Part shown: piece by piece, positions 1 to 64,000 of the stretch
Layout of the letters: every line of letters begins with the position of its first letter
Numbering within the stretch: the first letter of the stretch is position 1
Source: Vibrio quintilis
GTDB taxonomy: Bacteria; Pseudomonadota; Gammaproteobacteria; Enterobacterales; Vibrionaceae
Direction: 5' to 3'
DNA length: 64,000 nt
Assembly (NCBI RefSeq): GCF_024529975.1
Contig: NZ_AP024898.1
Location: forward strand, 682,001 to 746,000
Translations under genes and position numbers: made by a program
Notes under the pieces: generated by a model
What the model was told of the DNA's origin: nothing
Seen by the model: the letters and a program-made list of their open reading frames with translations, nothing else
Databases searched by the model: none

Positions 1-1
1 G

Positions 2-409
2 ATGATCACCAATGTGACCAGCTGCTTTTTGTGCTGCCGGGAGTTCATCCGGAGGGCGCAGCAGCCCGGCGCGATCGTCAATGTTTCCTCAGCCGCGTCA
101 AGAACCGGTGCACCATTTGAATATGTCGATTATGCAGCCTCAAAAGGTGCGATGGATTCACTGACAAAAGGATTGTCACTGGAAGTGGCTGCGCAGAAAA
201 TCCGGGTGAATACTGTCCGGCCGGGATTTATTAACACAGAGATGCATACAGATGGCGGAGAGCCGGACCGGGTGGCACGTTTATCTCCGCAAATTCCGTT
301 ACAGCGGGGTGGTGAGCCGGAGGAAGTGGCCGAAGCGATTGCATGGTTGTTATCTGAAAAAGCTTCCTATGTCACCGGGTCATTTATTGATTTAGCCGGA
401 GGAAAATAA
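2..409 (+). CDS. SDR-family oxidoreductase, C-terminal part (cut by window edge)
   Basis: This is the last ~135 residues of a short-chain dehydrogenase/reductase of about 250 residues. The catalytic Tyr-x-x-x-Lys is visible as Y44-A-A-S-K48, preceded by a VNVSS strand carrying the catalytic Ser. The motif PGFINTEM after it is the usual cofactor/substrate loop, and the C-terminal YVTGSFIDLAGG is typical of FabG-like members. The N-terminal Rossmann glycine motif lies left of the window, so the ATG at position 2 is internal. It probably forms an operon with the GST gene 6 bp downstream. The substrate cannot be told from sequence. Confidence 0.9.
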   Translation: MITNVTSCFLCCREFIRRAQQPGAIVNVSSAASRTGAPFEYVDYAASKGAMDSLTKGLSLEVAAQKIRVNTVRPGFINTEMHTDGGEPDRVARLSPQIPLQRGGEPEEVAEAIAWLLSEKASYVTGSFIDLAGGK

Positions 410-415
410 AAAATT

Positions 416-1057
416 ATGAAGTTATACGGCAGAATAACATCGTTTAATGTACAGAAAGTATTATGGCTTCTGGAAGAGCTTGGGCTTTGTTATGAACATA
501 TTGAATGTGGTGGCCGCTTCGGCGGATTAGACACAGCAGCGTTTGCCAGGCTGAACCCGATGCAGAAAGTGCCTGTCCTGATTGACGGCGATCATGTGGT
601 GTGGGAATCCCACACGATACTGAGATATCTGGCGGCTGAATACGGTGGTGAAACATGGTATCCGGCGTGTGCTTATCAGCGTTCTCTTTCTGAACGCTGG
701 ATGGACTGGGGACATCTGACATTTCAGCAGGCCTTTATGGGAACGTTCTGGGGATATTACCGGATGCCGGCAGAAAAAAGGGATATGCAGGCGGTCAATG
801 AATCGCTGGAACAATGTGTTAATAGTTTAAATATTCTGGACAAAGCCCTGGCGGAGCAGGCATTCATCGCCGGTAAGACGATCACTCTGGGGGATATCTG
901 CACCGGCGCGGTACTTTACCGGCTGACTTCGCAAGGGCTGGATGTGCCTTTACCGGAGAATGTGACACGCTGGTATGAACAGCTGAAACAGCGTCCGGGG
1001 TATCAGCGGTGGGTGATGAGTGATTTTACTGAGCTGAAAGGCAGAGAAGATTTTTAG
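416..1057 (+). CDS. Glutathione S-transferase family protein
   Basis: The 213-residue length is normal for a cytosolic GST. The N-terminal thioredoxin-like domain (about residues 1-80) has a Ser at position 9 near the start, the cis-Pro segment KVPVLIDG and the ESHTILRYLA helix that binds the gamma-glutamyl group. The C-terminal helical domain (about 90-205) carries the conserved GDICTGAVLYR segment. It would conjugate or reduce electrophilic substrates with glutathione; the class and substrate are not resolved. The gene starts 6 bp after the SDR stop, so the two are likely co-transcribed, and a strong hairpin with a T-run follows. Confidence 0.9.
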   Translation: MKLYGRITSFNVQKVLWLLEELGLCYEHIECGGRFGGLDTAAFARLNPMQKVPVLIDGDHVVWESHTILRYLAAEYGGETWYPACAYQRSLSERWMDWGHLTFQQAFMGTFWGYYRMPAEKRDMQAVNESLEQCVNSLNILDKALAEQAFIAGKTITLGDICTGAVLYRLTSQGLDVPLPENVTRWYEQLKQRPGYQRWVMSDFTELKGREDF

Positions 1058-1104
1058 CCGGAAAGCCTGGGGTGAAGACGTTCAGGGGGCTGAAGTTAAG
1101 GTTG

Positions 1105-1131
1105 AAGGTGCCGTGGTGGCACCTTTTTTTG
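1105..1131. terminator. Rho-independent terminator between GST and rhlE
   Basis: A GGTGCC / GGCACC stem with a five-base loop is followed by seven T on the plus strand. It sits between the converging GST and RNA-helicase genes and ends the plus-strand transcript. Confidence 0.85.
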
Positions 1132-1154
1132 TTAAATTTGGTTAATCAGCGTTT

Positions 1155-2651
1155 CTATTGCGCTGCTTTCGCCGTGCCTGATGGTCGCCGCGTTTTCCGG
1201 CGCTGCCCGGCAGATTTTGGTTGACCTGCTGCTGAGTGCTGCGTTTGCTGATTTGTAGTATTTCTGTTGGCTGGTTTCTTACGCTTTGGTTGGGTTGGCT
1301 TGTTGTCACCAGTCGTTTCACCCTGACTGAAGCGTTTTTTCTGACCTGAACCGGCTGCGGCTGGCTTTCCATCCGGACGGCGCGGTTTACGCCGCTTAGG
1401 CGGTTGAGATGAAGGCGATGGCTCAGAAACTTGGCTTTTCCGGCTTTCCGTCGTCTTCGCCTTTTTAGGCTTTTTCGGCTTAATCGGGCGCGTGTCCAGC
1501 TTTGATTCCGGTAACGGATTGGTTGGCTGGTAGCCGCTGAGTGTGATGCGCGGCAGTAATTGCTGTGTCAGGCGTTCGATCGCAAACAGGTCCGGCGCTT
1601 CAATGGCAGAAACCAGTGAGATCGCTTTACCGCTTTCTCCGGCCCGGCCCGTCCGGCCGATTCGGTGCACATAATCCTGTGCGACTTTCGGCAGTTCAAA
1701 GTTGACTACCTGCGGAAGTTGCGGGATATCGATACCGCGGGCTGCAATATCTGTGGCAACCAGAACACGCAACTGACCGGATTTAAAATCAGCCAGTGCT
1801 TTTGTCCGTGCATTCTGGCTTTTGTTTCCGTGAATCGCTGCTGCTGCCAGCTTTTCATTGGTCAGAAAGGCGGCTAACCGGTTAGCACCATGCTTGGTCC
1901 GGGTAAACACCAGTACCTGCTGCCAGTTGCCTTCTTTGATGAGCTTCGCCAGCATCGGTGGCTTTTTCTTCACATCAGCCGGATAAATACATTGCTCGAC
2001 GGTCCGGGCGGTTGAGTTAGCCGGGTTGACCGAAATTTCAACCGGGCTGTTGACCAGCCCTTTCGCCAGATCGCGGATTTCCTGAGAGAAAGTTGCAGAA
2101 AACAGCAGGTTCTGGCGTTTTGCCGGCAGGAGCTTCAGAATCTTACGCACATCACGCAGGAAGCCCATATCCAGCATCCGGTCCGCTTCATCCAGTACCA
2201 GCACTTCCAGCTGGGAAAATTTCACTGCGTTCTGACTGTATAAATCCATCAGACGGCCCGGTGTCGCCACCAGAATATCGGCACCTTTTGTCAGGCGCTG
2301 CATTTGCGGATTGATTTTCACGCCACCAAACACAACCGCACTGCTGAGCGGCAGGTGTTTGCTGTACATCAGAATGTTGTCCTGAATCTGGGCAGCCAGC
2401 TCTCTGGTTGGGGTCAGAATCAGTGCCCGGACGTGGTTGCCGCGAGCCCGCGGACCGTGAGAGAGACGCTCCAGTATTGGCAGTGTAAACCCTGCGGTTT
2501 TACCCGTACCTGTCTGTGCAGCAGCCATCACATCTTTGCCTTTGAGTACGGCCGGAATGGCTTGCGCCTGAACAGGAGAAGGTGTGTTGTATCCGATTTC
2601 CTGTATTGCACGAAGAATTGGTGCAGACAGACCCAGCGAGGTAAAACCCAT
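1155..2651 (-). CDS. rhlE: DEAD-box ATP-dependent RNA helicase, RhlE type
   Basis: All superfamily-2 helicase motifs are present: Q-motif region at the N terminus, Walker A AQTGTGKT at residues 45-52, [28 protein letters not shown] and HRIGRTGR. The core ends near residue 370. A basic tail of about 125 residues follows, rich in Lys, Pro, Gln and Arg, as in RhlE proteins that use such tails to hold RNA. It should unwind short RNA duplexes in ribosome assembly or RNA decay. It is transcribed toward the GST gene, so the two converge. This is ordinary host chromosome. Confidence 0.93.
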
Positions 2652-2657
2652 ATTTGA

Positions 2658-2961
2658 TTCTCAATTGTTGATGGAAAGGAAAATTCGCCGTCATTTCACG
2701 GCGGCGAAAGGTGCAATATTCTGAGGCTTTCGGTCGCTGGCTGCAACTGATAATTGAGATTAATCACAAAACAGGCTGAATATCAGTCAGCCTGTTGTTT
2801 CATGGTTCAATTAGTTGCTTAAGATGTTAAACACGCACTCTGACCGGATATTCCGCAAGCCATTTTGAGTAAGAGAAACGCGTTATCTATGATGACAGAT
2901 ATCGTGAAGCAGGTATATTGACCTTTGATATGACGGAGGACGGCCAGGGTCTGTTGTTCCG
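2658..2961. other. Intergenic region upstream of rhlE
   Basis: No convincing gene is seen. It should hold the leftward rhlE promoter. An imperfect palindrome (CGCCGT...ACGGCG, about 2689-2707) lies in the expected rhlE 5' leader. A hairpin with ACAGGCTGA / TCAGCCTGT arms (2771-2795) followed by TGTTT may be a weak terminator. Confidence 0.4.
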
Positions 2962-3048
2962 ATGAGCAGCAAGACTATGGTCCAGAGGTACTGGCGGATC
3001 GGCCAGTTAATTGTTGAAGATGAACAGCAGAGAAAATACAAACATTGA
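2962..3048 (+). pseudogene. Remnant of YhcG/DUF1016-type nuclease N-terminus
   Basis: A 28-codon frame reads VQRYWRIGQLIVEDEQQ, which matches the conserved N-terminal motif (YWxIGxxIVxxEQ) of YhcG/DUF1016 proteins, and then stops. Full-length members have over 300 residues, so this is a scrap left by deletion. The preceding ~80 bp can be read as further broken coding sequence. It marks past turnover of mobile or defence-type genes near the prophage junction. Confidence 0.45.
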
Positions 3049-3061
3049 GTGGTGATCAAAC

Positions 3062-3391
3062 GTGACAAACATTCTTTTTATATGCAGCCGTAATCAATGG
3101 CGCAGCCCGACTGGTGAACAGGTGTGGAAAAATCACCCGGCGCTGAATGTCAGGTCTGCCGGTACCAGTCCGGGCGCAAAAAGAACAGTCAATGCCAAAG
3201 ATATTCAGTGGGCAGATGTGATTTTTGTGATGGAAGAAAAACATAAAAACCGCCTGGAAGCTTCGTTTACCCGCCTGCTCCAATATAAAGCTATTCAGGT
3301 TTTAGATATCCCGGATGAATATCAGTACATGGACAGCGAGCTGGTTGAAATCATGCAGCAGACGGTTGGCAATTATCTGGGGTTGTCTTGA
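3062..3391 (+). CDS. Low-molecular-weight phosphotyrosine phosphatase-like protein
   Basis: A short (109-residue) protein begins with a beta strand and the C-x5-R phosphate loop C8-S-R-N-Q-W-R14-S of the LMW-PTPase/arsenate reductase superfamily. It continues with the typical SAGT segment and the WADVIFVMEEKH helix. It lacks the longer C-terminal half of classical Wzb/Etp enzymes, including a clear DPY-type acid motif, so the substrate is uncertain. The start is a GTG at 3062 with no strong Shine-Dalgarno sequence. Confidence 0.8.
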   Translation: MTNILFICSRNQWRSPTGEQVWKNHPALNVRSAGTSPGAKRTVNAKDIQWADVIFVMEEKHKNRLEASFTRLLQYKAIQVLDIPDEYQYMDSELVEIMQQTVGNYLGLS

Positions 3392-3512
3392 TGGTTTGAG
3401 GGATACTGATACTGCAGCTGAATTTTAACCTGAATCTGATTTCTGGCTGAAAATTCACCAATGGTGTTGCAGTATCATTGAAATACCTCATAAAGACCCC
3501 GGCAGGTTAAAT

Positions 3513-3695
3513 ATGAAAAGCAGAATGACGGCGTTAGAAGATATTATTGATGATATAGAACTTGCAGCATTGGCATTAACCTCGGTAATGCTCTGCGATG
3601 AGCCTGGTGTTTGTGCACTAAATAAACATCTGGCAGGCTTGAGAAATAAGGTCGAACGATTGCTTAAATCAGAGACTAAAAAGGACATTGAATAA
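3513..3695 (+). CDS. Small hypothetical protein (60 aa)
   Basis: A 60-codon frame with an acidic first half and a basic C-terminal end. It looks like a helical protein with no recognisable domain. A CAGG sequence lies about 9 bp before the ATG. It stands between the phosphatase-like gene and the yjdM relic. No function can be assigned. Confidence 0.4.
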   Translation: MKSRMTALEDIIDDIELAALALTSVMLCDEPGVCALNKHLAGLRNKVERLLKSETKKDIE

Positions 3696-3837
3696 AAGTT
3701 AAAGAACCGGCTCTTGTGGGGGCTGAGTTCGTACATGTAGCCGGATTTGTTTGGGGCATTTTTGGGGCAAAACGAACAGCAAAATCCGGTTTTATCTTCC
3801 CTTTCGTGTGATCTGAATCACTTTCCTCTTTTCATTA

Positions 3838-3866
3838 AAAAAGGCGCAAAACCCGCGCCTTTTTTC
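3838..3866. terminator. Bidirectional terminator downstream of yjdM relic
   Basis: A GGCGC / GCGCC hairpin is flanked by six A on the left and six T on the right, so it can end transcription from both sides. Confidence 0.8.
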
Positions 3867-3889
3867 AGTCTGAATTGATGCGGTAAAGC

Positions 3890-4162
3890 TTACTTTTTCC
3901 GCGAAAACTCACAGCGCAACCAGATAGATTGTCCTTCAACTTTACCGGAGAACAGATCCGGGTCATCCTGCGCGAGGCCAATGTTTCTAACGACTGTGCC
4001 TTGTTTAACGACCATGCTGGAACCTTTCACCGGCAGGTCTTTGATGATTGTGACATCGTCACCTTTCTTCAGTTCTGCACCGTTGCAATCGACGTGCTTC
4101 TGGCCGTCTTCATCCATGCCGATCTCTGCTCATTTGGCAACATCTTCTTCCATGTACATCAT
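3890..4162 (-). pseudogene. yjdM: C-terminal relic of yjdM/phnA, interrupted by TGA
   Basis: The 75 C-terminal residues (GDDVTIIKDLPVKGSSMVVK and following) are the conserved YjdM/PhnA C-terminal domain. Reading further upstream in the same frame gives MMYMEEDVAK, then a TGA (at about 4124-4126), then AEIGMDEDG. The homologous family has Trp at about the TGA position, so TGG to TGA is a simple explanation. The N-terminal zinc-ribbon half is missing, and the frame runs into AT-rich DNA beside the integrase. The likely history is that the prophage inserted into this gene and the remnant then decayed. Confidence 0.6.
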
Positions 4163-4314
4163 AAAGAAAGCATCTATCAATATAACATTATGTTTTTTAT
4201 GATAAATTAAGTATTTTTATGTATAGATACACAGCAAAAAAGAGAGAAAATCATAAAAATTAAAAATCTTTAAAAACAGATGGTTAGTCTTTGGAAGAAC
4301 TGTATATCTCCACG
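4163..4314. other. Probable left prophage junction (attL region)
   Basis: AT-rich DNA lies between the truncated yjdM frame and the integrase stop codon, the usual place for an attachment core. The exact core cannot be defined without the right junction, which is outside the window. Confidence 0.4.
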
Positions 4315-5535
4315 CTAAATTTGTATGTATTTTGCTGGCACTTCGTTCCATTTTACCTGGCTTTTATCATCGGTATAGATCATAGTGGTCTTGCTGCTAT
4401 TGTGGGCCATCCGAACAGTTGGTGACATTCCCATTTCATCATATAGACGGGCACTGAGTCTCCGTATTTCATGATAAGTTGGTCTTTCTTTGATAGGAAT
4501 ATTATTAAATTCTGGAAGCTTATCTCGGATATATGCAAATAAATGACTTATAGAGTTTGGCTTTAATTGGAGTGGATGGTTTATCCCTTTTTCTGCTTTT
4601 TTTCGGGGATCTGGTCTCTCAGCATGGACAACATATGGGCAATTTATACGATCTTGCCTGGATAGTTTTATGATGTCATTGATATTATCAGTAACAGGGA
4701 ATGCTACATGGGAAGCTTTTGTTTTTTGAACCTTCTTACGGTGAATATATAAAGTGCCGTATACTGTTTCACCGTCAATAATTTGAGGCTTGTTGAACCA
4801 AACTATTCCATTAACCCCTGACTGAGGTGATTTGATTCTATACCTGATTGTAGTGACTTCTGAGGTAGAATGAGTTGTTTGCAATGTTAACATCATCGCT
4901 ACTTTTAATCGAAGTGGAGCCAAAGCATAAATTTTCTTGAATTGGTCGAGGCTGAGATCAGCACGTGTTTTTCCTTTGATATCTTTTTTATGTCTTTTGT
5001 TTACAGAAAAGTTTCTTTCTATTGCTGATTCATCTGCCAAATAAGAGAATATTTTTCTTATCTGGCTAAGTCTGTTGTTATAGGTGGTAACAGCAACACT
5101 TTTATAGTAGCGTTCAAAAAGTGAGTTAATATGTTCAAGCGTTAGATCTTTACTATAAATATGCCCAAATTCTTCAATCATGCGATCCAGAGTAGAGCGC
5201 AGTAAAACTAATGTATGATCAGCTAAAGCTTCTTCATTCAAGATTCTCTCCCATACAACATCAGCCCATACTTTAAAGGGTTTATCAAACTTATCTCGAC
5301 GTCTGGCAGTTTTCGTTGTGTCATATCCGCACTCCAAAGAGAAGGCGGACTTACGATGTTTCAAGTTATAAGCCAGTGCTGTTTGTATGGCATCACTTTC
5401 AGTTGTTCCTATTGGAAATAGTCTTCGTTCACCGTTTGTTAGCGTAAATCTAAAACGAATTTTTCCCCTTACTTTTTCTTTGATAAGAAATGCAGGGTAG
5501 TGTGATGTAGATGTACTGCGCCTACGACCTGCCAT
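4315..5535 (-). CDS. int: Phage tyrosine recombinase (integrase)
   Basis: A 406-residue site-specific recombinase. The C-terminal catalytic part shows HEIRR (H355, R358), RMAH (H378) and the nucleophile region TTMIYTDD (Y387). The N-terminal ~170 residues form the arm/core-binding part. In the segment where most family members have the first catalytic Arg (TGxRxxE), this protein reads TTHSTSEV, so that Arg is not obvious. It lies 3 bp downstream of the excisionase gene and faces the left junction, which supports attL at 4.2 kb. Confidence 0.92.
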   Translation of the reverse strand: MAGRRRSTSTSHYPAFLIKEKVRGKIRFRFTLTNGERRLFPIGTTESDAIQTALAYNLKHRKSAFSLECGYDTTKTARRRDKFDKPFKVWADVVWERILNEEALADHTLVLLRSTLDRMIEEFGHIYSKDLTLEHINSLFERYYKSVAVTTYNNRLSQIRKIFSYLADESAIERNFSVNKRHKKDIKGKTRADLSLDQFKKIYALAPLRLKVAMMLTLQTTHSTSEVTTIRYRIKSPQSGVNGIVWFNKPQIIDGETVYGTLYIHRKKVQKTKASHVAFPVTDNINDIIKLSRQDRINCPYVVHAERPDPRKKAEKGINHPLQLKPNSISHLFAYIRDKLPEFNNIPIKERPTYHEIRRLSARLYDEMGMSPTVRMAHNSSKTTMIYTDDKSQVKWNEVPAKYIQI

Positions 5536-5538
5536 TAT

Positions 5539-5736
5539 TTAATCCTCTAAAAAAGAAAGTAGTTCCTCGACTTTGCTTGATGGTTGATTGTTTTCTATGA
5601 CTACTAACCAATTTCCGGTAGGTGTTCTAACACCAGGAATTTTACCTTTTCGTAACCAATTTCTTATTGTTGCTGTGGTTAGTCCACTTCCTGGATAGAA
5701 TTCATCAATATACTGTTTTGGTTTAATTGCTCTCAT
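5539..5736 (-). CDS. xis: Excisionase-like DNA-binding protein
   Basis: A 65-residue basic protein with a winged-helix/MerR-like fold signature: LTTATIRNWLRKGKIPGVR, then a TGNWLVV wing. This is the usual form of phage excisionases, which bend DNA and direct Int toward excision. It is immediately upstream of int in the same operon. Confidence 0.8.
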   Translation of the reverse strand: MRAIKPKQYIDEFYPGSGLTTATIRNWLRKGKIPGVRTPTGNWLVVIENNQPSSKVEELLSFLED

Positions 5737-5781
5737 AGCTTTCCCTTGTATATTATTCAGCTAATTCCCATTCTGCAGATC

Positions 5782-6180
5782 CTATGTGTATCCTCCATCT
5801 TTTAAGAGTTTCATGATCTGTTTCCTGCCCTGAGCGTTGTAGAAGAAGCTTTCGATTTGTTTGTTGCTGTTTGTTGCCTTGGTTAGTCGCCACTCCCCAA
5901 AGTCCGGACATTTCAATTGATATTTATTTGAAATACGTCCGATCTTCTGTGCACTCACACCAGTTTCATCAGCAATATCTGAGGCACTGAAGTGCTCTTG
6001 TGTTTTTACTGGTATGTTTAATTCGGATTGGATTAATGCACGAACAGATTGATCACTAAGCTGGCATTGAGATAACAGTGATAATGCTGTTTCTAATGCG
6101 CACTGCTCACAAAGTGGGACTGGGGAGAGGATTGATGCAGGTTTGCCACAGCTACAGGTCATAGCAATTCTCATTTCCAT
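5782..6180 (-). CDS. Phage DNA-binding protein with N-terminal Cys cluster
   Basis: A 132-residue protein. The N-terminus has a four-Cys pattern (C10, C12, C24, C27 region) suggesting a small zinc site. The C-terminal half has a helix-turn-helix-like segment FSASDIADETGVSAQKIGRI, then a GEWRLTKA...FYNAQGRKQI tail like that of phage regulators with a KilA/Roi-like C-terminal domain. It sits between xis and a small gene in the leftward operon and may help regulate integration or excision. Confidence 0.55.
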   Translation of the reverse strand: MEMRIAMTCSCGKPASILSPVPLCEQCALETALSLLSQCQLSDQSVRALIQSELNIPVKTQEHFSASDIADETGVSAQKIGRISNKYQLKCPDFGEWRLTKATNSNKQIESFFYNAQGRKQIMKLLKDGGYT

Positions 6181-6250
6181 TTTTGAGTGAGTATAGCTTT
6201 TGTTAATTTATCGTGGAGGGGCTTTTATGAATCAAAGCCCGTCGTTTTCT

Positions 6251-6481
6251 TTATTCCAGAGGCTCACCACTGGCGCGCCAGTAAAATGAACCGTCATCTC
6301 GTTTACCAATAGTTTCCTGCTCGATCAATTCTTCAGACATAACTTCGATGAGTTGCTCAAGTTTGGATTTTTCTTCAATGGCCGGTGTGAATGAAATTGC
6401 TTCGACGTTACAAAGTGAGCCGTCAATTTCAATTTGCCGGCCGACTCTTATGTCTTCTGAGATTTGTATTGTTGTGGTCAT
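6251..6481 (-). CDS. Small hypothetical phage protein (76 aa)
   Basis: The start is placed at the ATG at 6481 rather than the one at 6541, because the longer form overlaps the end of the cytosine methyltransferase gene by 44 bp. The protein is acidic, with a helical centre (KLEQLIEVMSEELIEQE) and a C-terminal GSFYWRASGEP. No domain is recognised. It lies 17 bp after the methyltransferase stop and is probably translated from the same message. Confidence 0.55.
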   Translation of the reverse strand: MTTTIQISEDIRVGRQIEIDGSLCNVEAISFTPAIEEKSKLEQLIEVMSEELIEQETIGKRDDGSFYWRASGEPLE

Positions 6482-6497
6482 GTTTTGAGCCCCCGTA

Positions 6498-7898
6498 TTA
6501 AGCAGCAATTTCTTGAAGTTCTGGTCGAACATTGGCTTCAACCAGTGCCTTGGCTAACGGTGGGCAAACAGCATTTCCACACCTTGCAACTTGATTCTCT
6601 TTTGTGAGCTTCTTTCCTGAACTGTCATGTGAAAAGCTGTAGTCGGAAGGGAAGCCCTGAGCCGCAAATAATTCATGTGGTTCTAACATTCTCATGCCAA
6701 TATCAACGATCTGATATTGCTGTCCTTTGACTGTGACCAGCCCAAACCGGTCTTTTGTCGTCACAGCACCGAGAGAGTCAGTTAACGGTGTTGCGGAACT
6801 GGTACCGTAATACTTGATGAGAAATGCCCTGACTTCTCCGATATGTAATCCGCCGGAAGAAATTGTACGGACTGGCTCATCAGTTGGGTTGCCGATATTT
6901 GAACCACGAAACTTAATCATATGGCTGGTAACCAGTGCGGATTTTCCTCCACCTCCGGCGGTGACGGTTGCCAGAGGGAGATCAATATCAGCTCCGGAGC
7001 TCCGGCCAAACTGGCGTTCTATCATCGCGACGCATCCATTAGGTGCAATAAATGGATCGTCACAGAAGACATATTTTTCTAAGCCTTTTGCTATCCGGAT
7101 TAATGTTTTCTCTGCTAATGGTTTCTTGCGATCAAAGATTGAACGGGTAGGAATCGACCAGTCAATGATATCTGCTGCAGTCCTGTAAGGTATGTATCTG
7201 CTTCCTTTTGGGCCGTGCGTTTTCTCCGGCCAGCGAATTTCTTCCCCGTCATTCCGGGCGACTAAAAAGCACCGTTCTCTGGTTGTAGGTGCGCCGTAGT
7301 CGCAGGCTTTTAGAACACGGTAGTCTAATTGGTACCCCAGACCTTGCACTAACTTTTCATAAGGGAAATCATCACCTAAAGATTCTTTTATTTCAGGCCA
7401 GGCCGGATTATCTTTTTCAAGTCCGGTCGTGAGAGTCTTAACAAATGCCTCAAAGGTTTCGCCTTTTCTGTCTGGATCGGGTTTAAATACTCCGGGTGAA
7501 ACTTCAATGAGTGGCCCCCAAGAAGTAAATTCTTCAACATTTTCCATCATGATGACCCGTACAGGAACTAATGCAGCCCACCTCAGAGCAACCCATGCTA
7601 ACCCTCTGATGTTCTTATCAACCGGTTTGTTTCCCTTTGCTTTTGAAAAGTGCTTACAGTCCGGGGAAAACCACGCAAAGCCAACCGGGCGACCTTTACA
7701 GACAGCCACAGGGTCAACATCCCAGACAGACTCACAGTAATGTGTTGTCTCCGGATGATTCAGTTTGTGCATATCTATAGCCAGTGGATCGTGATTAATC
7801 GCTATGTCCACAGGTCGTCCTAATGCCTGTTCAATGCCGGTGGATGCTCCGCCACCTCCGGCGAAATTATCAATAATAAGTTCGTTTGGATGTATCAT
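6498..7898 (-). CDS. DNA (cytosine-5)-methyltransferase, phage-encoded
   Basis: A 466-residue C5-MTase. Motif I is DNFAGGGGAS (residues 10-19, SAM binding). Motif IV is SPDCKHFS with catalytic Cys81, where most enzymes have PCQ. Motif VI is ENVEEF (119-124) and motif VIII TTRERCFLVAR is near residue 210. The C-terminus has the RMLEPHELFAAQGFP and GNAVCPPLAKAL segments of motifs IX-X. No restriction endonuclease is adjacent, so it is probably an orphan methylase protecting phage DNA from host restriction. Its recognition site cannot be predicted. Confidence 0.92.
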   Translation of the reverse strand: MIHPNELIIDNFAGGGGASTGIEQALGRPVDIAINHDPLAIDMHKLNHPETTHYCESVWDVDPVAVCKGRPVGFAWFSPDCKHFSKAKGNKPVDKNIRGLAWVALRWAALVPVRVIMMENVEEFTSWGPLIEVSPGVFKPDPDRKGETFEAFVKTLTTGLEKDNPAWPEIKESLGDDFPYEKLVQGLGYQLDYRVLKACDYGAPTTRERCFLVARNDGEEIRWPEKTHGPKGSRYIPYRTAADIIDWSIPTRSIFDRKKPLAEKTLIRIAKGLEKYVFCDDPFIAPNGCVAMIERQFGRSSGADIDLPLATVTAGGGGKSALVTSHMIKFRGSNIGNPTDEPVRTISSGGLHIGEVRAFLIKYYGTSSATPLTDSLGAVTTKDRFGLVTVKGQQYQIVDIGMRMLEPHELFAAQGFPSDYSFSHDSSGKKLTKENQVARCGNAVCPPLAKALVEANVRPELQEIAA

Positions 7899-7907
7899 TT
7901 CCTTTCC

Positions 7908-8099
7908 TCAAATCTCTGCCAGCAGCTTACCGCACTGGTCAATCACTTCCGGATTACCTTCCGGATCGTTAATCTGCATTCGGGCAATTTCTGCAATACC
8001 GTCCCGCAGTTTTGCTATGCGTTCTCGTTGGTGGTCAAACTCTGTTTGTGATAAATCGTTCTGCTCCGGATATTCGGGCAGAATAGGGGGATGGTTCAT
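7908..8099 (-). CDS. Small hypothetical phage protein (63 aa)
   Basis: A Pro-rich N-terminus leads into a helical segment (REERIAKLRDGIAEIAR-like). A GGAG sequence lies 9 bp before the ATG, which supports translation. It is encoded between the NdpA-like and cytosine methyltransferase genes in the leftward operon. Function unknown. Confidence 0.55.
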   Translation of the reverse strand: MNHPPILPEYPEQNDLSQTEFDHQRERIAKLRDGIAEIARMQINDPEGNPEVIDQCGKLLAEI

Positions 8100-8120
8100 T
8101 TAAGTTCTCCGAATAGAGAG

Positions 8121-9110
8121 TTATGCCCGGGAAAGTTGATCCCGTAGATTTGGCGGGGTGCCTTTGATTGTTAGTGTGTCAGTTTCTGCGTCGTAGAAGA
8201 CGCGCTCATCAAGAAGTTGCCGATCGAATGTGACGTTGACTCCGCCACCAGAGCCTTTGAATTTTGTTAGGTTGCAGATAACACTTTTTTCAACTGGTAT
8301 TGTGTCATCCAAATCGAAGTTTTGTTCCTGAGTAAATTCAGAGAAAGTCCTCCCGCCTGTATCCGGCAGGCTATCTGATATCTCCAAAACAGACACCTCA
8401 TCACCTTCACTAAACGCTTCGGAACACATATCTTTGACAATTTTGTATGATGAATTAGCCGTATCTTTATCCATCCCGTCATCACGGATGAAGTTGTCGA
8501 TGGCATGAATCAACTCTCTGTTCTTCTGTTTAGAATCGAAAAATTCAACCTCAAGGAAATCAAGAAAGAAGTCTTTTACCCGACTTCCCGATCTTGTTTT
8601 CATGAATGAGACACACCGACTTTTCTGGTTAATTCTGTAGTCTGACAAATTAACTTCAGCCGCCAGTGTAATGCTGGCTATGTCCAGATAATCAATCGGA
8701 TTTAATGAGTGCTCTGAGTTGAGCTTGATACCTATTGCGGCAGGTATGAGGGCAACCATGATGTATTCCGTTGACAGAGTCTGATAATGAGTAAAAACCA
8801 ATGTTCCCGCTTCGGCAAAAGGGTATTTACACATCTCATCGAGCAGGTGCTCAGCTTCGACCTCAGCGAACTGAGAGAATGCAATTTTTTGGTTTAAATA
8901 ATGGTCAACACCTGACTGAAATGTACTGTCATCGTTGAAGGATCCAAATCCCTTTGATTTGCTCAGCTTTGCTTTGGATATTTCGTTAACCAGATTTTCT
9001 ACGGCAAAATTTATTTCAATCGGGGTAGAGTTGTTTTCAGCAAGAATCAGCTCATCAGCGTTATTTTTTTCGATTTGCTGAATATCAATATTTAATACAG
9101 TGATGCTCAT
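8121..9110 (-). CDS. Nucleoid-associated protein YejK/NdpA homologue
   Basis: The protein (329 residues from this start) matches the 37-kDa nucleoid-associated family along its length. Examples are the opening MSITVLNIDIQQIEKN, the central DEMCKYPFAEAGTLVFTHY, HYxDIA-like NPIDYLDIASI, KDFFLDFL, and a nearly invariant C-terminus LTIKGTPPNLRDQL. The ATG at 9110 is preferred over 9134 because GGAG lies 8 bp upstream and it matches the family N-terminus. YejK binds DNA on the host nucleoid. A phage copy next to two methyltransferases could compact phage DNA, compete with the host protein or shield DNA. Confidence 0.88.
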   Translation of the reverse strand: MSITVLNIDIQQIEKNNADELILAENNSTPIEINFAVENLVNEISKAKLSKSKGFGSFNDDSTFQSGVDHYLNQKIAFSQFAEVEAEHLLDEMCKYPFAEAGTLVFTHYQTLSTEYIMVALIPAAIGIKLNSEHSLNPIDYLDIASITLAAEVNLSDYRINQKSRCVSFMKTRSGSRVKDFFLDFLEVEFFDSKQKNRELIHAIDNFIRDDGMDKDTANSSYKIVKDMCSEAFSEGDEVSVLEISDSLPDTGGRTFSEFTQEQNFDLDDTIPVEKSVICNLTKFKGSGGGVNVTFDRQLLDERVFYDAETDTLTIKGTPPNLRDQLSRA

Positions 9111-9130
9111 GCGGATTTCTCCAAATAGTT

Positions 9131-9655
9131 TCATTGTTCAACCTCCGATCTCTTCAGAGTCCAAAATTCGGGCCGTTTAATTCTGTTTCCCCGATCCCAA
9201 CATATCCAGGCGTATTCAGAGTTGTCTGAACTGCCATGAACAAATGAGGGGCGGGGAGTCAGAATTAACAGATTTGTCCACGGAAACTTACGCCAGAAAT
9301 CAGCCCGGCTTTTACTGCCGAGCATTGATAGTCGAAGCAGAAAACACATTGTGCCGTCATATGATAAGTCTCTCGTGAGTGCCGTCGAAATGAATTCAAG
9401 GGCAAGGCTGAAGGGTGGGTTAGTGATAATGACATCTGCGGCCATGTTTTGGTTTGGCTTCAAATAATCAATATCTTCGGAAATTTCAGCCCATTTAGTT
9501 TTATGAGACTCCCGAAGTTCGTTTAATATTCGTCCATCACCTCTGCAAGGCTCCGATATAACATCATTGGGGCGGAATTCTATTTGCTGAAGCAGAGCTT
9601 TTACGCACCAGACTGGTGTCGGGTAAAAATCCCGCTCGATTCGTTGTTTGGTCAC
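9131..9655 (-). CDS. Phage DNA adenine-type methyltransferase (NPPF motif)
   Basis: A 174-residue SAM-dependent methyltransferase of the phage Dam-like type. It begins near RDFYPTPVWCVKALL, has a SEPCRGDGRIL SAM-binding motif and the catalytic TNPPFSLALEF motif, then WICWDRG near the end. I place the start at the GTG at 9655, preceded by GGAAG and overlapping no coding frame. A TTG at 9724 would give 197 residues with an extra lysine-rich N-terminus. It probably modifies phage DNA or has degenerated to a DNA-binding accessory role. Confidence 0.8.
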   Translation of the reverse strand: MTKQRIERDFYPTPVWCVKALLQQIEFRPNDVISEPCRGDGRILNELRESHKTKWAEISEDIDYLKPNQNMAADVIITNPPFSLALEFISTALTRDLSYDGTMCFLLRLSMLGSKSRADFWRKFPWTNLLILTPRPSFVHGSSDNSEYAWICWDRGNRIKRPEFWTLKRSEVEQ

Positions 9656-9727
9656 TTCTTCTTCCTTGGTATGCGTTTTTTCTTTTTGGATGGGGAGAGC
9701 AGTTTTCGGGCTCTTGAAAGACAATAA

Positions 9728-9901
9728 TCAAAGCAATCCCCCCCCTCGGGCTTTACCAAACGAAGCGGTATTTCTGTATATATCAATTGCAAAATCAGAA
9801 GCTTGGTTTACTGAGGCGGTATCATGGCCTTCACTGATGAGGATTTGTGAAATGTTCTTGTGAATAAAAGCTTCATATCCGTTTCGGAATGCAACACTCA
9901 T
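9728..9901 (-). CDS. Small hypothetical phage protein (57 aa) ending at a G8 tract
   Basis: The ATG at 9901 has a strong AGGA/GGAGG Shine-Dalgarno sequence 5 bp upstream. The frame encodes 57 residues, with a helix-like region (QASDFAIDIYRN) and a C-terminal GGGLL. It ends just after a run of eight C on the plus strand (9739-9746). A one-base change in that run would extend the frame to a lysine-rich end at 9652 that overlaps the GTG start of the methyltransferase. Function unknown. Confidence 0.6.
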   Translation of the reverse strand: MSVAFRNGYEAFIHKNISQILISEGHDTASVNQASDFAIDIYRNTASFGKARGGGLL

Positions 9902-9910
9902 TGAATCCTC

Positions 9911-10642
9911 CTAATAATCATATGTAGATTCAATGTACGTATCGTAGTCAGAAGCGCTTATACCTTTATCAAGCGTTAACTTTGCTTTCATGGCATACGC
10001 GTTGAACAGGATTTTTTCAAACCGGTATAAAGGACCAACGCAAATCGCTTTTGACATGTCTTTGTCATCAATTTTTACGCTATAAATTTCACCGTTGTGT
10101 AAATCTATCTGATATTCGCATTCCCAATTGTTTTTGTCTGGCTCAATACTGATGTAGATATGTGTAAAACTCCCGTCACCATTAATATGCAATGTCATTT
10201 CAGAATCGTCGTGCTCTTCATCATCATTCTTGCGTCTGACTTCATCGAGTAGCCATGAAAGGGTGAGGTCTTCGGGTAATTGTTCAAAAATATCCTGCAT
10301 TTCTTTATCTAAAACTTCCTGAAGGCGTTCGTCTTGAAACCGGGTTACGGCTGCTCTGATGTTTTGCATTACAAACTGGTGATATACAGGAAAATCATCC
10401 AGTTCTTTCATGTCCGGTTTGATGGACTTAGTGATTGTTTCTTTAATTGACTTGGCGATTTCACTGTAGCTGGAAAATGCGTCTGATACACATTTTTCGA
10501 TCATTTGGTCAACTTTCTCTATGATGGTTTTTTCAACAATACCTTCCTGAATGCGCTGTTGAAGAATCTGTCCAAACATGTCTTGAACGGATGCGGTTTG
10601 TGGGTTGATCGATGGGTTAAATTCTTGTGTTTGTTCGGTCAT
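9911..10642 (-). CDS. Hypothetical phage protein (243 aa)
   Basis: An acidic, largely helical N-terminal half (about 1-150, with coiled-coil-like stretches around 20-75) is followed by a beta-rich segment (about 150-205) and a C-terminal helix. No family is recognised. The start carries the shared module AGGTAACGACC just before ATG. It lies between the exonuclease and the 57-residue gene in the recombination/early operon, which suggests a role in early DNA metabolism, but this is inference only. Confidence 0.7.
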   Translation of the reverse strand: MTEQTQEFNPSINPQTASVQDMFGQILQQRIQEGIVEKTIIEKVDQMIEKCVSDAFSSYSEIAKSIKETITKSIKPDMKELDDFPVYHQFVMQNIRAAVTRFQDERLQEVLDKEMQDIFEQLPEDLTLSWLLDEVRRKNDDEEHDDSEMTLHINGDGSFTHIYISIEPDKNNWECEYQIDLHNGEIYSVKIDDKDMSKAICVGPLYRFEKILFNAYAMKAKLTLDKGISASDYDTYIESTYDY

Positions 10643-10696
10643 TGGTCGTTACCTGAGTTTTATTAAAGGGAAGGGGGCTGCGCCCCTTGATGAAAG

Positions 10697-12079
10697 TTAA
10701 GAAGCCTGAAGCATTTCGATGGCGTTATTCCAGCCATCCCAGTTATCAACGCCAGCAGCTTCAAGAGCGGTTAAAAGGGCATCACGCTCAATCAGATGGT
10801 CATATTCTGCTTTGGGGATCGTGACTGTTTCTTCTGGCCGGGGTTTCATCTGAGTGACAGTTGACGGGCCGGACTGAATTTCTTCGACTATTTGACGGGC
10901 TTCATTGAGCCGGGATTCTGCAGGTGAGTGCTCAATTGTTTTCAGCTCTTCAATTTTTTCATTCAGAGCAATTTTTGCATTCGCCAGTTCCTGAGCAATG
11001 GCCGCTTTTAGGTTGTCGATATTTCGTTTATTCTTTGTCGCTTTTTTGAAGTCATAGTGAACAGTAACTTCTGAACCGTATTTTTTGCCAGCTTCTGAGA
11101 TGAGTTGTTTAATTTCCTCTTCTGCCGGCAGAATTAAAGACTGTTTGATTTCTTCTTTTCGGTTTTTCACGAACCGGTCAGCCGCTAATCGTGCTTCTTT
11201 GAACTGACTTATGATGAAATCAATATCATCGGTAATTTGATCAATATTTGAAGATCGGCTTTTAATTTTTACCCGCGCTTCACTGAGTCGATCTTCACTT
11301 TGTTTCAGCGCTTTCACCAACTCTGCAGCGTTGGCATATTCCTGATCGGATTCGGGTTTTTTCTTTGCTATTTCAACAAGAGCAAGAGCCGCAGTTTTGT
11401 ATTCTTTGATATTGCTTTTAACAACCAGGCAGTCCATCTCCGGGTATACGTCGTAGTTTATATCCGGAAGACTTACCGTAGCAGGAAGAACTTTTTCGGT
11501 TTTAGCTTCGATTTCGTGAGTTTCAAAATCAATATCAAACTGTTTCCATCCGGCGATCAGTGACTCCCGTCTTTCCGGAACTGACTCATAAAACATGTAT
11601 TCCATGTTTTCTTCAGTACCGTCGGAAACCATGAACATGACCTTATCTGCGCCGGAGACAAGCAGTTGATGTTCAAGCTGCCAGTAGTAATGAGGCTCAA
11701 GCACACCATTTTTCACATTCTCAGCAAGAACTTTGTTCCAGAGTTTATGCTCCCAGGCAATATCACCAAACATGGTGATGCCGTCATATGACGACATGTA
11801 ATTTGTGTCTTCGAGCTGGCCGCAAAGCGGGGAAAGGTCTTCATCTAAGATGCGCTCTGCTATTGGTCTGGCCCGGGCTTCAGCTTCATGACCTTCCTGA
11901 TACAGTTTCAGCCGGAACTCGTTGATAATGTTGGTCCAGCCCCTTTTATGATCAAGAAGCTGGTTCCGGGTAAAGTATTTTGAGTCTCCCATCATCGCGG
12001 GCGCTTCTGAAGCGGTTCTGAGTAAAAGCCGGGCATCCAGCCATTCCTGAGTACCCTGAGTAAGATCAAGCGTTTTCAT
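10697..12079 (-). CDS. YqaJ-family phage exonuclease (alkaline-exonuclease type)
   Basis: A 460-residue protein. The N-terminal ~200 residues show the YqaJ/lambda-Exo PD-(D/E)xK pattern: TQEWLDARL, GHEAEARARP (62-71), SSYDG with D99, and E110-x-K112. The C-terminal half is helical and Lys/Glu-rich (about 210-430). It should resect double-stranded DNA ends 5' to 3' and pass the strand to the RecT-like annealing protein, whose gene overlaps its start by 14 bp. Together they form a phage recombination pair of the Exo/Bet kind. Confidence 0.9.
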   Translation of the reverse strand: MKTLDLTQGTQEWLDARLLLRTASEAPAMMGDSKYFTRNQLLDHKRGWTNIINEFRLKLYQEGHEAEARARPIAERILDEDLSPLCGQLEDTNYMSSYDGITMFGDIAWEHKLWNKVLAENVKNGVLEPHYYWQLEHQLLVSGADKVMFMVSDGTEENMEYMFYESVPERRESLIAGWKQFDIDFETHEIEAKTEKVLPATVSLPDINYDVYPEMDCLVVKSNIKEYKTAALALVEIAKKKPESDQEYANAAELVKALKQSEDRLSEARVKIKSRSSNIDQITDDIDFIISQFKEARLAADRFVKNRKEEIKQSLILPAEEEIKQLISEAGKKYGSEVTVHYDFKKATKNKRNIDNLKAAIAQELANAKIALNEKIEELKTIEHSPAESRLNEARQIVEEIQSGPSTVTQMKPRPEETVTIPKAEYDHLIERDALLTALEAAGVDNWDGWNNAIEMLQAS

Positions 12080-12935
12080 TATCTAACTCCCTGATTTTTG
12101 ATATTTGCTGTTCTGTGAGCGTGTATTTGCTACACAGAAAATCAATGATGTGCTGTGAAGTCGATTTTCCGGCTGCTACCTGATCGGCCCAACTTTCTAA
12201 TTTTGAGTTAAGACGGTCATCGTCATATGGAGGAAGTAATTGCTCTTGTGATTCTGCAGGAGGAGTGATGTCTTTCTCCTGTAGAGACTCTCCGTGTTCA
12301 AGCTCATCCGGCGTATAAACACCAAGAATGACATCAGGGCAATAACGGCGGGCCCACTTTTTAACTGCCACATATGTTATTTGCTGCTGGGGATCGGTTG
12401 CCCACTGTGTGGAATTTCGGGGCCAGCATTGTTTCAGGAGGATATCAATCGATCGGGGGGAGCTTTCGCCGTGTAGGGTGGCAAAGACACGTACGCCTAC
12501 ACCTTCTTCATCTTTGTCAATCCAGCTCTGTTTTGCGTACTTGTTGCCTTTACCACTTGTCTCCATCCTGAATTTACCGATTACCTGTTCCCAGGGACCG
12601 AAAAATTCAAATTCAAGCCGTCCTTTTGTTGGGGCCATCGACGTAACTACGGCATTGACAAGTTGCCCTTCATATCCAAGATTTCCCTGAACGATATGGG
12701 TTTTCTGTGCTACAGAGAAAGGATTCATGCCCCATTGCATAGCTTGCATACATACAGCAAGACAGTCTCCGTTATTACCGGCTAAATGAGCCGGAATTGT
12801 TACGCGAGAACCCGCCATCATTTCGGCAAGTCGGCATAAATGTGTAAGTGTATCTCCGTTCATCCAAGAGTCCGGACGCACAGAAACTGACGCTTCTGTC
12901 TGCGCCAGCGGCATTGGATTTGTAAGTGAATTCAT
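12066..12935 (-). CDS. recT: RecT-family single-strand annealing protein
   Basis: A 289-residue protein with the RecT core: helices around AEMMAGSRVTIPAHL, the conserved block CMQAMQWGMNPFSVAQKTH, then LGYEGQLVNAVV and a KKWARRYCPDVILGVYTPDE segment near residue 200. The C-terminal ~80 residues are variable and acidic, as in RecT/Bet. Translation begins at the shared AGGTAACGACC-ATG module. It partners with the downstream YqaJ exonuclease in recombination and possibly replication restart. Confidence 0.9.
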   Translation of the reverse strand: MNSLTNPMPLAQTEASVSVRPDSWMNGDTLTHLCRLAEMMAGSRVTIPAHLAGNNGDCLAVCMQAMQWGMNPFSVAQKTHIVQGNLGYEGQLVNAVVTSMAPTKGRLEFEFFGPWEQVIGKFRMETSGKGNKYAKQSWIDKDEEGVGVRVFATLHGESSPRSIDILLKQCWPRNSTQWATDPQQQITYVAVKKWARRYCPDVILGVYTPDELEHGESLQEKDITPPAESQEQLLPPYDDDRLNSKLESWADQVAAGKSTSQHIIDFLCSKYTLTEQQISKIRELDNENA

Positions 12936-12946
12936 TGGTCGTTACC

Positions 12947-13333
12947 TTAATAAAAATTGGATAGTTTCAGGTCTTCATATGCTGTGATTGCTGCTTCATT
13001 TCGAGCATCTTCAGCACGTTCATTCCAGCCCCTGAGAATGGTCTGTTTGTTTTCTTCAAGGAATGGTTCAAACAACTCTGTAAATGTTTCTTTGAATTGC
13101 TCCAGACTGAGTAATTGAGTTGGGGTTGGATCGAATTCCATTGTCAGAACTGTCCGGATTAACCCATCGACTAAAGCGCTGGATGTGTCGCCATCCAGAA
13201 TAAATTGAACATAATCAGAGAGGGATAAACCGCAAAACTCACGGTTTGTTTTGATTCTGTCGATTCCGTGGTCGAGAAATACGTTGAACGCATTCTCATC
13301 ACAGTCCGGGACTAGATTCAGAATATTGTTCAT
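12947..13333 (-). CDS. Hypothetical phage protein (128 aa), first gene of leftward operon
   Basis: An acidic helical protein with no recognised domain. A clear AAGGAG sequence lies 8 bp before the ATG. It is followed directly by recT, so it belongs to the recombination operon. It is read first from the divergent control region at 13.3-13.6 kb. Function unknown. Confidence 0.65.
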   Translation of the reverse strand: MNNILNLVPDCDENAFNVFLDHGIDRIKTNREFCGLSLSDYVQFILDGDTSSALVDGLIRTVLTMEFDPTPTQLLSLEQFKETFTELFEPFLEENKQTILRGWNERAEDARNEAAITAYEDLKLSNFY

Positions 13334-13624
13334 TGTAAACTCCTTGCGTGTTTAGCCCTTTGGTCGGGGTTAAACTCGCCATTGGTCAATTAAGTTGGTC
13401 ATTGGTTGTTACCTTGCGACTCTATGCTTTGGTCGGCTGAGTCGCCCGATGAACCCGCTTCGGCGGGTTTTTTGGTATTTGGAGGAATGTGGTCATATTG
13501 GAGTGGTTGAGTTTGAAATTAGTTGATCATATGATTTCGATTCGACTTGGTGGAGACCAATCCTATACCAGGTCGAGGGTAACGGACCAAATGACAACTA
13601 ACCAATGATCAAAAGGTAGCAACC
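13334..13624. promoter_or_regulatory. Divergent control region between recT operon and rha, with leader structures
   Basis: The region separates leftward and rightward genes and should hold both promoters. On the minus strand the leader has a hairpin with GCGACTC / GAGTCGC arms (about 13415-13445) and two copies of a CCGACCAAAG motif in or near hairpin loops. It also encodes a 10-codon mini-frame at 13402-13370 (MTNLIDQWRV) started by AGGTAACAACC, a variant of the shared start module. On the plus strand, a GGTAACGGACCAAATGAC variant lies about 35 bp before rha. A GATCATATGAT palindrome (about 13523) could be an operator. Confidence 0.45.
13452..13473 (+). terminator. Rho-independent terminator-like hairpin in divergent region
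   Basis: An AACCCGC-TTCG-GCGGGTT stem with a UUCG tetraloop is followed by TTTT. It faces rightward, so it would stop transcripts entering rha from the left. Confidence 0.7.
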
Positions 13625-14338
13625 ATGAATACCTCAATGACCACATTCGACCAAAATTTGACAATGTCTAGCCGTGAAATTGCTGATCTTGTGCAATCAA
13701 GGCATGACAATGTGAAAATTAGCATCAAGACTTTGGCTTTAAAGGGGCTGATTAGTTTTACTGAAACTAAGGAAAACCCCACCACACAAGGTGGTAGACC
13801 TGCCACTGTATATAATGTGAACAAGCGCGATAGTTATGTTGTAGTAGCTCAACTATCACCGGAATTTACTGCCGCTCTTGTCGATCGCTGGCAAGAACTT
13901 GAAGAGAATAATTCATTTCAAATTCCTCAATCCTTACCCGAAGCGCTTCAATTAGCTGCAGATCTTGCAAAAAAGAATGAAGAAGCTGAAAAACAACTGG
14001 CTATAGCTGCTCCCAAAGTAGATTTCGCTGACCGTGTTGCCGGTGTAAATAAAGGGATTCAGATTGGCAATTTTGCAAAAGCAGTTGGTCTTGGGCCAAG
14101 AAGAATTTTCCAAGTACTACGGAATTTGAATATTCTGATGTCTGGCGGTTGTCGCCATAATTTACCTTTCCAGAAATATATTGATCTTGGTTATTTTCAA
14201 GTTCGTCAGGGAACTTATGAAGCCAGAGGAGAACAAAGGATTTCTCATACTCCGCTTATTACAGGGAAGGGTGAGCAATGGCTGACTCATAAGCTGGTTG
14301 AGTGTGGTGAATTATCTGACTTATCTATTGCAAGTTGA
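13625..14338 (+). CDS. Rha-family regulator with KilAC/antirepressor C-terminus
   Basis: A 237-residue two-domain phage regulator. Residues about 10-95 match the Rha N-terminal domain (MSSREIADLVQSRHDNVKIS, GRPATVYNVNKRDSYVVV). Residues about 130-235 match the ANT/KilAC DNA-binding domain (IQIGNFAKAVGLGPRRIFQVLR, GEQRISHTPLITGKGEQWL). Such fusions act as antirepressors or phage-growth regulators. It stands alone, divergent from the recombination operon, with a start-module variant AGGTAGCAACC directly before the ATG. It may relieve repression by the CI-like protein. Confidence 0.85.
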   Translation: MNTSMTTFDQNLTMSSREIADLVQSRHDNVKISIKTLALKGLISFTETKENPTTQGGRPATVYNVNKRDSYVVVAQLSPEFTAALVDRWQELEENNSFQIPQSLPEALQLAADLAKKNEEAEKQLAIAAPKVDFADRVAGVNKGIQIGNFAKAVGLGPRRIFQVLRNLNILMSGGCRHNLPFQKYIDLGYFQVRQGTYEARGEQRISHTPLITGKGEQWLTHKLVECGELSDLSIAS

Positions 14339-14439
14339 TAAAAAAGCCCCAAACAAAATTAACGTAAGGGGCATTAACAACGTCAGTTGATTAGGTGACC
14401 CCGGCTTAAAAGGGTCGATGGGAAAACTCAAACCAATTC

Positions 14440-14580
14440 ACCCTGAAAGCGCTATCAATACTGCATAATAACGCTTTGAGGGGGAGGCTGTCTTTCCAGC
14501 CGGTCCATGCGATCACAATGTAGGTGCATTGCTCACACTGCGGGTGTTTCACGCCACCGCCCGCTGGGCTGACTTTTCAA
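14440..14580 (+). ncRNA. C4-like antisense RNA / structured leader candidate
   Basis: The DNA encodes successive hairpins: GGCTG/CAGCC (14486-14501), CAATG/CATTG (14516-14531) and GCGGG/CCCGC (14540-14564). The stretch GCACTGCGGGTGTTTCAC-like (14530-14551) resembles the C4 antisense RNAs of P1/P7, which block translation of an antirepressor operon. A short frame follows at 14600. The assignment comes from remembered family features and has not been tested with a covariance model. Confidence 0.5.
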
Positions 14581-14599
14581 ATCCAAATACAGGATTAAC

Positions 14600-14689
14600 A
14601 TGTTTGCTGGTTTATTTACTCACGCCCAGCAACGTGATCTCTGGCTTTCCACAGACAAAGAATCTTATTCTTGCTATATATTTGAATAA
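14600..14689 (+). CDS. Possible 29-residue phage peptide downstream of C4-like RNA
   Basis: The ATG has AGGA 6 bp upstream and opens a 29-codon frame (starting MFAGLFTHAQQRDLW). Its position right after the C4-like element is where C4-controlled antirepressor operons begin, so it may be a small translated regulator. It is too short for a firm call. Confidence 0.4.
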   Translation: MFAGLFTHAQQRDLWLSTDKESYSCYIFE

Positions 14690-14743
14690 GCGCCTGAGTT
14701 AATATCAAGTTCCCCAACTATATAAAAACAAAGGCGCTAAATA

Positions 14744-15019
14744 ATGAAAATGTATAGGTTTGTTTTTGATCCGGATTTAACCAATTTCCCACCATGGAAT
14801 AAGTTTCAAACCAAGGAAGAAACTATCATGAGTTTCTCTGGTGACTTTATGGTTTTCAGGGATAAAACTGATGAACACGGAATACAAACATATTGGGTAT
14901 CAGCATTAGTTAAGAACATGTATTCAGAGTTTCTACAGCATTATGAATTAACTGAGGTGGAGATAAGTCACGAGAGTCTTCGAGAACTTGGAGCTTCAGA
15001 TCAGTTTCATCCGGACTGA
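14744..15019 (+). CDS. Hypothetical phage protein (91 aa)
   Basis: An aromatic-rich N-terminus is followed by an acidic C-terminus. No domain is recognised and the Shine-Dalgarno sequence is weak. Its 3' end overlaps the 3' end of the convergent gene at 14910-15491 by 110 bp. Both frames look protein-like, so the overlap may be real, or one of the two may be shorter in life. Confidence 0.5.
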   Translation: MKMYRFVFDPDLTNFPPWNKFQTKEETIMSFSGDFMVFRDKTDEHGIQTYWVSALVKNMYSEFLQHYELTEVEISHESLRELGASDQFHPD

Positions 15020-15491
15020 GAGAAAGTTGATCCTTAAGCCAGGCTTCGAATTCTTTCCCCGGCGGCATTAGTCTTTCATTCATCTCTTCGGCAAGATGGA
15101 AAAAGAAAGCGTTAGCCTTTTTATTTGATTCATATGGAAATAGTTGTATTGGGTCATCTGTTGGCCCAGTTGTAATCACATCCACACCAACCAGCTCTAT
15201 TTCTAATTTATCTGCCCAGTCAGGATCTTTGTATACTTTCGAAGCTCCAACTCCCCCGTCTATTGCTCCGCATCCAAACATCATATTACATGGGGGTTTT
15301 TCCGGACGCTGAGCGAACAGGAAAGGCGCTCCCACAGTTAATTCACGAAATTGACATATAAAAAAAGGCGTTACCAGAAAATTTTTCGTTTCTATTCTGG
15401 TGAGTAGGGGAGCGAACATTTGAAACATTTCACTGTATTTTATTGATGAACGTGAACCATTGAATATCACTCGTTTCATTGTGAATATCAT
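14910..15491 (-). CDS. Hypothetical phage protein (193 aa), leftward from the operator region
   Basis: The start is set at the ATG at 15491 because a perfect AGGAGG lies 5 bp upstream. A farther upstream ATG would start inside the inverted-repeat leader. The protein has an N-terminal beta-like part and a central Gly/Cys-rich patch (CNMMFGCGAIDGGVGAS), and the C-terminal 80 residues are acidic and helical. It is the first leftward gene after the left operators, the place lambdoid phages use for N-like or host-takeover genes. No family is recognised. Confidence 0.6.
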   Translation of the reverse strand: MIFTMKRVIFNGSRSSIKYSEMFQMFAPLLTRIETKNFLVTPFFICQFRELTVGAPFLFAQRPEKPPCNMMFGCGAIDGGVGASKVYKDPDWADKLEIELVGVDVITTGPTDDPIQLFPYESNKKANAFFFHLAEEMNERLMPPGKEFEAWLKDQLSLSPDETDLKLQVLEDSRDLSPPQLIHNAVETLNTCS

Positions 15492-15505
15492 GAATCCTCC
15501 TGAAT

Positions 15506-15590
15506 ATTTGAAATCCCTCGATTGCGGTTTCATTAGGCTTTGTCGGCTATGTCCTTAGTCCACCGTCCGACCAATCAAGGGATTTCAAAT
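15506..15590. promoter_or_regulatory. Long inverted repeat in the leftward leader
   Basis: The arms ATTTGAAATCCCTCGATTG (15506-15524) and its near-perfect complement (15572-15590, 18 of 19 pairs) enclose a 47-bp loop. The loop contains a nested GTCGG/CCGAC stem. In the leftward transcript this hairpin ends just before the AGGAGG of the 193-residue gene. It could gate translation or act as an RNA antitermination element like the HK022 put sites. Confidence 0.55.
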
Positions 15591-15724
15591 TGACTCTGTT
15601 TCCAAAGCCATTTGGCGTATCTGTGCATCGTATCTCCCAGCCTGGGCCGGGAGACCGTTTTGCTTACGCATTCGAACCGTATTTTTAAAGAGCTGGGACA
15701 GTGTTGTTACTGTCGATGTATTTA

Positions 15725-15796
15725 ATGTATGTTTTCATACATACTCCTGTCAAGAGAAAATGTATGTTTTATGTCGTGATGTATGTTTTCATGCAT
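15725..15796. promoter_or_regulatory. Left operator cluster for the CI-like repressor
   Basis: A perfect ATGTATG-TTTT-CATACAT inverted repeat (15725-15742), a half-site at 15760-15766 and a near-perfect copy ending CATGCAT (15779-15796) lie just downstream of the repressor gene. A further ATGTATG half-site at about 15841 overlaps the repressor stop codon. The same sequence recurs upstream of the repressor, so these look like OL-type operators controlling a leftward promoter. Confidence 0.75.
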
Positions 15797-15848
15797 TTTG
15801 TGTCAATAAAAACCCAGTGAAATACTGGGGTTTTATAAATATGTATGT

Positions 15849-16529
15849 TTACATTACACGCACACTACAGATTATGGTTCCGATAATCATGCTGGCGTCA
15901 TTTAGTGTGGTGTACCTCATCTCAGGAGGATAATCTTTATTCAACGCTTGGAGTGATTTTTTACCATCCATCTCGATAAATACTCTGAAAGTTGCTTCTT
16001 TGGCATTTTCCAAGATGGCTACGATATGACTTCCTGAACTAGGCTCTTGCTGGTTAGGATCGACGAAAATGAAATCCCCCTCCAGATATTGCGTCTCCAT
16101 TGAATTATCCTTGACCTTCAGAGCAAATACCCCTGGTGAGGCCGGGATTGGACAAGGAATCAAATCCATATCATCAATATCTGTTGGAGCTCCCATGCTC
16201 GTCCACATTGCGGCTTGAGAAAATGTCCAAATTGGACATTTCTGTTCTACTGGGGGACCAATCAATCTACTCGCTTTTGATTCACTGTCTTCAACCGGAC
16301 CTTTCCCAAATGCAAGCCATTCAGGACGGCATTGTAGAATTTTGCATACCATTAGAAAGACACCATCTTTTAGGCTCTTCTGTGAATTGTTCTCTATATT
16401 TGAAACAGTACCTCTATTAAATTTTGCACCAGGCATGAGTCTCTTTACTTGGTAAACTACGTCGTCCTGATTCAATCCAAGCAACCTGCGTCTCCATTCA
16501 AATCGTTGTCCGAATGTATCCATAACCAT
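15849..16529 (-). CDS. CI-like prophage repressor (HTH plus S24 peptidase-like domain)
   Basis: A 226-residue repressor. The N-terminal helix-turn-helix (about 8-60) is XRE/CI-like (RLLGLNQDDVVYQVKRL, FNRGTVSNIENN). The C-terminal LexA/S24-like domain has the Ser motif KVKDNSMETQ with S143 and GDFIFVDP. Two positions needed for self-cleavage look altered. The Ala-Gly cut site region reads SQAAMW (A106-A107), and the segment where the Lys partner should lie reads EATFRVFIE (R182). It is transcribed away from the Cro-like gene and flanked by matching operators, so it is the master lysogeny regulator. Confidence 0.88.
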   Translation of the reverse strand: MVMDTFGQRFEWRRRLLGLNQDDVVYQVKRLMPGAKFNRGTVSNIENNSQKSLKDGVFLMVCKILQCRPEWLAFGKGPVEDSESKASRLIGPPVEQKCPIWTFSQAAMWTSMGAPTDIDDMDLIPCPIPASPGVFALKVKDNSMETQYLEGDFIFVDPNQQEPSSGSHIVAILENAKEATFRVFIEMDGKKSLQALNKDYPPEMRYTTLNDASMIIGTIICSVRVM

Positions 16530-16537
16530 TTTCTTTG

Positions 16538-16631
16538 ATGTAAGTTTCTATGCATTATCTCATTTGATTGTGCATGTTTCTTGACGTATATTGTGTATGT
16601 TTTCATGTGTAATATGTATGATTTCATACGT
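16538..16631. promoter_or_regulatory. Right operator cluster between repressor and cro
   Basis: Copies related to ATGTATG-N4-CATACAT lie at 16593-16610 (GTGTATG-TTTT-CATGTGT) and 16614-16631 (ATGTATG-ATTT-CATACGT). A more degenerate one lies at 16538-16555. They separate the divergent repressor and Cro-like genes, as OR does in lambda. Confidence 0.75.
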
Positions 16632-16652
16632 AAATGCACTCGAGAGGAGATC

Positions 16653-16877
16653 ATGTACTCAAATTTGTATGAAATATTGATTAACTATTTTGGTAACGAA
16701 GCATCCATTGCGCGGGCATTTGATTTGAGACGAGTTGTGCATTTCAAATCTAATGTTCCCGAGCACATAGCGCTACTTTGCCATCTCGATCCATCTATCC
16801 CCTATACATACGATCCTAACCATTATAGCCGGGACGTGCAGGGGCTTTCCCTGAATTTAGAAAAACCGACCAGTTAA
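16653..16877 (+). CDS. Cro-like regulator
   Basis: A 74-residue protein starting at the ATG at 16653, chosen for the AGGAGA sequence 5 bp upstream; an earlier start at 16581 would run through the operators. The N-terminal 45 residues (LYEILINYFGNEASIARAF, VPEHIALLCHLD) have the compact helical pattern of Cro/YdaS-like repressors that read a helix-turn-helix. Divergent from the CI-like gene across shared operators, it should favour lytic growth. Confidence 0.7.
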   Translation: MYSNLYEILINYFGNEASIARAFDLRRVVHFKSNVPEHIALLCHLDPSIPYTYDPNHYSRDVQGLSLNLEKPTS

Positions 16878-16894
16878 CAAAAGGTAACGACCAA

Positions 16895-17299
16895 ATGACC
16901 ATGAATAAAGAATTTATCGAATCCCGGATTGACGAGTTAAAAAGTAACCGGGACGTGGGCCCTGAAGGGCTGAGTATTAAGCAAATCCGGGATCGGCAGA
17001 TTAAACAAAGATTCACTGCTGATGAGGCTGATTTTATTAGCATCTTAGCAAACAGCGTGGGCGTACAACGCGCTGTTTTATCCAATGCACTATTTATCGA
17101 TGCGGTTATAAACATGCTCGCAGAAGATCCTGAACTTTGCGACGAAGTGATGGCTAAATGGTCTCGAAATGGGGGCCAGAAAATCGATTTTTTTGATGAA
17201 ATCTACGCTCGTTCTGAAGCCGGTCAGCCAATCGATGGTGAATGCTGTTCTGTTCAGTTTCCTCAATCACTTCGAATTTCAGTAAGGAGCGGTTCATGA
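16895..17299 (+). CDS. Hypothetical early phage protein (134 aa), CII position
   Basis: The gene starts at the shared module AGGTAACGACC followed by ATG. The protein is helical and charged, with IKQIRDRQIKQRFTADEADFI and a second helical block, so DNA binding is possible. It follows cro where lambdoid phages carry cII, but no CII signature is visible. It overlaps the next gene by 4 bp (ATGA), so translation is coupled. Confidence 0.6.
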   Translation: MTMNKEFIESRIDELKSNRDVGPEGLSIKQIRDRQIKQRFTADEADFISILANSVGVQRAVLSNALFIDAVINMLAEDPELCDEVMAKWSRNGGQKIDFFDEIYARSEAGQPIDGECCSVQFPQSLRISVRSGS

Positions 17300-17529
17300 A
17301 ATTTTTAATGCGTTTGTTGGCTCGTACACCCGAAGAGGTGGAGATAGATCGTGAGTTTCTGGAGGAGGCTGTGAGAACAGCCGCTGAGCGGCGTCGTGTG
17401 CGCCGTGATCAGATCCGGGCGTCACTGAGCGCTCAGTTTGAACCCGATCGGGTTTATGAATCAGAGGGGCTGGAACAAAAAATAAGCAATGGAATTCACA
17501 TCAGTTTCGAGTTGCCAGGGGTGCATTGA
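17296..17529 (+). CDS. Small basic hypothetical protein (77 aa)
   Basis: AAGGAG lies 7 bp before the ATG at 17296. The protein is Arg/Glu-rich and helical (AAERRRVRRDQIRASL) and so could bind nucleic acid. It is coupled by 4-bp overlap to the gene before it and by a TGATG junction to the O-like gene after it, so it is part of the replication operon. Confidence 0.6.
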   Translation: MKFLMRLLARTPEEVEIDREFLEEAVRTAAERRRVRRDQIRASLSAQFEPDRVYESEGLEQKISNGIHISFELPGVH

Positions 17530-18386
17530 TGCGTTTTTCACTCTTCATCAATCAAGCAAAGTCAATTGAATGGGAACTGAACTTTCAGCAGGCAGCGTTG
17601 TTTAGCTGCTTGTATGAACTCCAGTCTTGGGGGCGCTATGAGCTGATCGATGGACATCCGTATTACTGGGCTGGAAAAAATAAAATTATCGAAGAAATTC
17701 CCTTAGTTTTTGAAAAGCCCGATACGTTGAAACGTCACATGATTGCTCTTGAGAATAAGGGGTTAATTGAGCGTAAGCAGTTAAAAAACATGCCGTTTGT
17801 TCGTATTACTGAAAAGGGTAAGGCGTGGAACCAACATAATCAGCCTGAACCGGAAAAAGGGCAACCAGAAAAGGTCGTGAAAAAAATCACTACTTCGGAA
17901 GAGTCGTGCAAAAAATCACGACCTACCCGTGAAAAAGATCACGACCCAAGCCGTGAAAAAAATCACGACAATAAGTGTACCAGTAATACAAATACCAAAG
18001 ATCAGTGTATTAAAAAAAATAAACAAAAAAGTCCACTCGATTTTTCATGCTGGCCTGAAATGCCATCCGAAGAAATTCTTAAAGACTGGAAGCTCGTACG
18101 TGATCGAAACCGGGCTCCAATAACTCAAATCGTAATCAACCGAATGGCAAAAAAATTCAGGGATGCCAGGGAGCAATTTGGACTGAGTGTCGATGACGTT
18201 CTTGGAATTTGTATTGAACGAGGTTGGCGGGGATTTGAAGTTCAATGGCTTGTGAACCTGAGAATCGGCCATCAGCAAGCGCCTGCGAACCGGCAGGAAG
18301 CCATCGAAATGAAAAACCAATCAGCCATTGACCAGTGGCTTGGTGATACCGGAAACACATATGACCATGGGGAATACGACCAATGA
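17529..18386 (+). CDS. Lambda O-like replication initiator
   Basis: A 285-residue protein starting at the ATG at 17529 (TGATG overlap with the previous stop). Residues about 15-105 form a winged-helix DNA-binding domain (QAALFSCLYELQSWG, ENKGLIERKQLKNMPFVRIT). A polar, repetitive linker (about 110-170) is encoded by the iterons. The C-terminal domain (about 170-285) resembles the DnaT/helicase-loading part of phage replisome organisers. It should bind the iterons inside its own gene and recruit the loader encoded next, with which it overlaps by 4 bp. Confidence 0.8.
   Translation: MRFSLFINQAKSIEWELNFQQAALFSCLYELQSWGRYELIDGHPYYWAGKNKIIEEIPLVFEKPDTLKRHMIALENKGLIERKQLKNMPFVRITEKGKAWNQHNQPEPEKGQPEKVVKKITTSEESCKKSRPTREKDHDPSREKNHDNKCTSNTNTKDQCIKKNKQKSPLDFSCWPEMPSEEILKDWKLVRDRNRAPITQIVINRMAKKFRDAREQFGLSVDDVLGICIERGWRGFEVQWLVNLRIGHQQAPANRQEAIEMKNQSAIDQWLGDTGNTYDHGEYDQ
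17874..17969. repeat. Four iterons: lambda-type replication origin inside the O-like gene
   Basis: Four copies of an imperfect palindrome close to GTCGTGAAAAAAATCACGAC lie at 17874-17890, 17903-17922, 17926-17945 and 17950-17969. The last three are spaced 23-24 bp apart. An AT-rich stretch (about 17970-18045) follows, as expected for an unwinding element. The layout copies lambda ori, which lies within gene O. Confidence 0.85.
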
Positions 18387-19027
18387 CCAATGACCAACGA
18401 CAGGAATTCGGAAGGATTCTGGCCGCAACTCTGAGTATGTATCGTGTCGAACTGACACGCTCACTACTGGATATTTGGTGGGAAGATCTGAGTTACTTCG
18501 AATTGGATTCAGTCCGACAGGCTCTGTCAATGCATCGCCGCAATCCGGACAACGGACAGTATCCACCTAAGCCAGCGGATATAACCCGGCTCATTGGTGG
18601 GGGAACAACCAGAGACCGTGCAATTACTGCATGGAACAAGGTTTTCTCTGCTATATCGAGCGTAGGGGCTCATAACTCAGTTGTATTCGATGATGCCCTG
18701 ATTCATGCCGTCATTCCTGATATGGGGGGATGGGCAGCAATTTGTCAGGGGGAACAAAACGAATTGCCATACCGGCAAAAAGAGTTTGAGAACCGCTACC
18801 GGGCATACCTGTTTAATCCACCTAAGCGTTATTTCAAGAAGCTGGCAGGCATTGCAGAGACTACGAACGTTGCCGCTGGACAGCCAATTGATCCACCCAT
18901 TGCTGCCGGTGACCCGGAATTGTGCCGGTTGGTTTTTGAAGGTGGGGTTTCGGGGGCCAAGCCCCTTGGTGTACTCAATATCGACCAACTATCAAATGTA
19001 ATTCAGCTTGGCTACAGCGCAGCTTAG
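18383..19027 (+). CDS. Phage helicase-loader-like replication protein (P position)
   Basis: A 214-residue protein directly after the O-like gene. It carries a segment typical of phage loader-type proteins (LDIWWEDLSYFELDSVRQAL, NGQYPPKPADITRLI) and a central WAAICQ...FENRYRAY block. It is probably the functional equivalent of lambda P or DnaC, delivering DnaB to the origin. The start lies in a tandem ATGACCA repeat, a relaxed form of the shared start module. The exact family is uncertain. Confidence 0.65.
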   Translation: MTNDQRQEFGRILAATLSMYRVELTRSLLDIWWEDLSYFELDSVRQALSMHRRNPDNGQYPPKPADITRLIGGGTTRDRAITAWNKVFSAISSVGAHNSVVFDDALIHAVIPDMGGWAAICQGEQNELPYRQKEFENRYRAYLFNPPKRYFKKLAGIAETTNVAAGQPIDPPIAAGDPELCRLVFEGGVSGAKPLGVLNIDQLSNVIQLGYSAA

Positions 19028-19040
19028 AAGGTAACGACCA

Positions 19041-19421
19041 ATGAAATTTACTGACAACGAAATCCGTGAAATGAGAAAAGAACTGGCCCGAAATGCATTT
19101 CAATCGTTCATCCGCCACATGCCCGGTGATGAGAATGATGTTTATGGAGTGATTGCCCATAAGCTCATCATCAAAAAACGGGATGTGATCGAAATGTCCA
19201 GAACCGGTGTTCCTCACGATCTGGCTCAGCGAATGTCTGAATTAGCTCAGATGTTTGATATTCACATGTATCCCCATCAATTCGCCCCGACAACTCAAAT
19301 CTGTATCAACTGGCTGACCTATGCCTATGAGCAGGATAAAGGGAATCGTTCACGCGCAAAGCGATCATTCAATCATTGGGATGAGAGCCGGAGAATCGAT
19401 CAGATTCGGGAGGCAGCATGA
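19041..19421 (+). CDS. Hypothetical phage protein (126 aa)
   Basis: It starts with the exact shared module AGGTAACGACC plus ATG. The protein is helical, with a possible helix-turn-helix around KKRDVIEMSRTGVPHDLAQ and a basic C-terminal half. It overlaps the next gene by 4 bp. Its place between the replication genes and the nuclease cluster fits a NinX-type accessory, but no family is recognised. Confidence 0.6.
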   Translation: MKFTDNEIREMRKELARNAFQSFIRHMPGDENDVYGVIAHKLIIKKRDVIEMSRTGVPHDLAQRMSELAQMFDIHMYPHQFAPTTQICINWLTYAYEQDKGNRSRAKRSFNHWDESRRIDQIREAA

Positions 19422-19774
19422 GCGAGACGTCTGATGCTCAGATTCTGATTGATATCGATAAGTGGAAAAAGAGTGCGGCTTACTACCTGGTAGATGATGA
19501 AAAGCAGATGGGAAGAGTCATTTTGGTGACTGTTGGCTGTGAGTGGTACACGTTGCGAGAAATCGAAAAACTGATTGCTGGCAAATATCCGGAGCATATG
19601 GATACGCCAGCCGCTATTTCCGCCAGGCTTCGTGAAGTCAGCCCCTATAAGCACGGACTCGTTAAGCAGAAATTCCTGAAAATGGAAAACAAAAAGCAAG
19701 TCTGGCGTTACCGGCTCGTTCCGGCTTTGCCTGTCAGAGAAGTAGCTGAACGTGTGGGGATATTTTATGCCTGA
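19418..19774 (+). CDS. Hypothetical phage protein with winged-helix-like fold (118 aa)
   Basis: The sequence alternates helices and short strands, with a likely winged-helix part (EWYTLREIEKLIAGKYPEHM, ISARLREVSPYKHGLVKQKF, VWRYRLV). This suggests DNA binding. It is coupled to both neighbours by overlaps. Function unknown. Confidence 0.6.
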   Translation: MSETSDAQILIDIDKWKKSAAYYLVDDEKQMGRVILVTVGCEWYTLREIEKLIAGKYPEHMDTPAAISARLREVSPYKHGLVKQKFLKMENKKQVWRYRLVPALPVREVAERVGIFYA

Positions 19775-20246
19775 CTTTATCGCAAAAGGAAAAGATTACA
19801 CCAACGATCTTCATGATGTCTGGCTGGCTGTTGGCGACATTGTTGAAAATGGCGGTGAAGCACAAATCAGTGTAACCCGGCGTTCAAATGGATCTCTTCC
19901 GTTGTTGAGACACTGGCGCTTCCTGATGCGGGACATCGCAAAGATATACCAGGATAACGGTGTGACGATGTCTATCCGCTCACCAAACGGTGGCAAGTAT
20001 GAGCGTGAATTCGATGAGCATGATGCCCACGAACTTTTTACCTACTACCTGATGCCAGTGGATCCGGAAACCGGACTCAGAAAATCATGGTCCCGTGATG
20101 GTCGTGAAAACATGAAACCGGCGTCAACCGGTGAGAGGGTGCATGCACTTGAAAAACTGTATGCCTACGCATTTGAACGGGGATGGAAACTATCACGTTT
20201 TGCCAACTCTGAATATGAGCGTTATCAGGAGGTACAAAACCGATGA
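19767..20246 (+). CDS. Hypothetical phage protein (159 aa)
   Basis: The start is placed at the ATG at 19767, overlapping the preceding stop by 8 bp. The protein has a mixed alpha/beta appearance with LRHWRFLMRDIAKIYQDNG and a GERVHALEKLYAYAFERG helix. The position is where many lambdoids carry NinB-like genes, but no clear NinB signature is visible. It overlaps the Ref-like gene by 4 bp. Confidence 0.6.
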   Translation: MPDFIAKGKDYTNDLHDVWLAVGDIVENGGEAQISVTRRSNGSLPLLRHWRFLMRDIAKIYQDNGVTMSIRSPNGGKYEREFDEHDAHELFTYYLMPVDPETGLRKSWSRDGRENMKPASTGERVHALEKLYAYAFERGWKLSRFANSEYERYQEVQNR

Positions 20247-20545
20247 GAAAAGCAGATAGAGAACATCTTGATCACGTTCAGTCACTGGGGTGCATTGCTT
20301 GCAGAAAACTCGGTTATTTCGATACGCCGGCAGAAATCCACCATATCAGAACCGGGCAGGGGGCCGCGCAACGGGCATCACATCATGAAACGCTTCCTTT
20401 GTGTCCGTATCACCACAGAACCGGTGGTTACGGTGAAGCATTTCATGCCGGGTCTGGTGTCTGGCAAAAACGCTTTGGTACTGAAGCTGAACTTCTGCAG
20501 GAAGTGAAAGAGCTTCTTGAATATAAACTCGCTGATGTGGTTTGA
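20243..20545 (+). CDS. Ref-like RecA-dependent nuclease
   Basis: A 100-residue protein whose core matches phage P1 Ref. It has CIAC near residue 18, EIHHIRTGQG (about 31-40), RASHHETLPLCPYHHR (about 45-60) and GEAFHAG. These Cys/His positions build an HNH-type zinc/active site. Ref cuts DNA within RecA-made D-loops. It fits with the YqaJ/RecT pair and VRR-NUC relic as the phage recombination set. This is the short form without the long N-terminal region of P1 Ref. Confidence 0.8.
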   Translation: MRKADREHLDHVQSLGCIACRKLGYFDTPAEIHHIRTGQGAAQRASHHETLPLCPYHHRTGGYGEAFHAGSGVWQKRFGTEAELLQEVKELLEYKLADVV

Positions 20546-20548
20546 ACA

Positions 20549-21013
20549 ATGGATCCCAGTATTTACGAAATAGCCAAAGAGATTGGCCCAACGGAAATGA
20601 AGGGCGGCAAGCTGCGTAAAAAGCGCCGGGAGCCTGAAACAGAGGAGTGCGCAGATGTCGTTAGCTGGGCGAGAAAATCCACAATTGCCGGGCTCAGAAT
20701 CGGAGATTATTGAACCCATGTGCCAAATGAAGCAAAGCGGGGAGCAAAGGCCCGTAGTGATTTTTACCGGTTGGGTGGTCAATGCGGTTACCCGGATTAC
20801 ATTTTTGATGTTGCTCGTTGCGGCTATCACGGATTACGTATCGAAATGAAAGCCCCTGAGCCGTATCGGTCCCAAATTAGCGACGATCAGCATAAGTGGG
20901 AAAACCGGTTAATGGCTCAGGGGTATCTCTTCGCGTTCTGTTACAGCGCCGATGAGATGAAACAGCTAATCACAAATTATCTGACTGAAAACATGACCCG
21001 GAGAAAAGTATGA
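20549..21013 (+). pseudogene. VRR-NUC nuclease split by an in-frame TGA
   Basis: One reading frame of 154 codons encodes a VRR-NUC (PD-(D/E)xK) nuclease: an N-terminal helix, HVPNEAKRGAKARSDF, GYPDYIFDVARCGYHGLRIEMKAPEP and an LMAQGYLFAFCYSADE C-terminus. Codon 55 (20711-20713) is TGA, directly before THVPNEAKR. The sequence on both sides is conserved domain, so this is either a fresh nonsense mutation or a read-through point. A GTG at 20720 could restart the 97-residue main domain. It probably served as a resolvase-like structure-specific nuclease. Confidence 0.7.
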
Positions 21014-21825
21014 GTGACAGAGCCATTGAATTATTTATCAGAATGCACCTGGAGAAAACGCCCCGGGTAATGGACAGGCAACGGGGACGCCAGAACCTGA
21101 CCGGTGATGTGATTATTGCAGCCATGGGAGCTGTTCAGCATCAGCGGCCTGTCGGATCCGATTTAATCATGGCCCGGTGGCTCGATGACACAAGCGCAGC
21201 TCTCAGAGTTGAGAAATGGTTAGAAAAGGAGGCCGTTCAATACGAAGTTATCCGGACTGATCTGCTTATTCATTTGGTGCCGGTAGCATTGCTCATATTT
21301 CTGGGTAAACCAACGGACGATCAAATTCGTAAGCTCAGCTCGCTCTGGCGTAAGAGTTCTGAACGTGGACGCAGGAGCCGACGCCTGATGAAGCAGTACC
21401 TGTCTCACATTGAATCTCTGGAGCGTGAGAAATTCAGGTATGAAGTATCTCCAAGCCGGGAAACGGTCATCAATGATGAAATCGATCGTTATACGCTGCT
21501 GATCGAAAACGAAAAGCAACGTATCAATGATTGGGCTACCACGCAGGCCAGAAAATCATATCAGTGTCCAAACTGTCACGGAGCTGGGGCAACCAGTAAA
21601 TCAGTTGTTTGTCCTGAATGTGGGGGAAGTGGAAAGTTTGTCCCGTCAGCAGACAATGCAAGAAAGCATCTAAATGCTAATGGGGTGAATATTCCGGAAA
21701 GGGTCTGGAACCGGCAGATTAAGCCGGTATTTGATGAAATTTTGAGTCGGTTGCACCAGGAGCATGATGAGACTGCCAGGTTGTTGGGGCAGAGGCTGAA
21801 TGAAGAGAAATCAGCATGCCTATAA
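21010..21825 (+). CDS. Zinc-finger Q-like late antiterminator
   Basis: A 271-residue protein overlapping the VRR-NUC frame by 4 bp. Its centre carries two CxxC knuckles in the form CPNCHGAG...CPECGGSG, as in Q proteins of the phage 82 type. These are flanked by long basic helices (KLSSLWRKSSERGRRSRRLMKQ). It is the last gene before the lysis cluster, exactly the Q position. It should load on RNA polymerase near the late promoter and allow read-through of terminators in the late region, several of which are visible. Confidence 0.65.
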   Translation: MSDRAIELFIRMHLEKTPRVMDRQRGRQNLTGDVIIAAMGAVQHQRPVGSDLIMARWLDDTSAALRVEKWLEKEAVQYEVIRTDLLIHLVPVALLIFLGKPTDDQIRKLSSLWRKSSERGRRSRRLMKQYLSHIESLEREKFRYEVSPSRETVINDEIDRYTLLIENEKQRINDWATTQARKSYQCPNCHGAGATSKSVVCPECGGSGKFVPSADNARKHLNANGVNIPERVWNRQIKPVFDEILSRLHQEHDETARLLGQRLNEEKSACL

Positions 21826-21861
21826 TGATGATATGAATGGGTAGAACTGAGCTAATGTAGC

Positions 21862-22320
21862 TCAGTCTGTTTTTAATGAAGATGCTTTCTGGTTATATAC
21901 AGAAATTCTTTGAATGTCAGAGATGCTTACCGGGCCTTTTACGCCCACTTCTATGCGAGGCACTACTTTTTTTGATGAATCTTCCTCCAGCCATTTTGAT
22001 GATGATATTAAGCGGTCATATTTTTTAGTTGAAAGCTCTAATATGACCATTTTTCTGGACACTTCGAAGATTCTTGTAGGAATACATAACAACATGTAAT
22101 CCTTATTTTTCTTCGTCGAACGGTAGTCGAAAAATGACACACACCCTTTACTTTTGAAGTATCCATTTTCACTTCCAAATGGTGAGTGATAGTAGTCCAT
22201 CTGATTTGGATAAATATATCCATCGTTTTTTATCGATTCATAGGACTCCCATGTCGTAGCATGAAATACCTTTCCTTCTAACAGTGTCATAAATTTATTA
22301 ATAGTTGCAACATCGTTCAT
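21862..22320 (-). CDS. Accessory protein of unknown function (152 aa), opposite orientation
   Basis: It is transcribed against the surrounding late genes and is AT-richer, both signs of an inserted moron. The sequence EGKVFHATTWESYESIKNDGYI, followed by GSENGYFKSKGCVSFFDYRS, looks like the opening of ADP-ribosyltransferase-fold (HAT...S) proteins, but no decisive catalytic set is visible. It could be a lysogeny-expressed defence or toxin gene. Confidence 0.5.
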   Translation of the reverse strand: MNDVATINKFMTLLEGKVFHATTWESYESIKNDGYIYPNQMDYYHSPFGSENGYFKSKGCVSFFDYRSTKKNKDYMLLCIPTRIFEVSRKMVILELSTKKYDRLISSSKWLEEDSSKKVVPRIEVGVKGPVSISDIQRISVYNQKASSLKTD

Positions 22321-22496
22321 ATATTAGATTCCTAATAGCCTTAACGATAAAAGGCTATCAAAAATGAGAACCTCCAGATACAACAAGAAAATGTTGGTCT
22401 AATTTATTATTTGAACTCACCCGCACAGCTAAATTATCTGATAGAAGCTCAACTATACTCATATTAATATGCGTTTCTCTACTTCAGGAGGAACAC

Positions 22497-22733
22497 ATGA
22501 CTATCAATCAACTAATCAACATCGCCCGCAAAACTAACCCAGAGATGGCTGAGTATCTGGATGTACTGGAATCTGAAGCCGAGAGATATGCTGAGCACCT
22601 GGCCGGGATGAATCTGGAAGATGCAATTCTGAAATTATGCGATGAATCGTTTCTGATGAATGAGCTATTTACCGAAGAAGAGCGGGTTTATTGTGGACAG
22701 TTTTTATACGTGTGGATTAATCAGCAAGCCTAA
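22497..22733 (+). CDS. Hypothetical phage protein (78 aa)
   Basis: A strong AGGAGG lies 6 bp before the ATG. The protein is acidic and helical (EYLDVLESEAERYAEHL). It is first in the rightward late region, before the cargo gene and holin. Function unknown. Confidence 0.6.
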   Translation: MTINQLINIARKTNPEMAEYLDVLESEAERYAEHLAGMNLEDAILKLCDESFLMNELFTEEERVYCGQFLYVWINQQA

Positions 22734-22864
22734 TTTGGTGTAATAAGGTGTAATAGTTTTTCACATATCAGAATTATAAATTCATTCATGAAGTTGCTTA
22801 TAAAGCAATTAAGCTTATCTCCGCAAGTGGAGAAATTATTAATAAGTCAGAAGGAATTTATATT

Positions 22865-23287
22865 ATGTCAAGCAATCGTAGATGTTATCTTTATGTAACA
22901 AACAATACTGATGAAACTTTTATTTCTGCACCACCAACAGATGTAGTGAAGCATGTAGTTAAACATGTAAGTGAAATACCTCCTCACAGTAAGGATTTAC
23001 TGGTACTGGAAACCAAGGGAACATCAGGCACGGCTACAGGTTCATATGTAACAGATAAAATTTACCCGGCGGATAAGAGTGGATATGTGGAGATATCTAT
23101 TTCGTGTCCGTGGCATAGCGATAACAGCTATAAAATTAGCAATTACCTCAATCCTAACAAGTATATTGTAACCAGTGGCTTACAGAGCAAAAGTGGTAAT
23201 ACAATTGTTCATGTTACAATTTCACCTGTGTCATCTTCGGTTCAAGACGCTATGAATTTTGTAGAAGAAGAAGAGATCAGCTTGTAA
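22865..23287 (+). CDS. Beta-sandwich cargo protein, possibly aegerolysin-like (140 aa)
   Basis: An all-beta pattern with CYLYVTNNTDETFISAPP at the start, then IPPHSKDLLVLETKGTSGTATGSYV and a Trp-containing CPWHSDNSYKI. This resembles small secreted or cytolytic beta-sandwich proteins such as aegerolysins, but the match is weak and no signal peptide is seen. AAGGAAT lies before the ATG. It sits between late genes and is followed by copy 1 of the repeated terminator element, so it reads as cargo. Confidence 0.45.
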   Translation: MSSNRRCYLYVTNNTDETFISAPPTDVVKHVVKHVSEIPPHSKDLLVLETKGTSGTATGSYVTDKIYPADKSGYVEISISCPWHSDNSYKISNYLNPNKYIVTSGLQSKSGNTIVHVTISPVSSSVQDAMNFVEEEEISL

Positions 23288-23290
23288 AAG

Positions 23291-23373
23291 ACAGATTTGC
23301 TTTCTAAAAAAAACAGGGTCACAATATTCCCATCGTGTGAAGCCTCGTCCAATTGGACGGGGCTTTTTTATTG
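23291..23373 (+). repeat. Terminator-bearing cargo repeat, copy 1
   Basis: An ~82-bp element shared with 31051-31133 and 57417-57497. It holds a TCACA...TGTGA inverted pair and a GCCTCGTCC / GGACGGGGC hairpin followed by TTTTTT. It ends about 12 bp before the holin start. The loop here is AATT, while the other copies have ATCC. Confidence 0.9.
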
Positions 23374-23384
23374 GGAAAAATAAA

Positions 23385-23672
23385 ATGAGCCTAACATCAC
23401 TAAAACCCGGAGCGGCAATTGTTTCGGAGAAAGCTACGATGTCTATTGCTATCGGGAGCGGGACTGGGGTGGGAGTCAGTGTTGCCAATGGTGCAGAAAA
23501 CTATCAGTCAATGCTCAGTTCGTCACTGACTGATATTTTGGCCGGTAACTTTGTCTGGTACGGGGCAGATATTGCGTTCGTGGTTGGTACCGGATTATCC
23601 GTGATCGGCATTGGTGTCAGTGTCGCCCGAATGATTATGGCTAAACGAATGAGAGACAGAGATGCGTTTTAA
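23385..23672 (+). CDS. Holin
   Basis: A 95-residue membrane protein starting at the ATG at 23385. A first hydrophobic, Gly/Ser-rich segment (about 20-40) and a second strong transmembrane helix (about 55-80, FVVGTGLSVIGIGVSVARMI) are followed by a basic tail MAKRMRDRD. It overlaps the endolysin gene by 11 bp. It should form the membrane lesion or pinhole that releases or activates the endolysin and so sets lysis time. Confidence 0.8.
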   Translation: MSLTSLKPGAAIVSEKATMSIAIGSGTGVGVSVANGAENYQSMLSSSLTDILAGNFVWYGADIAFVVGTGLSVIGIGVSVARMIMAKRMRDRDAF

Positions 23673-24204
23673 TAAACTCACTGGCTCTGTTTTGTTTGGT
23701 GCGATTGCGTTAACAGGAACGCTCGAAGGACTGCAGAACGAGCCATATCAGGATACGGGTGGCGTCTGGACCGTTTGTTTTGGTGAGACTGACGGAGTTG
23801 AACCGGGACAGAAATACACCGATGAACAATGCGCAATGATGCTCGCCAGTTCCCTGGGTTATCACAATAAACCATTGGAAGAGTTAAATTACCAACTACC
23901 GGCCAATGTTCATATCGCAGCACTCGATTTTAGTTACAACCTCGGAACAAATGCAATCCGGCATTCAACGTTATACCGGAAGCTGAGACAGCAGGATATT
24001 GATAGTGCCTGCCTGGAGTTCAACCGGTGGGTTTATGTTGGACATAAGGATTGCCGTAAACGTGAGAATCACTGTATCGGTATTCCAAAACGTCGGCGCA
24101 TCGAAACTCAGCTCTGCATGGGACAAATATCAGTCAAAGATGCTCTTTTAGAGCTCGGTCAAATCCCCTCTGATTCGGAAATCATTCATGATATGGCTCA
24201 GTAA
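23662..24204 (+). CDS. SAR-type endolysin, T4-lysozyme (GH24) family
   Basis: A 180-residue muramidase. The catalytic triad spacing E22-(8)-D31-(5)-T37 is exact (EGLQNEPYQDTGGVWT). The N-terminal hydrophobic stretch (about 6-21) is weak and Gly/Ala/Thr-rich, typical of a signal-anchor-release segment as in P21 lysozyme. Conserved ALDFSYNLG and CxEFNRWVY blocks follow. It degrades peptidoglycan after release into the periplasm. It overlaps both the holin and Rz genes. Confidence 0.92.
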   Translation: MRFNKLTGSVLFGAIALTGTLEGLQNEPYQDTGGVWTVCFGETDGVEPGQKYTDEQCAMMLASSLGYHNKPLEELNYQLPANVHIAALDFSYNLGTNAIRHSTLYRKLRQQDIDSACLEFNRWVYVGHKDCRKRENHCIGIPKRRRIETQLCMGQISVKDALLELGQIPSDSEIIHDMAQ

Positions 24205-24529
24205 ATACATCAAATTCGGTGTGTATGGGGTGTTTTTCCTCGCGATTATCGTTGTGTACGTGAAATGTAAGACGCTTTCGGCAGAGAACGCCCGTTTAAA
24301 TGCACAGCTCGCTCAGTCAGCAGTTCAGATATCCATGCAGTCCAATGTTATCAGTCAAATCTCTGATGAACGTGAGTACATGAACTCTCTGTTAATCAAT
24401 CGTGCAGCTTCTTCTGCGCAGAATGAAGAGAACCTTCGGAATGAAATCAAACAAATTCAGGCAGAAATGCGCAATAGCACTTGTGTTATTCCTGCCTCTG
24501 TTACTGAGCAGTTGCGCCAGCAATATTAA
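24188..24529 (+). CDS. i-spanin (Rz-like)
   Basis: An N-terminal transmembrane helix (about 8-26, FGVYGVFFLAIIVVYV) is followed by a long periplasmic coiled coil (about 30-100), the form of inner-membrane spanins. It overlaps the endolysin end by 17 bp and contains the o-spanin gene in another frame. Together they fuse inner and outer membranes in the last lysis step. Confidence 0.85.
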   Translation: MIWLSKYIKFGVYGVFFLAIIVVYVKCKTLSAENARLNAQLAQSAVQISMQSNVISQISDEREYMNSLLINRAASSAQNEENLRNEIKQIQAEMRNSTCVIPASVTEQLRQQY

Positions 24530-24728
24530 TCCGGTACCAGTTGTTCAGACTCAATATGTATTACCACCAGAAGGAATCATCACACCATGTTATAAGCCGC
24601 AGGTTATAGGAACGTGGCCGGAAGTGGTCACGGAAGATATACCGCGCTTGAAGGCAGCACTGAGGGATTGCGCTAAACATGCTGATGATTATCTTAAGTG
24701 GAGAACGATGAAAGACAAACCGGGTTAG
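24441..24728 (+). CDS. o-spanin lipoprotein (Rz1-like)
   Basis: It starts inside the Rz-like gene in the +1 frame at the ATG at 24441. A basic N-terminus (MKSNKFRQK), hydrophobic core and lipobox LLLSSC (Cys near residue 22) mark an outer-membrane lipoprotein. A Pro-rich mature part follows. At 95 residues it runs ~200 bp past the Rz-like stop, longer than the fully embedded lambda Rz1. Confidence 0.85.
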   Translation: MKSNKFRQKCAIALVLFLPLLLSSCASNINPVPVVQTQYVLPPEGIITPCYKPQVIGTWPEVVTEDIPRLKAALRDCAKHADDYLKWRTMKDKPG

Positions 24729-24829
24729 AAGCCGATAATCCCTCAAATTAATCACTTTGGCATAACAAAGGCTCATTTCCGGATGGGCCTTGATTATGTT
24801 TAAGCAAACTGCTTCAGGAATTACGAATC

Positions 24830-24943
24830 ATGAGTAAAGAAATGTCCACTTGGAAGTTTATTCTTATCTGGGTTGTATTTTTCTCGTTTGGTCTTTCATC
24901 TGTAATTACAGCTGTCTCGAATATCATCAAAGCGATGCACTGA
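24830..24943 (+). CDS. Small membrane protein (37 aa)
   Basis: AGGA lies upstream of the ATG at 24830. The 37-residue product is one transmembrane helix (FILIWVVFFSFGLSSVITAV) with a short charged start. It is encoded between the spanins and the terminase, where many phages keep a tiny membrane protein of unknown role. Confidence 0.55.
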   Translation: MSKEMSTWKFILIWVVFFSFGLSSVITAVSNIIKAMH

Positions 24944-24959
24944 GAGTTAATTATTCATC

Positions 24960-25790
24960 ATGGCTAAAAATGATTGGAAAGCGCTACAGAACCAATTCGA
25001 ACATGACCATAAAAAATATGGAACTGGCGCAAAAGAATGGTGTGAAGCAAAAGGACTGAACTACGCGAGCGCAAGGCGTTACATCAAAGTGCGCAAAGCT
25101 GCGCAAAATAACAATGTGCAAAAAGAAACTGCGCAGGGTGCGCAAAGTAAAGATGCGCAAAACAAAAAAGACAAGAAGATTAAAAAGGAAAATTCAAAAA
25201 ACAAATCTTCTTCCTCCGCAGAGTCAGCAGAGCAAAAACACAACGGGCGCGATAACAAAGGCCGGTTTATTGTTGGGAATGCTGGAAATCCGAATCCTGA
25301 GTATTCATTTGAGCCTGGGAATCAGGCCGCAAGAAAAGGCGGCATTTACGCCCGGTATTTCCCTGAGCAGAAACAAGTGATGTTTGATGCCTCTGCTGTG
25401 GCAACTCTTGAAGATGAATTGATGCTGACTCGTGTGAGGTTGCAATCCGGTATCGAATACCTGGCAAAGATTACTGAGGATTTGCATGATGCGTCATCGA
25501 TGGAAGAGCGGATTTCTTTGTATGAGAGCTACAACAAGACACAGACAGGGTTGGATGTTTTGACTGCCCGCGTTGAGTCAATCACAAATACTATGTCGAA
25601 GCTGGGCATTGATGTTGTTAACAAAGAGAAGATTGCAGCTGATACGAAGAGGATTAAGAACGCTTCCCGTAAGATTGGACTTGAAGCTGATGCAATCCAG
25701 AAAGAAGGCAAAGGCGATGATACGCCGATCAGCGATATGCTTGAGGATATCAGGTCAATGGGTTCTGATGGTTTGATGAGTGATATGTAA
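24960..25790 (+). CDS. Terminase small subunit
   Basis: A 276-residue protein. The N-terminal HTH-like part (about 1-45) reads DWKALQNQFE...GAKEWCEAKGLNYASARRYIKV, typical of small terminase DNA-binding domains. A Lys/Gln/Ser-rich linker (about 50-95) is followed by an oligomerising helical C-terminus. It recognises the packaging site and hands DNA to the large subunit, whose start lies next to its stop. It is longer than most, mainly because of the linker. Confidence 0.85.
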   Translation: MAKNDWKALQNQFEHDHKKYGTGAKEWCEAKGLNYASARRYIKVRKAAQNNNVQKETAQGAQSKDAQNKKDKKIKKENSKNKSSSSAESAEQKHNGRDNKGRFIVGNAGNPNPEYSFEPGNQAARKGGIYARYFPEQKQVMFDASAVATLEDELMLTRVRLQSGIEYLAKITEDLHDASSMEERISLYESYNKTQTGLDVLTARVESITNTMSKLGIDVVNKEKIAADTKRIKNASRKIGLEADAIQKEGKGDDTPISDMLEDIRSMGSDGLMSDM

Positions 25791-27466
25791 TGACTCATGA
25801 ACTTGATGACATTGAGGCTGAAGCACTTGCTGAGATTGAAGTAAAGCTTCAGGACAAATGGTGGCGACTCGACAATCTCTACATGATAGAGAATGAACGT
25901 GGTGAATTGGTCAGGTTCAGATTAAGACCAGCGCAAAAGCTGCTGTTTCAGACGATGTGGTTCTTAAACATCATCTTGAAAGCCCGTCAGCTGGGATTTT
26001 CAACAGCAATTGATATCTATCTGCTGGATGAGGCGCTGTTCAATAACAATATCAAGTGCGGGATCATTGCTCAGGACAGGCAAGCAGCCGGGGAAATATT
26101 CCGGACGAAGATAGAGATTCCATTTGATAATTTACCTGGCTGGCTCAAAAGTCGTTTCAAAATCAAATCACGGCAATCCGGAACAACTGGCGGCTACGTT
26201 CTCTTTGAACATGGTTCAAGTATTCAGGTTGCAACATCATTCCGTTCCGGAACTGTTCAGCGTCTACACATTTCAGAGCATGGCAAGATATGCGCTAAAT
26301 ACCCGGAGAAAGCAAAAGAGGTTCGAACCGGTACGCTCAATGCGATTCACCCTGGTTGTATTGCGTTCATAGAATCGACTGCTGAAGGCGTTGGCGGTGA
26401 CTTCTACACGATGACAATGCGCTCCATTGAATTGGCTCAGATACAAGAGCAACTCAGTAAGCTGGACTGGAAATTCCACTTCTTTGCATGGTGGCAAGAC
26501 CCGAAGTATCGCGCTCCTGTTCCTGATTCTGGTGTGACGATGAGCAAAACACAGCGAGAGTATTTTGAAGCTGTGGAGATAGCCATGAATTGCACGATTG
26601 ATGATGAGCAGCGGCAATGGTATGTGCTCAAAGAAGCAGAGCAGGGCGCAGAGATGAAGCAGGAGTTTCCTTCTACGCCCATTGAAGCGTTTCTTGTTTC
26701 TGGTCGCCGTGTATTTGATGCAACTCATGTGATGAATGCGGAAGCCGGGTGCGAAGCACCGCTCATTGTTTATGACATAGAGCCGATGACGGGAGAAAGA
26801 ACGAAAGCAGCGAAACCTGAAAGGTTGGATGAGCAAGGTCAGAAATCATTAATGAATATGTTGCTTGTCTGGGAACTGCCGGATGAGGATGAAGACTATG
26901 CAATCGGCGTTGATATTGCTGAAGGTTTGGAGCATGGCGACCGCTCAAGTATTGATGTCGTGAAGAAAAGCACCGGTGAACAAGTGGCACACTGGTTTGG
27001 ACATATTGATGTCGAACTGTTGGCACATTTAACGGCTCACATTGGCAGATGGTACAGCCGTGCGTACATAGGGCCGGAACGAAATAATCACGGACACGCA
27101 TTTATTCTAAAACTCAAAGACATTTACCCGGGCAGTCGAATTTATGCAGAGCAGTATATCGATCGGGAAGATGAAGATGAGACCGTTAAACTCGGTTGGC
27201 TCACAACAAGGCATAGCAAACCAATTCTCACTGAAGGAATGAAAACGCTACTCGCGAATGGTCAGTCCGGAATTAACTGGATTGGTACTGTCAGCGAAAT
27301 GAATACGTACGTCTATGACAAAAGAGGCAGCATGAACGCTCAGGAAGGTTGTTTCGATGACCAGAACATGAGCTACATGATTGCTCAGGAGATGCGTGTG
27401 CGTATGCCAGCCAAAGTTGAGAAGCAGAAATCAGAACGTAAAGCACAACACTGGATGACAAAATAA
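25790..27466 (+). CDS. Terminase large subunit
   Basis: A 558-residue packaging ATPase/nuclease. The ATPase half includes a Walker A-like KARQLGFST and a catalytic FIESTAEG region. The C-terminal RNase H-like nuclease shows IGVDIAEG (first Asp), a second acidic cluster around the central region, and DDQNMSYMIA near the end. It cuts and pumps DNA into the procapsid through the portal. The start and the portal gene start both overlap neighbouring stops (TAATG), a tight late operon. Confidence 0.93.
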   Translation: MTHELDDIEAEALAEIEVKLQDKWWRLDNLYMIENERGELVRFRLRPAQKLLFQTMWFLNIILKARQLGFSTAIDIYLLDEALFNNNIKCGIIAQDRQAAGEIFRTKIEIPFDNLPGWLKSRFKIKSRQSGTTGGYVLFEHGSSIQVATSFRSGTVQRLHISEHGKICAKYPEKAKEVRTGTLNAIHPGCIAFIESTAEGVGGDFYTMTMRSIELAQIQEQLSKLDWKFHFFAWWQDPKYRAPVPDSGVTMSKTQREYFEAVEIAMNCTIDDEQRQWYVLKEAEQGAEMKQEFPSTPIEAFLVSGRRVFDATHVMNAEAGCEAPLIVYDIEPMTGERTKAAKPERLDEQGQKSLMNMLLVWELPDEDEDYAIGVDIAEGLEHGDRSSIDVVKKSTGEQVAHWFGHIDVELLAHLTAHIGRWYSRAYIGPERNNHGHAFILKLKDIYPGSRIYAEQYIDREDEDETVKLGWLTTRHSKPILTEGMKTLLANGQSGINWIGTVSEMNTYVYDKRGSMNAQEGCFDDQNMSYMIAQEMRVRMPAKVEKQKSERKAQHWMTK

Positions 27467-29553
27467 TGGTTCAGCTTAAAAAGAAAGTAGTCGATCAGGA
27501 AAAGCTGATCGATTTGATGTCAGATATTGATGCTCAGCCGGCATGGAGAAGTAAGGCGAAGATGGCGCATGCGTATTATGACGGAGACCAGTTACCAGCC
27601 AATGTCATTCAGACACTGCGTGATCGTGGTCAGCCGGAAACGATGCACAACCTGATTGCTCCGGCTATTGATGGCGTTCTGGGGATGGAAGCGAAGACCA
27701 GAACAGATCTCATGGTAATGGCAGATGATCCGGATGATGAAATGGAGTTGCTGGCCGAAGCGGTTAACTCTGAGTTTAAAGATGCGTGTCGCTTGGCAAG
27801 GTTAGACAGTTCCCGGTCTGAAGCCTATGCCAGCCAGATTAAAAGTGGGTTGGGGTTCGTTGAAGTCTACAGAAACTCAAATCCGTTTGGTGCCAGGTAC
27901 AAGATGAAAAACATTCCCCGTGATGAAGTTTTCTGGGACTGGTTTTCAACTGAGGCGGATTGGTCTGATTGCCGGTGGGTCATGCGTCAACGTTGGATTG
28001 ATATTGATGAGCTGATATCAATGCTGCCGGGGAAAGCGCAAATCCTGAAATATGCTGCAAATGACTGGAAGGGTTTTGTTGATACGGAGCTGGTTGAAGG
28101 TCAGGACGCTAATTTATTTTCTGCATGGGAAGAGCATCAGAGCTGGTCAAGGGAGCAGACTGAGTATCTGAGTCAGAACAGGAAGCGGATCAAACTGCAA
28201 ATAATCTATGTGCGAAAGTTTGAGAGAATGCCGGTACTGAGATTCCAGAATGGCCGGGTTGTTCAGTATAAAAACGATTTTATTCCTCATCAGGTTGCGT
28301 TGTCACTGAGTAAGGCGCAGCTGGAAAATGCACAAATCAGCAAAATTTATGAATCATGGTATGCAGGGCCTCATCACCTGGGAGACAGAGAGTGCCAGGC
28401 TCCAAGCGGTATGTATCCGATTGTTCCATTCTGGGGTTACAGGAAAGACTCAAACGGCGAACCGTATGGCTTAATCGCACGGGCAATTCCAGCGCAGAAC
28501 GAAGTCAATTTCAGAAGAATCAAACTGACGTGGTTGCTGCAGGTGAAACGGATCATCGCTGACCAGGATGCGACAAACATGAGTCGTGACCAGCTGACAG
28601 AGGAAGTTGAACGGGCTGACGGTTATATCGAGTTGAACCCGGAGCGTAAAAACAGGAAGACAATTAGTGAAGCATTTCAGGTACAGCAGGATTTCAACAT
28701 TGCATCACAGCAGTTCAATGTCATGCAGGAGTCGATGAAACTGATTCAGGATACCATGGGGATCTACTCAGCGTTTCTTGGTCAGGAAGGTGGCGCGGAT
28801 TCTGGGGTTGCTATTGCAAATCTGGTCGAGCAGGGAGCGACAACACTGGCTGAAATCAATGATAATTATCGGTTTGGCTGCCAACTGGTTGGCGAGCTGT
28901 TGCTTGGTTACATTCTGGAAGATATGAAAGGCCATAAGAACCGGGCGATTGTGATTAACCGGGATGACAAAACAAAACGTAAAACAGTTGTTATCAACGA
29001 AGAGACGGAGGAAGGACTGACAAATGATATCAGCCGGTTGCGCTCTCACATAGCACTGGCTCCAATTCAGCAGACTGCAGCGTATAAATCTCAGTTGGCA
29101 GACAGAATGATGCAGATAACAGCACAGTTACCGCCACAGGTTCAATCCGCTGTCATCGATCTGGTTGCTGAACTCTCGGATATTCCGAATAAAGCTGAAT
29201 TCATGGAGCGGGTTCGTAATGCTCTGCAGATCCCGAAAGATAAAGAAGACATGACGCCAGAAGAACAGCAGGCATTAGCAGCCAAGCAGCAACAGGAACA
29301 AATGCAAATGGAGCTGGCTATGCGCGAGCTGAAAGCTAAGGTCGAGAAACTGGAAGCAGAAGCGGTTAAGACTCAGGCAGGGGCGAAGCGTGAAGAAGTT
29401 CAGGCTGATAGCCAACGTTATGACAATGCGAAAACTCAGGCGGAAACCGCGCTCCTTCTGAAAGAAATGGAGCGGGCAACTCAGGAGATGAATGAATTAC
29501 AGGCTCAGTATGCGCAGAGTATTCAGGACCAGATTGATGCGATAGCATTGTAA
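27466..29553 (+). CDS. Portal protein, P22-like
   Basis: At 695 residues this is the large portal type seen in P22-like and 933W-like podoviruses. Recognisable segments are the AYYDGDQLP opening, NLIAPAIDGVLGMEAKTRTD, DEVFWDWFS, PIVPFWGYRKDSNGEPYG and QDTMGIYSAFLGQEG. The last ~120 residues are a Gln/Ala/Glu-rich coiled coil, comparable to the P22 barrel. It forms the dodecameric DNA gate at one capsid vertex. Confidence 0.92.
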   Translation: MVQLKKKVVDQEKLIDLMSDIDAQPAWRSKAKMAHAYYDGDQLPANVIQTLRDRGQPETMHNLIAPAIDGVLGMEAKTRTDLMVMADDPDDEMELLAEAVNSEFKDACRLARLDSSRSEAYASQIKSGLGFVEVYRNSNPFGARYKMKNIPRDEVFWDWFSTEADWSDCRWVMRQRWIDIDELISMLPGKAQILKYAANDWKGFVDTELVEGQDANLFSAWEEHQSWSREQTEYLSQNRKRIKLQIIYVRKFERMPVLRFQNGRVVQYKNDFIPHQVALSLSKAQLENAQISKIYESWYAGPHHLGDRECQAPSGMYPIVPFWGYRKDSNGEPYGLIARAIPAQNEVNFRRIKLTWLLQVKRIIADQDATNMSRDQLTEEVERADGYIELNPERKNRKTISEAFQVQQDFNIASQQFNVMQESMKLIQDTMGIYSAFLGQEGGADSGVAIANLVEQGATTLAEINDNYRFGCQLVGELLLGYILEDMKGHKNRAIVINRDDKTKRKTVVINEETEEGLTNDISRLRSHIALAPIQQTAAYKSQLADRMMQITAQLPPQVQSAVIDLVAELSDIPNKAEFMERVRNALQIPKDKEDMTPEEQQALAAKQQQEQMQMELAMRELKAKVEKLEAEAVKTQAGAKREEVQADSQRYDNAKTQAETALLLKEMERATQEMNELQAQYAQSIQDQIDAIAL

Positions 29554-29599
29554 GCAATACTGGTTGTATATAAGATCGTCCGCATATTTTTAAGCTTGG

Positions 29600-31060
29600 A
29601 TGATAGCCATGTCAGATATTTTCGAACAAAACTGGTCAGAAGAAACAGATATTGAAGGTGTTATGTTGCCTGCAGATGCCATGGAGCGGGAACGATATGC
29701 TGAGTTTTTTACAGAGTTCTTATCCGGAGAAGGAAAGCCAGGGAATGGATATGTTTTGAATATCGATGCTCCCTGGGGAACAGGAAAGACGTATTTCCTT
29801 CAACGCTGGAAAAATTCTATTGAGCATAGATTCCCGGTTGTTTATATCGATGCCTGGAAACAGGATTATTCAGATGACCCCATGCTGACGATTTTTGCTT
29901 CGATTGTTGGTCAACTGAAAAAGATGACACCAGAGACAGAAAAGAGTAAGGCCGTTCTATCCAAGCTGGGCAAGTTTTCGAAAGCAGTAGCACCGGCGCT
30001 TGTAAAGAGCTTGGTAAAAAAAGCTACTGGTGTTACAGTTGATGAACTCTATGAAAACATGAGTGAGGATGATGGAAAACAATTGACCAGTACATCATCC
30101 GATGTGGCGGGTAAATTAACCGAAGAACTTATTAAAGATCACAATGCGAAGCTGGCGTCAATAAATGACATTCGTGAGGCAATTGCTGCATGGGTTGATG
30201 AAGTAATCGATCAGACGGAAAGAGAATCCCCGGCCTTTATCTTTGTGGATGAACTGGATCGCTGTCGGCCAAGTTATGCATTGGAAATGCTTGAAGTCAT
30301 AAAACATTTCTTTTCCACAGAAGGAGTTGTCTTTGTTATTGCGACAGATACAGAGCAGCTTCAACATACTATAAAAGGATTTTATGGGGCGGGTTTTGAT
30401 GCTCAGGTCTATTTGGGGAGATTCTTTAACAGAAGAGCAACGTTAAATTCAGTTAGTCGTTCAGTCTTTATCAAAGCAAAGTTAGGCCAAACTGAATGTG
30501 AGAAAATTCTTTATAAGGTCGGCTTTCCTCAAATTGATTTGACTGTAGATAAATTCGCAGATGTTATATGCTCAATTGCCGATGCCGCAGATTTATCTTT
30601 ACGAGAAGTAGAACAGCTTATTGATAGAACAATATCTGTTCTTCGTTTTAGTAAAAAGCCTATCAATGTGATGCTTTTCCTGATTCTCTGTATTTGTTAC
30701 CAAAACGATCGTAGGCTGTATAGGCAATTAATCAAAGGAGTTCAGATAAATACCGAGGTAGAGACTGTTAATAGAAAATTAAACGATCTGATGGAAACCA
30801 GTATTAGAATTAAGTGTGTTAACGGGCAGATTGCTTCATTAAAAGATGAAAATACTTTCTCAATTAGAATTAAACATCTGATCATTTTATTTTTTCAAAG
30901 AAATAAGGCTCACTATAATCAATTTGACAAATTAATCCGTATTAAGGATGAGACTAATAAACATAATGTTATTAGTGATTTTGTCCAGTACCTGCCATCT
31001 GTCTCAAATCTCGTGTACCAGGATTTAGTTGAATTATCCGCCTCGCTAAAACAGATTTGA
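29600..31060 (+). CDS. KAP-family P-loop NTPase (cargo in late operon)
   Basis: A 486-residue protein (or 483 from the ATG at 29609). Walker A is APWGTGKT at residues 57-64 and Walker B is FIFVDELDRCRP near 213-224, the combined signature of KAP NTPases. A helical insert between them (about 110-180) and an AT-rich C-terminal half follow. KAP members include PifA, which excludes T7, so phage exclusion is plausible here. The 3' end runs into copy 2 of the terminator repeat. It interrupts the packaging/capsid genes and is a moron, not a virion gene. Confidence 0.85.
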   Translation: MIAMSDIFEQNWSEETDIEGVMLPADAMERERYAEFFTEFLSGEGKPGNGYVLNIDAPWGTGKTYFLQRWKNSIEHRFPVVYIDAWKQDYSDDPMLTIFASIVGQLKKMTPETEKSKAVLSKLGKFSKAVAPALVKSLVKKATGVTVDELYENMSEDDGKQLTSTSSDVAGKLTEELIKDHNAKLASINDIREAIAAWVDEVIDQTERESPAFIFVDELDRCRPSYALEMLEVIKHFFSTEGVVFVIATDTEQLQHTIKGFYGAGFDAQVYLGRFFNRRATLNSVSRSVFIKAKLGQTECEKILYKVGFPQIDLTVDKFADVICSIADAADLSLREVEQLIDRTISVLRFSKKPINVMLFLILCICYQNDRRLYRQLIKGVQINTEVETVNRKLNDLMETSIRIKCVNGQIASLKDENTFSIRIKHLIILFFQRNKAHYNQFDKLIRIKDETNKHNVISDFVQYLPSVSNLVYQDLVELSASLKQI

Positions 31061-31133
31061 TTTCTAAAAAAAACAGGGTCACAATATTCCCATCGTGTGA
31101 AGCCTCGTCCATCCGGACGGGGCTTTTTTATTG
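31051..31133 (+). repeat. Terminator-bearing cargo repeat, copy 2
   Basis: Nearly identical to copy 1 over ~82 bp, including the A-rich start, TCACA...TGTGA pair and GCCTCGTCC-ATCC-GGACGGGGC hairpin with T-run. The stop codon of the KAP NTPase gene lies inside its first 10 bp. The Tad2-like gene begins 22 bp downstream. Confidence 0.9.
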
Positions 31134-31154
31134 GCCGCAATTCAGGAATGTGAA

Positions 31155-31790
31155 ATGTCAGAAGAAATTAAATCAATATTAGAAGTGGCACTCGGTGATG
31201 AAGAAAGTGCAATGGTGCATATTTCTAACTTCATGCAGGAGTATCAGTCAGTTAAGAAGGTGAAAGCAGCACTGATTATTGATGTTCAGAAAGGTTTGGA
31301 AGGAACGCACCTTACTGAGCTGACTATATGTGATCCACTGGAAAAGGGTATTCAGGCTCCATATATGGCTACGAATGACATGGTAGTGCGCCATATGCCG
31401 GAACCTGGTGATTATCTGGTTTTGTATGATGATGGATATGTCTCAATCAGTCCAGCTAAAGCGTTCAATGATGGTTATCTGCCCGTTCGGGGTATCGCTG
31501 GTTCGGATTATTTAATGGACTTCGGAGCAGCTATTGATTTTGTGAGGAGTGGCGCCAAGATTGCCCGTAAAGGTTGGAATGGTAAGGGTATGTTTGTTGT
31601 TTACCAGAAAGGATATCCAGAAGGCATTCCTTGCAATAAGCAGACTGCTGAAGCATGGGGTATGAATGAAGGTGACTTATTCAAGTGTCGGCCTTATTTG
31701 CAGCTCAAGACAGCAGATGGTTCTCATTGTATGTGGTCTCCCTCTGTTAGTGACGTACTGGGAGATGACTGGGTTATTGTAAACAGCTAA
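31155..31790 (+). CDS. DUF2829/Tad2-like protein with N-terminal phage domain
   Basis: The start is at the ATG at 31155 (AGGA upstream). It encodes 211 residues. The C-terminal ~90 residues match DUF2829: MDFGAAIDFVRSGAKIARKGW, NGKGMFVVYQKG, YLQLKTADG and a closing W...SDVLGDDWVIV. Single-domain DUF2829 proteins include Tad2, which captures the signalling molecule of Thoeris immunity. The N-terminal ~110 residues include PGDYLVLYDDGYVSISPAKAF, a phage-associated module. The fusion suggests a virion- or late-expressed Thoeris inhibitor, but inhibition is inferred from the family only. Confidence 0.82.
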   Translation: MSEEIKSILEVALGDEESAMVHISNFMQEYQSVKKVKAALIIDVQKGLEGTHLTELTICDPLEKGIQAPYMATNDMVVRHMPEPGDYLVLYDDGYVSISPAKAFNDGYLPVRGIAGSDYLMDFGAAIDFVRSGAKIARKGWNGKGMFVVYQKGYPEGIPCNKQTAEAWGMNEGDLFKCRPYLQLKTADGSHCMWSPSVSDVLGDDWVIVNS

Positions 31791-31814
31791 TAGAGAAAGT
31801 TAAGAACTCATCAA

Positions 31815-31844
31815 GCCGATGGCCGCAAGGTCGTCGGTTTTTTT
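31815..31844 (+). terminator. Intrinsic terminator before scaffold gene
   Basis: A CCGATGGCC / GGTCGTCGG stem (two G-U pairs) with a GCAA loop is followed by seven T. It should limit read-through into the scaffold gene unless RNA polymerase is antiterminated. Confidence 0.75.
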
Positions 31845-31937
31845 ATGCCCGGAATTTGTCTCGGCGCGTAAGCGTTTTGAATCAGAGTGCTTACGCGCAA
31901 AGACAGCGATACGTCTACATCACAGGAGAAATTTGTA

Positions 31938-32924
31938 ATGACATTTGCTTTGGATGAATTGACAGGTAATGAAACCACTGAAGAGCTTGAAGCACTGCTT
32001 GACTCAATTGAAGCTGACGAGCTTGAGGGTGATGAAGAGCAGGAAGATGAAGCCGGGATTCCGGAGAAGACTGAACCTGAGAAAGTCGATAGTGAAACTG
32101 AAGAGTCGGCGTCTTCAGACGATGGTAAAGCGGAACCGGAAGAGCAGGAAGAGCAAGAGCCTCAGAAGGGAATCCTTGCTAAAGATGGTGAAAATATTAT
32201 TCCGTTTGACGTGTTGGAACGTGAGCGTCAGGAGAAACAGGAACTTCAGCAGAAGTTGGATGAGCTTCAGCAGCGCCAGTCTGAATTTGAACAGAATCAG
32301 CGATTGCTTGATGTGCGGAATAAACAGCTTGAAAAGCTGGGTGTTGAACCGGATGACCTGCCTGAAAACCTCAATATATCCGACGAGCAGCTTGAAGAAC
32401 TGAAAGATAACTACCCGGAAGTGGGGAAAATCATTCATCACCTGATAGCCAAAGTGAACCATGTGTCCCAGACACAGACAACCCATAGCCAGACAGACAA
32501 TGAGTCAAATCAGAGTACTGGGCAACAAGATGTTCAGGCTGTAATCAATGAGATTAGCGATTTGTCAGCATGGCAGAAAGATGGTGGTGAAAACTGGTCT
32601 AAAGCGCTTGAGTTAGATGGTCAATTACAAACAGATCCAACATGGAAACACAAGCCACTGGCTGAGCGGTTTCAGGAAGTAGTACGGCGTGTGAATGAAA
32701 TGAATACGCCGGAGAAAGAGCCTGAAGTCAAACCAAAAGCCAAAGAAAAGGAAGAGCAGGAAGATGCGCTTCCTAATTCACCTTCAGAGGTGGGGCAGAC
32801 GAATACCGTATCTCAGTCACCACAAGACAAGCTGGCCGGTGCCAGTGAAGAAGATATTCAAGCTATGTTCTCCGGCATGACCGGGGATCAAGTCGAAGCC
32901 CTTCTCTCCGAATTCGATATCTAA
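31938..32924 (+). CDS. Capsid scaffolding protein
   Basis: A 328-residue, strongly acidic protein of low complexity. It has a Glu-rich N-terminal 80 residues, a coiled coil around 85-150 (QEKQELQQKLDELQQRQSEF), and a C-terminal helix (DIQAMFSGMTGDQVEALLSE). This composition and position just before the coat gene define a scaffold for procapsid assembly. The start at 31938 is supported by AGGAGA upstream. Confidence 0.85.
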   Translation: MTFALDELTGNETTEELEALLDSIEADELEGDEEQEDEAGIPEKTEPEKVDSETEESASSDDGKAEPEEQEEQEPQKGILAKDGENIIPFDVLERERQEKQELQQKLDELQQRQSEFEQNQRLLDVRNKQLEKLGVEPDDLPENLNISDEQLEELKDNYPEVGKIIHHLIAKVNHVSQTQTTHSQTDNESNQSTGQQDVQAVINEISDLSAWQKDGGENWSKALELDGQLQTDPTWKHKPLAERFQEVVRRVNEMNTPEKEPEVKPKAKEKEEQEDALPNSPSEVGQTNTVSQSPQDKLAGASEEDIQAMFSGMTGDQVEALLSEFDI

Positions 32925-32951
32925 CGCTGGCGTGTAGACGCCATCGCATAA

Positions 32952-32980
32952 GCGCCCGCCTTTTGGTGGGCGTTTTTGTT
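32952..32980 (+). terminator. Intrinsic terminator between scaffold and coat genes
   Basis: A CGCCCGCC / GGTGGGCG stem with a TTTT loop and trailing TTTTT lies just before the coat Shine-Dalgarno sequence. It may uncouple coat from scaffold expression, giving a ratio suited to assembly. Confidence 0.8.
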
Positions 32981-32992
32981 TGGAGAATTTTT

Positions 32993-34216
32993 ATGACTAC
33001 CATTACTCCGGCGCAGGCCCGGAAAATTCAGCAGGTCGCGCTTTTTACTGCTACCCAGCGAGCTCGTTCATTTGTAAATATGATGACGGAATCTGCACCT
33101 AAAGCAGCGAAAGGCGATAAGAAAGGAAATCGTCAATCATCACCAGGTGCGCCGGTTATTCGCGTAACTGATTTGCAAAAAAGCAAAGGTGACACTGTGG
33201 ATATGCAGATTGTTCACAAACTGTCTAAACGGCCAACAATGGGAGATGAAAAAATTGCAGGTCGTGGTGAATCACTGGATTTCACTGATTTTGAATTATC
33301 AATCGATCAGGGACGTCATCAGGTTGATTCCGGCGGTAAAATGAGCCAGCAAAGAACAGTTCATGATCTGCAAAGTACAGCCCGGACTTTATTGGGAACC
33401 TATTTTAATGACCTTCAGGATCAGATTGCCACATTCCATCTGGCTGGAGCTCGTGGTGATTTTCTGGGTGATGACATCATTGTCCCTTTGGGAAACCATA
33501 AAGAATACAAGAAAATTATGGTGAATAATGTTCTGCCACCAACTTACGACCGGCATTTCTACGGTGGTGATGCGACCAAGTTTGAAGACCTGGATGATGC
33601 GGATCTGTTTAGCCTGGAAACGGTCGATAACATCAAGCTTTATATTGAAGAAATGGCTCATCCGATCCAGCCGGTGAGATTTAAAGCTGATGAACTATCT
33701 GGTGATGATCCTTTTTATGTATTGAATGTGACTCCGCGTCAATGGCATGACTGGGAACAGACATCCTCATATAAAGACTGGCAGCAGCTACTGGCAGCGG
33801 CAATAAAACGTTCCAAAGGTTTTAACCATCCTGTTTTCAGCGGCGAGTGTGCTATGCGGGGGAATATCCTTGTTCGCAAATATGCGGGCTGTCCGGTTCG
33901 GTTTAATACCGGATCAACCGTGGACATTTCAGCAAATAATAACTCTGCATCAATCGAACAGGTGACAGCGGGAACAACAATCGATCGTGCAGTGTTGCTT
34001 GGCGCACAAGCTTTGGCATCTGCATGGGGTAAAACCAAAAAAGGTGGGCAATTTTCCATGCACAAGGAAGAAACAGACGCGGGTAACCGTGATGAGCTAA
34101 CTATCGCATGGATGAATGGTTTGAAGAAAATCCGTTTCGAAGACAAAAATGGCAGAGTTAACGATCATGGTGTGATTGCTCTTGATACTGCCGTCAGCAC
34201 TGGCTACTCACGCTAA
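32993..34216 (+). CDS. Major capsid protein, DUF4043/N4-gp56 type
   Basis: A 407-residue coat protein starting at the ATG at 32993 with GGAGA upstream. Diagnostic segments include RSFVNMMTESAPKA near the start, VIRVTDLQKSKGDTVDMQIVH, the KMSQQRTVHDLQSTARTLLG spine region, YVLNVTPRQWHDW and AWGKTKKGGQFSMHKEETD. This is the coat family used by 933W-like phages and by N4. It builds the icosahedral shell on the scaffold protein. Confidence 0.9.
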   Translation: MTTITPAQARKIQQVALFTATQRARSFVNMMTESAPKAAKGDKKGNRQSSPGAPVIRVTDLQKSKGDTVDMQIVHKLSKRPTMGDEKIAGRGESLDFTDFELSIDQGRHQVDSGGKMSQQRTVHDLQSTARTLLGTYFNDLQDQIATFHLAGARGDFLGDDIIVPLGNHKEYKKIMVNNVLPPTYDRHFYGGDATKFEDLDDADLFSLETVDNIKLYIEEMAHPIQPVRFKADELSGDDPFYVLNVTPRQWHDWEQTSSYKDWQQLLAAAIKRSKGFNHPVFSGECAMRGNILVRKYAGCPVRFNTGSTVDISANNNSASIEQVTAGTTIDRAVLLGAQALASAWGKTKKGGQFSMHKEETDAGNRDELTIAWMNGLKKIRFEDKNGRVNDHGVIALDTAVSTGYSR

Positions 34217-34236
34217 TCAATTCAGGAGAATAAATC

Positions 34237-34605
34237 ATGGCAGTAATTAATGCGCCATCCATGCATGACAGGATTTATGTCGGGTCCCATGGCAATGTAT
34301 CGCTGGAAACCGCGAGTGTTACGTTATCCAAAGCAGCTGCAGATACAGAAGTCAATTTACTGGAGCTTCCTATTGGTCTGCAGATTGAAAGTGTCCGGGT
34401 GATTTCAGATGGCATTGGCTCAACGGTGGATATCAAAATCGGTGATACGACCCTGGTGTCTGGCATGGATGTTTCAACTAAGACGTCTGAGCTTCAGGTT
34501 TGTGAACATTACACAACAGAAAAAGCCAATCTGAAGGCGGTACTCGGTGGTGAGTCTACCGGGAAGCTGACAGTTAAAATCGAATACATATCCAAAGGAT
34601 ATTAA
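34237..34605 (+). CDS. Head protein, probable capsid decoration or stabiliser (122 aa)
   Basis: A beta-rich protein directly after the coat gene: IYVGSHGNVSLETASVTLS, LPIGLQIESVRVISDG, GKLTVKIEYISKGY. The position and composition match small head proteins that decorate or stabilise capsids. AGGAGA precedes the start. Exact role unproven. Confidence 0.65.
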   Translation: MAVINAPSMHDRIYVGSHGNVSLETASVTLSKAAADTEVNLLELPIGLQIESVRVISDGIGSTVDIKIGDTTLVSGMDVSTKTSELQVCEHYTTEKANLKAVLGGESTGKLTVKIEYISKGY

Positions 34606-34624
34606 TCGCTTAGTGCCAACCGAA

Positions 34625-34647
34625 GGGGAGCAGATGCTCCCTTTTTT
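34625..34647 (+). terminator. Intrinsic terminator after the decoration-like gene
   Basis: A GGGAGCA-GAT-TGCTCCC hairpin is followed by TTTTTT. It separates capsid genes from the neck genes. Confidence 0.85.
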
Positions 34648-34662
34648 ATTTGGAGATTACTG

Positions 34663-35100
34663 ATGAGTAAAATCAAAATTTGTTATATCGGCCCGAAAGA
34701 ATTTAAGCGGGATACGATTACCGGCTCCCGGCAAACATTCCCCCGGGATACACCGATTGAAGTGACAGAAGAGCAGGCGGCGAATTTGCTTCGGTTCAAC
34801 AAAGTATTCGTTGAAGAAGCAGAACTTGAATCTGTTCACAAAGCCCGTGAAAAAGCGCTGGCTGATGCAGAAGCTCAGGCGGAGATGTTGCAGGCCAGGG
34901 CCGAAGCCGAGGCTAAAGATGCGGATCATACTGTGGTTATCGGCGGTGTCGAATATGATTTGCTGAAAATGAGCGTATCCAAAATTCACACACTGTTGGA
35001 AGGCAATGACATTGATGTTGATCTGAAAGGTGCTCAGGAGCCAGCAAGCGATTTTAAGCGCCGGATTCGCGATGCTTTACGTGAGTTGGGAGCTGAATAA
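34663..35100 (+). CDS. Head completion-type phage protein (145 aa)
   Basis: An N-terminal SH3/beta-like part (KICYIGPKEFKRDTI, PIEVTEEQAANLLRF) is linked by an Ala/Glu-rich coiled coil (about 60-85) to a C-terminal helical domain. The first part resembles phage Gp17/head-completion modules that read RDTVTGS and TF..G..V.V. It overlaps the next gene by one base. It probably takes part in neck assembly. Confidence 0.6.
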   Translation: MSKIKICYIGPKEFKRDTITGSRQTFPRDTPIEVTEEQAANLLRFNKVFVEEAELESVHKAREKALADAEAQAEMLQARAEAEAKDADHTVVIGGVEYDLLKMSVSKIHTLLEGNDIDVDLKGAQEPASDFKRRIRDALRELGAE

Positions 35101-35696
35101 TGCAGATGGTGCCTGTTTCTGATTTTCTGCCAACGCTCCGCAGCATGGTATCAAATGCAATCACGATGGACATGAAGACAGCAGTTGTTCAATCGGCAGT
35201 GAAATTCTGCCGTGAGAGTAAAGTGCTGACGCATGAGCGAAGCATTGAAACTGTTTATGCCGGAATGACGGTTAAAGTCGTTGACAGTTCCGGCGTAAAC
35301 CGGCGAACGCCAGGGGCCATTAAATCATCGGAGATTGTCAGCGTGAAAGCCGGTGATGATGATTTGGATTCAGGCACCGACTATGCCATGACCGGGCTGG
35401 ACAGTATCAAATTCAATGATGATTTTAATGATGTTGAATTTATTGCCGTGGTTGAGCCACAAAGCGGTACGCAGCATCTACCTCAGATTTTACTGACAGA
35501 CTGGTGTGATGTGATTTGCCATGGCGCTGCATCAATACTCGATTCAAAAAGTTCTGGTCCGGAACTGCAGATGACATCATTTCATGAGCGTGAATTTACT
35601 GAGGGGATTCGACGTGCGTACCGCTGGCGGATTGACTCATTGCCTGAACTGAATCCAACACCGGCCCGCCGGAAAGCACAGAGGACGTTTTTCTGA
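35100..35696 (+). CDS. Head-tail connector-type protein (198 aa)
   Basis: Features of podovirus neck proteins: VPVSDFLPTLRSMVSNA opening, AVKFCRESKVLTHE, a beta-rich middle, and a C-terminal EFTEGIRRAYRWRIDSL. It overlaps both neighbours by one base or so, and sits between the head-completion and adaptor genes. It probably forms part of the ring below the portal. The exact family is not recalled. Confidence 0.6.
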   Translation: MQMVPVSDFLPTLRSMVSNAITMDMKTAVVQSAVKFCRESKVLTHERSIETVYAGMTVKVVDSSGVNRRTPGAIKSSEIVSVKAGDDDLDSGTDYAMTGLDSIKFNDDFNDVEFIAVVEPQSGTQHLPQILLTDWCDVICHGAASILDSKSSGPELQMTSFHEREFTEGIRRAYRWRIDSLPELNPTPARRKAQRTFF

Positions 35697-36280
35697 TGAT
35701 TAGCGTTGAGAAATTATTAAAGCGTGTTGCTCAGGCGCTGGTTGATGATGAATTTGTTCTGTTTGATAGAAGCTTTCACATCAACAGTTTAAATGATGGT
35801 CTGTCAGCAATTGCCATGGTGCAGCCTCAGATAACCAGTCAAACGAAAGACATCAACCTGGTAGCTGGACAGTGGAAAGTTAATCTTCCTGCTGATGGAT
35901 TTAAATTGCTGTCAGTGAACCACTGCGGTGGATACGGCATTGAACCGGTTGGCCTTGAGCAGTTAAACCATTTACATCCGGACTGGCGTCGGCAGACAGA
36001 TGAACGACCTGAAAACTGGATCGTAAATCCAAATGACGAAAAATCATTTTTTGTATTTCCGGCTCCGGAAAGTGCAGTCAGTATTGAAATTGATTACTCC
36101 CGGAACATGAGTGTTTCAGATGAAACTGAAAGCATCGATATCAATGAGATGTATGAGCAGTTGTTGTTTGATTTCATGATGTACCGGGCGTATTCGCGGG
36201 ATGGACAGGCCGAAGCACAGCAAGCCAAAGCTGCCAGCCACTTTCAGGTGTTCCAGTCGATGCTTGGGGTGAAACAATGA
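35696..36280 (+). CDS. Phage adaptor/neck protein, DUF6682-like (194 aa)
   Basis: A helical N-terminus (KLLKRVAQALVDDEFV), a beta centre with FVFPAPESAVSIEIDYSR, and a C-terminal helix (EQLLFDFMMYRAYSRDGQAE). This pattern is common in the adaptor proteins between portal and tail of short-tailed phages. It overlaps the tail-fibre gene by 4 bp. Confidence 0.6.
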   Translation: MISVEKLLKRVAQALVDDEFVLFDRSFHINSLNDGLSAIAMVQPQITSQTKDINLVAGQWKVNLPADGFKLLSVNHCGGYGIEPVGLEQLNHLHPDWRRQTDERPENWIVNPNDEKSFFVFPAPESAVSIEIDYSRNMSVSDETESIDINEMYEQLLFDFMMYRAYSRDGQAEAQQAKAASHFQVFQSMLGVKQ

Positions 36281-37908
36281 TCACGCTAACCGGTGTATTA
36301 ACCGATGTCGGGGGAAATCCGATCCCGAAAGGTTTGATTTCGTTTGTCTCCACACGAAACTGTGGTGAGTCTTTGAATCATGCTGAGATTAATCAGCGGG
36401 CTGATGCGAACGGGAACTACGCCTTCAAAATCAAAGTGGGCGAATATGATGTTTATGCCCAGGTAAGCCGACAATCCGATGTCGAGCCATTAGGCACCTG
36501 TTCGGTGACATCAGATTTGTCTGGGGAAATGTCACTTGAGGATGTGATGGCGATTAATGAGCCGGTTCTGCCGGCCTCTGTCATTGAGGTGAGTAAAAGT
36601 CTCAAAGAGTGCCGTGAGATTAAAGAGACTGTCACAACGCTTGAAGAGAGTGTTCAGGAGAAAAGTGAAACAGTCTCGGAGAGTGCAGAAACTGTTGCTC
36701 AGGATAAAGAAGTTGTCACAGCCGCATTAGCCAAAGTTCAGGAAGCTGAAGAAAGTATCGCTACGGCATCCCAGGCTGTTACGGATAAGGCTGAAACTGT
36801 TAATTCTCAATACGGTGAAATATCTGAGATTTACCCGGATATAAAATCAAAACACCAATCCATTACTGAATTATCAGCGCAGGTCACAACGCTGTATGAT
36901 GAAGTTCAGGAAGCGGCAAAAACCGTTTCAGAAAATGCTGGGCTTGTTCAGACCGCCAAATCAGAGATTGATGTGACGGCCAGTACAGTGAAAGAGCAGG
37001 CCGATTCTGTTTCTGATGCGCTGGTGACGATAGAAGCCGATACAAAAGAAGTCAGTGATAAACACGCTGAAGTGTTGGAAAAAGCAAAGATTATCTCTGA
37101 TGCTGAAGCTGCAATAACCCCTCTTGCCAGCCAGGTGAGCAAAGATGCAAAAGTAGCCACCGATTCTCTGGCGGCGATTGAAACCCTTTCTGAGTCTGTG
37201 ACGAATAATGCCGCTCAGGTTGCCTCTGATACCAAAGATGTGAAGACACTACACGATGAAGTTCAGGCAACTGCAAAAACTGTATCTGAAAATGCAACGG
37301 ATGCCGCCAGTTCATCAGTATCAGCCCAGGCCAGCGCTGAAACGGCGAAAAAAGCTGAAGAACAGGCTGAATTGTTGGTGAGCTCTGCCACCGGTGGCGC
37401 GTTGTTAAAAGATGCAAACCTTTCTGACCTGCCTGATATAAACACCGCTTTATCAAACATTGGTGGTGTATCTGATGATGACTCACGTCTGAGTGATTCC
37501 CGGGAGTGGAGCGCCTCATTAGTCACGACCGATGAAATAGAAACCGGTTCTGACACGACGGCGAAAAAGTGGTCTGTCTCGCTGGTGATGGCCGCAAATG
37601 CACAATGGTGGGCCAAGAGTGACGCTAAGACAGAGCTATCCGGGAAACTGGTCAAAACCAGCAATCTGTCTGATTTGGATAGCGCGACTGAGGCCAGACA
37701 AAACCTGTCTGTGTATAGCCAAACCCAAGTCAATAACCGTTTAGATAAATGCGTCCTGAAAACAACAAAAATATGCGGCAAGGAATTATCCGGAGATGTT
37801 GATTTAACTCCGGCTGATTTGGGGATTGATAACACCAGTGACGCAGAAATGCACCGCAGGCTGCGGATTAACTCGCTGATTGGCGAAAGTATTTTGCCCA
37901 TTAAATAG
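36277..37908 (+). CDS. Tail fibre / shaft protein with long coiled coil
   Basis: A 543-residue protein. The N-terminal ~85 residues form a prealbumin-like anchor as in lambda Stf-type fibres (ITLTGVLTDVGGNPIPKGLISF, GEYDVYAQV). Residues about 105-370 are a repetitive heptad-rich shaft full of Ala, Glu, Ser, Thr and Val. The end has NLSDL repeats and ELSGDVDLTPADLGIDNTSD, the usual fibre tail. The tip domain seems to be carried by the next gene. Confidence 0.85.
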   Translation: MITLTGVLTDVGGNPIPKGLISFVSTRNCGESLNHAEINQRADANGNYAFKIKVGEYDVYAQVSRQSDVEPLGTCSVTSDLSGEMSLEDVMAINEPVLPASVIEVSKSLKECREIKETVTTLEESVQEKSETVSESAETVAQDKEVVTAALAKVQEAEESIATASQAVTDKAETVNSQYGEISEIYPDIKSKHQSITELSAQVTTLYDEVQEAAKTVSENAGLVQTAKSEIDVTASTVKEQADSVSDALVTIEADTKEVSDKHAEVLEKAKIISDAEAAITPLASQVSKDAKVATDSLAAIETLSESVTNNAAQVASDTKDVKTLHDEVQATAKTVSENATDAASSSVSAQASAETAKKAEEQAELLVSSATGGALLKDANLSDLPDINTALSNIGGVSDDDSRLSDSREWSASLVTTDEIETGSDTTAKKWSVSLVMAANAQWWAKSDAKTELSGKLVKTSNLSDLDSATEARQNLSVYSQTQVNNRLDKCVLKTTKICGKELSGDVDLTPADLGIDNTSDAEMHRRLRINSLIGESILPIK

Positions 37909-37917
37909 GAAACTAAT

Positions 37918-38580
37918 ATGGCAACATTAAACACAACAGTGCAGTCAGTGATCGACAATATGCACACAAAGATGCAGGCCGGTACGCTCACAGCTGAAGA
38001 GCAAATGCTTATCGGTAAAGGGCTGGAAGCCCTGATGAATAATGCGAGTTGGGAAAAAGCCCTGATCGCTGTAGCTGAAGAGAACATCAGTGAATCAAAA
38101 ACTCTGCTGAATGCAGCGCGTGATGAGCTGCAAGATGCAAAAACTGAATTAACAGATTCGATCACTCAGATAAAACAGCATTACTCGCCGTTAATTACCG
38201 TCGGTAGTCTCTCCCAAACTTCTACTATAGCAGCTGGTAAATCTCTGATTATCACCCCGCCATCTGGCTGCCGGGTTCGTGTTTTTCAGCTGTTAGCATT
38301 ATCAAGTAACAAAACGAGTGTTACTACATATAACTATGTAAGAACGACTCTGGGGAGCCGCCAGTTGGGTATAAGGATAGCGGGAACACTAGCCGCGTCT
38401 GCTGATTATACAAAAGTGGGGACAATAACAGGGACGCCGGGGTCGTTTAATGCTCCCACAGTCCTGCGTTCAAATAACGAATTGCTGGGGAAAGTCGATG
38501 AAATACTAACACTGGAAAACACACATTCATCGGCAGCATATTTGTTGATTGGTGTAGATTTCGTCACAGGAGATTATTGA
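37918..38580 (+). CDS. Probable receptor-binding tail fibre tip (220 aa)
   Basis: An N-terminal helical section (about 1-85) is followed by a Ser/Thr/Gly-rich beta domain (about 90-220: STIAAGKSLIITPPSGC, RTTLGSRQLGIRI, AYLLIGVDFVTGDY). It lies 9 bp after the fibre shaft gene and before a chaperone-like gene. It probably contacts the host surface and is likely to vary among relatives. Confidence 0.6.
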   Translation: MATLNTTVQSVIDNMHTKMQAGTLTAEEQMLIGKGLEALMNNASWEKALIAVAEENISESKTLLNAARDELQDAKTELTDSITQIKQHYSPLITVGSLSQTSTIAAGKSLIITPPSGCRVRVFQLLALSSNKTSVTTYNYVRTTLGSRQLGIRIAGTLAASADYTKVGTITGTPGSFNAPTVLRSNNELLGKVDEILTLENTHSSAAYLLIGVDFVTGDY

Positions 38581-38581
38581 A

Positions 38582-38944
38582 ATGAGTCAAATTGAAGTTT
38601 TAAAAAATGGTGAATGGATTAGCAAGCAGCCTGTAGCCGGTGACGCCTGCCGTGAAATTCTTGATTCAGGCGCTGTGATTGAGTATGAATACACTGAGCC
38701 GGATATTGAGTCTCTGAAATCTCAGCGCATCACCCAAATCAAACAGGAGGCCCAATCCCGGATTTCTGCTCTGGACTGGCGTTTACAACGTGCGCAGGAG
38801 CGTGAATCTTTAAACGTAACGGATGTCGAGACGGTTGAAGATGTGATGAAACTCAGGGAAGCTATCAGAACCGCATCAAACAATGCTGAAACTGCGGTAA
38901 ATGCGCTGACCAGCGCAGACGAAATTACATCATTTGAGTGGTAA
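38582..38944 (+). CDS. Tail fibre accessory / assembly-chaperone-like protein (120 aa)
   Basis: The C-terminal half has the helical SLKSQRITQIKQEAQSRI and LDWRLQRAQERE pattern seen in Tfa-like and fibre-associated proteins (the SLKQxRxxEI...A type). It follows fibre genes directly. It probably assists fibre trimer folding. Confidence 0.55.
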   Translation: MSQIEVLKNGEWISKQPVAGDACREILDSGAVIEYEYTEPDIESLKSQRITQIKQEAQSRISALDWRLQRAQERESLNVTDVETVEDVMKLREAIRTASNNAETAVNALTSADEITSFEW

Positions 38945-38946
38945 AA

Positions 38947-40554
38947 ATGCTCATTAATATTTCAGCCATGAAAGGCGAAGTTCCACGCCTGATGTCTCAC
39001 ATGCTATCAGACGAATGCGCGACAGTAGCAACAGACTGTCAGTTTGAGCGGGGCGTTCTCGCTCCGGTTCATACAGATGATAAATCGTTCTCTTTGCCTG
39101 CCCGGGCAAAAACAATATTCAGATATACCGACAAAAACTGGCTTTACTGGAGCTCAGCCGTTCATGCGATTGCTAACCCAATGGCGCAAGACCCGTACAG
39201 CCGGGTTTACTGGACCGGGCAGGATAAGCCCAAAGTGACGTCTCAGGATATTGCGCTTGCTTCAAATGGGTTTGGCCCGGCCGCATGGTACGATCTGGGT
39301 GTTCCGGCTCCGGCATCACCTCCGGTTGTAACTGATATTGACGGTTCCACCGGGGAAGACCCTGAAGAGGGAGAATTAGATTCGTATGATGATGAAGACC
39401 GGCTTTATATCCAAACCTATGTGACCCGGTTTGGTGAAGAGGGTGCACCGGGAGATCCATCTGAAGCGTCGGTAATTGAGAAGCCGGGCTCAACAGTGAC
39501 AGTAAAGCTCTGCCAACCCGGCAGTAATTCTCACAATATTACCCTCACACGGTTATATCGTTCGGTCACATCAACAACGGACAGTGATTATGAACTGATT
39601 GCTGAACTGCCAATTTCTCAGAGCGAATACAAAGATTCTCTCAGGGATGCGAACGGCGCTGTTCTGGAAACATATGATTACGATGTGCCGGATGAGAACA
39701 TGGCTGGACTGTGTCGGATGGCAAACGGGATTTGTGCCGGATTTGCCGGAAATGAAGCGATGTTTTCAATGGCGTATTTGCCGTATGCATGGCCGGAAGA
39801 TTACCGGGGAACAACTGAACATGAGATTGTTGCCATTGCGCCGATTAGTAATTCGCTGGTTGTGGCCACAACCGGTTATCCATACCTGTTTTCCGGGGTG
39901 ACTCCGAGTGCTATTACCGGGACAAAACTGAATATTGAACAGGCGTGTGTCAGCGCTGAATCTCTGGTTGTCCTGTCCGGTATGGGGTTTTATGCATCAC
40001 CTGATGGGTTGATTGCAGTCAGTAGTGACGGGGCGACAAATGCCACCAACCAGTTGATCACCCGGGAGCAGTGGCAGTCGTATCAGCCCGAATCAATCAA
40101 AGCTGTCGCGGTAGAAGGAAAGTATGTTGCCAAATGCTCAGCCGGTGGGTTTATCTTCGATCCGGTTTCTCAGGATTTCATCCATATCTCAGATGACTGG
40201 GAGTGTGCGTATAACGATTTGGAACGTGATGTCCTGATGTGTGTTCGTGGTTCAGACGTTTATGAATGGCGGGGCGGAGAAACATGCAAATCATTTGTCT
40301 GGCAGTCTAAAGAATTTCTTGCTCCTCTTCATACAATCCTTTCATGTGGCCGGATTCAGGCAGACGAGCCGGGGTTGTTGTCGGTCAGTATCATTGCTGA
40401 TGGTAAAAATATCCGGGTGATCGAAAAAGGGAGGCTGACAGATTCGCCTTTTCGGTTGCCTCCGGTCCGTGCAAAAAAATGGCAAATCCGGGTAGAAGGT
40501 GAATCGAGAGTTGAACGGATACTCATGGCAAATTCAATGCAGGAATTATCATGA
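38947..40554 (+). CDS. Tail structural protein (535 aa), gp10/tubular type
   Basis: The start at the ATG at 38947 is preferred to the GTG at 38938; both are possible. The protein is beta-rich and shows MSHMLSDECATVATDCQFERG near the start, a proline-rich linker (about 120-145), then a fibronectin-like domain (DRLYIQTYVTRFGEEGAPGDPS) and a beta-propeller-like remainder (LVVLSGMGFYASPDGLIAVSS). This looks like podovirus tail proteins that plug or extend the portal, as P22 gp10 does. Confidence 0.65.
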   Translation: MLINISAMKGEVPRLMSHMLSDECATVATDCQFERGVLAPVHTDDKSFSLPARAKTIFRYTDKNWLYWSSAVHAIANPMAQDPYSRVYWTGQDKPKVTSQDIALASNGFGPAAWYDLGVPAPASPPVVTDIDGSTGEDPEEGELDSYDDEDRLYIQTYVTRFGEEGAPGDPSEASVIEKPGSTVTVKLCQPGSNSHNITLTRLYRSVTSTTDSDYELIAELPISQSEYKDSLRDANGAVLETYDYDVPDENMAGLCRMANGICAGFAGNEAMFSMAYLPYAWPEDYRGTTEHEIVAIAPISNSLVVATTGYPYLFSGVTPSAITGTKLNIEQACVSAESLVVLSGMGFYASPDGLIAVSSDGATNATNQLITREQWQSYQPESIKAVAVEGKYVAKCSAGGFIFDPVSQDFIHISDDWECAYNDLERDVLMCVRGSDVYEWRGGETCKSFVWQSKEFLAPLHTILSCGRIQADEPGLLSVSIIADGKNIRVIEKGRLTDSPFRLPPVRAKKWQIRVEGESRVERILMANSMQELS

Positions 40555-42158
40555 CCAAAAGAGAATTCAGAGGTGGTCGCTCAGCGCAGTCTAATGAGGA
40601 AAATATCGAAATCCTGACAGGTCAGCGTGGTTCCGGATTAGACAGAGCGGTGACATACAGAGATTTAGCAAGCACCGGCATTGCGACACTGAAGAAATCA
40701 GGCAGTGGGTATACGATTCAAAAGCAGGATGATGGCAGCAATAGCGCCGGGGTAGGCTATCCGACAACGCCAGCCGGGTTTGAAGTTCACGGCGGGTTCT
40801 CCTCAATCATGCTGAGATGGGATGCGCCAAAATACCGGGGGCATGCGTATACAGAGGTTTGGAGAGCGACAACGGAAATATTTGCAGATGCATCATTAAT
40901 CGCTACGACGCCTGCAACGGTATACGGCGATATCGTACCAACCGGTTCAACATTTTATTACTGGATCCGGCATGTCAACGAGAAGAATAAACCGGGAGCA
41001 TTCAACGCCACTTTGGGAACTTTGGGGCAAACCAGCCCGGATATTTCAGACATCATCGATGATATTGGCGAGCAGATGCGCCAGTCTGAACTGGTTCAGG
41101 ATTTGACGTCTGATATTGATAAAGTGGGAGCCAGGGTAGACACAACAGAACAGTCTATTGAATACATAAACAAGAATGGCACCAAAGCCTACAAGGCGCT
41201 CTGGTCTAAAAAGGCATCCGCCAGCGGTATCACTGCCGGCATAGGACTGATCGCAAAATCAGACGGAACCAGTCAGGTTGCCATCAGCGCCAGCCAGTTC
41301 TTCGTATTTGACCCAAACAAACCGGGTAATTTAACTCCGGCTCTGGCAATTGATAAGGGGAAAGTCATTATTCCCCAGGCACTGATAGAAAGTGCAACAA
41401 TCCAGATTATTCAGGCTCAGGAAATCACAGCAGATTATGTAAAAGCCGGGATATCGATTGAAACACCGACATTAACCAGTGCTGTGATTAACGGGGCTGA
41501 GCTCAATATCGGCTATGGAGGCCCATATAACGGATACCACACCCGAATTACAGCGAATGGGGTGATTTATACTGATTATCTCATTGCATCCGGCGGCACT
41601 CTGGACAATATGACGATCAACAAGGACTGCAAAATATACGGGACTCTGTACGGTGTGGATGGCGAGTTCACCGGGACAATCCATGCCAGTCAGATTATCG
41701 GTGATGTGGTTGGTGCGAAAGGTTATACACTGAATTCAATTAATGATAGTGGAGATGATGATACAAGTAAGTCATTCAATGTGCTCGGTGTGAACGTTGC
41801 CGGCAACCCGGCAGATGATTTGTCTGACAGGTTGCTGGTAATGCCGCCGTTTACAATGCATTGGTCGTTGACGGGGCGGGCGCGATTGTATTTTGTTGCA
41901 ACCGTCTCGGTCTCAACGGGTCAGAAAAATGTTTATTCGTCCAGACCTATAGTTTCCGGTGAAAGTGGTTCACACGGCACTGAATTTATTCCGTCGTTAT
42001 CTGTAAAAATTCCAGCGGGGGCAGACTCCAAATTGGTCACATTGACTGTTACAACGCACATGACGAGTTTGGGTGCGGGCAATTCATTCCGGACTATAAC
42101 GTTACAGGCTGCAACTGTTCCGGTCCAAATTTTCAGAACTTCAAAGCAGTTATCGTAA
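40551..42158 (+). CDS. Tail tip / host-specificity protein, lambda J C-terminal type (DUF1983)
   Basis: A 535-residue protein. A fibronectin type III-like domain (about 75-155: PTTPAGFEVHGGFSSIMLRWDAP) is followed by a coiled-coil linker (about 165-205). A DUF1983-like part (about 210-300) has SGITAGIGLIAKSDGTSQVA, SQFFVFDP and KVIIPQALIE. The C-terminal ~150 residues are beta-rich and likely the exposed tip. In a short-tailed phage this domain set serves as tail tip or side fibre. Confidence 0.75.
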   Translation: MTKREFRGGRSAQSNEENIEILTGQRGSGLDRAVTYRDLASTGIATLKKSGSGYTIQKQDDGSNSAGVGYPTTPAGFEVHGGFSSIMLRWDAPKYRGHAYTEVWRATTEIFADASLIATTPATVYGDIVPTGSTFYYWIRHVNEKNKPGAFNATLGTLGQTSPDISDIIDDIGEQMRQSELVQDLTSDIDKVGARVDTTEQSIEYINKNGTKAYKALWSKKASASGITAGIGLIAKSDGTSQVAISASQFFVFDPNKPGNLTPALAIDKGKVIIPQALIESATIQIIQAQEITADYVKAGISIETPTLTSAVINGAELNIGYGGPYNGYHTRITANGVIYTDYLIASGGTLDNMTINKDCKIYGTLYGVDGEFTGTIHASQIIGDVVGAKGYTLNSINDSGDDDTSKSFNVLGVNVAGNPADDLSDRLLVMPPFTMHWSLTGRARLYFVATVSVSTGQKNVYSSRPIVSGESGSHGTEFIPSLSVKIPAGADSKLVTLTVTTHMTSLGAGNSFRTITLQAATVPVQIFRTSKQLS

Positions 42159-42553
42159 TGCTGATCAAATCGGATTACCGGAAACTCCGGGATTACCTCT
42201 GGCCATATATTCAGAGGACAGAGATAAATAACAGGCACAAATGTGCAAACCAAATTGACGAGGCCCTTCTTTCCGGAAGGGCTTCTTTGTTTCTGTGCGA
42301 CGGCGGATGCTTTGCACTCATGCCGGTCATGAGAAACGGTGAAATGTGGGTCAATATTTTTTTCGCCCATTCGTTCGGGAAATGCGTTTTATCCCGGCAT
42401 ATGAAAGAAGTTCACAGACTGACGCGGGAGATTGGCGGGCAGGGGATTGAACTCTATACAACGGTTGAACGCCTGGCGTCGTTTCTCGTTCGTCAGGGTT
42501 TCACTAACGACAGTGACAGCAGGGTCCAGCACTGGATTAAGGAGATAAAATGA
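42158..42553 (+). CDS. Phage GNAT-like protein (131 aa)
   Basis: The pattern of strands and helices (SLFLCDGGCFALMPV, GEMWVNIFFAHS, GQGIELYTTVERLASFLVRQGF) fits the small acyltransferase-like proteins found among tail/ejection genes of podoviruses. No clear acetyl-CoA loop is seen. It overlaps both neighbours slightly. Confidence 0.5.
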   Translation: MLIKSDYRKLRDYLWPYIQRTEINNRHKCANQIDEALLSGRASLFLCDGGCFALMPVMRNGEMWVNIFFAHSFGKCVLSRHMKEVHRLTREIGGQGIELYTTVERLASFLVRQGFTNDSDSRVQHWIKEIK

Positions 42554-43218
42554 GCGGTCACAACAACGAGGTAAAAGAAACCTCATATGAAAAAGCTGCT
42601 GCGGATGTGGCAAATCAGCAGTGGGATATCTACAAGAACGAATTATCACAGTACGAAGACAATTTTATTGACCGGGTGGGTAACTACAACAGCGATTCAA
42701 ATATGGCGGATACCAAATCAGATACAGATTTGGCGTACAACTCATCATACAGTCAGGCCAGAGATAATGCTGCAGCCAATATGACGGCATCCGGCATTGA
42801 TCCAAGCAGTAAAAAGTTTGGAAGTGCTCAGGCAGATTTAACGACGAATCAGGCAACCAGCCAGGCGCAGACAGTGAATCAGGCACAATCATCAGAGCAG
42901 GATAAGTACACTGCCGGGCTTCAGGATGTTGTTGCTTTGGGCTCTGGTCAGAAGGCCACAGCATTAGCCGGATTGAGCGATGTGGCATCAATGAGTGCCA
43001 GTAAGGCCCGGTCAGATGCCGAGACAAGTTTTAATACCAGCGCAGGTTTAAAGCAGACCGTTGGAGCAGCTGCAGGAGCTGGGTTGAGGAGTTATCAGGA
43101 ATCATTAAAGAGCGCTGACCCTATAGATTCACGGGATCTGGATAGTATCAGTACTAAGCAGAACCGGCTGAATACATACGATCCGTTTTCGAATACATCT
43201 GGCTTTATGGCGACTTAA
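42550..43218 (+). CDS. Probable ejection / internal virion protein (222 aa)
   Basis: Low-complexity Ala/Ser/Gln/Asp-rich helical protein (GSAQADLTTNQATSQAQ, SEQDKYTAGLQDVVALG). Position after the tail tip and before other small helical proteins fits an injected internal protein. It resembles the next two genes in composition and together they replace the P22 gp7/16/20 set by position only. Confidence 0.55.
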   Translation: MSGHNNEVKETSYEKAAADVANQQWDIYKNELSQYEDNFIDRVGNYNSDSNMADTKSDTDLAYNSSYSQARDNAAANMTASGIDPSSKKFGSAQADLTTNQATSQAQTVNQAQSSEQDKYTAGLQDVVALGSGQKATALAGLSDVASMSASKARSDAETSFNTSAGLKQTVGAAAGAGLRSYQESLKSADPIDSRDLDSISTKQNRLNTYDPFSNTSGFMAT

Positions 43219-43227
43219 GGGGGAGTT

Positions 43228-43602
43228 ATGGGAGTTGCATCAGATACATACGCAAACATCATCCGTCAGCAATATGACGACTGGTATTCACGGTTTTATC
43301 CGAAACAGCAGGAACTGTTACAGAAAACGCAATCAGGTGAATTACTGAATGAGCAACTTGATCGGGCAGATGAAAACTCAGCCAGCTCTCTGGCGGCAGC
43401 TCAGCAGGGAGAAAGCAATAAAATGGCTCGTTATGGTCTCAGCTCTGTTCAGGATTCGGGGCAGAAGGCAAAAGGCGCACTTTCAGCCGTTTCAACCAAA
43501 AACAGTCTCAGGGACTACGAGAAAGACAGATCAATGAACGTTCTCTCCGGTGCCGGGTACAGCTTGCGGCAAGCATCTTCAAATACATCAGCTTCATCAT
43601 AG
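43228..43602 (+). CDS. Probable ejection-associated protein (124 aa)
   Basis: A helical protein (NIIRQQYDDWYSRFYPKQQELL, AAQQGESNKMARYG) with a Ser-rich C-terminus. AGTTATG precedes the start, with GGGGG upstream. It is likely a paralogue-like partner of the preceding virion protein. Function by context only. Confidence 0.55.
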   Translation: MGVASDTYANIIRQQYDDWYSRFYPKQQELLQKTQSGELLNEQLDRADENSASSLAAAQQGESNKMARYGLSSVQDSGQKAKGALSAVSTKNSLRDYEKDRSMNVLSGAGYSLRQASSNTSASS

Positions 43603-43611
43603 GAATAAACC

Positions 43612-43851
43612 ATGTCATACAGTTTATTAAGCGTTGCCGGTGATACTAAAAATGGAGCTCTGAAGGGACTTCGTGATGCTGCAACTGCAGAAACAAATCG
43701 TGAAAATGCTAACAAAGAGCTGAAGTCGGCACATAAGCAGCAGACGATGAGCTCTGTTGGTTCTGGTGCTGCTATCGGTACGATGATTAATCCAGGCTTA
43801 GGAACAGCAGCCGGTGCTGCAGCTGGTCTTGTTTTAGGCGAACTATTCTGA
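43612..43851 (+). CDS. Small Gly/Ala-rich virion-type protein (79 aa)
   Basis: A polar helical half is followed by a glycine-zipper-like membrane segment (GSGAAIGTMINPGLGTAAGAAAG-type, about 50-78). Such segments insert in membranes, as expected for a protein helping DNA cross the envelope. It is encoded inside the ejection-protein cluster. Confidence 0.55.
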   Translation: MSYSLLSVAGDTKNGALKGLRDAATAETNRENANKELKSAHKQQTMSSVGSGAAIGTMINPGLGTAAGAAAGLVLGELF

Positions 43852-43860
43852 GGAAATAAC

Positions 43861-45231
43861 ATGAATTTAGACACTCGTGGTTTGATGGATGGTGCTCTGA
43901 AAGGTTTTGACGCAATGGATCGGCACTATGAAAGACAGGCCGGTTTAAAGATGGCTGATGAACGGATGCAGATGGAGCGGGAAAGAAATAAAGGCATATT
44001 AGCCATGCATGACCAGCAAATGAAGCTGCAGGGGGAAAGAGCTGAGAGAGAGAAGGCTGCTTTTGATGCTGAGTATGGAGTGGTCGGCTCCGATGGCAAA
44101 CGCACTGGCGGATGGCGTGCAAAAAAACAGGCTCAGGAAGAGCAGCTTTTCAATGCCAACCTTGCTGCAAGTAACTCAGCAACCGAATTGAACAAGAACA
44201 ATTTAGAGCGGCAAAAAAGGATGCAGACCATTCAGGACAACATATCTCTTCTTGAAGAAAAGTGGAATGAGTGGGGTAAAACCGGAACCCGCGATCCAAT
44301 CTTTGATAACAAATATATCAAGGGCTCAGCATATGATCCAGAGAGGTATCTGGATAAAGAACATGATCAGGCACTTGGTGTCATAGAAAATAAATTGCCC
44401 GGGGTTATCAAAAACCCCCGCAGTCTTGATGAAGAAACAATTTCAGCGCTGGGCGTCATTTATAAAAATCAGGTGAGACAGGTTGTTGGACAGCAAGACC
44501 CTATTACCGGAAAGACTATCAAAGATGCGAAGTTGGGAGGTGTTACTCTTGCTGGTGATATCGACCCGAATCAACCAGGCGATCAACCGGGCATCGTTTT
44601 AACCACACTGGTCAATTACGGCGATGGGAAATGGGTTGCCAAACCAATTACCAAAAACCGCAGCACCCACCCGGACGATCACGTTATGGTTATTCCTCTG
44701 TCCGGAGCAATGCAGGATATAACCGGTCAGTTGAAAAAATGGAGAATTGCAAAAACCGCAGATGCCAGAAGAAAGTTATTTGGTCAGAGCAATACAAACC
44801 AGCAGGCAACAAAACAATACCATGAATCTCTTGCTGGTCTGACTAAAGAGAAATTCAAAGCGACTAACGATCAATTATCTAATTCTCTTAATGACCCTAA
44901 GGCAACTCAGCAAAAAATAGCTGCAATCAACGACAATTACAATCAGGCGGCGAGCGAACTGAAGTCCTTATATTTTGGTAACAAATCCGGGAAGTCTCAG
45001 GCTCAGCAGTCGCAAGGTACGCAGGTTCCTCAATGGGCGAATGGTGATCAGGAGAAGCTGGCTTTTGCTCAGGCTCTGAACAATAAAGGTTTGGATGTTG
45101 GCACTATGACAGTGGAACAATTAAACGATCTGTGGGATAACGATAGAAATGAAAAAATGGTAGCCCAATACAAAAAAGACGGTCAGAAAAAGAACCAAAT
45201 GACAGCTTACAACCGATATAAAGCGTACTGA
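43861..45231 (+). CDS. Internal virion / ejection protein (456 aa)
   Basis: A long, charged, mostly helical protein with a coiled-coil N-terminal third (about 20-140), a compact centre (about 170-310) and a Gln-rich C-terminal part. GGAAATAAC precedes the ATG. It is the last phage structural gene before the accessory hub, and the giant protein gene follows only after 12 kb of cargo. Probably ejected with DNA. Confidence 0.6.
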   Translation: MNLDTRGLMDGALKGFDAMDRHYERQAGLKMADERMQMERERNKGILAMHDQQMKLQGERAEREKAAFDAEYGVVGSDGKRTGGWRAKKQAQEEQLFNANLAASNSATELNKNNLERQKRMQTIQDNISLLEEKWNEWGKTGTRDPIFDNKYIKGSAYDPERYLDKEHDQALGVIENKLPGVIKNPRSLDEETISALGVIYKNQVRQVVGQQDPITGKTIKDAKLGGVTLAGDIDPNQPGDQPGIVLTTLVNYGDGKWVAKPITKNRSTHPDDHVMVIPLSGAMQDITGQLKKWRIAKTADARRKLFGQSNTNQQATKQYHESLAGLTKEKFKATNDQLSNSLNDPKATQQKIAAINDNYNQAASELKSLYFGNKSGKSQAQQSQGTQVPQWANGDQEKLAFAQALNNKGLDVGTMTVEQLNDLWDNDRNEKMVAQYKKDGQKKNQMTAYNRYKAY

Positions 45232-45269
45232 TAAAGACCCGGCTTTGTGGCCGGGCCCTATGGAAATAG

Positions 45270-45509
45270 TTATTGGCTGTTTTTCCATCTTGTGGGACGG
45301 AGGCAATAATACAGAGCCAGCATACACACAATATTTCCGTAGAACGCAAGATAGAAATAATTATCAGTAATCTGAGTTACACCATCAACGGTAAATTTGG
45401 TTAAACCGCGCTCTGTATTTTCTATGGTATCAGCGCCGTTCCACCAACAAATCAGTAAAATCAGATAATACATAGCAATAACTACAATAAATAAAAATTT
45501 GCGTATCAT
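45270..45509 (-). CDS. Small membrane protein, candidate second immunity gene (79 aa)
   Basis: Two transmembrane helices (about 4-22 and 52-68) flank a short polar loop. It lies downstream of the Hcp-amidase gene and its immunity candidate, on the same strand, after a 51-bp gap. It could protect against the amidase toxin or aid export, but no family is recognised. Confidence 0.5.
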   Translation of the reverse strand: MIRKFLFIVVIAMYYLILLICWWNGADTIENTERGLTKFTVDGVTQITDNYFYLAFYGNIVCMLALYYCLRPTRWKNSQ

Positions 45510-45560
45510 GTTTAAAAGCTGCTTGAGGATGAGTTCGACGAACTGTCAGAATAAGTATGC

Positions 45561-45878
45561 CTATTGGTGATTTTCCCAGCTTACCCAGTTAAGTTTAGTT
45601 TTTGAATCCATTACGCAGGGGAACAGACTGAAGCCCTGGTCCTGAATCCCATTCTTGTTGAAATATTGCTGGAACATGAATTCCTCATATATCTCATCTT
45701 GAGATAGTCGCTTCAAATCAATATCCCCCATCCCCACAGGAGAAGAGAAGAAAAACTTAGGGCATGGGTGCATCTTAAAAAAAGGTCCGTAACTAAAAAA
45801 TTCAGGATCTTCTTTGATACCAAACCAAAGATATATATTGGTGACAACGAAAATGCCCAGTAAAGTCTTTTTTATCAT
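45561..45878 (-). CDS. Candidate immunity protein for the Hcp-amidase effector (105 aa)
   Basis: An N-terminal hydrophobic segment (about 4-18) would take the mature protein to the periplasm, where an amidase toxin acts. Three Cys/Pro-rich positions and an aromatic-rich body follow. Its start overlaps the effector stop by 4 bp, the normal coupling of effector and immunity. No homologue is recognised by eye. Confidence 0.6.
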   Translation of the reverse strand: MIKKTLLGIFVVTNIYLWFGIKEDPEFFSYGPFFKMHPCPKFFFSSPVGMGDIDLKRLSQDEIYEEFMFQQYFNKNGIQDQGFSLFPCVMDSKTKLNWVSWENHQ

Positions 45879-47044
45879 TTGGGTTCCTGTAGTTTTAAAT
45901 CTTTCCGGAGAAGTTTAGTTTCTTCAATACCATAATCACCAGGGCAAGTTCTGGTTTGACCTAAAATTACGGCAAATTCCCTGTGTCCACCTAAGGTTTT
46001 TATTTTGGGAAATTTCTTACAAAGGGTTTTAATCAAAGATGTGAGCGCATTATGCATTTTCTCAGGGACTTGTCCATCATCAGAAAAATCAAAATGGTCA
46101 GCCCATGAACTCATATCATTAAGTTTGACTTCAGCTTCACCTCTTGAGGAAAAATCACCAATCATGACAATTCCTATTTTATGTGAGTTTGCTTTGTATA
46201 TATGGCTTCCCTTGTAAATTAATGGTCTGCCTTCAAAGATTTTTCCTTCATAATTCACAGCATAGTGATAGCCAATGTCATCATATTTCTTTAAGTGTTC
46301 GGTCTGAATTTCCGATACAGTACTTTCACTGCTAAATGAGTTACCTGCGTGATGCAATGCAATAGCATTATAATCCCAGTCATCAGCTAGTTGATTTTTG
46401 CTTGGTTTCGCATTCCATTCGCTTCTGCGGACGATATCGCATTCTTTCAGAACAGAATTCATAACCTGTTTTTTGATTTGCTCACTATTTTCTTTTGCTA
46501 GTTGTCGTAAAGATTTTGTTTGTTGCAAAGGTGATGCTATGGGAGTATTTGCGCCCAAATAATTAGCAATCTCCCAACCATCAGAAGCCATTGTTCCACA
46601 GGGAAAGTGTATTATTTGAATTCCCTTATAATTCAGGGTAATCACTTCATGCATTTCTTCACTATTATTGTGGACTGTATGGGGTAGCGATATTGATATG
46701 CCGGTTATGACAGCTTTCTGGAACTCAATCGCATAGTGCTTTTCGTAATGGCCTTTTTCATTGGTACGATAAAAAACAATCGTTCCTTCAAGATGCTCCT
46801 GTTTTGCAAATGCCGTTGCCAGTAAAGGTGATGCTTTATCTTTGGGTTTGGTTATCTGAATCCCGCCGTGTTTTATTCCCGGCTGACTTGGTAGTTTCGA
46901 CATGGAATACTGGCATTCCAGAACCGTGATTTCGTTGGTATGAGTTTCCTGATAACGGTTTCCCATTGAATCTTTAGTGTTGCAGCCACTGGAAATTAAT
47001 CCCTGTTTTTCTCCAGTGAGAGATAAGTAAGATACATGTGCCAT
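45875..47044 (-). CDS. Hcp fused to N-acetylmuramoyl-L-alanine amidase (T6SS Hcp-ET-type effector)
   Basis: A 389-residue fusion. Residues 1-160 are a complete Hcp tube subunit (SYLSLTGEKQGLISSGC, HGGIQITKPKDKASPLL, ALEFQKAVITGISIS-like and GWEIANY). After a linker, residues ~205-380 form an Amidase_2/PGRP domain with probable zinc ligands H231 (ALHHAGN), H354 (GGHRE) and C367 (TCPGD). It should be loaded as a tube ring of a type VI secretion system and cleave peptidoglycan in rival cells. It lies in a prophage, opposite to the late genes. Confidence 0.9.
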   Translation of the reverse strand: MAHVSYLSLTGEKQGLISSGCNTKDSMGNRYQETHTNEITVLECQYSMSKLPSQPGIKHGGIQITKPKDKASPLLATAFAKQEHLEGTIVFYRTNEKGHYEKHYAIEFQKAVITGISISLPHTVHNNSEEMHEVITLNYKGIQIIHFPCGTMASDGWEIANYLGANTPIASPLQQTKSLRQLAKENSEQIKKQVMNSVLKECDIVRRSEWNAKPSKNQLADDWDYNAIALHHAGNSFSSESTVSEIQTEHLKKYDDIGYHYAVNYEGKIFEGRPLIYKGSHIYKANSHKIGIVMIGDFSSRGEAEVKLNDMSSWADHFDFSDDGQVPEKMHNALTSLIKTLCKKFPKIKTLGGHREFAVILGQTRTCPGDYGIEETKLLRKDLKLQEPK

Positions 47045-47282
47045 TTTTATTGGTATTGTTTATGTAAAATTAAATGCACATTAATAAAATGAAAGCATAT
47101 GACAACGGTTGAGCTTTTATTGTGAGATATTGATTCAATAAATCAATGGGTTGGGGCTGGTTACCAGGTCAAGTGGGCTATATACGATCTGAAGCGTTGA
47201 CTACGTAGCGTGATCTAATTGAGCAATCCGCACACCACACGTTGTAGCTCACTTCTGGACAATTTCGTTTTAGCGCAAGACC
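47045..47282. other. Non-coding stretch between Hcp gene and attC site
   Basis: No gene is seen. On the minus strand, a short open stretch directly after the attC (CPEVSYNVWCADC-like) may be the scrap of another cassette. The segment nearest the Hcp start is AT-rich and probably carries its promoter. Confidence 0.3.
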
Positions 47283-47405
47283 GACCAACGCCTTGCTAAG
47301 GTGTGAAGCACGCAATAACCAAGCATCTGCATTGCACTTCAACACCAAAACTACTGCATACTAAAAATGCCACGCGTGCTGAATCACGCTTAAGCAATTT
47401 GTTAT
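47283..47405 (-). repeat. attC site, Vibrio superintegron (VCR)-like, 123 bp
   Basis: On the minus strand it begins with ATAACAAATTGCTTAAG and ends with CTTAGCAAGGCGTTGG. The two ends are complementary, with the core GTTGGTC as the recombination site. The inner part has the CACGCGTGGCATTTTTAGT stretch familiar from Vibrio cassette arrays. The stop codon of the channel gene lies in its first bases, as usual for cassettes. Confidence 0.85.
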
Positions 47406-47893
47406 ATTTTTTTTGGTTTACTTAACTCAAATGAAAAAAGTATCGCAGCCAAAAACAAAGGCGTGAATAATGTACCCAACATAGCCTGCGCTCCAGCCCA
47501 AATCCTGATACTTTCTGAAGGTTGAAAATCACCATAGCCTAACGTTGTCCACGTTACGATAGAAAAATAGATACTATCGTAAACATCATGACTTACATTA
47601 CCCTCTGGCGTAATCACACCTCCAAACCTGTATATAGCCGCGAATGTAATGATCCCCGTATAAAGAGCTACTACCATTTTTAGGAACTGTGACCATAGTT
47701 TAAACTCATGATGGCGCGTAAAAATATTCATAAATGAGGTTATAAATACGATTAGAGAACCAGTAAGCATGAAATAAACATTAGAATCTTCCTGAGTTAT
47801 GAATAGCTGCGCTGTTGCAAATAAAGGGAAATATATAAAATTAATAGTAAACCCAAATACCCATAACAATCCCCACCCAACCTTTGAGAACAT
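47402..47893 (-). CDS. Two-pore-domain-type potassium channel-like protein (integron cassette)
   Basis: A 163-residue membrane protein with four predicted transmembrane segments. A pore loop with the selectivity filter TWTTLGYGDFQP (around residues 119-130) lies before the last helix. The TxGYGD filter marks a K+ channel pore domain. The gene fills a cassette bounded by attC sites at both ends. Cassette channels might disturb ion balance as part of a defence or stress response, but that is speculation. Confidence 0.8.
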   Translation of the reverse strand: MFSKVGWGLLWVFGFTINFIYFPLFATAQLFITQEDSNVYFMLTGSLIVFITSFMNIFTRHHEFKLWSQFLKMVVALYTGIITFAAIYRFGGVITPEGNVSHDVYDSIYFSIVTWTTLGYGDFQPSESIRIWAGAQAMLGTLFTPLFLAAILFSFELSKPKKI

Positions 47894-47908
47894 ACTCTCT
47901 CCTGAAAA

Positions 47909-47984
47909 ATATAACGCCGCCAGCAGGGGCCTAAAAACCAGAGCTAAGCGGCGGTTTTTTGGCCCCTCTGGCTGGCCTTGTTAT
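47909..47984 (-). repeat. attC site, 76 bp, between channel and AbiV cassettes
   Basis: The minus strand starts ATAACAAGGCCAGCC and ends CTGGCGGCGTTATAT. The ends pair, and inner AGGGGCC / GGCCCCT arms pair too. The GTTATAT core is the recombination site. The AbiV stop codon overlaps its first bases. Confidence 0.88.
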
Positions 47985-48562
47985 GTGTTTTTTATTTGTT
48001 CGAACAGTGCATCAGTAATGTTGCCCATTTCATAAGAATGGTTGGTCATGCCCACTAAAGCGTCATCGAAAACCTCAATGGCGAAGAGGGCCAAAGACCG
48101 AGCCAACTTTTTATCGATTTTTTCAGAAGGTATCACCAAGCTACCTTTTTCTCTTTGAAAATATAGGGCATTTTCCCGAGCTTGAACAAAGCCAGCATTC
48201 TGAGCCATGTTCATAACTCGCCGTAACTCTTCTTTGCCCAGAACGTCTTCTAATCGCTGGCCCATTGGCACAGTTGGCAAGGCGGCCATAGCATGTTTGG
48301 TTTTATGGTCTCGGAAAACATTACGACCTTCCTTCTCAGGGTGCTTTCCATCTGTAAAGGAGCCGATATGAGCTTTTACCACTTCTTCGCAGGCCGTGAT
48401 ACTTAAAAATGCCGAACTGGGATAACCGGCGGCGAAATATAGTGTGCATGCGTCCTGGATAAGACTAACGATATGATCAATTGCCTTATCCAGTTCTTCA
48501 GCACTTCTAATCAGATTTTCATCTGTTCTTGCCATGCCGAGAATAAATTCAAATACATCCAT
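47981..48562 (-). CDS. abiV: AbiV-family abortive infection protein (integron cassette)
   Basis: A 193-residue, mostly helical protein with the AbiV pattern: FAAGYPSSAFLSITACEEVVKA (about 45-65), then RDHKTKHA and a C-terminal helix-rich half. AbiV of Lactococcus blocks phage translation after binding a phage partner. AbiV-like proteins belong to HEPN-related folds. Here the gene is the middle of three integron cassettes, so the prophage carries a defence gene acquired by way of an integron. Confidence 0.8.
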   Translation of the reverse strand: MDVFEFILGMARTDENLIRSAEELDKAIDHIVSLIQDACTLYFAAGYPSSAFLSITACEEVVKAHIGSFTDGKHPEKEGRNVFRDHKTKHAMAALPTVPMGQRLEDVLGKEELRRVMNMAQNAGFVQARENALYFQREKGSLVIPSEKIDKKLARSLALFAIEVFDDALVGMTNHSYEMGNITDALFEQIKNT

Positions 48563-48580
48563 GCGTTGATCTCGATTTAC

Positions 48581-48635
48581 ACATAACGCCCAAAGCAGCG
48601 GCGCGTTTACGCGTCCGACTGCCTTTGCTTGTTAG
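48581..48635 (-). repeat. attC site, 55 bp, between Zn-ribbon and AbiV cassettes
   Basis: The minus strand begins CTAACAAGCAAAGGCAG and ends CTGCTTTGGGCGTTATGT, nearly perfect complementary arms around a GGACGCG / CGCGCC inner stem. The GTTATGT core is the recombination site. This is the classic short attC form. Confidence 0.92.
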
Positions 48636-49464
48636 ATTTTTTGAACCTGCCAACAAAGTGCCAGATTATTGATGCAATAAGCGAAGCAAGTATTCCCAAA
48701 CCAAAGCTTATTCCTCTCTCAGTCCAGATCGATTTTTCAAAATCTTTTCTTTGCTGTAAGAATATAGCATCTACTGTTTCTTGGTTTGCGGTAACGATTG
48801 GCTCCAATTCTGATCTTTTTTGCTCTAGCTCTTGAATAAGGTTTTTTGTTGCTTCGATTTCGCCTTTTTTACTAGAAATAAACTCTGACAAATCGTTCAG
48901 ATTTTTTTCTGTGTTCTTTAGTAACTCAAATTGCTCAGAATATCTTTGAGGCTTATCGAGTTTCTCGGTTCTCGCCTTCTCTGAAGTGTAAATTGCTAAA
49001 CCCAAGCTAACAGAAGCTAACAATATGCCAATGAAAGATATAATGGCTGTCGGTTGAGGAGATTTCTTGTAGCTTTTTACCCAGAATTCAACAAACGCTT
49101 CTGCGAACGCATCAAACTTGAACAGGACTAATGATTTTACAAGCTCAACCGCTTCATCATGCTCTTCTCGCGGTGGCTCATGGTAAATATCAAAGTCACT
49201 TTCTATTATTTCAGCACCGGAAGCATCTTCATTAGTCATATTAATGATGCCTACTGGATACTCCCAAACTTCGAATTTTAAATGAATGTCGGCATCACAA
49301 TTGTGGCATTTTTCATCCAGTTCATACGAATACTGGACTTCTTCGCCCATACCTCTTTCAGAGCCAGACTCTGCCTCGAAGTAGAAATCATCATTATGAA
49401 GGTAATGCTTTGCACCACAATTGGTGCATTTGTATATTGCTTTACCTGTTATTCCATCACTCAT
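48607..49464 (-). CDS. Zinc-ribbon membrane protein (integron cassette, 285 aa)
   Basis: The N-terminus has four Cys in two CxxC pairs (KCTNCGAK and KCHNCDAD), a zinc ribbon. A transmembrane helix follows near residue 140 (IISFIGILLASVSLGLAIYTS). A coiled coil (about 170-230) is followed by a second transmembrane helix (SFGLGILASLIASIIWHFVG). The stop codon is inside the attC loop. No function is recognised; the layout suggests a sensor-type membrane protein. The cassette left edge is GTTAGAT at 49489-49495. Confidence 0.75.
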   Translation of the reverse strand: MSDGITGKAIYKCTNCGAKHYLHNDDFYFEAESGSERGMGEEVQYSYELDEKCHNCDADIHLKFEVWEYPVGIINMTNEDASGAEIIESDFDIYHEPPREEHDEAVELVKSLVLFKFDAFAEAFVEFWVKSYKKSPQPTAIISFIGILLASVSLGLAIYTSEKARTEKLDKPQRYSEQFELLKNTEKNLNDLSEFISSKKGEIEATKNLIQELEQKRSELEPIVTANQETVDAIFLQQRKDFEKSIWTERGISFGLGILASLIASIIWHFVGRFKKSNKQRQSDA

Positions 49465-49495
49465 AGTTGGTACTTCTTACTCCGTGAAATCTAAC

Positions 49496-49781
49496 AGTTC
49501 TTAGGTGGACAATGTCCACATGATATTGTCCATTTAATTGCCAATACTACTTTATCAATCATAATCAATACATTGATTTAAATATAAAAATAAATATTCA
49601 GTTCAATAATACATCACAAAATGCCGACAATGTCTTAACTAATAAGGCTTACTCGACAATACTATTAAATCATTACCTGAATTTGGGTGTTAGGTATTAG
49701 AAAAATACCTAAATTTATTATTTCGTAAAAGGAAAAGGGGCATAAATGAGTTAGAGCAACCTGTTAAACTTGACTGAGCAA
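49496..49781. other. Cassette-array upstream edge, AT-rich
   Basis: No gene is seen. A TGGACAATGTCCA palindrome (about 49506-49518) lies next to the first cassette boundary. It could be an operator for leftward cassette expression. No integrase gene or complete attI is recognised. Confidence 0.35.
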
Positions 49782-50417
49782 TCAAATAGGTCGGGTAGTA
49801 AAAAAATCCAAGATTTTGTGTATACAATTTTCCACCATTGCATGCTGACTTACTGCATCATTGGAATAACAAGCAATAATCCCCCAAACAAATATGATCA
49901 AAATTAAACCAGCTGCATAACCTGAGAAACCGCCGATTAACCAAGAAGCAAACTTTTGGACCTTGGATTTCTTATTGACGTACTCTGCGGCATCAGTGAC
50001 ATAACTCTTGAGTCTATTCTCAATGCCTTTTTCTATTTGAGAATCAATATCATTTTCTCTTTTGGTAAGCGATTTCTCTTTCTGTTCCAGATTTCGAGTA
50101 AGAGTATTGTGCTTAGCTTGCCTCTGAGCTTCTTTGATTTGATATTCTTTTTCTAAGTTGTGTTGAATCGATTTTGTTACTTGATCTATCAAGACGAAAG
50201 CGCTCTCTCTAAAGCTATTTAATCTGTCTTCGCTTAAAAGTACCCCGTCGTGAAAAAGCTTCAATCTTTCGGATATCACCTCTTCTGGCTCGCCTTCTTT
50301 TTCACGGAGCTGTGTTGCCGTTTGATCTTTTTGGTATTTATATAAAGCGTAAGCAATTAGTCCTTCGATATCTGATTTATCTTTAACTAATTGCTTGAAG
50401 ACCCATTTTTTATCCAT
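49782..50417 (-). CDS. Coiled-coil membrane protein of unknown function (211 aa)
   Basis: A charged, helical N-terminal 150 residues with a strong coiled coil (about 85-145: EKEYQIKEAQRQAKHNTLTRN-like) leads to one or two transmembrane helices (about 160-185, GGFSGYAAGLILIIFVWGII). It is AT-rich and opposite to the late genes. The gene at 50474-50683 precedes it by 56 bp on the same strand, so they may form a pair. No family is recognised. Confidence 0.55.
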   Translation of the reverse strand: MDKKWVFKQLVKDKSDIEGLIAYALYKYQKDQTATQLREKEGEPEEVISERLKLFHDGVLLSEDRLNSFRESAFVLIDQVTKSIQHNLEKEYQIKEAQRQAKHNTLTRNLEQKEKSLTKRENDIDSQIEKGIENRLKSYVTDAAEYVNKKSKVQKFASWLIGGFSGYAAGLILIIFVWGIIACYSNDAVSQHAMVENCIHKILDFFTTRPI

Positions 50418-50473
50418 GCGCCTTGTAAAATCCTTTCGATACTTAAATGAAACGGGTGTCTGCGAATTAACTT

Positions 50474-50683
50474 TTATCGTTGTACTTCAGGTTCGGTTAC
50501 TTCGAGCGTTTTAAGCATTTGAGAGAAGGCTTTTCGGAAGAGTTTCAACGAATCAGCGGCAGTAGCACTTGGCGTTGAGTTTTCAAGCTCATCGATGTTC
50601 TGCTTTTGCAGTGATTCTCTGATCAGTTCTAATCTCTCACTCTTGGATATGAGAGGTGATCGGTTTATTTTTTTCTTAGCCAT
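50474..50683 (-). CDS. Small hypothetical protein (69 aa) paired with coiled-coil membrane gene
   Basis: A basic N-terminus (MAKKKINR) and a helical remainder (ERLELIRESLQKQNIDELEN, SLKLFRKAFSQMLKTLE). It may be a DNA-binding or antitoxin-like partner of the downstream membrane protein. Function unknown. Confidence 0.5.
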   Translation of the reverse strand: MAKKKINRSPLISKSERLELIRESLQKQNIDELENSTPSATAADSLKLFRKAFSQMLKTLEVTEPEVQR

Positions 50684-50910
50684 AGACGTTGTTTTCTTAT
50701 ATTAATGATATTTAACTTATATTTATACAACAATGTTAATATAGAATTGCGGGAGATGCCACTATGTTTTTGCAACATAAGTTCTTTTTTTTCATGCATA
50801 CAGGGCCAGAATCTACAACCAATTCCCCCAACAAATCCCAGCTTTAACCGAGATTTGCCTTGCTCACCTTTATACGATCAAACCTCTATAAATTTTTTGA
50901 GGGATTGGGT

Positions 50911-51552
50911 ATGTATGCACAGGTAGATAAGCGGAAGGTGAAACAATGCCGGGTGGTTGGTGGTTCCGGTGGGCAGAGGAAAAACAGCTATCGTATTGAT
51001 AAAAATGGAGTTATACAACGTGGTTGCTGGGATAGTTTCAAAAGATTATTAAGAAAATTTCGATTAAGTAAAAATAACTCAGTTGATGTGAATAGTACAT
51101 CTCCTCTGCTTAATGAAAGAAAAATGCCTTCATTGACTCATGATGTTAAGAGTTGCGAACCTGAAGATTATGTTATTTTGGCAAGAGGTACTCATTCTGA
51201 AGAGGAATTTTATAAAATAATTACCCAACAAAGTGCGGGTGGTTTGTCGCGAAATTCATCGGTTAAAGCCCCCCCTGAGACTGCTGGAATAAAACAAGCA
51301 GGAATGGATGAAGTGCGCCCGGGTACTAGTCAAAAAATTAAGAAAACTTTTGAATGGACTGAATATACCAGTGATATAGATAAAGCCATAGATTTTAGTA
51401 ATGTAAATAAAGTCGGAGAAGATCGTACGAGAGGTGGGTTGGTTGTTATTAAGATAAAAAGAAAGTATTTAACTGAGGGTTCCAGGGGTGAATGTGGTTG
51501 GATTGCTATGGATTCTGCACCAGTTGAAATATTATATACAGATAATAGCTAG
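50911..51552 (+). CDS. Possible ADP-ribosyltransferase-like toxin, DUF4765-like (213 aa)
   Basis: The start is at the ATG at 50911, with GAGGG upstream. The N-terminal ~70 residues are basic and Ser-rich. The C-terminal ~140 residues begin DYVILARGTHSEEEFYKI and continue with GGLSRNSSVKAPP and a conserved GECGWIAMDSAPVEILY. R, S and E positions in this order match the ART pattern (R-S-E class). The match to DUF4765 is from memory. It stands alone in the cargo hub and could be a toxin. Confidence 0.45.
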   Translation: MYAQVDKRKVKQCRVVGGSGGQRKNSYRIDKNGVIQRGCWDSFKRLLRKFRLSKNNSVDVNSTSPLLNERKMPSLTHDVKSCEPEDYVILARGTHSEEEFYKIITQQSAGGLSRNSSVKAPPETAGIKQAGMDEVRPGTSQKIKKTFEWTEYTSDIDKAIDFSNVNKVGEDRTRGGLVVIKIKRKYLTEGSRGECGWIAMDSAPVEILYTDNS

Positions 51553-51562
51553 CCTCGTGGCC

Positions 51563-51584
51563 AAAGCCCACCCAGTGGGCTTTC
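51563..51584 (+). terminator. Terminator-like hairpin after the ART-like gene
   Basis: An AAAGCCCAC / GTGGGCTTT palindrome with a CCCA loop forms a strong hairpin. The T-run is short (TTTCC), so termination strength is uncertain. Confidence 0.55.
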
Positions 51585-51854
51585 CATCCCGGTAACCAGC
51601 ACCATTCCCCCAAAGCTCAATACAACCATTTGCATTCAATTCTGTGACATCAGCCTATAAATACCGGACGTTGTCTCATATAAAGCTATGCTGATTGCAC
51701 TATATTTAACCTTATTGATACTATGGTTAATATGGGCCAGGTCATGGGAAGAAAAAGAGTAACCGTTATTTAAATTTAGAAGGTGTTTGATTTATAAACA
51801 ACAGAAAACAAATTATGAATAATAATATTATCATAAAGATGTAGGGAAGGATAA

Positions 51855-52130
51855 ATGACTTATTCGGAATGGAAAGTAAACAAAGAACATCAATTGCTTA
51901 GAACACCAGATGGGGATTTAAATATTGTCGTTGATGATATTGTTACGCTTGAAAATAGTGACTTTTCCTGTGAAGTGACTGTAACAAATATAATCGATGA
52001 GAACTTTTCTGGTATTGTGAAGTCAGTCAAAGAGAATCGAGAGGGAGATAGATACTCAATTGAAAAAGGCACTGAAGTTGCTTTTAAGCATAATAATATT
52101 TATCAGTGTCATAGAAGAAAGTATGTATAA
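51855..52130 (+). CDS. Hypothetical protein (91 aa)
   Basis: A GGGAAGGA sequence lies before the ATG. The 91-residue product is beta-rich (LLRTPDGDLNIVVDDIVTLE, EVTVTNII). No domain is recognised. It belongs to the rightward group with the secreted protein and lipoprotein downstream. Confidence 0.5.
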   Translation: MTYSEWKVNKEHQLLRTPDGDLNIVVDDIVTLENSDFSCEVTVTNIIDENFSGIVKSVKENREGDRYSIEKGTEVAFKHNNIYQCHRRKYV

Positions 52131-52204
52131 ATCCATAATCATCTACTTGATCCAGATGCATATCCTATTAAACTAAACCAATTGAATATCAATCAGGCGG
52201 GTTT

Positions 52205-52813
52205 ATGAGATTTTTATTGTTGGTTGGGGTGATTTTTTCTTCAGTAGTTTCTGCTGAAAGTTCAGACGAGTTTTTTTCATTGGGCAATCCGATAGGTTTA
52301 CGACTTGCTGTTGTCGAGTTTTCACAAAAGATTGTCACATTAGTCGATGTTGATTCACTGAGGGTTCTGGATGGTAAAATCTCATTGAAGAGATATGTAA
52401 GACATGTTCAAGGCAGTGATTCTTTACATGGCAATGCAATCGTGACATCAGAGACATTCAATTGTATGCAAAATACAATAAGTCGAAATTCATTTTCAAT
52501 ACAAGGTTATGTTACAGATGATTTATATTCGAAATCTCTTCCGATGAGTAAGTCGCTGGTTGAATCGGATAACCTTTCAAGTCGGTTGTGTGATGTGTTT
52601 CTGGAAAAACCTGAATCAATGTCCTACGGTGAATTAACTAAAATGCTAAGAGGTGCTTTATTGAAGGCTAGTGATAGCTTTATTCCACAGTTACCTTATA
52701 CGGCATTCTCATTGAAAGAAATTTTTATTGATCCTCAATATGATAGCAAGGGCAAATTAATTACTTATGAGAAAACCCCTCTGCTTAGTTATTATCTTTC
52801 TGGAAAGCATTAA
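52205..52813 (+). CDS. Secreted protein of unknown function (202 aa)
   Basis: A clear Sec signal peptide (about 1-18: FLLLVGVIFSSVVSAES with an AxA-like cut). The mature part has two Cys (in FNCMQ and RLCDV) that could form a disulfide in the periplasm. No family is recognised. It is followed by a lipoprotein gene whose start is 28 bp after its stop. Together they may be lysogenic-conversion genes. Confidence 0.6.
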   Translation: MRFLLLVGVIFSSVVSAESSDEFFSLGNPIGLRLAVVEFSQKIVTLVDVDSLRVLDGKISLKRYVRHVQGSDSLHGNAIVTSETFNCMQNTISRNSFSIQGYVTDDLYSKSLPMSKSLVESDNLSSRLCDVFLEKPESMSYGELTKMLRGALLKASDSFIPQLPYTAFSLKEIFIDPQYDSKGKLITYEKTPLLSYYLSGKH

Positions 52814-52841
52814 TAAAAAATATACAAGGATACTTGGAGAT

Positions 52842-53570
52842 ATGGGTATGCAAGTCAAATTGATAATATTTTTAGTCTTGGCTTTATTGATAAATGGATG
52901 CGCGCATATAGGGCCATCATATGGTGTGTATGTTGATTCTATCACTGCACCTGGAAGCGATAGTAAAACTAAATACATTCTTTTGCCGAATAATAAAGAT
53001 ACTTCCTCAGATGACTTGCAGTATTTGGAATATAAACCTTATTTAGTTCGAGCCTTAAAGAGCAACGGTTACAGAGAGGTTAATAGTATTGATGATGCCG
53101 ATATAGCTGTTTTTGTTGGGTATGGCATCGGTGATCCGCAAACAGAGCAGCACACATATTCAGTACCAACTTGGGGACAAACAGGGGTTAGCTCATCTCG
53201 TACTTATGGCACTTTCAATTCTTATGGGAATACTTCTTCATATTCTGGAACGACAATATATACACCGACTTATGGGATAACTGGTTCAGAAACCAAAATA
53301 AGGACCAAAACTACATATTTCAGATTTATAAGTTTGGTGGCTTATGATGTAAACGAATATAAGAAAAGTAAAAAGATGAAACAGGTATGGAAAACGGATA
53401 TTACATCTTCTGGTTCATCTGGTGATCTACGACGGGCTTTCCCTGTTCTTGTAGCCGCATCGGAGCCATACATTGGAAAAGATACAAATAAAAAGGTTCA
53501 TATAAAGATTAGAGAAAATGATGATTCAGTAAATAAATTGAAAGGGATTAGTGTTAAAAGTAATCAATAG
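52842..53570 (+). CDS. Lipoprotein, DUF4136-like (242 aa)
   Basis: The start is placed at the ATG at 52842, with GGAGA upstream. A signal peptide with lipobox LLINGC gives a lipidated Cys at about residue 20. The mature protein has a DDADIAVFVGYGIGDPQ segment, a Ser/Thr/Tyr-rich stretch (about 115-155), and a C-terminal alpha/beta part typical of small envelope lipoproteins of the DUF4136 type. A surface role such as superinfection exclusion is possible but unproven. Confidence 0.65.
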   Translation: MGMQVKLIIFLVLALLINGCAHIGPSYGVYVDSITAPGSDSKTKYILLPNNKDTSSDDLQYLEYKPYLVRALKSNGYREVNSIDDADIAVFVGYGIGDPQTEQHTYSVPTWGQTGVSSSRTYGTFNSYGNTSSYSGTTIYTPTYGITGSETKIRTKTTYFRFISLVAYDVNEYKKSKKMKQVWKTDITSSGSSGDLRRAFPVLVAASEPYIGKDTNKKVHIKIRENDDSVNKLKGISVKSNQ

Positions 53571-53588
53571 AATTAATCACTATTTGAC

Positions 53589-53680
53589 AAAAGCCAACCT
53601 CAGGGGCTAACATCCGAAGTGAGGCGTCGAAACCTCTTCCAAAACCGGACTACACCAACCCCGAAAGCGTTGGCTTTTTT
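53589..53680 (+). promoter_or_regulatory. Long-range hairpin and terminator upstream of antirepressor
   Basis: AAAAGCCAAC (53589-53598) pairs with GTTGGCTTTTTT (53669-53680), enclosing about 70 bp with inner partial stems. The T-run makes it a terminator, but the long loop looks like a structured RNA rather than a plain terminator. Confidence 0.55.
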
Positions 53681-53731
53681 ACGCCCAAAATATGGCGTAA
53701 TTCCCACAGCATAGATCTATCTGCAGAATTA

Positions 53732-53810
53732 TGTTGGGAGGGCGACGAATACAATACCCTTCGGGGAAATAAGTCCGCGGCAGTTTTGGGCCGTTTCGAA
53801 CCTCCCAACA
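53732..53810 (+). promoter_or_regulatory. Structured leader of the antirepressor gene
   Basis: The arms TGTTGGGAGG (53732-53741) and CCTCCCAACA (53801-53810) pair perfectly. The enclosed loop holds a CCC-TTCG-GGG tetraloop hairpin. It ends 36 bp before the antirepressor ATG and may control its translation or bind an antisense RNA, as sar or C4 do in P22 and P1. Confidence 0.55.
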
Positions 53811-53846
53811 CCCTCATACTTCGAAAAAACCAAAACGGAGGTCACC

Positions 53847-54620
53847 ATGACCGAGCTTTCTTTTAACAACGTTGAATTGAATGTCATTTCCAGAGATAAC
53901 CAAATCTGGTTCACATCCGTAGAACTATCCAAGGCTCTGGGTTACAAAGATAGTAAAAGTGTTCATCGCATATATTCTCGCTATTCCGATGAATTTACTG
54001 AAGGAATGACGCTGGTGGTCAATTTGACCCCCAGCGGCCAGAAGCCCGATCCAGCCTTTAATACGAGAATCTTCTCCCTTCGCGGCGCTCACCTAATCGC
54101 AATGTTCAGCCGGACACCAGTTGCAAAAGATTTTCGCCGGTGGGTTCTTGATGTGCTTGATAAAGAGACAGGCCAATCTCAGCCCCTGACATTAGATGAT
54201 GGTCAGAAAAAAGCGATTCGTGAGATTGTTGGCAGTAAAGCAAAATCAAGCGGAGAGAGCCACAGAAGCATTTACATTTCACTTCATCACCATTTCAGTG
54301 TGAAGGAATATGGCGATATCCTTCAGTCTGATTTTGATGAAGCAATGACATTTCTTGAAGAGCTTGAGCTGAAACCGGCATTACCGGCCCCTGAGAATAA
54401 ACTCCCGTTTCAGACAACACGGATCATGCTTTTGATGGAGAACGGGAAGGTGACTGATTCCAGTGTCATTCCGGACAATGCATGGATTGTTGCACCAGAT
54501 AGGTTTACATCTATTCTGGAATATCCAGGTGCATTTAACCTTCAGGAAATGACAGAGATTGCTCAGTGTGCTCAGAGAAGGGCGATTGAACTGGCTAAGT
54601 GTTTGCCGAGATTGAATTGA
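53847..54620 (+). CDS. Antirepressor with BRO-N and ORF6C domains
   Basis: A 257-residue protein. The N-terminal domain (about 1-115) shows the BRO-N/P22 AR pattern: FTSVELSKALGYKDSKSVHRI, TRIFSLRGAHLIAMFSRTP and AKDFRRWVLDVLD. A second domain (about 125-175) matches ORF6C: HRSIYISLHHHFSVKEYGDI...FDEAMTFLEEL. GGAGG lies 6 bp before the ATG. It lies far from the repressor, like P22 ant in immI, and probably binds and inactivates the CI-like repressor. Its last ~45 bp are duplicated at 55403. Confidence 0.82.
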   Translation: MTELSFNNVELNVISRDNQIWFTSVELSKALGYKDSKSVHRIYSRYSDEFTEGMTLVVNLTPSGQKPDPAFNTRIFSLRGAHLIAMFSRTPVAKDFRRWVLDVLDKETGQSQPLTLDDGQKKAIREIVGSKAKSSGESHRSIYISLHHHFSVKEYGDILQSDFDEAMTFLEELELKPALPAPENKLPFQTTRIMLLMENGKVTDSSVIPDNAWIVAPDRFTSILEYPGAFNLQEMTEIAQCAQRRAIELAKCLPRLN

Positions 54621-54651
54621 GGAAAAGGCGCGGTTTTGGGCCGCGCTATTG
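54574..54651. repeat. 78-bp direct repeat, left copy (3' end of antirepressor)
   Basis: It covers the last codons and stop of the antirepressor plus a GCGCGG...CCGCGC hairpin. It matches 55403-55479 except for one missing G in that hairpin loop. Confidence 0.9.
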
Positions 54652-54686
54652 TCATCATTTGGGATTTATCAAGAGATCGGAGATGT

Positions 54687-54869
54687 TTATTTTCGGGAAT
54701 TCTTTTTCCAGTAGCGAATGACTTTTTCACCGATCCAAATAATGGACATGATGTAAAAAAACCAGACAATCTTATCGCCTATTAGAATAGAACTTAAACA
54801 AACAATAACAGATGCGATCAGTGAAACCATGATCAACACCATTCTGTCTTTCAGCCAGGTTTTATTCAC
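54687..54869 (-). CDS. Small two-helix membrane protein, candidate immunity partner (60 aa)
   Basis: Two transmembrane helices (about 9-27 and 33-47) with basic ends. Its start overlaps the upstream gene's stop by 4 bp, the tight coupling expected of a toxin-immunity or two-component membrane module. It lies in the DNA bracketed by the 78-bp repeats. Confidence 0.55.
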   Translation of the reverse strand: MNKTWLKDRMVLIMVSLIASVIVCLSSILIGDKIVWFFYIMSIIWIGEKVIRYWKKNSRK

Positions 54870-55258
54870 CAGTTAACCCTCAAAATTTCCGGGTGATCCC
54901 GTACGGCATCATCAACCCACCATGTAGACATCCCAAACGCTGCTACAGCTTTTTTGAGTTCACTAACGCTGCAGCGTGTTGCTCTTTTTGAGGCCATAAG
55001 TGCAGAGCCGATAACGGCACCGGCCCACCATGAGGCATACACTCCGCCATAGGTTGTTGCCAACCGTCCACCTTTTGCTATTGCAGATAATGGCACGTCA
55101 GACGCTTTAAATGCCAGAGCGCTGTCAATTGCTTTCAAACCTGTCGCAATTCCGGCTGCAGCATTGAATACATCATTCGGGACAGGCAGGTACATCGCCC
55201 GTAAATTACTTTCAATATTATATTCAAAATTTTGAATATCAAATTCACAGATAGCCAC
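54866..55258 (-). CDS. Small protein with Gly/Ala-rich membrane segment, candidate toxin (130 aa)
   Basis: A polar N-terminal 50 residues is followed by Gly/Ala-rich hydrophobic stretches (AAAGIATGLKAIDSALAF, YGGVYASWWAGAVIGSALMAS). The end is a charged tail with AFGMSTWWVDDAVRDHPE. It could insert in membranes. Together with the downstream 60-residue membrane protein it looks like a toxin-immunity pair. No family is recognised. Confidence 0.5.
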   Translation of the reverse strand: MAICEFDIQNFEYNIESNLRAMYLPVPNDVFNAAAGIATGLKAIDSALAFKASDVPLSAIAKGGRLATTYGGVYASWWAGAVIGSALMASKRATRCSVSELKKAVAAFGMSTWWVDDAVRDHPEILRVNW

Positions 55259-55402
55259 TTTATATCATCGTTTTTGTTATTAATCAATGCGCATATATTA
55301 GCGAGTTGTTTATATTAAATAAAGTGCATAATGAGAGATATTGAAACCAGTTTACAAACAGAGAGTGTCAAAAGTGGGAGATGTGGCAGAGTGTTGTTGT
55401 AT

Positions 55403-55479
55403 AGAGAAGGGCGATTGAACTGGCTAAGTGTTTGCCGAGATTGAATTGAGGAAAAGGCGCGGTTTTGGCCGCGCTATTG
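55403..55479. repeat. 77-bp direct repeat, right copy
   Basis: A near-exact second copy of the antirepressor 3' end. It lies in non-coding DNA after the membrane module, so the 751 bp between the copies looks like an insertion that duplicated or carried in this sequence. Confidence 0.9.
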
Positions 55480-55625
55480 GATTACGAGTTAAATCAAATC
55501 TACCTATAAGGTTTTATGATCCTTTGTTGCTATATTCCATTTCTTGTTTTTACCTACGAAAGTAGACTAAAATAGGAAATGAGCGTTGCAGCTTATCGGA
55601 TTAAAAATTTTATAGGTAGTGGTGT

Positions 55626-56294
55626 ATGACCAATTTGAAGTTAAAACTTGTCGATTATTCAGACCCCGAAGATCATTTCGAAGATACATTAGGTATTGCT
55701 CCGAGCATGTTTCGTGATGCGATTCAAAATGGGCTTCAATATTACAGAGGCGTCAATAAATTCCATCCTGTTACAGCTGGCGGTTCGCGAGCTTGGGAAG
55801 AGATTGTCGCGACGTTAAGATTAAGAATTATTGAAAATTACGAAGGATGGAAGGCGGAACAACGGCATGGTATGCCAGTCCTGATTAATGCGAAACTTGG
55901 TAAAACAATTGTTGTTACCAGTGGAGATGAAAACACTGGAGTCAAGGAAGAGACACCAAAAACAAAGAATGCAAAGGGAGGGGTTACTGAGTATTTTGTT
56001 GGGCAAAATCTGTCCCTCTTCGATGAGGCGGAATCAGATATAGGTAATATTACTCCCGTGGATAGTCACGAAACATGGGTTTTTTTGTACACATTTGATA
56101 AAAACAAATCTGAAATTCGTTTTGAGTTATCTCTACCAACTGGCGCATCTATTTCTGGTAATCATGGGAAAGTAAAAATCACAGACTGGAAGAACAGAGT
56201 GATTTTCCCGGCAATATCCTTTAATGAAATGCCTGATGAGTTCAAGGCTCAATTCGCTGAAGATTCAGATTTCTTTGAAGTTCAGAAAAAATAA
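55626..56294 (+). CDS. Partner protein of the ImmA/IrrE gene (222 aa)
   Basis: A mixed alpha/beta protein with a conserved-looking N-terminal part (DPEDHFEDTLGIAPSMFRDA), a helix (WEEIVATLRLRIIENYEGW) and a C-terminal beta-rich domain. No known family is firmly recognised. The XRE-ImmA/IrrE gene follows after 11 bp, so it may be the effector, sensor or substrate of that protease-regulator. Confidence 0.6.
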   Translation: MTNLKLKLVDYSDPEDHFEDTLGIAPSMFRDAIQNGLQYYRGVNKFHPVTAGGSRAWEEIVATLRLRIIENYEGWKAEQRHGMPVLINAKLGKTIVVTSGDENTGVKEETPKTKNAKGGVTEYFVGQNLSLFDEAESDIGNITPVDSHETWVFLYTFDKNKSEIRFELSLPTGASISGNHGKVKITDWKNRVIFPAISFNEMPDEFKAQFAEDSDFFEVQKK

Positions 56295-56305
56295 GAAGTA
56301 GTAAA

Positions 56306-57412
56306 ATGTCAGCTAAGTTTAATCCTTCCAGGCTCAGGCTTGCCAGAGTAAGACGCCAGTTAACTTTTAAATCCCTATCCGATCGGGTGGGTATGAGTGC
56401 CCGGATGGTTTCAGAATATGAGAAAGAATATTGTAAAGTTACGCCACCTCCGGAGACAATAGAGGCTTTTGCTCATGCACTTAATTATCCGGTTGAGTTC
56501 TTTCTGGTGCCGGAGCCAATAGAAACAGTCTCTAAAGAAACTGTTTCTTTTCGGTCATTAAAGAGAATGAGAGCTGCGTCTGAACATGCAGCAATAGGGG
56601 CCGGGCAAATTGGCGTAATGATTAATGATTATTTTGATAGTAGATTTAGCTTGATTCCAAACAATATTCCCGATTTTCGGGGGGTAGAGCCGGAAGCTGC
56701 TGCCGAAGGCTTAAGAGCCGAGTGGGGGTTAGGAACATTCAGTATCGGGAACATGATCCACTTGCTCGAAAAGCATGGAGCAAGAGTTTTTTCTTTGACT
56801 GAGAACACGTACGATGTCGATGCGTTTTCCTTTTGGAAAGGCGATGTGCCATATGTTTTCTTAAATACACAGAAATCTGGTGAGAGAAGTCGTTTTGATG
56901 CGGCTCATGAGCTTGGTCACTTGATTTTGCATAAGCACGGAGTTTCGCAAGGGAAAGATGCTGAATGTGAAGCTGATAAGTTCGCTGCCAATTTTCTTAT
57001 GCCTAAAGCAACGTTACTTCCCTATAAAGGAAAAACCATCACGATAGATGGAGTACTCAGCCTGAAGTTGAACTGGAAGGTCTCAGCAATGGCCCTGATT
57101 GTTCAAATGAAAAATGTGGGTGTCTTGAGCGATTGGCAGTATAAGAGCCTGATTATCACTGCTGGTAAGTTCGGATTACGATCCCGGGAAATAAATGGAA
57201 TTGAAAGAGAGCAATCTATAGTTATTGAAAAAATTCTTTCCGCACTAGAATCTGAGGGCATATCTTTGCATAAGTTAGCTGAAGAGCTGCTTCTTCCTCT
57301 GGATGAGATATCAGGGCTATTGTTTAAATTTGGTGTAGTAAGAAATAACGATATGCCTTTTGGGGGTTCAGCATCCGCTTCTAAGGTGCCTCATTTAAGA
57401 TTAGTGCAATAA
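56306..57412 (+). CDS. XRE regulator fused to ImmA/IrrE zinc metallopeptidase (368 aa)
   Basis: An N-terminal XRE helix-turn-helix (about 8-65: LRLARVRRQLTFKSLSDRVGMSARMVSEYEK) precedes an ImmA/IrrE domain. The zinc motif HELGHLILHKHG starts near residue 200 (HExxH), and downstream CEADKFAANFLMP gives the third ligand. A C-terminal helical part follows. Such proteins cleave a repressor or partner on a damage or phage signal. The adjacent upstream gene is the candidate partner. The pair ends in copy 3 of the terminator repeat. Confidence 0.85.
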   Translation: MSAKFNPSRLRLARVRRQLTFKSLSDRVGMSARMVSEYEKEYCKVTPPPETIEAFAHALNYPVEFFLVPEPIETVSKETVSFRSLKRMRAASEHAAIGAGQIGVMINDYFDSRFSLIPNNIPDFRGVEPEAAAEGLRAEWGLGTFSIGNMIHLLEKHGARVFSLTENTYDVDAFSFWKGDVPYVFLNTQKSGERSRFDAAHELGHLILHKHGVSQGKDAECEADKFAANFLMPKATLLPYKGKTITIDGVLSLKLNWKVSAMALIVQMKNVGVLSDWQYKSLIITAGKFGLRSREINGIEREQSIVIEKILSALESEGISLHKLAEELLLPLDEISGLLFKFGVVRNNDMPFGGSASASKVPHLRLVQ

Positions 57413-57416
57413 TGTT

Positions 57417-57497
57417 ACAGATTTGATTCTCATAAAAAATCAGGTCACAATTTCCCCATCGTGTGAAGCCTCGTCCATCCGGACGGGGCTTTTTTTA
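57417..57497 (+). repeat. Terminator-bearing cargo repeat, copy 3
   Basis: It shares the A-rich start, GGTCACAAT...CCCATCGTGTGAAGCC, and the GCCTCGTCC-ATCC-GGACGGGGC hairpin plus T-run with copies 1 and 2, and is slightly more divergent near the start. It ends 24 bp before the giant gene. Confidence 0.9.
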
Positions 57498-57520
57498 TGC
57501 CTGATTTTCGGAGATTAACC

Positions 57521-60500
57521 ATGGTTGATAATGAACTGCTCGGTGAAAACCCTGATGCGACTGTGAATGCAAAAACTGATATGAGCGATGGATACCAACT
57601 ATCACAGGGGTTTCTTGATAAATACGTACCAAACGGCGAGCCAGCTGAATATCAATTGTCACCCGGTTTCGCAGAAAGGTATGCGGCTTATAAAAATAGC
57701 GGGAGTCCGGAAGAAAAGGACTATAACGCGACCACCGGGGATATGGTTAAAAGTGTTGGTAGCGGTGCACTGGATGCTTTAGCCGGTTTAGCTGAATTTG
57801 CCGGTCAGGTAACGAATCCTGTTTCACCAAATATCACCAATCCGGTCAGAGACTTATTCAAGTCAGGTTCTGAAGCGATCACCGATAGCATGACTGAAGG
57901 TGGCCGGGAGGCGATGTCTGCGGAAATTACTAAGAAAGACAAGCAGGGCCATCTGCATTTTACCGATGCTTCAGCGGATATTGATGTCTGGGCGATGAAG
58001 TTCGCCAACGGATTGGGCTCAATGGCTGGCGGAATGGTGATCCCGGGTGGCGTAATCAGTAAAGGTGCCCAGATGACGATTGGCCGGGCAGTTGTTTCAT
58101 CAATGGTTAAACGGGGTGCATCTGAAGCCGTGGCTAATGCCACAGCTAAACGAACAATAGATATGATTGCCGGTGGAGCAACAGCTTTTGCAAGCTCACA
58201 TGGTTCAGCAATGCTTGATGGTCACGATCAGGTCATGTCTATGGATGCCGGATGGCTGAATGAAAATTCAGAATATTTTCAGGGAGCAATGGATCGGATA
58301 GTGAACGACCCGGCGAATGACGGTAAGAGTGCGTCTGAACTAATCAATATGGCAAAGCAGGAGACAGCAAGCTATGTCAGCCGGATGGTTGGGCTTGACC
58401 CGACAGCCATTACAGCAAGCGTTGTCGGCGCATTTGGTGACAACCTCCTGTTTAAAGGCGTTGCCGGTCATGCGGCCAGCGGTGTGAAAAAAGGATTCGC
58501 GAAAGGGGCAGTTACAGAAGCATTGACAGAAGGGTCTGAAAACTACTTTCAGACCCGGGCAACAAATAACGCCATGAATAACGTGGCCGGGACAGACAGA
58601 GACTTATCAGAAGGCGCTGTAGAAAGTGCGATTGAAGGCGGTCTGGTTGGTTTGGGTACTGGCGGTGTCATGGGTGGGCTCGGTGGCTTCCGGGGGAAAG
58701 GTAAAGAGGATATTGAAGAAGCGGAAACTACCAATCTGGAAGATGAAGGCTACCAGCCTGAACAGGCAGAGCCTCAAACCAATCAAGCTGAAACTCAGCT
58801 CAATCCGGAAGCCGCGTCAGGTGAGCCTGTCCAAAATCCGGAATTATCTGAAGAGCCGGTAAGCCAGCCACAGACAATGCAGGAATCTCTTGATCAACTG
58901 ATGAACAAGAGCCGGGGGAATCTTCAGGATAAAGGCGTGCTTTCCTCTGGTGATGAGCGGGAAATTGTTTCAATGGCTCGTGCTTATGACCCGGAACGCG
59001 CTGCACAAATCGAACGGGAGTTGTCCGATCCGGATATTGATAGTAATCCGGAATATGTTCAGGAACTGGAAAATGAATACCGGCAACTGGCCGACAATGC
59101 GAGACATATGGATGTTGACCCTCATGCAACATCGATTGACCGGCACGTCACTGAGAACAAGCGTGCATTCAAAGAACGAAATCAAAATTTGCGGGCAGAG
59201 CAGGAGCCGGAAGTAAACCGGGAGGAGGAATACAACCAAATCCGGGAACGGGTGAAAGCTCAGCTTCTTCCTGAAGACCAGGGTAATGAAGATTTGATTA
59301 ACCGGTTAACTCAGACAGAGTTTGACTACAAATATAATGATGCACCTGTTGAAAAGTCTCAGCCATACCAGCCGGAGCCATATCAGGATAACCGGCAATT
59401 TGACCCACAGCAGGCACAGGCAACTATTGAATCAAAGGCAGCTCAGGCAAAAGAGGCGTCATTGCAGGGACAGGCTGAAGCTGAACGTTTGCAACGGGAG
59501 CCGGATCCAGACATCAACCCTAACTGGATCGGTGATGATAACGGCCAGCCGGTAACCCGTACTTTCATGCGGGATAAGGCTAATCAGGCTGCTCAACAGG
59601 AGGCCGAGCGTCTGGCTCAGACTGAGTCAGTAAAAGAGCAAATCAGAAACCGGCTGGGAAATCGCACTGAGGGCCGCTTTTCTCAATTCAATGATGATGC
59701 AGACCGGGTTCAATCCGGATTGCCAACGAAATCTGATATTCAGGAAATTAAGCATCAGGCTGAAGAGCGTCAGCATGAGCGAACCTTTAACGGGAAAAGT
59801 ATCAAAACCGGTATGAGTAAACGCCTGCGCCGGAAAATACAACGGGCGCGGGGATTTGATACCGAAGCGGTGCTGAGTGAATTCCGGAACAATGAAAAAC
59901 GTCTGCAGGCGTATCAGGAAGAAGCTCGCCAACGGGCAGCGGAAGAAGCCAGAAAGCACAAAGACCAGAATGCCCAGAAATATTTTGAGCAGCAGATTAG
60001 CTCCCCGGAAGCCGAGCAATTCAGGGAAAACCTGATCACGAGTTCAATCAAGAATATCGATGATATTTTGAGTAAAGGTTCTGGCACCGTTCTGGAAATG
60101 GATGGACAGAAAACCAGTCTGCCGGCAGTAAAAAAACAGCTCACAAACAGCGTGCGTAATCTGGCCGCTAAGTTCATCGGTAAAACCGCAGCAATGAATG
60201 AGCGGCTACGGGCTGCAAATGACTCTTCTGTTGCTCAGTCAATTCAGCAGGTTGTTGGATCTGATGTGGTCCCGGACGCCGGACCTGTCCAGGTAGATTC
60301 ACTTATTAAAAATTTCGATAAGCTGAGTGATGGAGAGCTCTCCCTTAGTGACTTGAAAGCTCTGACAAAAGATGTAAGTGAGAATGAAGAGAGCATAAAA
60401 GCACAGCTGTCTTCAATGACAATTCCCCAAATCAATAAAGCCATGGGGCCATACTTTGCGGCCAGATGGAAGGGTGAGCGTAAAGCCAGTTTGGTTAAGC

Positions 60501-63500
60501 ATGCGTTTAATCATCTGGTGAGTGATATTGAATTTGCAGGCTCTGAAGGTTCTGATGTGATTCAGCTTACGCAAGCTTCCGGAGACAAATCCCGGGCTCA
60601 GTTGGTCAATGACAAGATCAGCTCTTTATCTGATGAAAGCTATCAAAAATATCTGGATGCAAAAAAAGAAGCTGTAAAACGGCGACAGAAACACGCTGAA
60701 GCTAAAGAAAAAGCAATAAAGGATCCTCAGACACTGGCTGACTTTGCTCTTTATTTGAAAAGTGGGCAAGAGTTGACGCCGGAACTTCGTGCCAGATATG
60801 ACCGGTTAATTACTGACGATGTGTTGAAAAAACGTAAAGAGGTTGATGATAAAAGGGCTGTGAAAGATGGCTTTGAATCTGATTCTGAACTTGAAACCGG
60901 TGAAATTGAAGAAGGCGTTCATGGTAAGACCGGAGATAAGATATTTAATGTCTCTCTGAAAACCCGGTTGGGAAAAGACAAATTCAAAGAAGCGGCAGCA
61001 ATGGCCCGGTCAATGAAAGGTGGATACTGGAAGGGGAGTTTTTACTTTCCTTCCCGGGAAGATGCTGAAATGTTTATCGGCTGGCTGCATGGCGACTCTG
61101 TTGACCGGTCTGAATCTCTTAATGCCAGAAAAGAAGACAAGCTACTTTCAAATGCGGAAAAACTGAGAAAGCTGGGTGAATCATTAGCACACAAAGCAGA
61201 ACAGGAACTGAATGCTCCCCGCCTGGAGAATACTCACAAGCGCATGGAAGAGGCAGGCAGAGCCAGAGCACGTGCTGAAAGCGACTCAAGAACAGCGCAA
61301 ATCATGACTGCACTTGCTGACAAAATTGAAAAAGGCGAGGTCAAAGCTCTCTCCCGGTTAAACGCCAAGACACAGATTGAAACCCTTCAGAGTGTATTAA
61401 GTGGCGCTCTGTATGAAGCGAACTCAAAGAAAAGTGATCTGGTGGCTAAGACAGACAACAGCCGCCCTTACTGGAAAGATGATGTCACCGCCGATCAGAG
61501 AGTCATGTTTGCCAGATATCCCCTGGCGGATACCCGGGCGAATATTGTTCAGGAATTAGGAAAACGAATGTCAGAGACTTCCGGCTATAAGATGGCTGGT
61601 AAGAGTCTGCTGAAGACATTCGGTGAACGAACCGGGAATGTTGCACTCAATACTGAAAGTGAGACCGTTCATAAAATGGTTGAGTTTGCTAAAGCTGAAA
61701 AACTTTATGGCGACCTTCCGGATATGTTCATGCGCCTGCAGCGAATGGGGATAACGCGAAGAGAGCTGCTACGTGAAGCGATTCGGGAAATGGATTCAGT
61801 CAATCCAAAGGTCAAAAAAGAAAGCAAACTACAGTCACTCGAAAGAGAGCTGAAGAAAAAAATCATCGGTAACCGTAATGCCTTTACTGATTTCTTTCCG
61901 ACACCAGAAAGCCGGGCTGAACATATTGCAGATTTAGCGGATATTCAGAAAGGCATGAAGGTACTTGAACCCAGTGCCGGGAACGGAATTCTTGCTGATG
62001 CCGCAAAAGCCAAAGGTGCAAAAGTTGATACCGTTGAAATTGCCGGAGACCTCAGAAGTATCCTGAAAGAGAAGGGTCACAATGTTGTCGGTGATGATTT
62101 CATAGCGTTCAACGGTAAAGACTACGATCGCATCATCATGAACCCTCCGTTTAGCAAAGACATGGATATCGATCATGTCCGTCATGCATATGACATGCTA
62201 AAGCCCGGTGGCCGGTTGGTTGCAATCGTCAGTGGTATGGCCGGTGATCGTAGCAATAAAAAGAATCAGGAATTCAGGGATTGGTTAGATGCTCATGATG
62301 CTGTTGAAGAAGCGGATACGGAGGGGCTGTTTAAAGATTCTCTGAATAAAACCAGTGTCCGGACAAAAACAATTACGATTGATAAGCCGGATATCAGGTA
62401 CTCCCGTGAGGGAGTATCAACTGAACCGGTCACTCACCGGGGAATGACCGTTAAAAATGCTCAGCTGGCTGCAGATGAGTTTTTAAAACAGTACAACGGC
62501 GGTGCCGGTGTAAAAATCTCTGTTGTGAAAACACAACCTGAAGCCGAAAAGGTGATGGGGGCAAAATTCCCTCCGGGTACTGTTGTTCATGCGCTGTATT
62601 CAGACCGAACCGGCGAGACCGTTGTGGTTGCTGACAATATCGAAAACGCCCGCGAACTGCGTAAAAAACTGAGACATGAGGTTTTGGTTCACCATGGGCT
62701 AAAAGCTGTTGTCGGTGATAGCGAATATCAAAAAATCCTTGAGCGAATGATGCGCGGGAAAGATTCAAAGTACCTCAAAGACTATTGGGATCACGTACAA
62801 AACAATTATCCGGGTGAAACTCTGGGAAATCAGGTTGAAGAAGTGTTGGCTCATGCTGCAGAAATGGAACGGGGTAAACTCGGCCAATGGTATGACAGAG
62901 TAATTGAAGCAATATCTACAGCCCTGAAAAGAGTCGGATTGATGCGCCACTCTGATATGACGAAAGCAGAGATGAACAACATCATTCAGACACTAATTGA
63001 TCGCACAAAGTCGGTTAACCAGTGGCATGACCTTAATGATAATTTCACAAAGGGGCGCGATTCAAAGCTGTCCCAGATTAAGTTCTCAAAAGTTCAGGCA
63101 AAGACGCTGGATGAGGCTCTGGCGATGCCAACGCCGGAAGAGCGATTCGGTGGCGTGCTGCAGACTTTAGGCAGAAAAATCAATGAATCAAAGTTGGCTG
63201 GAGCGGTTAAGGGTGAAGTAGGGCTTGGCTTTGTTACGCTTCGCCAACTCTCTGATTTGGCTAAAGATAAGCTTCCCCAAGTCGGCCAGTATGTTGATAC
63301 AGTTCACCGGATGCTGAGCCGCAGAAACCAGTTAGCCTTTGACGCGCACGAAATGGCTGATTCAATTCGCAAATGGATGGCAAGAAATCGCAAGTCAGCT
63401 GATGAAATGTTTGATGTCGCACATTGGGCAACTGTTGAAGGCGTTGACCCGGACCTGGAATTCAAGTCAGCGAAAGAAGCAATAGAGAAACGAATTCAGC

Positions 63501-64000
63501 ACCTGGAGAATGTAAACGAAGGAAGTCACAAAACCAATGAGCAAATGAGTGAGTTGAAAGAACTCCGCAATATGCTGGCCGGAGAACCCCGTCGTCAGCA
63601 AAAACATGCAGCGCTAAAGCGTCGTTTTGACAAACTGCCGGAAGAGGCCAAACAGCATTACCGGAACATGAGGGATAAGTATAAGGACCGGCATGATTTA
63701 TATAAAAAACTGTTGGAAGAGCAGATCGCTAATGCTGCGATTGACGGTCGGCTGAAAAAAGCCCGGATTGCAGATTTGCGTTCTCAGTTTGAGCTGCAGG
63801 AGGTAATGGCTCCATATTTCCCGTTATCCCGGTTTGGCGATTACTGGGTGAGTGTCCCAGATGAAAACGGCGAAAAACGGTTCCTGATGTTTGAGACGGA
63901 AAAAGAGCAGCAAGCGACTCTTCGGAAATTGAAAGATCAGGGGTTTGAACCGTTCTCCGGTTACAAACTGGATAAAGACCCGAAAGTTGAAGGTGCAAGT
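57521..64000 (+). CDS. Giant polyvalent phage protein (over 2160 aa; 3' end outside the window)
   Basis: An uninterrupted frame from the ATG at 57521 (GGAG upstream) to the window end. Two short repeats (YQLSxGFxxxY, residues 25-35 and 44-54) open it. Gly/Ala-rich hydrophobic segments lie at about 160-225 and 375-400. Long charged coiled-coil regions follow (about 400-1430). A SAM-dependent adenine methyltransferase domain follows (about 1455-1620; FFPTPESRAEH, LEPSAGNGIL, N1541-PPF). A zincin-like HEVLVHHG motif (H1719) comes next, then a polyvalent-protein-associated helical region. Such proteins are injected with phage DNA and protect it. It matches 933W-like giant late proteins by size and position. 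Confidence 0.85.
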   Translation, partial: MVDNELLGENPDATVNAKTDMSDGYQLSQGFLDKYVPNGEPAEYQLSPGFAERYAAYKNSGSPEEKDYNATTGDMVKSVGSGALDALAGLAEFAGQVTNPVSPNITNPVRDLFKSGSEAITDSMTEGGREAMSAEITKKDKQGHLHFTDASADIDVWAMKFANGLGSMAGGMVIPGGVISKGAQMTIGRAVVSSMVKRGASEAVANATAKRTIDMIAGGATAFASSHGSAMLDGHDQVMSMDAGWLNENSEYFQGAMDRIVNDPANDGKSASELINMAKQETASYVSRMVGLDPTAITASVVGAFGDNLLFKGVAGHAASGVKKGFAKGAVTEALTEGSENYFQTRATNNAMNNVAGTDRDLSEGAVESAIEGGLVGLGTGGVMGGLGGFRGKGKEDIEEAETTNLEDEGYQPEQAEPQTNQAETQLNPEAASGEPVQNPELSEEPVSQPQTMQESLDQLMNKSRGNLQDKGVLSSGDEREIVSMARAYDPERAAQIERELSDPDIDSNPEYVQELENEYRQLADNARHMDVDPHATSIDRHVTENKRAFKERNQNLRAEQEPEVNREEEYNQIRERVKAQLLPEDQGNEDLINRLTQTEFDYKYNDAPVEKSQPYQPEPYQDNRQFDPQQAQATIESKAAQAKEASLQGQAEAERLQREPDPDINPNWIGDDNGQPVTRTFMRDKANQAAQQEAERLAQTESVKEQIRNRLGNRTEGRFSQFNDDADRVQSGLPTKSDIQEIKHQAEERQHERTFNGKSIKTGMSKRLRRKIQRARGFDTEAVLSEFRNNEKRLQAYQEEARQRAAEEARKHKDQNAQKYFEQQISSPEAEQFRENLITSSIKNIDDILSKGSGTVLEMDGQKTSLPAVKKQLTNSVRNLAAKFIGKTAAMNERLRAANDSSVAQSIQQVVGSDVVPDAGPVQVDSLIKNFDKLSDGELSLSDLKALTKDVSENEESIKAQLSSMTIPQINKAMGPYFAARWKGERKASLVKHAFNHLVSDIEFAGSEGSDVIQLTQASGDKSRAQLVNDKISSLSDESYQKYLDAKKEAVKRRQKHAEAKEKAIKDPQTLADFALYLKSGQELTPELRARYDRLITDDVLKKRKEVDDKRAVKDGFESDSELETGEIEEGVHGKTGDKIFNVSLKTRLGKDKFKEAAAMARSMKGGYWKGSFYFPSREDAEMFIGWLHGDSVDRSESLNARKEDKLLSNAEKLRKLGESLAHKAEQELNAPRLENTHKRMEEAGRARARAESDSRTAQIMTALADKIEKGEVKALSRLNAKTQIETLQSVLSGALYEANSKKSDLVAKTDNSRPYWKDDVTADQRVMFARYPLADTRANIVQELGKRMSETSGYKMAGKSLLKTFGERTGNVALNTESETVHKMVEFAKAEKLYGDLPDMFMRLQRMGITRRELLREAIREMDSVNPKVKKESKLQSLERELKKKIIGNRNAFTDFFPTPESRAEHIADLADIQKGMKVLEPSAGNGILADAAKAKGAKVDTVEIAGDLRSILKEKGHNVVGDDFIAFNGKDYDRIIMNPPFSKDMDIDHVRHAYDMLKPGGRLVAIVSGMAGDRSNKKNQEFRDWLDAHDAVEEADTEGLFKDSLNKTSVRTKTITIDKPDIRYSREGVSTEPVTHRGMTVKNAQLAADEFLKQYNGGAGVKISVVKTQPEAEKVMGAKFPPGTVVHALYSDRTGETVVVADNIENARELRKKLRHEVLVHHGLKAVVGDSEYQKILERMMRGKDSKYLKDYWDHVQNNYPGETLGNQVEEVLAHAAEMERGKLGQWYDRVIEAISTALKRVGLMRHSDMTKAEMNNIIQTLIDRTKSVNQWHDLNDNFTKGRDSKLSQIKFSKVQAKTLDEALAMPTPEERFGGVLQTLGRKINESKLAGAVKGEVGLGFVTLRQLSDLAKDKLPQVGQYVDTVHRMLSRRNQLAFDAHEMADSIRKWMARNRKSADEMFDVAHWATVEGVDPDLEFKSAKEAIEKRIQHLENVNEGSHKTNEQMSELKELRNMLAGEPRRQQKHAALKRRFDKLPEEAKQHYRNMRDKYKDRHDLYKKLLEEQIANAAIDGRLKKARIADLRSQFELQEVMAPYFPLSRFGDYWVSVPDENGEKRFLMFETEKEQQATLRKLKDQGFEPFSGYKLDKDPKVEGAS

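Follow-up and report, generated by a model that had tools for sequence, protein, structure and literature searches.

Integrons and their parts have been described in phages before. Qi et al. (2023; PMC9892861) report integrons or integron parts from 21 phages, namely 17 CALINs, three complete integrons and one In0, and five of the six phage attC sites tested there were recombined by IntI1. The initial annotation of the locus considered here had called the capture of cassettes by a phage a route little described, which in view of that paper is an overstatement. One of its cases, prophage M16-3 (MZ568829), has, beside a complete integron, a CALIN with an attI of its own at the start (PMC9892861). 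A different arrangement is described in PMC3934969, where two copies of a MITE flank a Tn402-like class 1 integron. A further point of reference is the sedentary chromosomal integron of Vibrio spp.

We analysed a stretch of 64,000 nucleotides of Vibrio quintilis (contig NZ_AP024898.1, positions 682,001 to 746,000), below called the window. A segment of 2,487 bp on its minus strand (47256..49742) consists of a left end, an attI leader, three cassettes and a right end. It is probably an integrase-less integron platform, that is, a Vibrio attI with flanking non-coding region and conserved ends, in which an integron integrase placed foreign cassettes at G|TT, within a lambda-like prophage. The sequence data that point to this are the homology of attI, the cassette boundaries, the recurrence of the structure in Vibrio, and the lack of a recognizable IntI in the window and in the tested loci.

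As in M16-3, attC-bearing cassettes are found in a phage and the array is headed by attI; one attC of M16-3 is 95% identical to attC2 described below. However, M16-3 carries a complete IntI and the platform has none, and the platform ends, unlike the M16-3 case, are common to non-phage loci in other Vibrio. The similarity to the MITE-flanked integrons (PMC3934969) is that integron parts lie between non-autonomous ends, but here the two ends are unlike and enclose an orphan attI with cassettes. The sedentary Vibrio integron shares the attI region, the G|TT junctions and the VCR type of attC3, whereas the array here lacks intI, has three cassettes with three unlike attC sites, and resides in a prophage.

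The three cassette genes lie on the minus strand in the same orientation, each with an attC site at its end. Cassette 1 (48587..49494, 908 bp) holds an ORF of 285 aa (48607-49464) with two CxxC pairs, whose product matched no Pfam family. Among its 75 listed relatives, one from V. alginolyticus is 94% and one from Photobacterium 91% identical, and others from Pseudomonas, Halomonas and Serratia are 74-81% identical; this spread over genera indicates a widely exchanged gene. Cassette 2 (47915..48586, 672 bp; ORF 47981-48562) fits both models of the abortive-infection protein AbiV (Pfam HEPN_AbiV, 1.4e-18; PADLOC AbiV, 2.8e-71), although its relatives on plasmids are less than 60% identical and 93 of the 99 records are from Enterococcus. 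By its HEPN_AbiV domain it is a predicted defence-type gene, as had been suggested. Papers of 2025 reportedly describe anti-phage cassettes in integrons. The ORF of cassette 3 (47289..47914, 626 bp; ORF 47402-47893) is ion-channel-like, with a match to Ion_trans_2 of Pfam (2.1e-11).

The sites attC1 (48581-48637, 57 bp), attC2 (47909-47986, 78 bp) and the VCR-like attC3 (47283-47407, 125 bp), all on the minus strand, have complementary 1R and 1L boxes and pairing arms. A home-made attC scan, tuned after earlier versions had recovered none and then two of the three sites, found at threshold 11 these three sites and no others on both strands of the 64 kb. At this threshold there were no matches in three mononucleotide shuffles per strand, and at threshold 10 single shuffles yielded one match. 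Applied as a control to the integron end of Shewanella phage M16-3, the scan made four matches; its sensitivity is thus low, and its silence elsewhere proves little. Folding of the bottom strands, proposed initially as a check, bore out two sites: attC1 (z -3.96) and attC2 (z -4.97) were each matched by 0 of 200 dinucleotide shuffles, but the long attC3 folds no better than its shuffles (z -0.87, 39 of 200). The latter site is supported by its arms and by 72-85% identity to stretches in plasmid records, mainly from Vibrio (81 of the 104 records resembling the region); the attC3 stretch occurs in all of the best 20 of these 104. It has no second match in its own genome.

The strongest evidence for the cassettes and the attC sites comes from the junctions. 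In all three cassettes the start mirrors the 1R box of the cassette's own attC (TTAGAT/ATCTAAC, TTATGT/ACATAAC and TTATAT/ATATAAC), which is what circular cassettes require. Together with the scan, this confirms three cassettes and three attC sites in one orientation, as initially annotated. The GTTAGAT thought to be a core opening the first cassette is indeed present, but it is the junction G|TTAGAT between attI and cassette 1 (49489..49495, minus strand).

The leader (49495..49742, minus strand, 248 bp) is an attI region without an integrase gene and ends with CCACCTAAGAACTG|. Its homologue in the chromosomal integron of the host is the intI-attI region (score 63, with 30 for the best of 200 shuffles). 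None of six other Vibrio integrons aligns with it clearly; the one from G211 is marginal, with 7 of 200 shuffles scoring as well. A copy of the leader, 98% identical over about 250 bp, lies on another contig (the other chromosome) of the same genome and leads into a different cassette. Leaders of this first type, ending with CCACCTAAGAACTG|TTA or nearly so, were found at eight loci: the window, the copy on the other chromosome, and one each in genomes G233, G190, G211, G227, G241 and G266. Leaders of a second type, ending with CCGTTGAAAAARGACTG|TTA, occur at six loci, namely two units of V. salinus, two loci of V. zhanjiangensis, one of Vibrio sp. HA2012 and one more of V. quintilis, whose genome thus has three leader-type copies, window included. 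The sequences of each type diverge immediately after ACTG|TTA.

An attI leader must be followed by a first cassette whose start mirrors the attC of that same cassette. At all 12 loci with the left end, TTxxxx is indeed mirrored by a downstream xxxxAAC box, attC-like from there on; when junctions were swapped between loci, 18 of 120 combinations matched. Two loci found later also fit. The overall count is 14 of 16, leaving out a second copy in G211 that lies within an 8.6 kb duplication; the two loci that fail have truncated leaders and are copies of one element (98.5% alike). Both homology and the junctions thus show that the array is headed by an attI.

An exact LexA box is present in none of 12 leaders (two have one with a single substitution), whereas the integron of the host has one. 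Seven of the eight leaders of the first type have a loosely defined CRP-like motif near position -127, and the four second-type leaders tested all lack it. In V. cholerae, the cassette start is described as preceding the attI point by 65 bp and as having a CRP box (PMC3948777). On its minus strand the leader shows no sigma-70-like promoter, and a promoter scan of the region gave four candidate sites, which all lie on the plus strand and are fewer than the shuffle mean of 10.2. A promoter retained in the leader may nevertheless read the cassettes.

The left end (TGCCCCTTTTCCTTTTACGA, 49723..49742, minus strand) recurs, exactly or nearly so, as the opening of other leaders. The right end (47256..47288, minus strand) follows the last G|TT and consists of TTGGTC and then GGTCTTGCGCTAAAACGAAATTGTCCA. 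Similarity between loci starts at TGCCCC of the left end and stops at TTGTCCA of the right end, within a few bases. The right end with TTGTCCA is common to seven of the 14 junction-fitting loci, window included. In total it occurs at nine places in seven of 227 genomes of the genus; one of these, in G269, has no leader, and the remaining eight, in six genomes, are the seven loci and the second G211 copy. Divergent right ends finishing with TGTCCA were found at three more loci. The exact 19-mer of the right end occurs at five places in genome contigs, all of them in Vibrio, and is absent from the viral contigs searched. The attI core pattern was found at 22 places in 20 of 329 genomes, nine with the platform leader, two with a truncated leader and 11 without this context; in viral contigs it gave nine matches, none with platform context. 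The left-end pattern matched in 25 of 223 genomes. Among the nine new stretches looked at, two (L213 and L215) hold the leader; the neighbours of L215 have only weak phage matches, so that it does not provide a second prophage case.

These comparisons bear on the possibility that the array is an ordinary CALIN, that is, an integrase-less fragment of a chromosomal integron that reached the prophage through a chance recombination event, in which case the shared ends would be inherited integron sequence. The array does fall under the definition of a CALIN (at least two attC sites and no neighbouring integrase), with an attI in addition; it is not a complete integron, which would have intI beside attI. 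The leader derives from an integron, CALINs in phages are already known (PMC9892861), and no duplication marks the insertion, all consistent with this explanation. However, the same pair of ends bounds different cargo in other genomes, unrelated DNA lies beyond the right ends in the aligned loci, and the three attC sites are unlike each other, attC3 having no second match in the host. We therefore consider chance recombination of a fragment improbable. The original label 'CALIN-like' is correct by definition, but it undersells the array, as it overlooks the array's own attI leader, the conserved right end and the family of platforms in Vibrio.

A monooxygenase-like gene near the truncated intI of the host (L048 11662-12020) has 85% DNA identity to the cargo of a V. 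salinus platform (L076 8687-9043). In G211, the 8.6 kb duplication (places L078 and L124, 99.5% identical) holds the platform and also contains large genes with weak tyrosine-recombinase matches. Gamma-Mobile-Trio islands were considered as a source and rejected: the recombinase-like genes adjacent to the G211 platform have no such match in NCBIfam, a library that may hold no such models, and a literature search gave no founding paper.

How the platform moves was considered in two ways. It could be a non-autonomous, MITE-like transposon moved by a transposase, with attI as cargo. Copies are dispersed, three of them in the V. quintilis genome, and the ends TG...CA form imperfect inverted repeats; in the window these agree at 12 of 20 positions, a level reached by 0.095% of random pairs, although this is not a fair test, as the ends were picked by comparison. 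On the other hand, a comparison of seven elements showed no target-site duplication. The window has a 9-mer direct repeat beyond the platform ends (5 of 200 shuffles) and G190 has one of 13 bp (0 of 200); neither was seen in the remaining five elements, and no matching autonomous element was found. Transposition of this kind is doubtful.

The other possibility is a site-specific recombinase acting at a site between units. In 12 stretches, 11 spacings between TGTCCA and the next TGCCCC were found, and eight of them measure 35 or 36 bp, as though the units adjoined one another at a fixed site (L076 8400-8437 and 9107-9144; L077 8969-9005); moreover, the G211 platform lies in a duplication with a tyrosine-recombinase-like gene. 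However, the window contains no such spacing, the other three spacings are 33, 38 and 44 bp, the spacer sequences vary, and the recombinase genes are outside the platform. We regard this mechanism as unlikely.

Whatever moved the platform, the enzyme that filled it would be an integron integrase. No such gene was found by tblastn in the 64 kb window, in agreement with the initial annotation, nor in 17 platform stretches, and none is listed near the two loci found later. The chromosomal integron of the host (C2:1.325 Mb) has a truncated integrase of 133 aa (L048 10564-10965), attI and cassettes still being present, with three short attC sites. No IntI of V. quintilis exceeds the cut-off, this truncated one being the only one found; the insertion would have taken place in another host, or the integrase has since been lost. 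Full leaders occur in eight other genomes, of which two (G054 and G211) have an IntI above the cut-off. The integrase gene may have been lost from the attI and non-coding flank of a Vibrio integron, and an integron integrase, acting either in trans or before this loss, would have placed foreign cassettes at G|TT.

The array is situated inside a prophage, as stated from the start, with phage genes on both sides. The integrase gene of the prophage is at 4315-5535, and the other lambda-like markers are a repressor, O-like and Q-like proteins, both terminase subunits, a portal and a major head protein, an amidase and an antirepressor. Integrase, repressor, packaging and virion genes are thus all present, and by its gene content the prophage is assigned to a putative temperate lambda-like phage. 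The array stands between the amidase gene (45875..47044, minus strand) and a gene matching the phage family phrog_25194, of no assigned function (49782..50417, minus strand), in the accessory region before a giant gene. The latter encodes a protein of 2,776 aa (57521-65851) and extends beyond the window. In the prophage of G054, the homologue of the 43861-45231 gene is separated from that of the giant gene by about 3 kb, in which other small genes are found. The cassettes occupy a variable region between these two genes, in which the platform would have lodged as one unit.

The same position without cassettes, to be looked for in related prophages according to the initial annotation, was not found in searches of viral contigs with the proteins of this region and of the genus with the phrog_25194 gene. 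The amidase, phrog_25194 and tail-side proteins have no relatives in the viral contigs, and the phrog_25194 gene matched in three of 226 genomes of the genus, its own included. By portal protein, the nearest two relatives show 81-82% amino-acid identity and are therefore too distant for an empty site to be defined at the level of bases. Misassembly, joining integron DNA of the host to the prophage, had also been raised. It is extremely unlikely: the distance to the host integron, on the same contig, is about 0.59 Mb, attC3 occurs only once in the genome, and the platform ends agree within a few bases with independent copies in other genomes.

Several other features of the prophage were observed. 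The amidase protein (45875-47044) combines an N-terminal Hcp domain (type VI secretion) with the C-terminal amidase or endolysin, and its Hcp part has relatives at several other places of the same genome. The giant protein has matches to methyltransferase, virion RNA polymerase, helicase and DarB-like families. Matches to the RmrT and RmrA defence models adjoin each other at 55626-57412 in the accessory region, where 50860-51552 also has a DUF4765/EspN-like C-terminal match. A KAP-family NTPase (29600-31060), matching the PADLOC candidate PDC-S20, has portal and head genes on either side. An Rfam match to sRNA-Xcc1 (53733-53817, plus strand; 70 bits, gathering score 53) stands immediately upstream of the antirepressor gene. 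At the end of the latter gene lies one copy of an exact 66 bp direct repeat (54574-54639), the other copy being 0.8 kb further on (55403-55468).

The new part of these results is the recurring platform with an orphan attI, the phage route for cassettes being already published; a literature search, which covered few subscription papers, gave no description of dispersed integrase-less attI platforms. We tentatively propose that Vibrio have a class of small mobile docking sites, possibly comprising attI and TG...CA ends and neither integrase nor transposase. Such sites would receive cassettes via the integrase of the host, and the unit would move among chromosomes, islands and temperate phages, the prophage described here being a carrier loaded with AbiV. 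The AbiV protein may be directed against other phages, and the phage could take the platform into new hosts. If this is true, the integron is split into separable parts, the enzyme residing at one place and the docking sites elsewhere, some of them on phages. The defined unit of 2.5 kb makes this idea testable. A phage with a docking site, rather than stray cassettes alone, could gain or lose genes such as AbiV wherever the integrase of the host is active.
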